Shown piece by piece: positions 1 through 38,337 of a stretch of 38,337 nucleotides of DNA. The stretch is from Acetofilamentum sp. Lineage in GTDB: Bacteria > Bacteroidota > Bacteroidia > Bacteroidales > DYOH01. Below the pieces are notes generated by a model, which saw nothing but the letters and a program-made list of their open reading frames with translations, had not been told where the DNA came from and searched no databases. The DNA lies in assembly GCA_020720625.1 (NCBI GenBank), contig DYOH01000022.1, positions 1,723-40,059 of the forward strand, read 5' to 3'. How positions within the stretch are numbered: position 1 is the stretch's first letter; every line of letters begins with the position of its first letter. Both the position numbers and the translations under genes were made by a program.

Positions 1-230
1 TAAAAAAATTTAAGGGCTTGTTCCTTTGGAATCGGCGCTCATAAAAAAAAATAAGAGCTTGTTCCTTTGGAATCGGCGCTCATAAAAAAAAATAAGGGCT
101 TGTTCCTTTGGAATCGGCGCTCATAAAAAAATTTAAGGGCTTGTTCCTTTGGAATTATCGCTCATAAAAAAAAATAAGGGCTTGTTCCTTTGGAATCGGC
201 GCTCATAAAAAAAAATAAGGCCAAAACTTT
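1..230. repeat. 41-bp tandem repeat array (left end)
   Basis: The motif starting TAAGGGCTTG recurs at 11, 52, 93, 134 and 175 with a constant 41-bp period, and a sixth copy breaks off after 216. Units differ by only a few bases (GAGC for GGGC at 52, ATTAT for ATCGG in the fourth unit). Each unit holds the inverted repeat TTCC-TTT-GGAA and weaker outer pairing between GGGC/GAGC and GCTC. No spacers separate the units. The array runs off the left edge, so its true length is unknown. The remaining 231-485 is AT-rich and shows nothing else beyond a possible promoter at 450. Confidence 0.95.
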
Positions 231-449
231 CGGCAAAGTGTAACACAAAAAAATTAAAACAAAAACTTTTGAAAAGGTTTTCTTATTTAAAAATAGGGAT
301 ATGTATCATTTTTCATTAATTCATGGATAAATATTAAGCCGAAAAAACAGAAATAAATCGTAAAAACATGCTCCTAACATAGAAAAGCACTGAAAACTAA
401 TAATTTAATATTTTGATACCAACCATATAGCCATTGTAAAAAAATGTAT

Positions 450-457
450 TAATTTTG
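450..457 (+). promoter_or_regulatory. possible -7 promoter element of the kinase gene
   Basis: TAATTTTG matches the Bacteroidota -7 consensus TAnnTTTG and lies 28 bp before the kinase ATG. The nearest upstream TTG (434-436) is only 13 bp away, shorter than the usual 19-20, so the -33 half is not convincing. Confidence 0.4.
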
Positions 458-485
458 TAGGGCAAAAAAATAAGTAATTTACCCG

Positions 486-2387
486 ATGAGCGACAAAATA
501 AATGTCTTACTGATAGAAGATACAAAATCGCACGCCAATTTTATCAGTTCTTGCCTTCAAAACGAAAAATACTACATAGAAACTGTGGATACTGGTAAGC
601 ATGCCCTTGAGAAACTTCTTAGCAACCCGCCTTTCTTTCAGGTGGTGTTGGTAGATTACCAATTACCCGATTATACCGGAGTAGAAATTATCGAAAATGT
701 GCTTAAAGCAAATCAACATTACGCCTTTATCTTTATTACTGTCGACAATTCGCTCGAAACGGTGCTAAAAGCCATGCGCGCCGGGGCACGCGATTTTATC
801 GTAAAAAACGCCGATTTAAAAAAATATCTGGCACCAACCGTAGATAAAATTTATGCGGAATTAGCAATAAAACTAAAACACCATCAACTACAACAACATT
901 TGCAAATATTGTCATCAGGTGTAGAACAAAGCGGCAGTATAATTTTTATCACCGATGTAAAAGGCAGAATTGAATATGTTAACAATCGTTTTACCGAAAT
1001 TACAGGGTACACAACAGATGATGTGATAGGTAAAAATGTCAACATTCTTAAAAGTGGAAATACCCCCAAAAGCTTTTACGCGGAATTATGGCAAACGATT
1101 CTCTCGGGGAATAATTGGAAAGGTGAACTCTCTAACCAAAAAAAGAATGGCGAAATTTATTATGTTGAATCTAATATCTCTTTGATAAAAGACAATGCAG
1201 GAAATATTCTAAAATTTATGGCCGTGCAGGATGATATTACCGCCAAACGTATACTAATGAACGAATTACATTGTAAAACAGAAGAGCTTAATTTCGAAAA
1301 ACTCTTACTTGAAAAAATTATTGACACCATACCAAATCCAATTTTTGTAAAAGATGCCCATTTAAAATACACTTTGTGCAATAAATCTTTTGCCAAAAAT
1401 ATTATAGGCTCAGACCGTGCACAAATCATTGGTAAAACAGTATTTGAAATTGCCCCCGCCGAACTTGCCGATTTTTACTTTCTAGCGGATGCTGAATTCC
1501 AAAACGAAAAAATAAACTATCAGGAATACGAATCGCAAATACGATATGCAGATGGAAGTATACACGATGCCCTATTTTACAAAGCTTCGCTACTCGACGA
1601 GCAGAATAAATTCGGTGGTATTGTGGGCATTATTCTCGATATTAGCGAAAGAAATATCAACACCAAACTTATTCAGGATAACGCAAGAGAACTAAAGCAA
1701 ATGAATTTTGAAAAAGATCGGTTTTTATCGATTATGGCACACGATTTAAAAAACTCTTTCAACATTTTGATAGGCTTCTCTACCCTTTTGCAAAAAAACT
1801 GGCAAAAGTATGAACAAAGCCGCATCGAATCTCAACTGCAAATTATTAATTCCACGGCATCTAACACCTACGACTTGCTCGAAGATTTGCTGTTATGGGC
1901 AAAAGCACTCTCAGGAAATCTGCCATTCTCGCCTCAGCCGGTGGCCATAGATTCACTCTGCAAATCAATTATCCAAATATTGATTCCGGCAGCGCAAGCC
2001 AAAAATATTGCTATTCATTGTATGCTTACGGAAAGAATAAATGCCATTGGTGATCAGAATATGATTAAAACCATTCTGCGTAATCTGATTCAAAATGCCA
2101 TAAAATTTACTCCCCAGAATGGCACAGTTACCATCAGTGCAGCGCAAGTGGATAAAAACATAAAAATATCTGTGCATGATACCGGAATTGGCATTGCCGA
2201 TGATGTGAAACAAAAATTATGGGATATTATGCAACCTTTTTCTACAGCCGGAACAGAGGGCGAAGGCGGCACAGGCTTAGGCCTAATTCTCTGCCGCGAA
2301 TTGGTCAACAAACATGGCGGGCGTATATGGGTAGACAGCGAAGTGGGAAGTGGAAGTGAGTTTAGTTTTACCTTACCATCAGTCTGA
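486..2387 (+). CDS. sensor histidine kinase with N-terminal receiver and two PAS domains
   Basis: A 633-aa predicted cytoplasmic kinase; I see no membrane segment or signal peptide. Domain order: receiver at about 5-122 with acidic pocket E11/D12, phospho-acceptor D57 (VDYQLPD), T85 and K107; PAS 1 at about 142-255; PAS 2 at about 275-390; HisKA with H419 (SIMAHDLKN); HATPase with N-box NLIQNAIK (533-540), G1 DTGIGI (565-570) and G2 GTGLGL (595-600). All catalytic motifs look intact. The receiver is N-terminal, so a partner kinase may phosphorylate D57 and tune this kinase's activity, rather than D57 acting as an output relay (inference). No response-regulator gene is adjacent, so it is an orphan kinase. 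It is transcribed alone, with a repeat-rich upstream spacer and a long inverted repeat downstream. The signal is unknown. Confidence 0.93.
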   Translation: MSDKINVLLIEDTKSHANFISSCLQNEKYYIETVDTGKHALEKLLSNPPFFQVVLVDYQLPDYTGVEIIENVLKANQHYAFIFITVDNSLETVLKAMRAGARDFIVKNADLKKYLAPTVDKIYAELAIKLKHHQLQQHLQILSSGVEQSGSIIFITDVKGRIEYVNNRFTEITGYTTDDVIGKNVNILKSGNTPKSFYAELWQTILSGNNWKGELSNQKKNGEIYYVESNISLIKDNAGNILKFMAVQDDITAKRILMNELHCKTEELNFEKLLLEKIIDTIPNPIFVKDAHLKYTLCNKSFAKNIIGSDRAQIIGKTVFEIAPAELADFYFLADAEFQNEKINYQEYESQIRYADGSIHDALFYKASLLDEQNKFGGIVGIILDISERNINTKLIQDNARELKQMNFEKDRFLSIMAHDLKNSFNILIGFSTLLQKNWQKYEQSRIESQLQIINSTASNTYDLLEDLLLWAKALSGNLPFSPQPVAIDSLCKSIIQILIPAAQAKNIAIHCMLTERINAIGDQNMIKTILRNLIQNAIKFTPQNGTVTISAAQVDKNIKISVHDTGIGIADDVKQKLWDIMQPFSTAGTEGEGGTGLGLILCRELVNKHGGRIWVDSEVGSGSEFSFTLPSV

Positions 2388-2421
2388 TACTTGAAATTGG
2401 CAATGGGCTAGTTCATTTTTT

Positions 2422-2512
2422 GAACCATATAAGCAATTTTTTCCGAACCACACAGGCATTTTTTTTTGAACCAGCTAGGCATTTTTTTTGAACCATATAT
2501 GCACATAGAGCA
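2422..2512. repeat. degenerate 22-23-bp direct repeats
   Basis: GAACCA recurs at 2422, 2445, 2468 and 2490. Three copies continue as roughly TATAAGCA or AGCTAGGCA followed by a run of seven to nine T. The last copy merges into the left arm of the adjacent inverted repeat. It lies between two convergent genes and is not coding. Confidence 0.8.
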
Positions 2513-2559
2513 CATAGTTTTTTCGCTTTTTTCTATGTGTTCTATGTGTCTATGTGGTT
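2491..2559. terminator. 27-bp imperfect inverted repeat between convergent genes
   Basis: The arms at 2491-2517 and 2533-2559 match at 23 of 27 positions. The inner 16 bp (CACATAGAGCACATAG against CTATGTGTTCTATGTG) has a single mismatch. The 15-nt loop is T-rich. It sits between the kinase (plus) and the DUF2723 gene (minus), so a bidirectional terminator is the simplest reading. However, there is no T-run directly after either arm, so it could instead be a dispersed palindromic repeat. Confidence 0.6.
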
Positions 2560-2662
2560 AATTCTTTTTTTTAAACCGCATATTTCTGGCCTAAACCGTA
2601 TCTTTTTTGTTTCCCTTAATACAAATTATATCCCTTAATTTAGAATTATTTTTCAGCAGTGC

Positions 2663-5600
2663 CTAATTAGACTGATATGCCGACAAATTTTCGAGCAATT
2701 GCAAATATATTGCGGCAGTTCGACGCTCAGCATTGCTCATATTTTGATAAGCACGCGAAAAAGCGGTTTCATCTCCGCCAGCTAATGCCTGTAAATAAGC
2801 AAAATGCTTTTCGAGCGCAGCTTTGGCATCCAGGCCCAACTCAGCATTCAAGGCATTCGAGCCATAATTATTGGCAATATCAAACAATCGCATTACCGCA
2901 AGAGCATCGTCAACATCCACCACACTCGAAAAAGAATTACTTACACTTAAGTAGTATTTCATCCATTGCCCATAGCGCTCTCCGAGCAATTTCATCATAT
3001 CATCGGCTTTTTGTTTTTCGCCAATCTTATAATAATTCTCCATGGTGGGTAAACTAAAATAATCGTAAGGCACATTATGGTGCGGTAAATAGGTATTCAG
3101 ATAATCGAGCACGGCTTCGGCAGAGTCTTTTTTGTTTTGCACAATCAGTTCCGATGCCAAACGATTATACACATCGCGGGGGTTTAAAATGCGTAGGGTG
3201 CGATTGTTTTGCTCGTCGAGATAAAAATCGGGAGAATGCAAATTTCCCCAGCTAAACTCGTTCAAAAGCTTATTATAGAGCAAATTAGTATTAACACTAC
3301 CGGTTTCGCCTTGTTGCGATTCGTATTTCACAGGCACCAAACGGTAGGCCAAACCATCGAGGCGCAAGTAATTATCTAATCCCAAATAATTTTCGTTCCC
3401 AATGGCTATGGCAAAATATATGGGTCTTTCCCAATTATTGTTCCCAATAAGGTCGAGCACCATCATCAAATTTTTGAGCAAATAACTATTGGGCATTTCC
3501 CAAATAATTTCGTCTACAATTTTTGCAGAATCTTCAATGGGTACAGTACCATTTTGAAGCACTTTTTGTTTATCCACCTTAATCTTAAACTTGTTGGTAG
3601 GCAGATAATCGAGCCACTCCAAAGATTGAGTCTGAATACGCGTAGATTGTTCGTTGTTGCCCACAAATTTCATAATCTCTGCCACCTCCACATGCTGATG
3701 CGTTAAATTAGCCTGATAATCGGCTAATTTGGCTTGAAGCAACAACAAACTGCCGGAATTAATTCCGGTATTCTGCAAATTTTGCTCCGTATTTAGTCCC
3801 TTAAGCAAAGCGCCAAAAGTAGTAGGGTCGAAATTTTCACCCAATTGTTTAATCGTATTTAAATCGGAAGGATAAATCAAACCGAAATTAGAATTTTCGA
3901 GAATATTTACCAATTCGATTACCAAAACCCCATAATCAGCAGTTCCTTGCACATTATTATTGGTTCTAAGCATTTGCTTTACCACCTCGTTGTTGTTGTA
4001 AACCGGCAAGTAATCGCGGGTGCCGTTAATATATTGGTTAAATTGCAAGGAAAACGGCACAGCTTGAGATGTATAAGCAGTTTGCTGCATCTGTTGAATA
4101 TACCAATCGGTAGAAAGCAAACTTAAATTAACCACCCTTACGTCAGTTCTAATGCCCTCTACTTCTTGCACATACCAAAGCGGAAAAGTATCGTTGTCGC
4201 CAAAAGTAAACAAGATTGCATTTGGCGCACAAGAATTAAGGTAGTTAGCAGCAATATCGCGCACCGAGTAACGATGAGAGCGGTCGTGATCGTCCCAGTT
4301 TTGGGCCGCCATAATACCAGGAATCAATCCGGTAAAAACCACACTAAGCCCAATAGCCAATAGTTTATGCGGAATTTTATGTTTAAAGCTCTCAAAAACA
4401 GCAAGCACACTAAGCCCTATCCAAATGGCGAAAGCATAAAAAGAGCCCACATAACTGTAATCACGCTCGCGTGGCTGATATGGCGGCTGATTTACATAAA
4501 ATACAATAGCCAAACCGGTAAACAAAAATAGCATCACCAAAATCCAGTTGTCTTTTGATGCTGAGATAGAATAGTAGAAAAAGCCAAGCAATCCGGCAAT
4601 GAGAGGCAAAAGAAAGTATCTGTTTCTCGAAGGGTGATTTTTAGACTCATCGGGAAGCAATTTCTGATTGCCAAGCCTTAATCCGTCGCTAAAACTAAAA
4701 CCGGAAATCCAATTGCCATCTTTTAAATTGCCATGCCCTTGCACATCGTTTTGCCTACCAGCAAAATTCCACATAAAATACCTGATGTACATAAAATTAA
4801 TCTGATATCTAATGGCATAAGTTAGGTTATGCAAAAAAGTAGGCGATTCTTTATCGGGTGTCTTCATCATGGCCCAATTTCGATAACCAGATGCATGAGA
4901 GTTTTGCGAACTGTACATCCGCGGAAATAAAGTTTGATAGGTCTTATCGTAAATATATTTAGGGTTTGTTTGCTTCACCTTTTTGTACTTCCCATTTTCG
5001 GGAATATAGGTAAATTTATCTTCCTGACCGATGGCCGAAGCATTGTAATATTGCCCGTACATCAGCGGACGGTCGCCGTATTGCTCCCTATTTAGATAAG
5101 AAAGCAAGCTGAAAAGATTTTCCGGATTATTCTCGTCGAGGGGCGGATTGGCCTGCGAACGAATAACAATAAGCGCAAAGGAAGAATACCCGATTAATAT
5201 CACTGTGATAGAAACCAAAGCCATATTAAGCAAAGCTTTATAGTGTTTGTGTGTATAGTAAATACCATAAGCCAAAGCAGCACCAATAAGCATAAAATAA
5301 AACATAGCACCCGACCAATATCCAAAACCAAAAACATTTACAAACAAGAGTTCAAATTGCGATGCCAATGAAACCATTCCTTGTATAACGCCATACTGCA
5401 CAGCTGCCAGAATAATAATGCCTATAAGCAAAGCAACAATAAAGCCTTTTGTGCTATAAGTATATTTTTTATAGTAGAAAATTAATACGAGTGCCGGAAT
5501 AGCCAATAAATTGAGCAAATGCACGCCAATACTTAAACCCATTAGGTAAGCTATAAGAATAATCCAGCGCGAAGAGCCTTGCTCGTTTGCTACAGTTTCC

Positions 5601-6106
5601 CATTTCAGCATAGCCCAAAATACAACTGCCGTAAACAAACTCGAAAGTGCATACACTTCGCCTTCGACAGCCGAAAACCAAAAAGAGTCGCTAAAAGTGT
5701 AGGCCAATGCTCCTACCATGCCACTCCCCATGGCAACAATTACTTGAGCTAAGCTAAAGTAATCTTCTGTAGTGCGGTATTTTTCGTAGAAATACTTGCG
5801 CACCAACATTGTAATGGACCAGAATAGAAACAAAATGCTAAAAGCACTGGCCAATGCCGACATAGCATTTACCATCATGGCTACATTTTCTACATTTCCC
5901 AAAGCAAAAAGGGCAAAAATGCGGGCCAGCATCATAAACAGAGGCGCTCCCGGCGGGTGGCCTACTTCGAGTTTATAAGATGAAGCAATAAATTCACCAC
6001 AATCCCACCAACTTGATGTTGCTTCCATGGTTAATAAATAGGTGGCGGCTGCGATAGCAAATACAATCCAGCCGATTATCAGGTTTGCTCGTTTAAATAA
6101 GGTCAT
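2663..6106 (-). CDS. DUF2723 family multi-pass membrane protein (GT117-like)
   Basis: 1147 aa. The N-terminal half (about 10-600) is hydrophobic with roughly a dozen transmembrane segments. The C-terminal half (about 640-1147) is soluble and ends in helical, TPR-like sequence. The first predicted periplasmic loop carries the family signature WWDCGEF (33-39), followed by GHPPGAPLF (49-57). In GT-C enzymes an acidic residue in this first loop is catalytic, so D35/E38 are candidates. The family is related to the human O-mannosyltransferase TMEM260, which supports a role in glycosylating exported proteins from a polyprenyl-linked sugar donor. The actual substrate here is not visible. The start is supported by a well-formed promoter 21 bp upstream. 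The gene stands alone. Confidence 0.88.
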   Translation of the reverse strand: MTLFKRANLIIGWIVFAIAAATYLLTMEATSSWWDCGEFIASSYKLEVGHPPGAPLFMMLARIFALFALGNVENVAMMVNAMSALASAFSILFLFWSITMLVRKYFYEKYRTTEDYFSLAQVIVAMGSGMVGALAYTFSDSFWFSAVEGEVYALSSLFTAVVFWAMLKWETVANEQGSSRWIILIAYLMGLSIGVHLLNLLAIPALVLIFYYKKYTYSTKGFIVALLIGIIILAAVQYGVIQGMVSLASQFELLFVNVFGFGYWSGAMFYFMLIGAALAYGIYYTHKHYKALLNMALVSITVILIGYSSFALIVIRSQANPPLDENNPENLFSLLSYLNREQYGDRPLMYGQYYNASAIGQEDKFTYIPENGKYKKVKQTNPKYIYDKTYQTLFPRMYSSQNSHASGYRNWAMMKTPDKESPTFLHNLTYAIRYQINFMYIRYFMWNFAGRQNDVQGHGNLKDGNWISGFSFSDGLRLGNQKLLPDESKNHPSRNRYFLLPLIAGLLGFFYYSISASKDNWILVMLFLFTGLAIVFYVNQPPYQPRERDYSYVGSFYAFAIWIGLSVLAVFESFKHKIPHKLLAIGLSVVFTGLIPGIMAAQNWDDHDRSHRYSVRDIAANYLNSCAPNAILFTFGDNDTFPLWYVQEVEGIRTDVRVVNLSLLSTDWYIQQMQQTAYTSQAVPFSLQFNQYINGTRDYLPVYNNNEVVKQMLRTNNNVQGTADYGVLVIELVNILENSNFGLIYPSDLNTIKQLGENFDPTTFGALLKGLNTEQNLQNTGINSGSLLLLQAKLADYQANLTHQHVEVAEIMKFVGNNEQSTRIQTQSLEWLDYLPTNKFKIKVDKQKVLQNGTVPIEDSAKIVDEIIWEMPNSYLLKNLMMVLDLIGNNNWERPIYFAIAIGNENYLGLDNYLRLDGLAYRLVPVKYESQQGETGSVNTNLLYNKLLNEFSWGNLHSPDFYLDEQNNRTLRILNPRDVYNRLASELIVQNKKDSAEAVLDYLNTYLPHHNVPYDYFSLPTMENYYKIGEKQKADDMMKLLGERYGQWMKYYLSVSNSFSSVVDVDDALAVMRLFDIANNYGSNALNAELGLDAKAALEKHFAYLQALAGGDETAFSRAYQNMSNAERRTAAIYLQLLENLSAYQSN

Positions 6107-6126
6107 TATTGAATGTATTTAGCCAA

Positions 6127-6157
6127 CAAAAATAATGAATTGTGCATGTTTTGCAAA
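6127..6157 (-). promoter_or_regulatory. Bacteroidota-type promoter of the DUF2723 gene
   Basis: On the minus strand TTTG (6154-6157) is followed by 19 nt and then TATTTTTG (6127-6134), an exact match to TTTG-N19-TAnnTTTG. Transcription would begin near 6122, leaving a leader of about 15 nt before the ATG at 6106. Confidence 0.72.
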
Positions 6158-6265
6158 CTAATCTGGCAAAATAGTCGTTAGACTAAATAATTACAACAAA
6201 AAAAATATCTTGACGCAGATAGCTATAAAACTTTCAGATTTTTTTTTACTTTTTTTGATAAATAT

Positions 6266-6297
6266 TTTGCTCAATTTAAAAATTGACTATATATTTG
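6266..6297 (+). promoter_or_regulatory. promoter of tRNA-Gln
   Basis: TTTG (6266-6269), a 20-nt spacer, then TATATTTG (6290-6297) match the Bacteroidota -33/-7 consensus exactly. The mature tRNA begins 17 nt after the -7 box. Confidence 0.75.
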
Positions 6298-6313
6298 CAC
6301 CGCAATTGAGAAT

Positions 6314-6384
6314 TGACCCATGGTGTAATGGTAGCACTTCAGATTTTGGTTCTGTCAGTTAAGGTTCGAATCCTTATGGGTCAA
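6314..6384 (+). tRNA. tRNA-Gln (anticodon TTG)
   Basis: The sequence folds as a complete cloverleaf. The acceptor stem is TGACCCA/TGGGTCA with A as discriminator. The D stem is GTG/CAC, the anticodon loop TTTTGGT gives anticodon TTG (UUG in RNA), and the T arm is TAAGG-TTCGAAT-CCTTA. The anticodon stem has a T-T mismatch at its outer pair (27-43). CCA is not encoded; ACA follows. It decodes CAA/CAG. U34 of this tRNA is a known target of MnmH, which is also encoded in this window. It has its own promoter and terminator, so it is a single-gene unit. I found no second copy of its 3' end nearby, so nothing marks it as an integration site. Confidence 0.95.
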
Positions 6385-6390
6385 CAAAAA

Positions 6391-6430
6391 AAAGGATATA
6401 AGTTTATAGCTTATGTCCTTTTTTGTTTTT
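6391..6430 (+). terminator. Rho-independent terminator of tRNA-Gln
   Basis: The stem AAAGGATATAAG (6391-6402) pairs with CTTATGTCCTTT (6410-6421) around a 7-nt loop, with one G-T pair, and is followed by TTT-G-TTTTT. It begins 7 nt after the tRNA. Confidence 0.85.
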
Positions 6431-6535
6431 ATAGTATTTACAAGGCTTTTACTAATATCCATTCGGTTTTTGGAAAACCGATAAATGCAAACATGGCCAA
6501 AAACAAACCACGCTATAACCATGTTTTTTAGCTTT

Positions 6536-6880
6536 CTATTTCTTTAAATTAATTTGTACCAAAGAAACACTATAATAAAACCTTTTTTTTTCGTGCAAAA
6601 ATACTCTGAAAACTTTAGAACTGTCGACAGCATAAATAATGTCGCTAATGGTACCGGGCTGCATTGTTTGTAGAGCTTTGTTTAAGTTTACATCTATGCT
6701 GTTTTTTTTCAGCTTGTAATCTATTCCCTGTAAATCGCTCATCATAAAACCGCCTGTCCTGAAATGTTCTTTATCTAACTTCATTAGCATTTCTATAGCC
6801 TCCTCGGGAGTAACAATATGTTGAGCATGTAAAACACAAGGAAACGCCAACAAATACAAGATAAAAATATACTTTTTCAT
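6536..6880 (-). CDS. small secreted protein resembling a half parvulin domain
   Basis: 114 aa. Residues 1-19 form a typical Sec signal peptide (KK, hydrophobic core, cleavage at LHA-Q), so the mature protein is about 95 aa and exported. The mature part has a GGFM segment at 43-46 and MQPGTISD at 73-80, followed by a strand-like end. This spacing resembles the C-terminal half of PpiC-type peptidyl-prolyl isomerases (GG..G, then LKPGEIS). The catalytic first half of a parvulin is absent, so isomerase activity is unlikely. I do not recognise the family with certainty. It lies alone between the tRNA-Gln terminator and a decayed kinase fragment; no promoter motif was found upstream. Confidence 0.6.
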   Translation of the reverse strand: MKKYIFILYLLAFPCVLHAQHIVTPEEAIEMLMKLDKEHFRTGGFMMSDLQGIDYKLKKNSIDVNLNKALQTMQPGTISDIIYAVDSSKVFRVFLHEKKRFYYSVSLVQINLKK

Positions 6881-6894
6881 ATTTATGCTATTTG

Positions 6895-7193
6895 TTTACA
6901 AGTAACGAAAAAAAATCTCCACAAGCAAAAACGAAAATAGAAGTAGGTATGAATTAATCCATTAAATCCGGCATGAAAACAGCAATGGCTTTTTTTGCGA
7001 TAGAAATGGACGGGGCTTAACATGGGAACAGTTAAAGCAATTAGGCCCCTTTGTGCAATTCGAAAGATCAAAATTCGAACAACAAGGCATGGGGCTCGGA
7101 CTTTTTGTATCCCAGGAGCTAGCCGGAATAAATAACTGGAAACTAGAAATTCTTAGAAGTGATAAAGGATTAGAATGCAAACTAATACTATAA
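6895..7193 (+). pseudogene. remnant of a histidine-kinase ATPase domain
   Basis: No intact ORF exists here, but two frames read as adjoining parts of a HATPase_c domain. Frame one (about 6895-6957) gives residues like SPQAKTKIEV, which usually follow the N-box, and ends in TAA. Frame two (6966-7193, shifted by two bases) gives NGRGLTWEQLKQLGPF and QQGMGLGLFVSQELAG. These match the G1 region and the G2 box of Bacteroidota kinases, and the frame runs to a natural TAA at 7191. The N-terminal bulk of the kinase is gone, and the secreted-protein gene sits just to the left on the opposite strand. The intervening stop and frameshift, with no start, argue for a decayed gene. Confidence 0.75.
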
Positions 7194-7212
7194 AGCTGTA
7201 CCCTATTTAATA

Positions 7213-7581
7213 TTATCGGCTAAAAAACATTTTTATGGCCACAATAAACAATACAATGCTAAAGAATTTGCGAATACTTTGCTCTGGAATACTAATGGCC
7301 CACTTAGATGTAAAAAAACTTCCAATCATAAAGGCAAGGGCCAAAACCATGGCAAACTTTAAATTCACAAATCCAGCCTTATAATAATTATAGGCTGCAA
7401 AAAAACCAATTGGCGGAAGCAGCACTGCCAGACTTGTTCCAACTGCCTGATGCTGATTAAACCCCATAAAATAAATAAGGGCAGGAATCAAAATAAGTCC
7501 GCCCCCAATACCAATTAAGCCAGAAACAGCTCCGGTTATTATGCCTATTACGATAAGCAACAATAAAATACTTAGATTCAT
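7213..7581 (-). CDS. short TSUP (TauE/SafE, DUF81) family membrane protein
   Basis: 122 aa, about half the usual TSUP length, with three or four transmembrane segments. The N-terminal signature GLIGIGGGLILIPAL is intact, and QAVGTSL follows in the next helix, as in the TauE/SafE repeat. Half-length members of this family exist and presumably act as dimers. Family members export sulfite, sulfonates or related organic anions, but the substrate cannot be inferred here. It is followed within 30 bp by no other gene on its strand, and the GtrA gene lies 26 bp upstream in the same direction, so the two are probably co-transcribed. Confidence 0.82.
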   Translation of the reverse strand: MNLSILLLLIVIGIITGAVSGLIGIGGGLILIPALIYFMGFNQHQAVGTSLAVLLPPIGFFAAYNYYKAGFVNLKFAMVLALAFMIGSFFTSKWAISIPEQSIRKFFSIVLFIVAIKMFFSR

Positions 7582-7607
7582 AAATATAGTTTTTAATAAG
7601 CGAATGA

Positions 7608-8087
7608 TTATTTTCGGAACACCCAGAATTTTTGTCCTGTAAAATTTATTAATGAACTAAAACCAGTAGCTCCGGCAAAGGCAATAAAATATTTATATGG
7701 AATGGCTGCAAAAAAAGAATATCGATAAAGTAAAAAAATAAGCAAGGAATTTACACCCACATTAAAAACAAGCGATGTACCATACAAGGCCGAAAACTTA
7801 ATTAATCGAAGGCGTGAACGATTGGTTTCTTTCCATGTCCAGTATTTATTAAAAGAATAGGTAACGGCCATACCGCAAACAAACGAAATGGCTTTTGCAA
7901 GAGCCTCGTTTGCAATGCCTAAAGGTTTTTCGGGCAGTATCTGCAAAAATAAATAATAGCATGATAAATCTACCAATACAGCGCTAAAACCAATCAGCGT
8001 AAATTTGATTAATTGTTTTTTTAAATCGGATATTCCTTTAAAATAAAGCCAGGCAGAGCTTTGGCTAATCCATTTTATGAGCTTCAT
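7608..8087 (-). CDS. GtrA family membrane protein
   Basis: 159 aa with four predicted transmembrane helices after a charged N-terminal stretch. The family pattern is clear: KFTLIGFSAVLVDLSCYYLF in helix 1, FVCGMAVTYSFNKYWTW closing helix 2, and a C-terminal NFTGQKFWVFRK. GtrA-like proteins are thought to flip polyprenyl-phosphate-linked sugars across the inner membrane or otherwise assist polysaccharide synthesis. The glycosyltransferase partner often found beside it is absent; the nearest GT2 is at 21721. It is probably co-transcribed with the TSUP gene. Confidence 0.88.
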   Translation of the reverse strand: MKLIKWISQSSAWLYFKGISDLKKQLIKFTLIGFSAVLVDLSCYYLFLQILPEKPLGIANEALAKAISFVCGMAVTYSFNKYWTWKETNRSRLRLIKFSALYGTSLVFNVGVNSLLIFLLYRYSFFAAIPYKYFIAFAGATGFSSLINFTGQKFWVFRK

Positions 8088-8152
8088 TTCTTCCGAAAAT
8101 TTAGCGTTTTACTCAAGCCACATTTCATAATCATTGCTATCTTATTTTTCTG

Positions 8153-8160
8153 CAAAAATA
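8153..8160 (-). promoter_or_regulatory. possible -7 element for the GtrA-TSUP unit
   Basis: TATTTTTG on the minus strand fits TAnnTTTG exactly and implies a leader of roughly 60 nt. I see no TTG at the expected 19-20 nt upstream. Confidence 0.4.
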
Positions 8161-8198
8161 CAATTTGATTTGATATTTTAAATTAATTGTAAATATTA

Positions 8199-8315
8199 AC
8201 CAGCATTATTCATAAACATTTTAGTTCATATTTCAAAATTCAGGAAAGCCCCACTTAATAAAGCTATCCCGATTAATAAATATTCGGGTTTAGCTGAACT
8301 ATTTATTATGCGGGG
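8199..8315 (-). repeat. intergenic repeat element, copy A
   Basis: Read on the minus strand this stretch aligns with 18114-18229 on the plus strand over about 115 bp. Shared blocks, in order, are GCATA near the start, AGC then ACCCGAA, CGGGA-AG, GGGG-TTTCCTG, and an exact 20-bp block AAAATGTTTATGAATAATGC (plus-strand 8203-8222). The copy can fold: CCCGA pairs with TCGGG, flanked by AGCTA/TTTAGCT and by CCCC..TAATAAA/TTTATTA..GGGG (arms 8249-8315). No coding frame is visible. It occupies most of the 307-bp gap between the GtrA and DUF202 genes. Confidence 0.75.
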
Positions 8316-8394
8316 TGAGTTCCATGATAGATGTAAAAACAAAGTTTATTAAATCATTTTATTAAACACGAAAAATAAAAAAAGATTAAAATTT

Positions 8395-8772
8395 TCAAGT
8401 AATTGTGGGTAATAAATAGATAATCAGAAAAATACCGCCAATTAGAAGTATAAAACTTACCAGAATAGGTAAAACAGCCGTTGAGCGATATTCTTCCCTA
8501 CTTATTTGCTTCTCCATTTTCAGGTATTGCCAAAGCGATAATCCGGCCAAAATAACACCAAAGGCCACCATCGAAACACCAGTAATACCGGAAATAGTGT
8601 TTTGAGCCATTTCCGGCAAATTAAACATTAGAGACAATTGCTTTAAAAATAAGGCGAATTTTACAATAACAAACCCAAACCCCATAAGAGCAATACCAGT
8701 TCGAATCCATGCCAAAAAAGTACGTTCGTTGGCTAAATGCTCCCGAAACTTTACATCTTTGTTGCTATCCAT
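8395..8772 (-). CDS. DUF202 (YidH-like) small membrane protein
   Basis: 125 aa with three predicted transmembrane helices. The N-terminal family signature is clear: REHLANERTFLAWIRTGIAL, followed by MGFGFVIVKF. DUF202 proteins are inner-membrane proteins of unknown biochemical role. The charged LANERTFLAWIRT segment precedes the first helix as usual. The gene reads in the same direction as rnr, 81 bp away, with no obvious promoter or terminator between, so it could be the last gene of that transcript. Confidence 0.88.
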   Translation of the reverse strand: MDSNKDVKFREHLANERTFLAWIRTGIALMGFGFVIVKFALFLKQLSLMFNLPEMAQNTISGITGVSMVAFGVILAGLSLWQYLKMEKQISREEYRSTAVLPILVSFILLIGGIFLIIYLLPTIT

Positions 8773-8853
8773 ATAAACTATAGCTATTCACTTAGATAAT
8801 TTTCCGAAAATTAAGTTCCACAAAAATGTCAAATTCGAAAAAAATGATCAAAT

Positions 8854-11016
8854 CTATTTAGCCTCTTTATCCTTAAATTCTATCAGGTCAATTTGTTTTA
8901 GTTCCACATTAACCCTGGTAACCTGTACGGTAAGAATATCGCCCATATTGTATTGTTTCTTCTTATATTTACCCTTTAAAGAGTAAGAATCCTCGTCGAA
9001 ATAATAAAAATCGTCGTCCAGGTTCTGAATACGAATCATTCCTTCGATTCGTGTTTCTATCATTTCCACATAAATTCCCCATTCTGTAATACCAGAAACC
9101 ATACCTTGATATACTTCGCCAACATGATTTTTCATATACTCGGCCTGCTTGTATTTTATAGAAGCACGCTCTGCCATGGCAGCTCTTCGCTCACGCTCCG
9201 ATGAGTGCCTGCACTTTTCCTCGTATATTTGCCTTTTCACCGAAGAACCGCCGGCAAGATAACGAGTAAGCAGTCGATGCACCATCATATCGGGATATCG
9301 GCGAATAGGCGAAGTAAAATGAGTATAATTAGCAAAGGCCAAACCATAGTGTCCAATATTCTTGGTAGAATATTCGGCCTTTGCCATGGTTCTAATGGCC
9401 ATTCCTGAGATAATATCTTCTTCGGGCTTTCCGCCAATAGAATCGAGAAGCTGGTTTAAACTTTTAGAAATCTGGGTATTCGATTTCATGTTAATGGCAT
9501 GTCCCCATCGCTTAATATAATTATTGAATTTGGCGAGTTTCTCTAAATCGGGCTCATCGTGCACGCGATAAACAAAAGTTTTAGCCCTTGCTTCTCCCCC
9601 TTTTCCAACAAATTCGGCCACCGTTTTATTTGCCAAAAGCATAAATTCTTCAATAAGTTGATTAGATTCTTTAGATTCTTTGAAATAAACCTCTAGCGGC
9701 TTACCATCTTCGTCAATCTTAAACTTAACCTCTACCCTGTCGAAACCAATAGAACCGGAAGAAAAGCGACGTTTGCGCAACAATTGGGCTAATTTGTGCA
9801 TTATAAGCACTTCGTCTTTGTAATCACCTTCGCCGGTTTCAATAATGTCCTGTGCTTCGCCGTAATGAAATCGTCGGTTCGATTTAATCACCGTTCTACC
9901 AATCCATGAACTAATAACATTGGCATCGCTATCCATTTCGTAAACTGCAGCATACGTTAGTTTCTCTTCGTCGGGTCTAAGAGAGCAAATAAAATTCGAC
10001 AATCTTTCGGGCAACATAGGCACTACCCTATCTACCAGATAAACAGAAGTTGCCCGCTCATAAGCTTCCTTTTCGAGCACCGATTTAGGGTCTACATAAT
10101 GAGTAACGTCGGCAATATGCACACCAATTTCATAGTTTCCGTTTTCGAGTATTCTAAATGAAAGCGCATCGTCGAAATCTTTCGCATCTATTGGGTCTAT
10201 TGTAATTGTAAGCACATCACGGAAATCTTTTCTGCGGCCAATTTCTTCGGGAGTAATTCCGGCATCAATGGCATTAGCTTCCTCATCAATTTTCTCATCA
10301 AACTTATATGGCAATTCAAATTCGGCCAAAATAGCATGAATTTCGGTATCATTTTGCCCCGGCACACCAAGAACATCAATAATACGGCCTACTGGATTCT
10401 TAGCTTTCTCAGGCCACTCGAGAATTTCGGCCACAGCTTTAATTCCATGCGTAGCACCGTTTAGAGCATCCAGCGGGATAAAAACATCGTAAGGCATATT
10501 TTTATTATCCGGCGATAAAAATGCAAAATTTTTAAGCACTTCCACATTTCCAACAAAAGTGCTACGGCCTCTTTTTACAATTTCTACCACTTCTCCTTCC
10601 ACCTGATGTTTTTTTCTACTGGCAAAAACCTGTACCTTAACGGTATCGCCATGTAAAGCATGGTGCAAATTCTCTGTAGCAATTTGAATACTCTCGTCTA
10701 AATCGGGCGACGAAAACTGCGCCCTACCACGACTACCGAGTTCAATCACCCCTTCGAGCAATCCGGTGGCAGGTTTTAGCATAAATTTACCCGTACTCTC
10801 TTCGTCGAGTTTACCCGATTCAACCAAATCGGCACAAACCATCAGAATAAGCTTTCTGGTAGACTCGTCTTTAATATCCAGTCGTTTAGCTATTTGCTTA
10901 TAATTAAAACTTTGCGAAGCTTCAGTCCGGAATAAATCGTATACGTGCTTGCGCAAGGTAGTTCGGTTGTATTGTTCCACGCCGGGAACTTTAAATTTCT
11001 TTTTCTTTTTTGACAT
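8854..11016 (-). CDS. rnr: ribonuclease R
   Basis: 720 aa, a normal length for the family. It is a processive 3'-5' exoribonuclease that degrades structured RNA, including defective rRNA and mRNA fragments, in the cytosol. The lysine-rich N-terminus is followed by a winged-helix-like segment (about 18-85), cold-shock/OB domains (about 85-215), the RNB catalytic domain (about 260-600) with the metal-binding motif DPIDAKDFDDA (274-284), and a C-terminal S1 domain (about 630-710) starting GEVYQGMVSGITEWG. All four acidic residues of the active site are present. The start codon overlaps the stop of the upstream DUF4846 gene by one base (TAATG), pointing to translational coupling. Confidence 0.97.
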   Translation of the reverse strand: MSKKKKKFKVPGVEQYNRTTLRKHVYDLFRTEASQSFNYKQIAKRLDIKDESTRKLILMVCADLVESGKLDEESTGKFMLKPATGLLEGVIELGSRGRAQFSSPDLDESIQIATENLHHALHGDTVKVQVFASRKKHQVEGEVVEIVKRGRSTFVGNVEVLKNFAFLSPDNKNMPYDVFIPLDALNGATHGIKAVAEILEWPEKAKNPVGRIIDVLGVPGQNDTEIHAILAEFELPYKFDEKIDEEANAIDAGITPEEIGRRKDFRDVLTITIDPIDAKDFDDALSFRILENGNYEIGVHIADVTHYVDPKSVLEKEAYERATSVYLVDRVVPMLPERLSNFICSLRPDEEKLTYAAVYEMDSDANVISSWIGRTVIKSNRRFHYGEAQDIIETGEGDYKDEVLIMHKLAQLLRKRRFSSGSIGFDRVEVKFKIDEDGKPLEVYFKESKESNQLIEEFMLLANKTVAEFVGKGGEARAKTFVYRVHDEPDLEKLAKFNNYIKRWGHAINMKSNTQISKSLNQLLDSIGGKPEEDIISGMAIRTMAKAEYSTKNIGHYGLAFANYTHFTSPIRRYPDMMVHRLLTRYLAGGSSVKRQIYEEKCRHSSERERRAAMAERASIKYKQAEYMKNHVGEVYQGMVSGITEWGIYVEMIETRIEGMIRIQNLDDDFYYFDEDSYSLKGKYKKKQYNMGDILTVQVTRVNVELKQIDLIEFKDKEAK

Positions 11017-11858
11017 TACTCAAATCTTTTTAAATGTTCTTTTTTAAATGTCCATTCGGGAGTAATTAAATCTCCCACAAATTGAACAGAATACCAAGGA
11101 CTTAACGAATTATTCATAGGATTTACCAAAATATGCATGTCTTGAGCAGGCATATAACTTTGTGCAATCAAAAAAATACGTTCACCCGAAGTAATATGCT
11201 CGGCCACATCCATTACAATAACGGCATGGCCATAAGGCGAGCCGGTTTGAATAAATACCTGTCCGGGCATAATCTTGTGAATATCCAACACCGGCAATAA
11301 CTCTTTATTCAGGGAATAAGTGCCGGCATAACTAAAAACCAAATCCATATATTTTAAAAACGATGCATAACCATAATCTTCGGCAGCTTTTTTGCTCCAG
11401 GTGGTTTTATTCTGCGGAAAGCTAACCCTGTATCCTTGTGCATATTTTTCAAAAGCTGCAGGCTCTCCATTGGTAAAATTAAATTTTATTTTGCTGTAAT
11501 TCTTCAGTTGATACAAATACTCTGCGCGCAAACGCATCACAGCATCGGCACATTGCTGCAAATCTTTATTTCCTACCGAAACATCTAAAATAACATAATG
11601 AGTTGATTGATTATAATATGGAGCCCCATTGTATAAATGCACAATATGATCGTTGCCTCTTACCGGAAACCGGCGTAGAAATGCTTCAAAACTAGATTCT
11701 TTTAAGTCAATACGCTTATAATCAGCTGGCAAAGGAATATCTTCAACGGTTTTAATTTCCCCATTAATTTGTAAAGAGAAATATTCCTTTGTAGAAAATA
11801 AAGCTAAATCGCCGGGTAAGCCCCAAAAAAGCAAAAATAAGATAAGCTGTTGAGTCAT
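11016..11858 (-). CDS. DUF4846 domain secreted protein
   Basis: 280 aa from the ATG at 11858; a longer frame needs a GTG three codons upstream and is less likely. Residues 1-20 look like a signal peptide without a lipobox cysteine. The mature part carries the DUF4846 hallmarks: SSFEAFLRRFPV, a short VHLYNG segment, VILDVSVGNKDLQQCADAVM and RLRAEYLY. Towards the C-terminus VFIQTGSPYGHAVIVMDVAE contains a conserved GHAVIV segment. The family is common in Bacteroidota and has no known function; export to the periplasm or outer membrane is predicted. It is directly upstream of and coupled to rnr, though the pairing of a secreted protein with an RNase makes no evident functional sense. Confidence 0.85.
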   Translation of the reverse strand: MTQQLILFLLFWGLPGDLALFSTKEYFSLQINGEIKTVEDIPLPADYKRIDLKESSFEAFLRRFPVRGNDHIVHLYNGAPYYNQSTHYVILDVSVGNKDLQQCADAVMRLRAEYLYQLKNYSKIKFNFTNGEPAAFEKYAQGYRVSFPQNKTTWSKKAAEDYGYASFLKYMDLVFSYAGTYSLNKELLPVLDIHKIMPGQVFIQTGSPYGHAVIVMDVAEHITSGERIFLIAQSYMPAQDMHILVNPMNNSLSPWYSVQFVGDLITPEWTFKKEHLKRFE

Positions 11859-12020
11859 ATAATACACATATTAAGGCACAAGATAAACAAAACAAGCGAG
11901 TTTATAAGGATAAAAATAAAAAAATAATTGGGAATAACCAGTAAATAGCCTTTAAACGAATGCTTATATTCTAAATATTCATAACCAATGTTTATAATCA
12001 AAAGAACAAAACAAATCTAC

Positions 12021-12839
12021 CTATTCATTCATGAGAATAAGCAGGGGAATTTTGGTCTGAATCATTATTTTTTGTGTAAAGCTATCTTTAAAAAAGTTTT
12101 CAAACAAAGTTTCTTCACTTTTTTGGAGAATCATAAGCGTAATTTCGTTCGAATGGCAATAAAACATAATTTCCGACAAGCTTTTAACATGATGAACATG
12201 CACCGGATTATTTTGTTTTTTGATAGATTTTAAAACATCATACTCTTTCGAATCCTTACTAAGATAATGGTTATGTAAGATATGAATATTTGTATTCAGA
12301 AAACGCGTAATATTTAAAATCTGCGTAATTGAAGAAATACTCAGGGGATGTTCAAAATCGGTAGTAAATAAAACATTATCCAAATGCAGATAATAACTGT
12401 CTTCCGGAATCACTATCAAATTTGTTTTCTTTTTTCCGAATTTTGATAAAAGGCTTTTTGCATGACGTTCATCGCCAGCCCTGTGATTATACAAAGTAAA
12501 AACGACCAAATCAAAAGCATCTTTTTCGCAGGCCGCAAATATATGCTGCATCAAATTGCCTTCTTTGTATCGGTATTCAATTTTTATAGCCAAATAGTCG
12601 TTTATAGGGGAAAATCTTTGCAGGTAATATTGTTTAAGTGAATCAATATACTCGTTAAGTTCAAAAATATTTTGTCTAACATATTGCTGGTGTTCACTAT
12701 AGTTTTCTTTGTTAGAAAAAGCAGTGAAACAGGATAGCATCACAATTTCGGCGTTGAAAAAGGATGCCAGCTTTGCCGCATAAATAAATGCATTTTTCTG
12801 ATTTTCGTCCTTCTCAACCGGGAAAAGTATCCTGTTCAT
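12021..12839 (-). CDS. universal stress protein with two Usp domains
   Basis: 272 aa, cytoplasmic. Two Usp-like halves are seen. The first begins RILFPVEKDENQKNAFIYAA and ends at about residue 145 (TNLIVIP). The second begins DNVLFTTDFEHPLSISS and ends PLLILMNE. The ATP-binding pattern G-x2-G-x9-G-S/T seen in nucleotide-binding Usp proteins is not apparent in either half, so ATP binding is doubtful. Tandem Usp proteins of this length are frequent in Bacteroidota; their role is poorly defined. It follows mnmH by 11 bp on the same strand, so the two form a likely operon. Confidence 0.87.
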   Translation of the reverse strand: MNRILFPVEKDENQKNAFIYAAKLASFFNAEIVMLSCFTAFSNKENYSEHQQYVRQNIFELNEYIDSLKQYYLQRFSPINDYLAIKIEYRYKEGNLMQHIFAACEKDAFDLVVFTLYNHRAGDERHAKSLLSKFGKKKTNLIVIPEDSYYLHLDNVLFTTDFEHPLSISSITQILNITRFLNTNIHILHNHYLSKDSKEYDVLKSIKKQNNPVHVHHVKSLSEIMFYCHSNEITLMILQKSEETLFENFFKDSFTQKIMIQTKIPLLILMNE

Positions 12840-12850
12840 AAAAATAAGTA

Positions 12851-13873
12851 TTAAACTAGTTTGCTAAAAATCAAATCAGCCACCTTGTCTACACTCAAAT
12901 TATTTATGTCTAAGGTAGTCATAGTATCCGGATTTCGGGTACTAAGTCCATAGCTATAGGTTTTATCGTAATAGGTAAGAATATCATCCACCGCATCGGG
13001 TAGTCGTCCATCTTCGATGGCCATGATACAATTCTGCGTACGCATGCTACCCAGTCTTTTTTGAATCCTTAAAACAGCATCGGTAAGCAATCCTTTATTT
13101 TGCGGAAAGTTTTCGGCATAATCCTTTACCAAACGTTCGGTTCTTTGCTTATTGTCAGATAAAAGCACAAAAACAGGAGCCATACGCATTTGCTTAAACA
13201 AAGCTTCGGGCAACCAAACTCTTCCAATAGAATGGCTTTCATCTTCGAGACAAATTAATTTAGTAATATCCAATTTTCTGAAAGCAACAAAAAGCTCATT
13301 TTCAAAATGTTCGTTGCTTGGTTGATGTAGCTCACCAATATGTCCAAAGGCAGACCCTTTATGATGCGCCAATCCTTCGAGATCGAGTGTTTGTATCCCT
13401 TTAAATGCAAGCTCTCTGATTACTTCGGTTTTACCGCTGCCGGTATAACCGCCAATTATCAAAAGCTTAAATTGCATGTCGAAAAATTCGCGAGCAAAAG
13501 CTCTAAAAGCCTTGTATCCTCCAAGCAGAGTATCGGCCTGCAAACCAGCAGTATTGAAAAGCCAAGCCATACTTTTGCTTCTCATACCACCTCTCCAACA
13601 ATGCACAAGCACACGGTTATGTAATGCAAGCTTTTTGGCTTGTTGAACAAAGCTAAGCATTTTGGGACCAACAAATTCCAAACCCTTTTCAATGGCAAGT
13701 TCTTTGCTTTTTTGTTTGTAAATAGTTCCCACAATGGCTCTTTCTTCATTAGAGAACAAAGGAATATTATAAGCACCCGGTATATGCCCGAGTTGGTATT
13801 CGGCGGGTGTTCTCACGTCAATAACAGGTATTTTCGCGGCTTCTGATAAAAAGATCTCAATATTTAGTTCCAT
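12851..13873 (-). CDS. mnmH: tRNA 2-selenouridine synthase
   Basis: 340 aa (also called SelU or YbbB). The enzyme first geranylates 2-thiouridine and then replaces sulfur with selenium from selenophosphate at wobble U34 of tRNA-Lys, -Glu and -Gln. The N-terminal rhodanese domain (about 10-130) has DVRTPAEYQLGHIPGA and the catalytic loop HCWRGGMRS with C92, the equivalent of E. coli C97. The C-terminal half has a P-loop GGYTGSGKT (141-149). All key residues are present. Selenophosphate would come from the SelD half of the fusion at 30557. The gene starts just after the queA terminator, so it probably has its own promoter, and it leads into the Usp gene. Confidence 0.96.
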   Translation of the reverse strand: MELNIEIFLSEAAKIPVIDVRTPAEYQLGHIPGAYNIPLFSNEERAIVGTIYKQKSKELAIEKGLEFVGPKMLSFVQQAKKLALHNRVLVHCWRGGMRSKSMAWLFNTAGLQADTLLGGYKAFRAFAREFFDMQFKLLIIGGYTGSGKTEVIRELAFKGIQTLDLEGLAHHKGSAFGHIGELHQPSNEHFENELFVAFRKLDITKLICLEDESHSIGRVWLPEALFKQMRMAPVFVLLSDNKQRTERLVKDYAENFPQNKGLLTDAVLRIQKRLGSMRTQNCIMAIEDGRLPDAVDDILTYYDKTYSYGLSTRNPDTMTTLDINNLSVDKVADLIFSKLV

Positions 13874-13880
13874 AAATGTG

Positions 13881-13922
13881 GTAAAAAAAACAGTTTCTCA
13901 GCCCCAAGAAAGGCTAAGAAAC
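13881..13922 (-). terminator. terminator of the ftsX-queA unit
   Basis: On the minus strand GTTTCTTAGCC (13912-13922) pairs with GGCTGAGAAAC (13893-13903), 10 of 11 bp, followed by TG and eight T. It lies 25 bp after queA. Confidence 0.85.
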
Positions 13923-13947
13923 CGGGATGTAATCTATTTTTTAAAAA

Positions 13948-15000
13948 TTACAAAATGAGCATGGCATCGCCATAAGTTCCAAAATTATATTTCTCCTTTT
14001 GCGCCAATTTATATGCATCCATAAGAAAATCGTAACCGGCAAATGCAGCGGCAGTCATAAGTGTAGTGCTCAGTGGCAAATGAAAATTAGTAATCATAGC
14101 CGAAGGCACTTTAAATTCATAAGGCGGAAAAAGGAATTTATTTGTCCATCCTTCGTAAGGATTAAGATAACCTTGAGTAGAAACCGAAGTTTCGATAGCT
14201 CTCATTACAGTAGTACCAACGGCACACACCCTTTTATGAGCATCTTTGGCAGCATTTACAATATCAGAAGTTTCTTGTCCGATAATTACCTGTTCTGAGT
14301 CGGTTTTATGCTTAGTTAAATCTTCCACTTCCACCTGACGGAAATTTCCCAAACCAACATGCAAAGTAACAAAAGTCTTTTTAATACCTTTAATTTCGAA
14401 TCTTTTTAAAAGCTCCCGGCTAAAATGCAAGCCGGCAGTTGGCGCAGCAACAGCCCCTTCTTTGGAAGCAAAAATAGTTTGATATCTCTCTTTGTCTTCA
14501 ACTTCAACCGGACGTTGAATAATATGCTTAGGAATAGGAGTTTCTCCCAGTTCGAGAAGTTTTTCTTTAAATTCTTCGTATGGCCCATCGTACAAAAATC
14601 TTACAGTACGTCCTCTTGAAGTAGTATTATCAATAACTTCGGCCACTAAACCATCGTTCTCGCCAAAATATAATTTGTTTCCAATTCTGATTTTCCTGGC
14701 AGGATCAACAAGCACATCCCAAAGTTTATTATCACGATTTAACTCACGAAGCAAAAAAACTTCGATCTGCGCACCGGTTTTTTCTTTGTTTCCATACAAA
14801 CGGGCAGGAAAAACTTTAGTATCGTTAAAGATAAATACATCTCCATCGTCAAAATAATCAATCACTTCTTTAAAAATCCGATGTTCAATTTTGCGAGTGG
14901 CTCTGTTTAATACCATTAACCTTGCTTCATCCCTGTGCTTTGATGGCCATTGCGCCACTCTGTCTTTTTGCAAGTTATAGTAAAATTCCGATAATTTCAT
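13948..15000 (-). CDS. queA: S-adenosylmethionine:tRNA ribosyltransferase-isomerase
   Basis: 350 aa, normal for QueA. It transfers and isomerises the ribosyl moiety of AdoMet onto preQ1 at tRNA position 34, giving epoxyqueuosine in GUN-anticodon tRNAs. Recognisable segments are [16 protein letters not shown] near 55-70, [10 protein letters not shown] (the central signature), [18 protein letters not shown], and [20 protein letters not shown] near the C-terminus. It is the last gene of the ftsX-DUF3098-uppP-truB-queA block, 66 bp after truB, and a terminator follows. No other queuosine gene is in the window. Confidence 0.97.
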
Positions 15001-15066
15001 ATATCTATATTTTGGTCTTTATTATTTCCGAGTCTGAATTGAGCAACTTTTTGGCAACGTAAATAA

Positions 15067-15780
15067 CTAGTTATTTATTGCATCATCGCCAATTATTTTT
15101 CTAAAATTATTTATTGAGTAGGCATTTTCCAAAGTATAATCGCCAATGCGAGTTCTTACCAATGCATTTAAATAGGCTCCGCTATTTAATGCTTTTCCCA
15201 AATCGTGAGCTAACGAACGAATGTAAGTTCCCTTACTGCACTTAACCCTTAAATCGAGTACATTTTCATTAAGGGCGATAATTTCTGTTTGGTAAATATG
15301 AATTCTGGATGTTTTCATTTCCACATCGCTACCTTTTCTGGCCAATTCGTAAGCTCTTTTTCCGTCAATCTTTTTAGCAGAGAAGATAGGCGGAAGTTGG
15401 TCAATTTCGCCGGAAAAATGTTCATCAAGGGTTTTTCTGATTAGTTCGGCCGTGATGTGTTCCGATGGAAAATGCTGGTCAATCTCAGTTTCATTATCAT
15501 AACTAGGTTTTGTAGCGCCAAAAACAATCTGTGCCACATACTCCTTGGTCGAAGCAGTGATTTGCTCAATTATTTTGGTTTTTTTCCCGGTGCATAATAT
15601 CATTAACCCTGTAGCCATAGGATCCAGGGTGCCCGCATGCCCAACTTTAATGTTTTTCTCGCCAATAATTCGTCTTACTGATGCTCTAATTTTTCTCACC
15701 AAATCGAAAGAAGTCCAATGTAGCGGCTTATCAAATAGCAGTATTTCTCCTGCTTTAAAATCAAATTGTTTGTTTTCCAA
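15067..15780 (-). CDS. truB: tRNA pseudouridine-55 synthase
   Basis: 237 aa. It makes pseudouridine 55 in the T-loop of tRNAs. The conserved N-terminal part has LLFDKPLHWTSFDLVRKIR and the catalytic loop VGHAGTLDPMATGLM with D53. It is shorter than E. coli TruB because the C-terminal PUA domain is missing, which is normal for this phylum. The reading frame offers no ATG near the N-terminus; TTG at 15780 is the only common start codon, 18 bp after uppP. The gene is embedded in the uppP-truB-queA run and is probably translated from the same mRNA. Confidence 0.96.
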   Translation of the reverse strand: MENKQFDFKAGEILLFDKPLHWTSFDLVRKIRASVRRIIGEKNIKVGHAGTLDPMATGLMILCTGKKTKIIEQITASTKEYVAQIVFGATKPSYDNETEIDQHFPSEHITAELIRKTLDEHFSGEIDQLPPIFSAKKIDGKRAYELARKGSDVEMKTSRIHIYQTEIIALNENVLDLRVKCSKGTYIRSLAHDLGKALNSGAYLNALVRTRIGDYTLENAYSINNFRKIIGDDAINN

Positions 15781-15798
15781 AATACTGTTGTTGATAAA

Positions 15799-16578
15799 TT
15801 AAACCATACTGAGTTCAAAGCCAAAAGCCATAAGCGCTAAAATGATAGTGCCAACAATAATACGGTAATAGCCGAATATTTTAAATCCGTATTTGGTCAG
15901 ATAGTCTATAAAAGTTCTAATAGCAATCAGAGCCACAATAAAAGCCACTAGGTTTCCGAAGAGCAAAACAGGAATATTTTCGCTGTTGAAGTATTGGTAA
16001 TTCTCGAGCAGTTTATATCCGCTGGCAGCAGCCATTGTAGGAACGGCCAGGAAAAATGAAAATTCAGCGGCATTCTTACGATTGAGTTTTTGTGCCATAC
16101 CGCCAATGATGGTAGCAGCAGAACGCGAAACGCCGGGAATCATGGCAATTACCTGAAAAAAACCAATAATCAATGCTTTTTTATATGATATTTCCTGATT
16201 ATCTTCCACTTTATTAAACCATGTATCAACAAATAAAAGCACAATGCCTCCAAGAATAAGCATTATGGCCACAACAACCACGTTTTCGAGCAGCATATCA
16301 ATAAAATCGCCCAATAGCAAACCGAAAAATGCAGCTGGCAAAAAAGCAATAAGGAGTTTGTAATAAAATTGGAGTGATTTAAAGAATCTTTTCCAATACA
16401 AGACAATCACCGAAAGAATAGCGCCAAATTGTATGTTAACCAAAAAAGCATTTACGAATGGGCTTGCCTCCATTCCTAAAAGTTTGGTAGTAATAATCAT
16501 GTGTCCGGTACTCGAAATAGGTAAAAACTCTGTAATTCCTTCAACAATGGCAATAATCAATGCCTGAATCCAACTCAT
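15799..16578 (-). CDS. uppP: undecaprenyl-diphosphatase
   Basis: 259 aa (BacA type) with about seven or eight transmembrane helices. It removes phosphate from undecaprenyl diphosphate so that the lipid carrier can be reused for peptidoglycan and O-antigen synthesis, and gives low-level bacitracin resistance. Both signature motifs are intact: [14 protein letters not shown] (about 14-27) and [14 protein letters not shown] (about 148-161). The start codon overlaps the stop of the DUF3098 gene by one base, indicating coupling. Confidence 0.97.
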
Positions 16579-16877
16579 TAGTCCTGTTTTTGTTTAGGTT
16601 TTTTCATAATGGCATAAATCTCGAAAATAAAACCAGCCACTACAACAATTGGAGCAAGCGTAATTCGCCTAAAACTAAACATTTCCGGGGTTTGGCCAGG
16701 ATCATTATTTGGGAAAAAAATGTTAGGATCGTCAACTCGTCCGCCGGTCATCAGCAAAAAACCGATTACGATGATGGCAAAACCAATTGCCAGTAGAATA
16801 TAATTTTCTTTGGCAAGAGCAAACTCAAAAGTATCTGTTTTGCCTTGTGTGCTTTCTTTTAAACTGTTTTGTGTCAT
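16578..16877 (-). CDS. DUF3098 membrane protein
   Basis: 99 aa with two predicted transmembrane helices (about 25-45 and 72-91) separated by a loop [20 protein letters not shown] and [10 protein letters not shown] before helix 2. This pattern is typical of DUF3098, a Bacteroidota-specific family commonly found between ftsX and uppP. Function is unknown; position suggests an envelope or cell-division role. It is 71 bp after ftsX and overlaps uppP by one base. Confidence 0.9.
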
Positions 16878-16948
16878 TATTTTCTATTTTTTTTGATATT
16901 TCTATTTGGCTACCAGCAGATTTAGCGTTTGCAATTGTCTCTATATTA

Positions 16949-17821
16949 TTAGTGGTACAACTCATCACTTCTCAAATTCAAGTATTTGTTTACAGCAAAA
17001 TAACTTGAAATTCCGGTGATAGCAATTCCCATAACAATAAGAGCCAACAAAAGTAATCCAAAATCTGAAATTTTGATAATGGTTTGAAATTCTTTTTGAA
17101 TGGCAGTAACAATAATAATTAGAAAAAACATGGCAATTCCGGCACCAATAATGCCACTGAGCGCACTATTTACCAAAAAAGGTATACGAATAAAAGATTT
17201 GGTTGCTCCGACTAATTTTTTTGTATTGATTAGAAATCTTTGTGCATATACACTCAATCTAACTGTATTGCTAATTAAACCGTAGGCTATGGCAATAAAA
17301 AGTACACTAAAAATAATCAAAAAGATACTTATTCTTTTCACGTTTTTGTTTACCAAATCTACCAGCGATTTTTGATAATAAACATCTTGCACTTCAGGAT
17401 TACTAAGCAATCTGGATTCAATTGCGCGCATGGAGTCGAGATTTGCATAATGCGCGTTTAGCTTCACATCTATCGAAGCAAGCAGTGGATTATACCCTAT
17501 AAAATCAACAAAATCTTCGCCAAGTTCTTGCTTTAGTTGCACGGCAGCATCTTCGGCATCTACAAATTTTGTAGATTTAGTGAACTCGGATGCATCAAGC
17601 TCTTTCTGCAATTGCATTATCTCCACCTGCTTTACATTTCTATGCAGAATAACAGAAAAACCGATGTTTTCTTTTACATGATTGGAAATACGATGGGCAT
17701 TTATCCAAAGTAATCCGACTAAACCCAATAAAAATAGAACAAGTGATACACTTATAATGGTTGTAATATACGAACCGGTTATTTTCCACTTGCTTACGCT
17801 TTCAAATCTTATTTTGTCCAT
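16949..17821 (-). CDS. ftsX: cell division protein FtsX
   Basis: 290 aa from ATG at 17821; a TTG three codons upstream is less likely. FtsX is the permease-like subunit that, with the ATPase FtsE, activates peptidoglycan hydrolases at the septum. The layout is standard: helix 1 (about 19-43), a periplasmic domain to about 165 containing the DVKLNAHYANLDSM stretch, then three C-terminal helices. ftsE is not adjacent. It opens the leftward block that continues through DUF3098, uppP, truB and queA. Confidence 0.95.
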   Translation of the reverse strand: MDKIRFESVSKWKITGSYITTIISVSLVLFLLGLVGLLWINAHRISNHVKENIGFSVILHRNVKQVEIMQLQKELDASEFTKSTKFVDAEDAAVQLKQELGEDFVDFIGYNPLLASIDVKLNAHYANLDSMRAIESRLLSNPEVQDVYYQKSLVDLVNKNVKRISIFLIIFSVLFIAIAYGLISNTVRLSVYAQRFLINTKKLVGATKSFIRIPFLVNSALSGIIGAGIAMFFLIIIVTAIQKEFQTIIKISDFGLLLLALIVMGIAITGISSYFAVNKYLNLRSDELYH

Positions 17822-17943
17822 GGGAAACAAGAATCTACAATTTAGTTGGGCTAAAGATAATACTTATCTTTGATTGTTAGTATATTTTACAAAAAAATTA
17901 AAGTCAACTATCTAATTAAATAACCCGAGCTTTATCAGGTATA

Positions 17944-17990
17944 CTTTTTTAGAAAATATTTCATTGATTCATAAATATTTTCTGCAAAAA
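17944..17990. other. AT-rich perfect inverted repeat upstream of ftsX
   Basis: AGAAAATATTT (17951-17961) pairs perfectly with AAATATTTTCT (17973-17983) around an 11-nt loop. The arms extend as a T6 run on the left and A6 on the right, interrupted by one and two bases. It could act as a weak bidirectional terminator or a binding site. It lies in the 497-bp gap between trxA and ftsX, which otherwise holds repeat copy B and the trxA terminator. Confidence 0.5.
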
Positions 17991-18113
17991 ATAGGAGCTT
18001 TACAAACTAAATCAAATTATTAAGCCTAAAAATACAAAGAATTTTATCTATCTTCTTTCGCGGCTAATACCAATAGCTTTCAAAAATAATTTAATGCCAT
18101 TTGTTTTAACTAA

Positions 18114-18229
18114 ACCGGCATACTATTTAAAAATAAGCGATACCCGAAAATTCAAAACCGGGAAAGTTTTTATATTTCGGGGTTTCCTGTATCAAAATTC
18201 ATAAAAAAAAATGTTTATGAATAATGCAG
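18114..18229 (+). repeat. intergenic repeat element, copy B
   Basis: Second copy of the element described at 8199-8315, in opposite orientation. It shares GGCATA, AAGCGATACCCGAAAA, CCGGGAAAG, GGGGTTTCCTG and the exact 20-bp block AAAATGTTTATGAATAATGC at 18208-18227. The CCCG/CGGG hairpin arms are kept while the loop differs from copy A. No coding frame. Confidence 0.75.
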
Positions 18230-18256
18230 CTTAAGTATAAATTTTCAGCTTTGGTC

Positions 18257-18297
18257 TTAAACAAAATCACCCTTCCAAATAAACAAAAAGGGTGATT
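18257..18297 (-). terminator. terminator of trxA
   Basis: On the minus strand AATCACCCTT (18288-18297) pairs perfectly with AAGGGTGATT (18265-18274) over a 13-nt loop, followed by TTTGTTT. It starts 21 bp after the trxA stop. Confidence 0.85.
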
Positions 18298-18318
18298 CCG
18301 GATTATAAATACATTAAT

Positions 18319-18636
18319 TTAAATAAGGCCTAATATTTTTTCTTCAAATTTCTTTTTGGGGCCGGCTCCAACTTGCTTATCTACAACTTTACCATCTTTA
18401 AAGTAGAGCACAGTAGGAATATTGCGTATACCAAATTTACCGGGAGTTTGTGGATTCTCTTCCACATCCATTTTTACTACTTTAACACGTCCTTCGTATT
18501 CTCGGCTCAATTCTTCGAGCAATGGCCCGATTACTTTGCATGGACCACACCATTCAGCCCAAAAATCGACAATTACCGGTATTTTTGAATTCAATACCTC
18601 TTCTTCAAAACTGCTGTCAGATATATTTTTAGCCAT
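18319..18636 (-). CDS. trxA: thioredoxin
   Basis: 105 aa, a standard single-domain cytoplasmic thioredoxin. The active site WCGPCK has redox cysteines C30 and C33. Other family features are VDFWAEWC before the site, the cis-proline in RNIPTVLYF, and the closing GAGPKKKFEEKI. It provides reducing power for ribonucleotide reductase, peroxiredoxins and similar targets. It is transcribed alone, with a terminator after it and the divergent radical SAM gene 95 bp upstream. Confidence 0.97.
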   Translation of the reverse strand: MAKNISDSSFEEEVLNSKIPVIVDFWAEWCGPCKVIGPLLEELSREYEGRVKVVKMDVEENPQTPGKFGIRNIPTVLYFKDGKVVDKQVGAGPKKKFEEKILGLI

Positions 18637-18731
18637 AGTACTATTTATTTATTGCGCTAAAATAGAAAGTTTTAATTTTTATCTGTCTTCTTTTAACATT
18701 TTTTATTAACTCATTAATTATTTTTACCATT

Positions 18732-19736
18732 ATGAAAGAGTACATCCTAATAATATCTAAGTTAAACATATTCAAAGTTTTAAATATTCTAAAACTTCGT
18801 ATTTCCTTTGCACTTTCCCGATTAATAAAACGCCCCCTAATTTGGGGTTTGCCAGATAGTTTATCCATTGAACCAAGTACACAATGTAATTTGCGCTGCC
18901 CGGAATGTCCATCCGGCCAAAGATTTTTTTTACGCCCCACAGGAATGATGGATTTTACGCTTTTCCAACATATCATAGACCAATCGTATCGCAGTTTGCT
19001 ATATTTGCTTTTGTATTTTCAGGGAGAACCTTTTTTGCATCCGGCATTTTTTCGCATGATAGAATATGCCTCGTCAAAGCACATTTTCACGGCAAGCAGC
19101 ACTAACGGGCATTTTTTATCGGAAAAAAACGCCGAAAGAACAGTTAAGTCCGGCTTGGATAAACTTATTATCTCGGTAGATGGGACAACCCAAGAAATTT
19201 ATGAAAAATACCGCAAAGGAGGCCGCCTAGATACCGTTTTGTCGGGGATAAAAAATCTTATACACGCGCGCCAGAAATTCAAATCCAAAACACCGCTCAT
19301 CGTTATTCAATTTATTGTTTTTAAGCACAATGAGCATCAGATAAACGATTTTAAAATGCTCGCTAAATCTTTAGGCGTTGATAAGCACGAAATAAAAACT
19401 GCACAAATATATGATTACCATTTGGGGAGCGAACTAATACCTGATATTACAAAATACGCGCGTTATAGCAAAACAAACAATGGCTACAAAATTAAAAGCG
19501 AATTGCCCAATTACTGCCGCAGAATGTGGCACTCCTCGGTTATAACCCAAAGCGGACAATTAGTACCGTGCTGCTTCGACAAACAAGCAGAACATTCTTT
19601 TGGAGATATAAATCAGTACGCAAGTGTATCAGATGCTTTTCATTCTGATAAGGCCAAAGCATTCAGAACAAAGCTATTTATGGACCGCAAATCAATAGAT
19701 ATCTGTAGCAATTGTACCGAAGGATTAAAAGGGTAA
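18732..19736 (+). CDS. radical SAM protein with SPASM domain
   Basis: 334 aa. The radical SAM cluster motif CNLRCPEC (CX3CX2C) is at about residues 54-61, after the strand SLSIEPSTQ, with GEP further on (QGEPFLHP). A C-terminal SPASM region has cysteines at CRRMWHSS, VPCCFDKQ and DICSNC, enough to bind an auxiliary 4Fe-4S cluster. Proteins of this type modify peptides or carry out anaerobic maturation reactions. No precursor-peptide gene is visible beside it, so the substrate is unknown. The N-terminal 35 residues are hydrophobic and basic and might associate with the membrane. It is a single gene convergent with asnB. Confidence 0.88.
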   Translation: MKEYILIISKLNIFKVLNILKLRISFALSRLIKRPLIWGLPDSLSIEPSTQCNLRCPECPSGQRFFLRPTGMMDFTLFQHIIDQSYRSLLYLLLYFQGEPFLHPAFFRMIEYASSKHIFTASSTNGHFLSEKNAERTVKSGLDKLIISVDGTTQEIYEKYRKGGRLDTVLSGIKNLIHARQKFKSKTPLIVIQFIVFKHNEHQINDFKMLAKSLGVDKHEIKTAQIYDYHLGSELIPDITKYARYSKTNNGYKIKSELPNYCRRMWHSSVITQSGQLVPCCFDKQAEHSFGDINQYASVSDAFHSDKAKAFRTKLFMDRKSIDICSNCTEGLKG

Positions 19737-19837
19737 ATACAATTTGCATAGAATTGAACATCAGAATTTCTTTAAACGTAAAGTGAGAAAAGCCCAAGCA
19801 AAATTGTACGATTCAAAGAATTTACAGACTTTATACC

Positions 19838-21715
19838 TTAAATCTGAAAAAATTTATCGTACCAAATCTGAAAAATGAGCAAGGTATAAAGTTGTTTACG
19901 GTTATCCTTCTTCAGTTTGAGATGCTGTAAAAATAGCTTATCAACATAATCAGGATTAAAAATACCCTGATTTTTTATCCTTTCACGATTAAGATAATGA
20001 TTAAAAAGTGGTTTTAGCTCATCTCTGATCCATTTGGAAAGCGGAATACCAAAACCCTTTTTAGGGCGCATCACAATTTCTTCGGGCAAATACATAAGTG
20101 CCAGGTTTTTGAGCAAATATTTGGATTGATTGCCCCTGTATTTGTCGTTGGCAGGCAATCGCATGGCAAATTCGGCCACCGAATGGTCCAGAAATGGTAC
20201 TCTTACCTCTAGCGAATTATACATGCTTGCCCTGTCTACCTTAACCAACATATTGTCTTGCAAATAAAATCGCATGTCAATATATAAGGATCGCTCCCAA
20301 TTATCTTCGGCATCGCAATTGCGCATGTGATAATCCAGAATAGGAAACTCATAATCCTTGCGGCGAAATTGATACTGTGGCAAAAGCACTCTTTTCTTTT
20401 CTGCGGTATCAAATGCACCTAGCCACATAAGATGCCTTAAATCGGGGTCATAGGTCAATCCTGCCGCAAACTTTTTTGCTTTAAAATCGAAACTCATGTT
20501 ATTGTTCGAAACAGGCAGCATATTGGTAAAAAAAGCTATGGGTGCTCCCAAGAAGCAAGGAATTCTATCGCCCATTTTTCGTGCATAATAAGTAGGATAG
20601 CCTCCAAAAAGCTCATCAGAACCATCGCCACTAAGCGCCACTTTAACCTGGTTACGGGTAAATTGGGAAAGCAGGAAAGTAGGAATCAAACTTGCATCGG
20701 CAAAAGGCTCGTCGAGCAAATCGGTAATTTTGGGCAACAAATCGAGCAAATTGCTTGTATTAAACATGGCCAAATGGTGCTTCGTGCCCAAATGATTGGC
20801 CACTTTTTCGGCGTACATGCTTTCGTCGAAAGATTTTTCTTCGAATCCAATGCTAAAAGTATTAATTTGCTCAAAAGAATTTTTTTGGAGATAATGGGCC
20901 ACCAAACTGCTGTCAATTCCACCACTCAAAAAAGCGCCAATGGGCACATCGCTAACCATTCTGGCCTTTACGGCATCATTGAGCAAGCGCTCCAGTTCCA
21001 TTTTTTTATCAAAATCCGATAATCCCTCGTGTTTGGGTCTAAAGCGAATATCATAATACTGCGTTTTGATGCTGCCATTCTGATTAATAATCATATACTC
21101 CCCTGGCATGAGTTTTTTTATAGATTTGATAATACTAAAAGGAGCAGGCACTGATTCCATAGTTAAATAATAATCAAGGGCCTCCAAATCCAAATCCCTG
21201 TCGATAAGCGGAAACTGGAATAATGCCTTAAGCTCTGAAGCAAAGGCAAAATAGTATGGAGCTTTACTATAATACAAAGGTTTGATGCCAAATCGGTCTC
21301 TTGCGAGAAACAACTCGTGCTGCAAATGGTCGTAAATGGCAAAAGCAAACATACCATTAAATTGCTGCACGCATTTGGGACCTTCATTAATATACATGGC
21401 CAAAATAACTTCGGTATCTGTTTCGGTTTGAAAATGATATCCCGATTTAAGCAAACTTCGTCTCAAATCCCGATAATTATATATCTCGCCATTAAAAACA
21501 ATTGCATACCTTTTGTCGGCACTAAAAATAGGTTGATGCCCCGTGTGTAGGTCGATAATGCTAAGCCTTTGCATACCGATAGCCCCCCAATCGTCGATAT
21601 AAAAACCATTGTCGTCGGGACCACGATGCTCAATGGTTTTGAGCATATTGGTTATAATGATTTGTTTTTGCCCGTAAGCAAGGTTACTTTGAATAAAACC
21701 GCTTATTCCACACAT
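19838..21715 (-). CDS. asnB: asparagine synthase (glutamine-hydrolysing)
   Basis: 625 aa. The N-terminal class II glutaminase domain (about 1-210) starts MCGISGF with nucleophile C2. The C-terminal synthetase domain has the PP-loop FLSGGIDSSLVAHY and ALSGDGSDELFGGYPTY further on. It makes asparagine, or a related amide, from glutamine, ATP and an acid. In Bacteroidota such copies often sit in polysaccharide clusters, where they amidate sugar acids. Here the upstream gene, 5 bp away, is a GT2 glycosyltransferase, so a cell-surface role is as likely as amino-acid supply (inference). Confidence 0.93.
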   Translation of the reverse strand: MCGISGFIQSNLAYGQKQIIITNMLKTIEHRGPDDNGFYIDDWGAIGMQRLSIIDLHTGHQPIFSADKRYAIVFNGEIYNYRDLRRSLLKSGYHFQTETDTEVILAMYINEGPKCVQQFNGMFAFAIYDHLQHELFLARDRFGIKPLYYSKAPYYFAFASELKALFQFPLIDRDLDLEALDYYLTMESVPAPFSIIKSIKKLMPGEYMIINQNGSIKTQYYDIRFRPKHEGLSDFDKKMELERLLNDAVKARMVSDVPIGAFLSGGIDSSLVAHYLQKNSFEQINTFSIGFEEKSFDESMYAEKVANHLGTKHHLAMFNTSNLLDLLPKITDLLDEPFADASLIPTFLLSQFTRNQVKVALSGDGSDELFGGYPTYYARKMGDRIPCFLGAPIAFFTNMLPVSNNNMSFDFKAKKFAAGLTYDPDLRHLMWLGAFDTAEKKRVLLPQYQFRRKDYEFPILDYHMRNCDAEDNWERSLYIDMRFYLQDNMLVKVDRASMYNSLEVRVPFLDHSVAEFAMRLPANDKYRGNQSKYLLKNLALMYLPEEIVMRPKKGFGIPLSKWIRDELKPLFNHYLNRERIKNQGIFNPDYVDKLFLQHLKLKKDNRKQLYTLLIFQIWYDKFFQI

Positions 21716-21720
21716 GATGA

Positions 21721-22662
21721 TTAAAAATTAAGAGTACTTTTAACAGCATATGTTGTTTTTTTCTGCGATTCGAAATAAGTACGCATTTGCACCTCGGCAA
21801 TCAATCCAAAAAACAAAGATAAAATGCCCACTAAAAAGAACAAAGTAAATAACATAGGTAGCGGTGTTTCGATAAAAGATTTTCCGCCAAAAAATTTTAA
21901 ATACAGCATAGTAAGAAATAGAAAAAACGAAAACCCAATATTTAATATCCCTACAGTGCCAAAGAGATAGATTGGTTTCTTAAAATATCTTTCCATATAA
22001 ACAATAAAAATCAGGTCGAGTAAAACTTTAAAAGTTCTGTTAAGACCATAGTTTGTTTTCCCGAATTTTCTATGATGATGATTAACCACCATTTCTGTAA
22101 CTTTTGCCCCCTGCCACTTGGCAAAAATAGGAATAAACCTGTGCATCTCGCCATAGAGCAGCACAGGCTTAATAATATCGCTTCTGTATGCCTTTAGCGT
22201 ACATCCGTAATCGTGCAGCGAAACTTTTCCAATTTTGGAAATGAAATAATTGGCTAATTTTGATGGAAGCACGCGTGTTATAGCTTTATCCTTTCTATTT
22301 TTGCGCCATCCGCTAACAACATCGTAACCTTGGTTTAATTTTTCGATAAGTTGAGGAATATCCGCCGGATCGTTCTGATTATCGCCGTCCATGGGGATAA
22401 GAATATCGCCGGTAGCAAAATCAAAACCGGCCATAAGAGCGGGCGTTTGTCCAAAATTTCGACGAAAAAAGATACATTTTATGCGCGGATTTTCCGTGGC
22501 CAGTTGTGTCATTACTTTGGCTGTCTGGTCTCTGGAACCATCGTCCACAAGAATCAGTTCAAAATTATAATCATATTTTTCCATCACTTGCATCAGATTT
22601 CGGTGCAGTTCAATCAGATTTTCCTGCTCGTTATATAAAGGTATGATAACGGATAATTTCAT
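21721..22662 (-). CDS. GT2 glycosyltransferase with two C-terminal membrane helices
   Basis: 313 aa from ATG at 22662; the frame extends seven codons further only by using a TTG. The N-terminal GT-A domain begins MKLSVIIPLYNEQENL. It shows the nucleotide-binding ELILVDDGSRDQT, the metal-binding segment DILIPMDGDNQNDP, and CTLKAYRSD further on. Two transmembrane helices (about 225-250 and 258-285) end the protein. This layout is that of dolichyl-phosphate-mannose-synthase/GtrB-like enzymes that load a sugar onto undecaprenyl phosphate in the inner membrane. It probably forms an operon with asnB and could supply a flippase such as the GtrA protein at 7608. Confidence 0.9.
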   Translation of the reverse strand: MKLSVIIPLYNEQENLIELHRNLMQVMEKYDYNFELILVDDGSRDQTAKVMTQLATENPRIKCIFFRRNFGQTPALMAGFDFATGDILIPMDGDNQNDPADIPQLIEKLNQGYDVVSGWRKNRKDKAITRVLPSKLANYFISKIGKVSLHDYGCTLKAYRSDIIKPVLLYGEMHRFIPIFAKWQGAKVTEMVVNHHHRKFGKTNYGLNRTFKVLLDLIFIVYMERYFKKPIYLFGTVGILNIGFSFFLFLTMLYLKFFGGKSFIETPLPMLFTLFFLVGILSLFFGLIAEVQMRTYFESQKKTTYAVKSTLNF

Positions 22663-22966
22663 TTTATAAGTTTTGATAGACAAAATAAAGTTTAAAGATA
22701 CAAAGAATATTTTAATGTGCGATTGTGAGATAAGGCTAATTCAATCAGAAATCCATCGGATTGTATGGATGTGTAAGACGAAGAAAAGAAAAAATAATAT
22801 TCAATTCGTCGACTTTCCTAAATATTTTTTGTATTATTGTTATAGAAAAAGGGTTGTTGGATTAAATGAAAAGCTGTTTCGCAGGTAATTTTCCAATCAT
22901 GCTTTGCGGTGTTTAAAAGCAGTTTATCTATAGCGCAGCATTTCTCCCTTTTTCTATACCAAATGA

Positions 22967-23134
22967 ATATTGAAATACAATAATCCGAGCATTGCCATTT
23001 TTGAAGCTTTCTTTGAAAATGAGCAAAATAGTTTTTCTGAATTAAAAAAAGATGGAAATCTGCCTTATTCACAAAAACTAATGGCTTACTATAATACCTA
23101 CAGGCGAATGCCAATTATAAATTCGCATAGATAA
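22967..23134 (+). pseudogene. C-terminal remnant of an unrecognised gene
   Basis: After a stop at 22964 a frame runs to TAA at 23132 with protein-like composition (IAIFEAFFENEQNSFSELKK, then LPYSQKLMAYYNTYRRMPI). It has no start codon near its beginning. Upstream, another frame gives KQFIYSAAFLPFSIPNEY before a stop, as if a frameshift broke a longer gene. I do not recognise the product. It occupies the right part of the 510-bp gap between the GT2 gene and the ankyrin gene; I see nothing else there. Confidence 0.4.
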
Positions 23135-23172
23135 ACAGAATAAAACATATTTCAGCAAATAAAAAAAACCAA

Positions 23173-24360
23173 ATGAAAAACTTTGTAGAACGATACTCTT
23201 GGTCAGAATTTCAACTTATTGAAGAAATACGGTCAGTTTTAAGAATTATCAGGCCCAACAGATTTAAAGGTAATTATCAACCCTATCAAATTAAGCATCA
23301 AGGCGCTTATAACCATTTAGGCTTTAGTGCCAAAATCGGGCAAAAGGAAATAAGTATCTACATGCATGCAAAAAATCTACAATTAGACTATGCCATACAA
23401 GTATGGGAAATTGCCCAGGATTTAACAAAGCAGCAATATGGTGATTATTTGGACTACACATGGAAAAAAGAAAAAGATAATCCTTTTGCAGAATTAAAAT
23501 TTCTAAGCAAAAGCAGAGATAAAGCAGAGAAATGCTTTTTGAAAATGCTTGAAGAAGTTTGCACTGACAAAAAAATATTTTCATCTGAAAAAGCTGTTTT
23601 CAAAAAACATATAAGCGAAAGACCATATAAATATGAGCAATTTATTTTAGATGTTTGCATTGATGCAGACCAAATAACAGATGACATGAGAAAAAAATTG
23701 CACCAACAATTCTCTAACAATGTAAATCATTTTACTTTTGAAAAAACAAACCGGCGATACACATTCCAGGAAATAAAAGAATATTTTGTTTACATAAATA
23801 ATCACCTACAATCCTTGTTAAATGTAGAAGATGGCATCCCAAAAAGCACCAATGCAGAAAAAGAGTTATTCGAGTGTACTGTAAAGCTTGATTATAAAGG
23901 CATACTCAATGCTATTTCCAATGGAGCAAGCATAAATGCTATCGATAAAAATGGCGAAACTGCCTTTACAAAATTAATAAAAACAACAAAATATGATTTT
24001 CTGGAAATAGAAAATGATGAATACCTTGAAAAAAGGGAAACAGAAATTCAAGATTTTACCAAGAGGAAAATAATAGAATTAGCTACAAAATTACTCGAAA
24101 TGGGTGCCGATATCAATCTGTTTGGCTATGACGGATTAAACGCTTTGCAATACACTGCATATTTTCATGATGCGGTATTGATGAAGTTTTTGCTGGATCA
24201 TGGCGCTAATCCAAATATCAATTTTTATCCTGAAGATGGTATGGATTATATTATTTCCACTCCGCTTGATAGCATTAGTGATGATTTTGACTTGGATACG
24301 GTAGACACTCAAAACCTTGAGGCTTGCTATAAATTATTAATAGAAGCCGGTGCCCAATAA
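23173..24360 (+). CDS. ankyrin-repeat protein
   Basis: 395 aa, no signal peptide or membrane segment. The first 220 residues are rich in charged and aromatic residues and match no family I recognise. From about 235 on, ankyrin repeats are visible: DYKGILNAISNGASINAIDK with NGETAFTKLI; LATKLLEMGADINLFGYDG with LNALQYTAYF; VLMKFLLDHGANPNINF; and a terminal CYKLLIEAGA. An insertion of acidic and lysine-rich sequence interrupts the first and second repeats. Ankyrin repeats mediate protein binding; in Bacteroidota they appear in some immunity proteins of interbacterial toxin systems, but no toxin gene is visible here. It reads opposite to the flanking core genes and is followed within 20 bp by another unknown gene. 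Confidence 0.8.
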   Translation: MKNFVERYSWSEFQLIEEIRSVLRIIRPNRFKGNYQPYQIKHQGAYNHLGFSAKIGQKEISIYMHAKNLQLDYAIQVWEIAQDLTKQQYGDYLDYTWKKEKDNPFAELKFLSKSRDKAEKCFLKMLEEVCTDKKIFSSEKAVFKKHISERPYKYEQFILDVCIDADQITDDMRKKLHQQFSNNVNHFTFEKTNRRYTFQEIKEYFVYINNHLQSLLNVEDGIPKSTNAEKELFECTVKLDYKGILNAISNGASINAIDKNGETAFTKLIKTTKYDFLEIENDEYLEKRETEIQDFTKRKIIELATKLLEMGADINLFGYDGLNALQYTAYFHDAVLMKFLLDHGANPNINFYPEDGMDYIISTPLDSISDDFDLDTVDTQNLEACYKLLIEAGAQ

Positions 24361-24379
24361 AACAATCAAAAAAACGATT

Positions 24380-25120
24380 ATGCTAAGAATAGAGAAAAAC
24401 AAAATTTTTTACTATCCTAACGAAACTAGCAAGCAATACAGAAACTTATCGAAAATTAAAGGTGGTATTTTCAGAAAAATGAACGACACCGTTGAAATAG
24501 CAGAAAATGTTACTTTCGGTGATTTTTTCAAACTGCTAATCAAGGAAAAGCAAATCATCAACCTTATTTTTGAATCATCACTTTACGGAGTAAATTTCGA
24601 AACATTCATACAAGATTTTAAAAAGCCATTAGATGTAAACAAGCTAAATTCTTCAATCCGGGAAATGGGACATCTCGAAATTTTCTGGTATGTTGATTAT
24701 AATTCAGATTATCTGCTTATTGAGCCGGCATTTCATGGAACAGCAAAAGAAAATGTGCTCGATAATCCGGTTAAGTTTTTAGGATTAGACTTCCTTTCTG
24801 TTTACTTACTAAAAGACTTTCCATTAAAACTTGATGAAACCGTTGAAATAGCAGACAATTCCAGAATTAGAGAGAAAAACAATATCATATTAAAAACCAA
24901 GAAAGCATTTACTTTATACGACATAATACAAGCTATTTTATATGAATTAACGTGGTACGGCACTCCTGAAATGAGAAATGAACAAGGGAAACTAATACTT
25001 GATGAAATTCGCCAAATAAAAACGATAGATGATGTAATTGAAGCTGATAATAGTATGCGCTATGCCAGAATAAAAACCGAAAAAAGTTTTGATGAGAACT
25101 TAAGCCCAAATAAGCAATAA
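24380..25120 (+). CDS. hypothetical protein, 246 aa
   Basis: ATG at 24380 is preferred; the frame opens earlier with a GTG at 24350 that would overlap the ankyrin gene. Predicted soluble and acidic at the C-terminus. It contains two related segments, NDTVEIAENVTFGDFF and DETVEIADNSRI followed by FTLYDIIQAILYELTWYGTP, suggesting an internal duplication of a strand-helix unit. I do not recognise the family. The 19-bp gap to the ankyrin gene suggests one transcript and possibly a common function. Confidence 0.7.
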   Translation: MLRIEKNKIFYYPNETSKQYRNLSKIKGGIFRKMNDTVEIAENVTFGDFFKLLIKEKQIINLIFESSLYGVNFETFIQDFKKPLDVNKLNSSIREMGHLEIFWYVDYNSDYLLIEPAFHGTAKENVLDNPVKFLGLDFLSVYLLKDFPLKLDETVEIADNSRIREKNNIILKTKKAFTLYDIIQAILYELTWYGTPEMRNEQGKLILDEIRQIKTIDDVIEADNSMRYARIKTEKSFDENLSPNKQ

Positions 25121-25149
25121 CATTTTTTTAAAAAAATATCCGAAATATA

Positions 25150-25157
25150 TAAGTTTG
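25150..25157 (+). promoter_or_regulatory. possible -7 element of the 121-aa gene
   Basis: TAAGTTTG fits TAnnTTTG and precedes the ATG at 25182 by 24 bp. No TTG is present at the expected upstream distance. Confidence 0.35.
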
Positions 25158-25181
25158 CATTAACAATAATACCTGTTGAAA

Positions 25182-25547
25182 ATGAAGAAGAAATATGATG
25201 AAATTGCAGAACCTATAAAAATTGGAACAACAACCGATGATTATCAAATATATTTTACTGATAAAAACCAAAATATCAGGAAATTTTCTATAAAAAAATT
25301 TCATCCAAAAAAATATAAAAAAATAGTAAATAATGGATTCAATAAAGTGCAAATAGAAGCTAAGGGATTTTGTTGGAAAGCTGAAAACGATATTGATGAA
25401 GTATATCTGGGAAAAGATACCATTTATTCCCATTCGCACAGATTAACTTTTAATGAAGCGATGGATTTATTAGGAATTTTATACAAAAAAGGGCAATTGA
25501 AAGTAAAAGATCTGGAGAAAATTCTCGATGCAAGTTTAAAAAAATAA
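25182..25547 (+). CDS. hypothetical protein, 121 aa
   Basis: ATG at 25182 (MKKKYDEIAEP) is preferred to a TTG two codons upstream. The protein is small, very basic and lysine-rich in its first half (KFSIKKFHPKKYKK). It has a later segment SHSHRLTFNEAMDLLGILYK and a helical end KVKDLEKILDAS. No signal peptide, membrane segment or recognised family. It completes the plus-strand accessory group begun at 23173 and is convergent with lpxA. The DNA is strongly A-rich. Confidence 0.62.
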   Translation: MKKKYDEIAEPIKIGTTTDDYQIYFTDKNQNIRKFSIKKFHPKKYKKIVNNGFNKVQIEAKGFCWKAENDIDEVYLGKDTIYSHSHRLTFNEAMDLLGILYKKGQLKVKDLEKILDASLKK

Positions 25548-25600
25548 TCGATAAGCTTAAGCACAAACTTTCAGGCTTGCCACTATTCCAAATCAATAAT

Positions 25601-25630
25601 AAAAAAAAAGGCGAAGCAAAATGCTACGCC
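25601..25630 (-). terminator. terminator of the lpxD-lpxC/fabZ-lpxA unit
   Basis: On the minus strand GGCGTAGCA (25622-25630) and TGCTTCGCC (25610-25618) pair around a 3-nt loop with one mismatch, followed by nine T. It lies 28 bp after lpxA. Confidence 0.87.
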
Positions 25631-25658
25631 GTAAGTAAGATATCAATAATATAAATAT

Positions 25659-26441
25659 TTATGAATAACCTTTCATTACCCCCCGCTCCGATTTTTCAAC
25701 AAAATCAACAATTTTATCGCGGAATGGCGATTTAGGGACATTGGATTTAATTTCCTTTAAAGCAGCCGAATTATTAAGTCCCGATTGATATAAATATCTG
25801 TAAGTATTATGAATAATGGTAATTTGCTCGCTGGTAAAACCACGACGTTGGAGGCCAAGGGTATTAATACCGGCATAGGACAAAGGCTCACGTCCGGCCT
25901 TTACGTAGGGTGGCACATCTTTGCGCACAAGCGAACCGCCCGAAATCATTACGTGCTCACCAATATGCACAAACTGATGCACGGCAGTAACACCGCCAAT
26001 AACGGCCCAATCGCCCACAAGAATATGTCCGGCAAGCGTAACGGCATTTGCGAGCACACAGTTGCTTCCAATTTCGCAATCGTGAGCCACATGCACGTAG
26101 GCCATAATTAAGTTATTATCCCCAATTTTAGTAGTCCCCGAAGCACTTGTTCCCCTGTTAATTGTAACAAACTCCCTAATGGTATTGTTGTCGCCAATTT
26201 CAACGGTAGTATTTTCGCCTTCGAACTTTAAATCTTGCGGAACAGCACCAATTACTGCGCTTGGAAATATACGGCAGTTTTTACCTATGTGCGTACCGGG
26301 CATCAGTGTGGCATTAGAGCCAATCCAACAACCATCTCCAATAACTACATTTTCGTTGATTACAGCAAAAGGCTCAATAATCACATTCTCTCCAATTTTA
26401 GCCTCCGGATGAACATAGGCTAATTGACGCTTATCCATCAT
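25659..26441 (-). CDS. lpxA: acyl-ACP--UDP-N-acetylglucosamine O-acyltransferase
   Basis: 260 aa; the first step of lipid A synthesis, moving a 3-hydroxyacyl group onto UDP-GlcNAc. Left-handed beta-helix hexapeptide repeats fill residues 10-185. Catalytic H120 lies in AYVHVAHDCEIGSNC, and the C-terminal helical part includes GLQRRGFTSEQI. Two ATGs are adjacent at the start (26441 and 26438); either could serve. It is 14 bp after the lpxC/fabZ gene and ends the operon. Confidence 0.97.
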   Translation of the reverse strand: MMDKRQLAYVHPEAKIGENVIIEPFAVINENVVIGDGCWIGSNATLMPGTHIGKNCRIFPSAVIGAVPQDLKFEGENTTVEIGDNNTIREFVTINRGTSASGTTKIGDNNLIMAYVHVAHDCEIGSNCVLANAVTLAGHILVGDWAVIGGVTAVHQFVHIGEHVMISGGSLVRKDVPPYVKAGREPLSYAGINTLGLQRRGFTSEQITIIHNTYRYLYQSGLNNSAALKEIKSNVPKSPFRDKIVDFVEKSERGVMKGYS

Positions 26442-26455
26442 ATTAACAAATTAAA

Positions 26456-27850
26456 TTATTTATTTTTCACCACCTGCGCCATTAGTTCACCTTCTGCAAC
26501 TAACTGGTCTCCAACAAATGCCTTTGCACGCATATTGGCAATACCTCTGCGCAAAGGGCTAATAAATTCGAGTTCAAGAAGCAAGGTATCTCCTGGAACA
26601 ACTTTTTGTTTAAATTTCACTCTGTCTATTTTCATAAAGTAAGTGCTGTATTTCTCCGGTTCGTCAACAAAATTTAAAACCAAGAGGCCTCCGGTTTGCG
26701 CCATTGCTTCCACAATTAACACCCCAGGCATAATTGGTTCTTCGGGAAAATGACCAATAAAAAATGGTTCATTAATACTTACATTTTTAACTCCCACAAT
26801 TCTGTTCTGCGACATTTCAATAACTTTATCAACCAATAAAAAAGGTGGCCTGTGCGGCAACATTTTTTTGATAGCGTTAATATCCAATACCGGAGGAATA
26901 TTTGGGTCGTACTTAGGTATGTCTTTTCTGCGGCCTTCTTCCTTTAAATATTTACGAATTTCTTTGGCAAATTCAACGTTAGAATAATGTCCTGGTCTAA
27001 CCGCCAATATTTTTCCTTTTAATGGTTTACCAACCAAAGCCAAATCTCCTAATAAATCAAGTAATTTGTGTCTAGCGGGTTCATTGGGAAAAATTAAGTC
27101 CTCGTCGTTAAGAACTCCCCGTCCTTTGGCTTTAACGCGCGGACGATTAAGCATATCAGATAATCTGTCGAGTTCTTCCTGCTGATATTCTTTTTCCATC
27201 AGCACAATGGCATTGTCGAGGCTACCGCCTTTAATGAGGTTGTTCTTATAGAGAAATTCCAAATCTCTAAGAAAGACAAAAGTTTTGCAGCTGGCAATTT
27301 CATGCTGATATTCAGATAATGAGTTAAGTGTGGCATATTGGTTTCCCAAAAGCTCCGAGTTATAATCGATCATTACGTTAAGGCTAAGCGAATGATCGGG
27401 AAAAGTCATTAGTTCAATTCGATTTTCTTCGTCGGAGTATTGAATATTTTGATGAATTTCGAAATAATCCCTGTCCGATTCTTGTTCGATGATTCCGGCA
27501 GAAATAACCGCTTCGCAATATGGATTAGCACTTCCGTTAAGAATGGGCATTTCAGCAGCATTTATTTTAATCAGACAATTGTCAATTTGCATACCATATA
27601 ACGCTGATAAAACATGTTCTATGGTTCCTATTCTGGCACCATTTTCTTCTAGCACCGTACTTCTGCTTGTGTCAACCACATTATCGGCAAGAGCATGTAT
27701 TATGGGCTGTCCATTTAAGTCTACCCGCTGAAATTTATATCCATGTCCTTCCGGAGCCGGACAAAGAGTAACCACAGAGCTTAAACCGGTGTGTAATCCC
27801 ACACCATGTAAAGATACTTCTTTTGCTATAGTTCTTTGTTTATCAGCCAT
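26456..27850 (-). CDS. lpxC/fabZ: bifunctional LpxC deacetylase / FabZ dehydratase
   Basis: 464 aa, a fusion typical of Bacteroidota. The LpxC part (about 1-300) is the zinc deacetylase that commits to lipid A. It has zinc ligand H79 (TIEHVLSALYG) and the second zinc site in NEPARHKLLDLLGDLAL. The FabZ part (about 318-464) dehydrates 3-hydroxyacyl-ACP. It has MLPHRPPFLLVDKV and the hot-dog-fold active site GHFPEEPIMPGVLIVEAMAQ with its histidine and glutamate. Joining the two balances hydroxyacyl-ACP use between lipid A and phospholipids. It is 2 bp after lpxD and 14 bp before lpxA. Confidence 0.97.
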   Translation of the reverse strand: MADKQRTIAKEVSLHGVGLHTGLSSVVTLCPAPEGHGYKFQRVDLNGQPIIHALADNVVDTSRSTVLEENGARIGTIEHVLSALYGMQIDNCLIKINAAEMPILNGSANPYCEAVISAGIIEQESDRDYFEIHQNIQYSDEENRIELMTFPDHSLSLNVMIDYNSELLGNQYATLNSLSEYQHEIASCKTFVFLRDLEFLYKNNLIKGGSLDNAIVLMEKEYQQEELDRLSDMLNRPRVKAKGRGVLNDEDLIFPNEPARHKLLDLLGDLALVGKPLKGKILAVRPGHYSNVEFAKEIRKYLKEEGRRKDIPKYDPNIPPVLDINAIKKMLPHRPPFLLVDKVIEMSQNRIVGVKNVSINEPFFIGHFPEEPIMPGVLIVEAMAQTGGLLVLNFVDEPEKYSTYFMKIDRVKFKQKVVPGDTLLLELEFISPLRRGIANMRAKAFVGDQLVAEGELMAQVVKNK

Positions 27851-27852
27851 TT

Positions 27853-28914
27853 TTATTCTATTTTGTTCAACTTAATTTTTAATTCATCGATTTCTCTCTG
27901 CATTTGCAAGATTTGCTTATAAAGTTCGGGGAGTTTTTTAATCACTACGTTAGATTTTTGAAATTCCCGGATAGGAAATGCCGGGCTTCCTTGCATAATG
28001 CTGTTTTCTGTTTTAATATGATTGGTGATACCCGATTGAGCACCAATTTTGGTTCCATCGGCTATCTCAATGTGGCCTGCAAATCCAACCTGACCGCCGA
28101 TTAAGCAATTCTTGCCAATTTTTGTAGACCCGCTAATTCCGGTTAGGGCAGCAATTACCGAATGGTCGCCTATCTGAACATTATGAGCAACTTGAATAAG
28201 ATTATCCAACTTTACTCCTTTTTTTATAAGCGTAGAGCCTATTGTAGCCCTATCAATGGTGCAATTAGCGCCAATTTCAACATCATCTTCAATAATCACA
28301 TTTCCCAACTGAGGAATTTTATCATAATTTCCCCCGGTTTTGGGAGCAAAGCCAAAGCCATCGCTACCAATAACTGTTCCGGCATGTATAATACAATTAT
28401 CGCCTATTTCGCAATTATGATATATTTTAACTCCGGGATGTAACACAACATTATTGCCAATTTTCACATTGCGCCCAATAAAAACATGGGCCTTAATAAT
28501 GCAGTTTTCACCAATACGGGCATTTTCGCTCACATAAGCAAATGCCTCAATACTACACCGATCGTCTACTTTGGCATCAGGGTGTATAAAGGCCAATGAA
28601 TTAACGGTATATTCGGTTTTTAACTGTAATTGTTCATAAAACTGGAGTAATTTGGCAAAGGCCGCATAAGCATCGGGAACCTTCAAAAGAGTAGCATCCA
28701 CAGGCCTTTCAGGGACAAAGCTACTATTTACAATAACAGCCGAAGCTTTGGTTGAGTAGATAAATCTTTCGTATTTGGGGTTAGCTAAAAAAGAAATGGT
28801 GTTTGGCACTCCTTCTTCTATTTTCGAAAAATTATTAATCCTGATATCACTTTTCCCAACTATCTCTGCTCCCAGTAATGCAGCCAATTCGCCAATGCTA
28901 ATCTCCATTCCCAT
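27853..28914 (-). CDS. lpxD: UDP-3-O-acylglucosamine N-acyltransferase
   Basis: 353 aa; adds the second hydroxyacyl chain to UDP-3-O-acylglucosamine. The N-terminal uridine-binding domain (about 1-100) is followed by long hexapeptide repeats (about 110-300) with the catalytic histidine in [20 protein letters not shown]-terminal helix ([20 protein letters not shown]) forms the trimer stalk. ATGs at 28914 and 28908 are both possible. It is the first gene of the lpx operon; a -7-like TACTTTTG lies about 160 bp upstream, which would leave an unusually long leader. Confidence 0.97.
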
Positions 28915-29075
28915 TAAATTTTCTAAATCTGTTTTGTATCAATCTATTATTCAAAGTGAAAAAACTAAACGTATACAATCTTTTATACAACTGTAAATGA
29001 ATAGATTTAAGTAATAAAGAGAAAAATATTTTCTAAATGTACAAACAATTTCTTTCTTCACTCATAATCAAAGCA

Positions 29076-29083
29076 CAAAAGTA
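29076..29083 (-). promoter_or_regulatory. possible -7 element of the lpx operon
   Basis: TACTTTTG on the minus strand fits TAnnTTTG, in the spacer between lpxD and the sugar-transferase gene. The upstream TTG (29095-29097) is only 11 nt away, so the -33 half is not supported. Confidence 0.3.
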
Positions 29084-29115
29084 AAAAAAAAAACCAATTT
29101 CGGAAGAGCATTTTA

Positions 29116-30534
29116 TTAACGTCCGTTTGCTTTTATTAAAATATACATGGTATAAATAAGTATTTTCAAATCGGTATACAACGACATATCTTCCAAATAC
29201 ACAATATCGTATTTAAGCCTCTCGATCATTTGCTCAACATTTTCTGCATAACCGTATTTCACTTGGCCCCAAGATGTAATTCCGGGTTTTATTCGCTGTA
29301 ATTTTTTATAGTGCGATGCTTTTTCCACTATCTTATTTATATAAAACTGACGTTCGGGACGAGGTCCAACGAGCGACATATCCCCAACAAGCACATTAAA
29401 AAATTGTGGTAGTTCGTCTAAACGTGTTTTGCGCAAAAATTTGCCAAGTTTAGTAATTCGGGGGTCGTCGGGTGTAGCCAATTGAGGCCCTTTTTCTTCG
29501 GCATTCACAAACATGCTCCTAAACTTATAAATCCTGAATGGCTTACCAAAACGTCCGATTCTTTGATGGCTGTATATGACTGGTCCCCTGCTGTTTAGTT
29601 TGATAAAAATGGCAATAGCGACCAAAACGGGAAATAAAACTATGAGCGAAAGCAATGATACAATGATATCCATTAGCCTTTTTACATATTGTTGCCAAAG
29701 GGGCATTAGATTTTGATTAACCTCTATCAGCGGAATATCGTGCAAATAAGACAATCTGACACGACCAATCAAGTAATCGTAAATATCGGGAATAATGCGC
29801 AACCGCACATTTTTTACGGCTGCCACCGATATTATATGTCCAATTAATTCATACTCTTTTTCTTCGGTTGCAATAATAATTTCTTTTACCCCATATTGAT
29901 CTATAATTTCTTCGAGCTGATTTATATCTCCCAGATGATTAAGTTTTTGACAAAACGCTATTGAAGGCTCTTTTCTAACGGAAACAAAACCAATAAATTT
30001 GTTTCCACGCGATTTGGGCATAGCCGAAAGCTCTTCGTAAATGCCGTTGGCTTTTCCGTTAGAACCAGCCAAAAGAGTTGGAAAAAATATTTTCCCGTTT
30101 CGAATTCGATATATAATAATACTCGTAATAATTAATCTGGGGATGTAAGAAACCAGAAAATGTAGCAGAAAAAGCAATGAAATTACTGGTAATACATCCC
30201 GAATATCCGTTTTTAAGGCACCAGCTATCAGGAGAATAAGCAAAATCAAATATCCAAAAAATAAAGCCCTAAAAGTTTGCGCCAACTCTTGCAGTCGGCT
30301 TTTTTGCCACACATCAGAATATGTACCCTGAATATAGTAAACCCCAAGCCAACACATAAGCAAGACACCAAAAAAAAGCAACATTTGCAGATCTAAAGAA
30401 AAAAGCTGTATAGCAAAGTTCGGGATAGAATACTGCCCATCACCATATAAAAAGAGAAATAGTAAAGCGGCAGCAACTTTGGTGGAAATAATATCCACAA
30501 AGATATAGGCTATTTTATATTTGGTATCTGACAT
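29116..30534 (-). CDS. polyprenyl glycosylphosphotransferase (WcaJ/PglC-like)
   Basis: 472 aa. Four or five N-terminal transmembrane helices (about 10-150) lead to a CoA-binding-like domain (about 155-265). The C-terminal phosphoglycosyl transferase core begins VKRLMDIIVSLLSLIVLFPV, then RGPVIYSHQRIGRFGKPFRI, YKFRSMFVNAEEKGPQ and the signature KTRLDELPQFFNVLVGDMSL with VGPRPE. The catalytic Asp-Glu pair (LDELPQ) is intact. Such enzymes transfer a sugar phosphate from a UDP-sugar to undecaprenyl phosphate to start exopolysaccharide or O-antigen units. It follows the NifS-SelD gene by 22 bp, so they are likely co-transcribed, although there is no obvious functional link. Confidence 0.94.
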   Translation of the reverse strand: MSDTKYKIAYIFVDIISTKVAAALLFLFLYGDGQYSIPNFAIQLFSLDLQMLLFFGVLLMCWLGVYYIQGTYSDVWQKSRLQELAQTFRALFFGYLILLILLIAGALKTDIRDVLPVISLLFLLHFLVSYIPRLIITSIIIYRIRNGKIFFPTLLAGSNGKANGIYEELSAMPKSRGNKFIGFVSVRKEPSIAFCQKLNHLGDINQLEEIIDQYGVKEIIIATEEKEYELIGHIISVAAVKNVRLRIIPDIYDYLIGRVRLSYLHDIPLIEVNQNLMPLWQQYVKRLMDIIVSLLSLIVLFPVLVAIAIFIKLNSRGPVIYSHQRIGRFGKPFRIYKFRSMFVNAEEKGPQLATPDDPRITKLGKFLRKTRLDELPQFFNVLVGDMSLVGPRPERQFYINKIVEKASHYKKLQRIKPGITSWGQVKYGYAENVEQMIERLKYDIVYLEDMSLYTDLKILIYTMYILIKANGR

Positions 30535-30556
30535 GCTTAAAATATACGCATTTTTT

Positions 30557-32764
30557 TTATACTACAGAAATAAACCCTTTTCCCTTACCAATAATTTTTC
30601 CGATTACCATAGGTTGATGTATCAATAAACCATCTAAATCGGTTAAAAACGACTCAGCCTGCTGTGCAGGTAAAGCGATAAGTAATCCACCACTTGTTTG
30701 AGCATCGCAAAGAATAAGGCGCATGGGCTGCGAAATTGTTTTATCCCAGCGAATAAATTCGGCCACATAATCCATATTATTTTTTGTTCCGCCAGGGATA
30801 ACCCCAGCTGTAGCCAATTCTTCTACCCTTGGCAAAACCGGCACCTGCGAACTATATATTTCGGCATCCACCTTACTACCCACAGTCATTTCTTTTAAGT
30901 GCCCCAATAAACCAAAACCAGTAACATCAGTGCATGCAGATACCGTGTATTTTTCGAAAAAAGAAGCAGCTTTATTGTTAAGTTCGCTCATGGTTCTAAT
31001 GGCTAATTTCATGGTATCGGGGTCGAGCAAACCGCGTTTCATGGCAGTAGACAAAATACCTGTGCCAATAGCTTTTGTGATGATAAGAACATCGCCGGGC
31101 AAAGCGGTAGAATTTTTTAATATCTTCTGCGGGTGCACAATGCCCTGCACGGCCATCCCAAATTTAGGCTCCGGGTCTTCGATGGTATGTCCGCCGAGAA
31201 TAAAAATACCGGCTTCCGTTGCTTTATCCGAAGCCCCTTTAAGAATCTGATGCAACACTTCAATGGGCAAACGGTTATCGGGGAAACCAACTATATTTAG
31301 TGCAAAAAGCGGCTTAGCTCCCATGGCATAAATATCGCTGAGAGAATTGGCAGCGGCAATAGCGCCAAAATCGTAAGGATCATCAACCACAGGAGTAAAA
31401 AAATCGACCGTAGAAACAATAGCTTTCGTATCGTCTATCAGATACACAGCAGCATCGTCGGCAGTTGCGCTGCCAACCAACACATTGGGGTCTGTAACAA
31501 TGGGCAGCGATGCCAGTGCTTTTTCGAGATATTGTGGTCTAATTTTGCAGGCACATCCCAATCCGTGTGTATAATGAGTAAGTTTTATTTCGGCCGAAGG
31601 CAAAAGAATCGGCACATTTTCTAAAGTAGGTTTGCTCAGCTTAATTACCGTATTGCTTACGATATCAATAGCATCATCAATGTCCTTATCAGTATTATGC
31701 ATGCCCACAGAGAAACGAATGGTACCCATGGCATAATCCATAGGTACAAACATAGCCTTAAGCACGTGCGAAACATCTACGTTATCGGCATGACAAGCCG
31801 CTCCGGCCGATGCAGCCACTCCCGTCATTTCGTCGAGCAGTGTATTCGCTTCAATACGAGGAAAACTAACATTTAATGTATTTGGCAATCTATTAATCGG
31901 ATGGCCGTTTAGTTTAATATCAGGTATCGCATTTTTTAATCCATCCCAGAGTCTATCGCGCAAAAGCAACATCTTTTGCATATTAGCGCTTAGTTTTTGC
32001 TTAGCCAACTCGGCGGCTTTGCCAAGTCCAACAATTTCGAGTACGTTTTCGGTTCCGGCACGCAAATTCTGCTCATGGTCGGCCCCATGCATAAACTTTT
32101 CGAGCTGTGTTCCAGTTCTAATGTATAAGGCGCCAATTCCTTTCGGGGCATATAATTTATGACCGGCCACAGAATACAAATCCACGCCTAATTTTTGCAT
32201 ATCAGTTTCAATCTTCCCCACAGCCTGTGCCCCATCACAATGAAAAGTAATATTATGCCGATGAGCCAGTTCTGCAATTTCGACAATGGGCTGAATGGTA
32301 CCCACTTCGTTGTTTGCATGCATCACACTGATTAGGATTGTGTCTGGCCTGATAGCATTGCGCAATTCATCGATAATTAATGTACCGTATTCATCCACAG
32401 GAACAAAACTAATTTCAAAACCCTGTTTCTCGAGAAAGCGAAATACTTCTGTAACAGCGGGATGTTCAACGGCAGAGCAAATCAAGTGTTTACCTTGGTG
32501 CATACGAGCATAAGCCACCCCTTTAATTGCGTAATTATTAGATTCAGTACCACCACTTGTAAAAATAATTTCCGAAAGCTTGGCATTAAGTAATCCGGCC
32601 ATCAGTCTTCGTGCATTTTCAACAGCCTGCTTAGTTTCTCTTCCAAAAATATGAGAACTCGAAGGATTCCCGAAATAAGCATCCAGGTATGGTTTCATCG
32701 CCTCTGCCACTTCCGGTGCTATTGGAGTAGTTGCATTATAATCGAGATATATGGGATTATTCAT
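30557..32764 (-). CDS. selD: cysteine desulfurase fused to selenophosphate synthetase
   Basis: 735 aa from ATG at 32764; the frame extends to a TTG that lies inside the promoter. Residues 1-375 are a class V aminotransferase-type cysteine desulfurase: YLDYNATTP at the start, the PLP lysine K203 in AGHKLYAPKG, and the catalytic cysteine C324 in SAGAACHADNVDVSHVL. Residues 393-735 are a full SelD: HYTHGLGCACKI, with C404 and K407 matching E. coli C17 and K20, then GSATADDAAVY, ILGGHTIEDPEP and LCDAQTSGGLL. The desulfurase would free selenium from selenocysteine (or sulfur from cysteine) and pass it to SelD for ATP-dependent selenophosphate synthesis. The likely consumer is MnmH at 12851; no selA, selB or selC is in the window. 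The active-site position is Cys, not selenocysteine. Confidence 0.95.
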   Translation of the reverse strand: MNNPIYLDYNATTPIAPEVAEAMKPYLDAYFGNPSSSHIFGRETKQAVENARRLMAGLLNAKLSEIIFTSGGTESNNYAIKGVAYARMHQGKHLICSAVEHPAVTEVFRFLEKQGFEISFVPVDEYGTLIIDELRNAIRPDTILISVMHANNEVGTIQPIVEIAELAHRHNITFHCDGAQAVGKIETDMQKLGVDLYSVAGHKLYAPKGIGALYIRTGTQLEKFMHGADHEQNLRAGTENVLEIVGLGKAAELAKQKLSANMQKMLLLRDRLWDGLKNAIPDIKLNGHPINRLPNTLNVSFPRIEANTLLDEMTGVAASAGAACHADNVDVSHVLKAMFVPMDYAMGTIRFSVGMHNTDKDIDDAIDIVSNTVIKLSKPTLENVPILLPSAEIKLTHYTHGLGCACKIRPQYLEKALASLPIVTDPNVLVGSATADDAAVYLIDDTKAIVSTVDFFTPVVDDPYDFGAIAAANSLSDIYAMGAKPLFALNIVGFPDNRLPIEVLHQILKGASDKATEAGIFILGGHTIEDPEPKFGMAVQGIVHPQKILKNSTALPGDVLIITKAIGTGILSTAMKRGLLDPDTMKLAIRTMSELNNKAASFFEKYTVSACTDVTGFGLLGHLKEMTVGSKVDAEIYSSQVPVLPRVEELATAGVIPGGTKNNMDYVAEFIRWDKTISQPMRLILCDAQTSGGLLIALPAQQAESFLTDLDGLLIHQPMVIGKIIGKGKGFISVV

Positions 32765-32779
32765 ATAAAAAAAATTTTC

Positions 32780-32787
32780 CAAAAATA
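32780..32787 (-). promoter_or_regulatory. possible -7 element of the desulfurase-SelD gene
   Basis: TATTTTTG on the minus strand is an exact TAnnTTTG match, 15 bp upstream of the ATG at 32764. It covers the alternative TTG start, which supports the ATG. The -33 half is not evident. Confidence 0.5.
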
Positions 32788-32909
32788 CATAATTAGGAAT
32801 ATTATTTGCTTGTTTACACCTTATTCACTATCGAAATATTTTTAAAAACACCAAACCAATTTATACTGAAAGCTTTAAAAAAAGCGTTCTTAGTTAAAAA
32901 AAATTAAAC

Positions 32910-32940
32910 TTGAGTGTTTTTTAAATTTATATTTACTTTG
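32910..32940 (+). promoter_or_regulatory. promoter of the RsbW-like/STAS pair
   Basis: TTG (32910-32912), then 20 nt, then TTACTTTG (32933-32940), one mismatch from TAnnTTTG. The ATG follows only 4 bp after the -7 box, so the mRNA may be leaderless. Confidence 0.5.
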
Positions 32941-32944
32941 CAAC

Positions 32945-33352
32945 ATGAAACAAATATTTAGCGCCCGCATTAACCATTCACTGCAAAACCTTGAAGAAAC
33001 AAGTCTTTTAGCAGAAAAATCGTTTCGCACAAACAATATCGATATCATAGATTTTTATCCGATGATTCACCTGGTAAACGAAATAATCGGAAATACCATA
33101 ATCTCACCGCTAATCAGACAAAAGAACAAATATTTCGAAATCAGAATCTATTTGAATTCAGTGATTACCTGCATCATAGAAGCCGACGAGCTGGAATTGG
33201 CAAGTCATGAATTTACCATCGAAAACGGCAGTATAAGTTCATCCTTCTATGAAAACAAAATAGATAAAATCAACTATAAACACACCGAAAGAGGCAGCAC
33301 ACTAATTTTACAATCAAAACACTTATCCTATTTTAAAACATTTAATAACTGA
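32945..33352 (+). CDS. diverged RsbW-like anti-sigma-factor kinase homologue
   Basis: 135 aa, soluble. It sits 3 bp before a STAS gene, the usual partner of RsbW/SpoIIAB-type serine kinases. An N-box-like pattern (E46 and N50 in LVNEIIGNTI) and the following FEIRIYLNSVITCIIEAD strands fit the GHKL fold. The closing ERGSTLILQSK resembles the end of that domain. However, neither the D-x-G-x-G box nor the G-x-G-L/F box is recognisable, so ATP binding may be lost or much changed. The assignment rests mostly on context and faint similarity; it may be a scaffold or partner-binding protein. Confidence 0.55.
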   Translation: MKQIFSARINHSLQNLEETSLLAEKSFRTNNIDIIDFYPMIHLVNEIIGNTIISPLIRQKNKYFEIRIYLNSVITCIIEADELELASHEFTIENGSISSSFYENKIDKINYKHTERGSTLILQSKHLSYFKTFNN

Positions 33353-33355
33353 TAC

Positions 33356-33694
33356 ATGTTTTCCATTCAGCAAGAATATATCAACGACATAAAAGTATTG
33401 CACCTCGACGGCAGAATTGATACCAAAGCTACTGCACATTTGCAAACAGAAGTAGATGTCATCATTGCCGAAGATACCAATAAACTAATTGTAGATTGCA
33501 GACAACTGAGCTATGTAAGCAGCACCGGAATCCGGATGTTTTTAATACTTTATCGATTTTTTGCATCGAAAAATAAAAAAATGGTACTTTGCGGATTAAA
33601 CAAAGTAATCGACAATGTATTTGACATTGCAGGCCTAAAAGAAATATTTAATATAGATTCAGACTGCAAAAATGCGATAAAAAACATGCTATAA
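33356..33694 (+). CDS. STAS-domain anti-sigma factor antagonist
   Basis: 112 aa, a single STAS domain of the SpoIIAA/RsbV type. The core strand IKVLHLDGRIDTKATAHLQ, then LIVDCRQLSYVSSTGIRMFL carries the phosphorylation loop. By alignment with D-S-S/T-G, S56 (in SSTG) is the likely phosphoserine. The aspartate normally before it is a serine here. When unphosphorylated, such proteins sequester an anti-sigma factor kinase; phosphorylation by that kinase releases it. The neighbouring RsbW-like protein is the obvious partner, but its ATP site looks degenerate, so another kinase may act. No sigma factor or phosphatase gene is adjacent. Confidence 0.92.
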   Translation: MFSIQQEYINDIKVLHLDGRIDTKATAHLQTEVDVIIAEDTNKLIVDCRQLSYVSSTGIRMFLILYRFFASKNKKMVLCGLNKVIDNVFDIAGLKEIFNIDSDCKNAIKNML

Positions 33695-33748
33695 TCTGCC
33701 TTTGCCTCATACATAATCATCAATAAATTATATTCTTAAAAGAAACTG

Positions 33749-33779
33749 TTGAACAAGCCATAAATTTTAGTTACTTTTG
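33749..33779 (+). promoter_or_regulatory. promoter of the era-der transcript
   Basis: TTG (33749-33751), a 20-nt spacer and TACTTTTG (33772-33779), an exact -7 match. Transcription would start near 33784, downstream of the alternative start at 33777. This fixes the era start at 33807. Confidence 0.7.
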
Positions 33780-33806
33780 TGGCCTGTTTTTTATATATCA
33801 AAACAA

Positions 33807-34691
33807 ATGGAAGGACACAAAGCGGGGTTTGTAAATATTGTAGGGAATCCAAACGTAGGAAAATCAACCTTGATGAATGCATTGGTTGGAGAAAAAATTT
33901 CGATTATCACCTCAAAAGCCCAAACTACCCGACACCGAATTATGGGCATTGTAAATGCCGACGATTTTCAGATAATTTATTCTGATACCCCCGGAGTACT
34001 TAAACCCAATTACAAACTGCAAGAGTCTATGCTAAAATTGGCTACCTCAGCACTAGAAGACGCAGATGTAGTAATTTATGTAACCGACCCTTACGAAACA
34101 TTCGATAAAAACGAGGATTTTCTGGCCTTGGTAAATAAAGCCGAAGTTCCCGTTTTATTGGTGATTAATAAAATTGACTTATCCGATCAGGTAAAAATTA
34201 CGGAATTAGCCGAAAAATGGCAACAATTAATACCACGTGCCGATATTATTGCAATATCAGCACTGCATAGTTTTAATATAGATATGCTTTTAAAACGAAT
34301 ACTAGAATTATTGCCAGTTTCACCACCATTTTTCCCAAAAGACCAACTTACCGACAAAACTTCTCGTTTTTTTATGTCGGAGATTATTCGCGAAAAAATA
34401 CTTACACATTATCAAAAAGAAATTCCGTATTCAACCGAGGTAGAAATAGAAGAATTTGTGGAAGAACCCAAGATAATTCGTATTAGTGCCATTATTTATA
34501 CCGAAAGAGAATCACAAAAAGGGATTATAATAGGCAAAAAAGGCGAAATGCTCAAGAAGATAGGAACCTTAGCCCGAAAAGACGCCGAAGCATTTTTCGA
34601 CAAACAAATATTTTTACAATTATTCGTTAAAGTTCGCAAAGATTGGAGAAATAAAAGCTCATTCCTGCGACAATTTGGATATTTAAACTAA
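33807..34691 (+). CDS. era: GTPase Era
   Basis: 294 aa from ATG at 33807. A longer frame starting at 33777 overlaps the promoter and adds ten residues unlike Era. Era binds 16S rRNA near its 3' end and checks 30S assembly. The GTPase domain has G1 GNPNVGKST, switch SKAQTTRHRI, G3 DTPG and G4 NKID. The C-terminal KH domain has EIIREKILTHYQKEIPYS and GIIIGKKGEMLKKIG. It is followed in the same direction by a small gene 5 bp later and by der. Confidence 0.97.
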   Translation: MEGHKAGFVNIVGNPNVGKSTLMNALVGEKISIITSKAQTTRHRIMGIVNADDFQIIYSDTPGVLKPNYKLQESMLKLATSALEDADVVIYVTDPYETFDKNEDFLALVNKAEVPVLLVINKIDLSDQVKITELAEKWQQLIPRADIIAISALHSFNIDMLLKRILELLPVSPPFFPKDQLTDKTSRFFMSEIIREKILTHYQKEIPYSTEVEIEEFVEEPKIIRISAIIYTERESQKGIIIGKKGEMLKKIGTLARKDAEAFFDKQIFLQLFVKVRKDWRNKSSFLRQFGYLN

Positions 34692-34696
34692 AAGTT

Positions 34697-35032
34697 ATGG
34701 GAAATATTCCGGTAAATAGGCTCGAAACCGAGGCCTATTCACTCACAGTGAATTTGTTTAGCTTCTATAAAACCTTAAAAGAAAACAACATTCATTTTGA
34801 CAATAGTAGTAATGTGCTAAAATCTTGCTCAGAGATAAGCACATTCGTATTAAGTATGGAAGAAGAGCCATGCAAAAACAGAGAAAAAATTGGCGGCATA
34901 GTAGAACTCGCAGCATGGTGTATGCAACAAATAGAAAACCATGAAGTAAGCGAAAAATATGCCCAGCAGAAAGCCAATTTAGTTGTGCAGTTGCACACCA
35001 TTCAAAAAGAACTTAGAATACTTCAAAACTAA
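34697..35032 (+). CDS. small helical protein between era and der
   Basis: 111 aa, soluble. Helices are predicted at about 8-30, 38-55, 62-80 and 84-110, so a four-helix bundle is plausible. Segments such as LKSCSEISTFVLSMEEEP and GGIVELAAWCMQQIE faintly recall the IVP/S23 four-helix family that is encoded in 23S rRNA intervening sequences, but I am not sure of this. The gaps are 5 bp to era and 3 bp to der, so all three are probably co-translated, which hints at ribosome assembly. Function unknown. Confidence 0.75.
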   Translation: MGNIPVNRLETEAYSLTVNLFSFYKTLKENNIHFDNSSNVLKSCSEISTFVLSMEEEPCKNREKIGGIVELAAWCMQQIENHEVSEKYAQQKANLVVQLHTIQKELRILQN

Positions 35033-35035
35033 ATC

Positions 35036-36343
35036 ATGGGAAATATTGTAGCCATTGTGGGAAGACCCAATGTAGGAAAATCAACGCTATTTAATCGTCT
35101 GACGCAATCCAGACAGGCCATAATACACGAATCGAGCGGAGTTACGCGCGACAGACATTACGGCAAAGCCGATTGGAACGGAGTTGAATTTTCGGTAATT
35201 GATACTGGTGGCTATGTGCTCAATACCGAAGACATTTTCGAAGAGGAAATAAAGAAGCAGGTTAAACTTGCCATCGAAGAGGCCGACAGAATTATTTTTG
35301 TGGTAGATGTTACCACCGGAATTACCGAAATGGACACCGAAGTGGCCGGATTATTGCGACGCTTCAAAAAAACAGTTTATCTGGTTGTAAACAAAGTAGA
35401 CAACGGACAAAGACTTTTGGAAATTCACGAATTTTACAATCTGGGCCTCGATTCTAAGCTATACCCCGTTTCTTCCATAAACGGTAGTGGTACCGGAGAA
35501 TTACTCGATGATCTTATCACCGAATTTGAGAAAAAAACAGAAGAACCAGAAGAAGATATTCCTCGTTTTGCTGTTGTTGGACGACCCAACGTTGGCAAAT
35601 CATCGCTAATTAATGCGCTTATCGGACAAGACCGAAACATTGTAACCGAAATTGCCGGAACCACAAGGGATTCCATACATACACGTTACCAACAATTCGG
35701 ACACGATTTCTACCTTGTAGACACTGCCGGACTTCGAAAAAAAGGGAAAGTACACGAAAATATTGAGTTTTATTCAGTTATGCGCTCTGTAAGAGCCATT
35801 GAAGAGGCAGATGTTTGCCTACTAATGCTCGATGCCACACAACCCGTAGAATCGCAAGACCTTAACATCTTTCACCTAATTCACCGAAACGGAAAAGGTG
35901 TGGTTGTTCTGGTAAATAAATGGGATATTATTGAAAAAGATAATCACAGTACCCAAGAATTTATCAAAAATATACACGAAAGAATTTCGCCCTTTGTAGA
36001 TGTTCCTATTGTTTTTACCTCTGCCATCACAAAACAGCGGGTATTAAAAGCTTTGGAAGAAGCCATACAAGTATACGAAAATCGCAAGCAAAGAGTACCC
36101 ACATCCAAACTCAACGAATATCTTTTACCGCTAATAGAAAACCAGCCGCCCCCTGCCACCAAAGGTAAATATGTTCGGATAAAATATATCTCTATGATTC
36201 CTGGAGTTGTTCCTAGTTTTGTGTTTTATTGCAATTTGCCTCAATACGTTAAAGATCCTTACAAAAGATTTCTGGAAAACAAAATTCGGGGTCAATGGAA
36301 CTTTTCCGGCGTTCCAATTAGAATTTTTATGCGAAAAAAATAA
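35036..36343 (+). CDS. der: GTPase Der (EngA)
   Basis: 435 aa with two tandem GTPase domains and a C-terminal KH-like domain, acting in 50S subunit assembly. Domain 1 has [16 protein letters not shown] and NKVD. Domain 2 (from about 175) has [37 protein letters not shown] and NKWD. The KH-like domain ends [12 protein letters not shown]. Both GTPase sites look intact. A terminator follows, ending the era-der transcript. Confidence 0.98.
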
Positions 36344-36351
36344 TATTTCTT

Positions 36352-36393
36352 AAAAATGAGCAATGAGATTTTTCGATTTGCTCATTTTTTTAT
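36352..36393 (+). terminator. terminator after der
   Basis: AAAAATGAGCAA (36352-36363) pairs with TTGCTCATTTTT (36378-36389) around a 14-nt loop, followed by further T. It starts 9 bp after der. Confidence 0.82.
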
Positions 36394-36420
36394 TATTTTA
36401 TGCTCCAAACATCTGCAATC

Positions 36421-36951
36421 ATGAACAAAAAAGCATTCTATTTAGCCTTTATCCTCATTTTGTATACAAGTACCTTTAATGCTTGTATCGAAATCGAAGA
36501 ATATCCGGAAATACCGGAAATAAGCTTCAAGGATTTCAGTATGACATTAACAACCGACATTTTAGGAAATGTAGTGCAAAAAGCCAAACTCACTTTTCAT
36601 GTTGTTGACGGCAATGGAGATATTGGGTTACAGGATTCGGATACTATTGGCGTATTCTCGCCCGACAGTATCTATTATAATGATTTGTTTTTAACCCTTT
36701 TCGAAAAAATTGATGGTGAGTTTGTCGAAAAGCAATTAATAGTGCCACACCGATACAGAATTCCTTATGTTGAGCCACAAGGCCAGGTAAAAGTACTGCT
36801 TGCCGACATACAAATAGCCATTGACTATACCAAAGGTACATTTAAAAGCGATACCATTATGTACAGTTTTTATCTGTACGACAGAGCGCTGAATAAAAGC
36901 AATGTGGCAGAAACGCCAGAATTATCAATTAAAGAACTACTTAGTAAATAA
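36421..36951 (+). CDS. small lipoprotein
   Basis: 176 aa from ATG at 36421; a longer frame adds seven residues before the signal peptide and is less likely. A lipoprotein signal peptide (MNKKAFYLAF then ILILYTSTFNA) ends at C22, followed by acidic residues (IEIEEYPEIPEI) as in surface-exposed Bacteroidota lipoproteins. The mature part is strand-rich, with VVDGNGDIGLQDSDTIGVF, FHV and a closing SFYLYDRALNKSNVAETPEL. This looks like a beta-sandwich or Ig-like domain. It lies between a terminator and engB, 7 bp before the latter, so both may share a transcript. Function unknown. Confidence 0.82.
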   Translation: MNKKAFYLAFILILYTSTFNACIEIEEYPEIPEISFKDFSMTLTTDILGNVVQKAKLTFHVVDGNGDIGLQDSDTIGVFSPDSIYYNDLFLTLFEKIDGEFVEKQLIVPHRYRIPYVEPQGQVKVLLADIQIAIDYTKGTFKSDTIMYSFYLYDRALNKSNVAETPELSIKELLSK

Positions 36952-36958
36952 ATAGACC

Positions 36959-37561
36959 ATGGAGATTAATCAGATTCAATTTGAAAAAAGCAGTGCCGTT
37001 TATACCGAATGCCCTAAAACCAGTAAAGCAGAATATGCCTTTATAGGTCGTTCGAACGTGGGAAAATCTTCGCTCATCAATATGCTGGCACGACAAAAAA
37101 ATCTGGCAAAAACATCATCGCAACCCGGAAAAACCCAGTTAATAAACCATTTTATTGTAAATAACCATTGGTATTTGGTCGATTTACCCGGATATGGCTA
37201 TGCTAAAGTAGGTAAAAACATGCGTGAAAAATGGGAAAAAACTACGGTTGAATATATTACCAAAAGGGAAAATCTTACCTGCGTATTTGTTTTGATAGAT
37301 TCGCGCATACCTCCACAAAAATCTGACCTTGAATTTATGCAGTTTTTAGGTCAAAACGCCATTCCCTTTGTTATCATCTTTACAAAAATAGACAAGCTAA
37401 GCAAAACCCAGTTAGAAAAATCATCGGATGAATTTCTCACCGAAATGGAAAAATATTGGGCTGAGCTACCACCAGTATTTTACAGCTCTGCCACCAAAAC
37501 TGACGGAAGAGAAGATATTTTGCGCTTTATAGCTGATACCAACAAAAATATTACACAATAA
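36959..37561 (+). CDS. engB: ribosome biogenesis GTPase EngB (YsxC/YihA)
   Basis: 200 aa, a single GTPase domain. G1 is [11 protein letters not shown] (about 29-39), the switch is [12 protein letters not shown]3 is [10 protein letters not shown] and G4 is TKID. It takes part in late 50S subunit assembly and is usually essential. It is the third ribosome-assembly GTPase in 4 kb. It begins 7 bp after the lipoprotein gene and is followed by a possible folded RNA and terminator. Confidence 0.97.
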
Positions 37562-37602
37562 ACAACGGCTAATGATATGTGCGCCAGCGACTGCCGCCGT
37601 CG

Positions 37603-37680
37603 GGGTGCAACATATTTTGGCCGGGAAATTTAAAATATGGTGGTATTTGATAAAATATTGAAGAATAATCTGTTGCACCC
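37603..37680 (+). ncRNA. candidate structured RNA downstream of engB
   Basis: GGGTGCAACA (37603-37612) pairs perfectly with TGTTGCACCC (37671-37680). Inside lie CATATTTT/AAAATATG (37611-37618 with 37632-37639) and TATTT/AAATA (about 37644-37657). The result is a closing stem with two inner hairpins. A GC-rich stretch just before it (37581-37607) differs from the AT-rich surroundings. The right closing arm is also used by the terminator hairpin that follows. No family is recognised; it may be an attenuator, a 3'-UTR-derived small RNA, or an inert repeat. Confidence 0.45.
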
Positions 37681-37698
37681 ATACACGGTGCTTTTTTG
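37675..37698 (+). terminator. terminator hairpin after engB
   Basis: GCACC (37675-37679) pairs with GGTGC (37687-37691) around a 7-nt loop, followed by six T (37692-37697). The stem is short but GC-rich. Its left arm overlaps the right arm of the larger fold, so the two structures exclude each other. Confidence 0.65.
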
Positions 37699-37825
37699 TT
37701 GTGGTTTTATTTTTTCTATCGATATTCCACCCTGCCTGGGTGATTTTTTGCATATTTCTTAAATTTCAAAAGCCCCTGATATTTTTGCACGATTAACTTT
37801 ATATGAGTTTAAAACCCACAAAAAG

Positions 37826-38337
37826 TCCTATAAGCCACTTTGCGCGTGCAACAAGGGCATATATGATTTCCTACAAGCACATTTGCGCATGCAACAAGGG
37901 TAAATATGACTTCCAATAAGCACATTTGCGCATGCAACAAGGGTAAATATGACTTCCAATAAGCACATTTGCGCATGCAACAAGGGCATATATGATTTCC
38001 TATAAGCACATTTGCGCATGCCACAAGGGTGTATATGACTACCTATAAGCACATTTGCGCGTGCAACAGTGTATATGACTACCTATAAGCACATTTGCGC
38101 GTGCAACAAGGGTGTATATGACTTCCTATAAGCACATTTGCGCGTGCAACAAGGGTGTATATGACTTCCTATAAGCACATTTGCGCGTGCAACAAGGGTG
38201 TATATGACTACCTATAAGCACATTTGCGCATGCAACAAGGGCATATATGATTTCCTATAAGCACATTTGTGCGTGCAACATAGGCATATATGATTTCCTA
38301 TAAGCACATTTGCATATACAATTAGGTGCAAGATGTA
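37826..38337. repeat. 43-bp tandem repeat array (right end)
   Basis: About twelve units. The TGCGC core (or a variant) starts at 37841, 37884, 37927, 37970, 38013, 38056, 38096, 38139, 38182, 38225, 38268 and 38311. The period is 43 bp except for one 40-bp unit, where three bases are lost after CAAC. Each unit carries CCTATAAGCACATTTGCG, then the inverted repeat TTGC-nnnn-GCAA, then CAAGGG and TATATGA. Variation is concentrated at a few positions (CRTGC, GGGYRTA, GAYTWCC). There are no spacers. Because 43 is not a multiple of three, the open frames here are not real. The array runs to within a few bases of the window edge. Between 37698 and 37826 I see nothing. Confidence 0.95.

Follow-up and report, generated by a model that had tools for sequence, protein, structure and literature searches.

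Palindromic repeats and terminator-like hairpins behind engB in an Acetofilamentum genome: a probable REP-dimer-like cluster that resembles a terminator/antiterminator switch

The question raised by this locus is whether the sequence behind engB works as a terminator/antiterminator switch or only has the appearance of one. The window (the whole stretch of DNA that was analysed, 38,337 nucleotides) carries engB with its stop codon at 37559-37561, and a preliminary description had pointed out, just behind this gene, a perfect 10-bp closing stem that encloses two hairpins and shares its 3' arm with a terminator hairpin. The features of the region are as follows.

36959..37561, + strand: engB (yihA/ysxC), ribosome biogenesis GTPase (NCBIfam TIGR03598, 218.7 bits vs a cut-off of 124.45)
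37566..37623, + strand: hairpin H, whose 3' side holds the 5' arm GGGTGCAACA (fold statistics; leader copies on C53, C78 and C83)
37592..37608, + strand: degenerate left palindrome TGCCGCCGTCGGGGTGC, counterpart of GCACCCCGTAGGGGTGC in the C64 copy (alignments with C64)
37603..37612, + strand: closing-stem 5' arm GGGTGCAACA (inverted-repeat search)
37671..37680, + strand: closing-stem 3' arm TGTTGCACCC (inverted-repeat search)
37675..37697, + strand: terminator-like hairpin T1, 5 bp, loop of 7, with T6 (terminator scan; -6.1 kcal/mol; module also on C53 and C64)
37728..37749, + strand: terminator-like hairpin T2, CACCCTGCCTGGGTG, then A and T6 (terminator scan; -7.3 kcal/mol; on C53 too)
37826..38313, no strand assigned: 43-bp tandem array of about 11 copies (repeat search); the structure does not need the array

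Overlapping pairings and terminator-like hairpins behind engB

The two arms are exact 10-bp complements with a gap of 58 nt, and when the fold is cut at 37603 the MFE structure (-22.2 kcal/mol) is the closing stem enclosing two inner hairpins. The 3' arm does overlap the left side of the terminator-like hairpin GCACC-CATACAC-GGTGC (37675-37691), followed by T6 at 37692-37697, so that the geometry given in the preliminary description is accurate, as is its remark on a GC-rich stretch just before in an AT-rich context (GC 0.81 at 37580-37605 vs 0.37 window-wide). Inverted repeats of 10 bp at a gap of 20-120 are not rare by themselves (the window has 19 word hits, as against a mean of 12.4, an sd of 4.8 and a maximum of 27 in 100 shuffles). 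The window has a single inverted repeat whose 3' arm is at the same time the left arm of a terminator, and 0 of the 100 shuffles have one; such an overlap is what a true, riboswitch-like switch would require, i.e. one in which a ligand or a protein stabilises the stem at 37603-37680. The isolated fold is not unusually stable as compared to shuffled sequences (z -0.95 and -1.52 in two tests), and in the constrained structure of the closing state a stem formed by 37593-37594 and 37596-37600 with 37685-37691 still abuts T6.

The scan gave 4 terminator-like sites in 36500-38337 (shuffles: mean 1.6, sd 1.3); T1 and T2 are among them, and both lie on the strand of engB. T1 is weak (5 bp, -6.1 kcal/mol). 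T2, with its hairpin at 37728-37742, had been missed in the earlier description. The hallmark of intrinsic terminators is a stable hairpin directly before a T-run on the transcribed strand; T1 and T2 both have this form, and a terminator role behind engB is plausible on these predictions.

As had also been stated earlier, nothing codable follows: the + strand of the window has no long ORF 3' of the element, and the next long ORF begins about 1.2 kb downstream (L009:1815), past the 43-bp array and a 100-N assembly gap. A switch would thus have no gene to regulate over this distance, which argues against it. Rfam at gathering score gave a tRNA (6314-6384) as its sole match and none at the element behind engB, and a permissive search of 37500-37850 returned three matches, all far under their own gathering scores; these results, too, speak against a riboswitch-like element.

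A few minor observations concern the surroundings. The ORF at L009:1815-5084 encodes a 1089-aa protein with Sortilin-Vps10/BNR repeats. The unit of the 43-bp array (37826-38313 and L009:1-1430) includes GTGCAACA, an 8-mer that is also present in the 5' arm of the closing stem. The window ends at the 100-N assembly gap, on the other side of which the last array unit is found again along with the sequence that follows it, and at the start of the window (1-220) there is another tandem array with a 41-bp unit and 5.4 copies. Two small frames were considered and rejected as genes. The first, an ATG frame of 41 codons on the + strand across T1 and T2, is taken as spurious, short of a strict exclusion of coding: single-base indels between the copies shift the frame, although parts of the same peptide remain open in the C53 and C64 copies. 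The second is a reverse-strand frame of 94 aa (37466-37750) that has no Pfam match.

Hairpin H and the start of the fold

The predicted structure depends on where the fold is taken to begin. Hairpin H, which is absent from the preliminary description, starts 5 nt past the stop codon of engB and engages almost the entire 5' arm of the closing stem in its own pairs. The folding energy of the segment 37562-37628 is -30.8 kcal/mol (z -3.63), a value reached in 0 of 200 shuffles, and H is already the MFE structure by 37628, about 43 nt ahead of the start of the 3' arm. With each of 8 starts from 36959 to 37566 (3 ends each) the mean pair probability of the closing stem was about 0 and that of T1 was 0.62-0.99, and for the start at 37500 the outcome was unchanged at 20, 25, 30 and 37 C. 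With each of 10 starts from 37570 to 37603 the picture is reversed, the closing stem reaching 0.73-0.96 and T1 only 0-0.22. The second set of values is what a switch would be expected to give; it is opposed by the first, since in transcripts that include 37566 the antiterminator is not predicted to compete. Because the folds that include the upstream part hold the 5' arm in H, the natural transcript is predicted to form H and then T1 by default, and the closing stem is predicted to appear only in folds that lack the upstream part. Of the switch arrangement originally proposed, the terminator part and the overlap of the pairings are real; the alternation between terminator and antiterminator finds no support in the predicted engB transcript.

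The position of H suggests another kind of regulation that should be considered, namely a translation-sensing attenuator built from mobile palindromes. Attenuators of the trp-leader type use 1:2, 2:3 and 3:4 pairings, and here segments 1 (37566-37591), 2 (37599-37623), 3 (37671-37680) and 4 (37687-37691) allow all three on paper. A ribosome at the stop codon may reach as far as the foot of H; it would mask this foot and free the 5' arm, the closing stem would form and transcription would read through, whereas without the ribosome H would form and T1 would terminate. The fold predictions respond in this sense: when pairs were forbidden up to 37568 or beyond, T1 at 0.98 gave way to the closing stem at 0.80-0.96 in 10 out of 10 such masks. 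On the other hand, unlike in trp-leader attenuators, there is no leader peptide, no regulated gene and no conservation found here, and the absence of an evident output gene over about 1.2 kb weighs against this reading too. Moreover, H is predicted to form early and stably, the stem of the closing state still abuts T6, so read-through is not assured, and repeated palindromes by themselves can produce the entire layout. The topology would permit an attenuator that senses the ribosome at the engB stop, but this reading is unsupported and we consider it very unlikely; if it were true, transcription would run into the repeat array, or the length and stability of the engB 3' UTR would change.

Copies in the same genome and searches in related genomes

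The genome is a draft (143 contigs, 3.8 Mb) in which the assembly may have collapsed repeat copies. A second full copy of the element is present on C64 (73% identity over query 36-197, E 2.2e-16). Here two inverted 17-nt palindromes, both of them perfect, stand 65 nt apart, and T6 follows the right-hand member. The corresponding pair in the window is degenerate and 66 nt apart, both of its palindromes having lost pairs relative to C64, and the inner arms in the two full copies are 61 and 62 nt apart. A copy of the right half (90% over query 112-199, E 7.3e-26) lies on C53, where both terminator-like hairpins are present and the T1 module with its T-run stands 60 bp behind leuB. The leader is also present on C83 (80% over query 4-54, E 3.4e-4), and the left palindrome follows it there after 30-odd bases. 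The leader of H, ACGGCTAATGATATGTGCG or a close variant, occurs on C53, C78 and C83, in 3 out of 3 cases directly after another palindrome; the long stem of H is part of the MFE structure in the window and C53 copies and is absent from that of C83 and C78. Altogether the genome has 2 full inverted pairs plus partial copies, and the exact core palindrome occurs at 3 places.

The intact paralogue on C64 is informative with respect to the switch. Its closing duplex (-49.4 kcal/mol, z -5.54; 0 of 200 shuffled sequences folded as well) takes in the two arms of the terminator palindrome and extends to T6, and because the duplex ends there, the supposed antiterminator is in this copy itself a terminator-shaped hairpin. 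Since the repeat units are palindromes, one arm has several possible partners, and mutually exclusive pairings can arise from that alone; the overlap that seemed to favour a switch can therefore follow from the element being made of repeated palindromes.

The copies also bear on the possibility that the region is a neutral remnant, i.e. a set of decayed repeats without a role in transcription, engB being terminated elsewhere or by Rho. The pairs lost from both window palindromes are consistent with decay, and so is the same-family genome (G002), in which the 800 bases read behind engB lack the element, although this is not a clean empty site. Decay is harder to reconcile with the T1 hairpin and its T6, kept in all three copies that have the right half (window, C53 and C64). 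T2 is kept on C53, and its counterpart on C64 (-4.8 kcal/mol) was not reported by the scan. On balance we regard a neutral remnant as unlikely.

In the closing stem, a comparison of the window and C64, the only two full copies, shows 9 of 10 pairs invariant, 1 lost and 0 compensatory. The enclosed helices keep just 67-75% of their cells, which does not favour a switch either. They contain a single pair that is changed on both sides, from A-U to U-A in an inner hairpin; 251 of 500 shuffles matched this, so it is not above the controls. This covariation test, a weak one with n=2 sequences, gives the switch no support.

The searches of other genomes lead in the same direction. The pattern TTGCACCCN5GGGTGCTTTTTT, from which the window copy departs by one base, was found in 1 of 393 genomes of the order, the exact palindrome in 1 of 295 genomes of the order, and the inverted-pair layout in 1 of 247 genomes of the phylum (at exactly two places), each time in the own genome only; note that these counts rest on exact patterns, and that the BLAST and covariance searches are more tolerant. 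BLAST against 60 relatives, including the own genome, gave matches in 3 other genomes, each of just 22-24 nt inside the spacer. A covariance model of 8 pairs, for which two sequences were used, had hits in 19 of the 60 genomes at E up to 1 under stricter filters, the own genome included; in the 59 other genomes a single match fell below 0.01 (G021, 0.0016), and this was a different, GTAGGGG inverted pair. There is thus no convincing homologue outside the own genome in the pattern, BLAST and covariance searches, as far as the sequences tell. Taken with the fold predictions, the terminator-shaped duplex on C64 and the missing compensatory changes, this makes a true terminator/antiterminator switch highly improbable.

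A wider layout, GTAGGGGYG...CRCCCCTAC, is present in 9 of 198 genomes of the order, including the own one, with 25 matches in G021; the controls gave hits in 2 genomes, in one of them 20 vs 2 real. Kinship with these broader GTAGGGG inverted pairs is only suggested by the sequences. The 25 matches in G021, a member of the same order, follow the layout GTAGGGGCGAATTATCATTCGCCC...GGGCGAATGATAATTCGCCCCTAC, form a REPIN-like family and lie on L091, L113, L119, L122, L123 and L124.

With regard to engB itself, the identity is 72% in the same genus (G001) and 57% in the same family (G002), and a search of the named genome collection found only two remote relatives (26% and 22% identity). In G001, which is 78% complete, the element is not behind engB, and the contig ends about 180 bp further on, so this is not a clean empty site; in its place degenerate direct repeats of the TACTGGGTGCTGGT type are seen behind engB (L057:1-185).

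Comparison with REP dimers and other known systems

Our preferred explanation, which we consider likely, is that the region is a low-copy, lineage-specific, REP-dimer-like palindrome cluster from which engB obtains one or two intrinsic terminators. In this lineage, palindromic repeats of the REP-dimer (BIME/REPIN) kind would have been inserted or amplified behind engB. Hairpin H would form first, just past the stop codon, T1 with its T6 would then terminate transcription and T2 with its T6 would serve as a back-up, which amounts to an ordinary 3' end for engB. The long-range 'antiterminator' pairing would be a by-product of the palindromic units and is predicted to lose to H in the natural transcript. 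From the repeats, the copies and the predicted folds we infer that engB transcription runs into the element and stops there, and that the palindromes have spread as mobile repeats.

It is useful to compare the element with the REP dimers, BIMEs and REPINs of Pseudomonas and E. coli. Firstly, the architecture is alike: two inverted palindromes about 65 nt apart lie in an intergenic region behind a gene, and each palindrome can fold on its own or the two together as one long hairpin (PMC3733652, PMC3116915). According to PMC3733652, REP dimers are mostly 20-100 bp apart, REPs are mostly 3' of coding regions, and the partners of a dimer may fold singly or as a single large stem-loop; REPINs are defined in PMC3116915. 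An inverted palindrome pair with a short spacer, as in REPINs, is found in C64, and the window pair is a degenerate form of it. Secondly, there are differences. The copy number is very low, with 2 full pairs, whereas REP families usually exceed 100 copies (PMC2817692). No transposase gene (RAYT) flanked by this palindrome was found. The GTAG tetranucleotide, which REPs have at the foot of the hairpin, is seen as CCGTAGGGGTG in the palindrome loop of C64, where it pairs with CTAC in the dimer; the window has GTCG. Finally, a T6 comes after the right-hand unit in all three copies of it (window, C53 and C64), and in RepRanger it is a T-rich tail that separates terminators from REPs (PMC12306157), so that this unit would be classed as a terminator and not as a REP. 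With so few copies, a T-rich tail and no link to a transposase, we do not file the element as a REPIN; judged by its sequence it has the build of a REP dimer, with a T-run in addition.

As compared to intrinsic (Rho-independent) terminators, the likeness is a GC-containing hairpin followed by T6 shortly past the end of a gene. The difference is that T1 sits within a cluster of repeated palindromes, and that its window copy is a rather weak hairpin. Several points count against a REP-dimer-like cluster with terminator function: the low copy number, the weakness of T1 and the absence of the H stem from the MFE structures of C83 and C78, and further the transposase with a different flanking family, the T-tail and the lack of a clean empty site. 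If the terminator role holds, the locus would be another case of repeats supplying the 3' ends of genes. It also carries a caution, as pairs of inverted palindromic repeats can mimic terminator/antiterminator switches, and a wrong 5' cut of the fold shows one.

The transposase mentioned above is the one Y1_Tnp (PF01797) match of the genome, a gene with one in-frame stop at L049:1317-2076 (C92). An inverted-pair element, CTAAGGTGTAA...TTACACCTTAG, stands on either side of the gene and has 26 matches at E up to 0.01, the self-match and both-strand duplicates included. PMC3733652 and PMC6006769 describe comparable arrangements: TIRYT/TIRtron repeats and the 'atypical secondary structures' of subclass 2.6 TnpA_REP in Bacteroidetes are inverted pairs, sometimes dimeric, linked to tyrosine transposase genes, and Bacteroidetes tyrosine transposase genes are flanked by atypical structures with copies elsewhere (PMC6006769). 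The single gene with inverted-pair elements on both sides resembles these systems; unlike in them, the elements that flank the gene belong to a sequence family different from that of the element behind engB. Pieces of CTAAGGTGTAA...TTACACCTTAG are also present at more than 10 other places of the genome, one of them near the end of the window's contig (C2:44102-44208). Lastly, three contig ends (L010:3440-3929, L012:1-300 and L013:1-410) consist of a dense mosaic of palindromic repeats (e.g. CAACGGCATTCATGCCGTTG, AATTTGGCTTTAGCCCAAATT and CCGTGGCATAAATGCCACGG), and these mosaics may have broken the assembly there.
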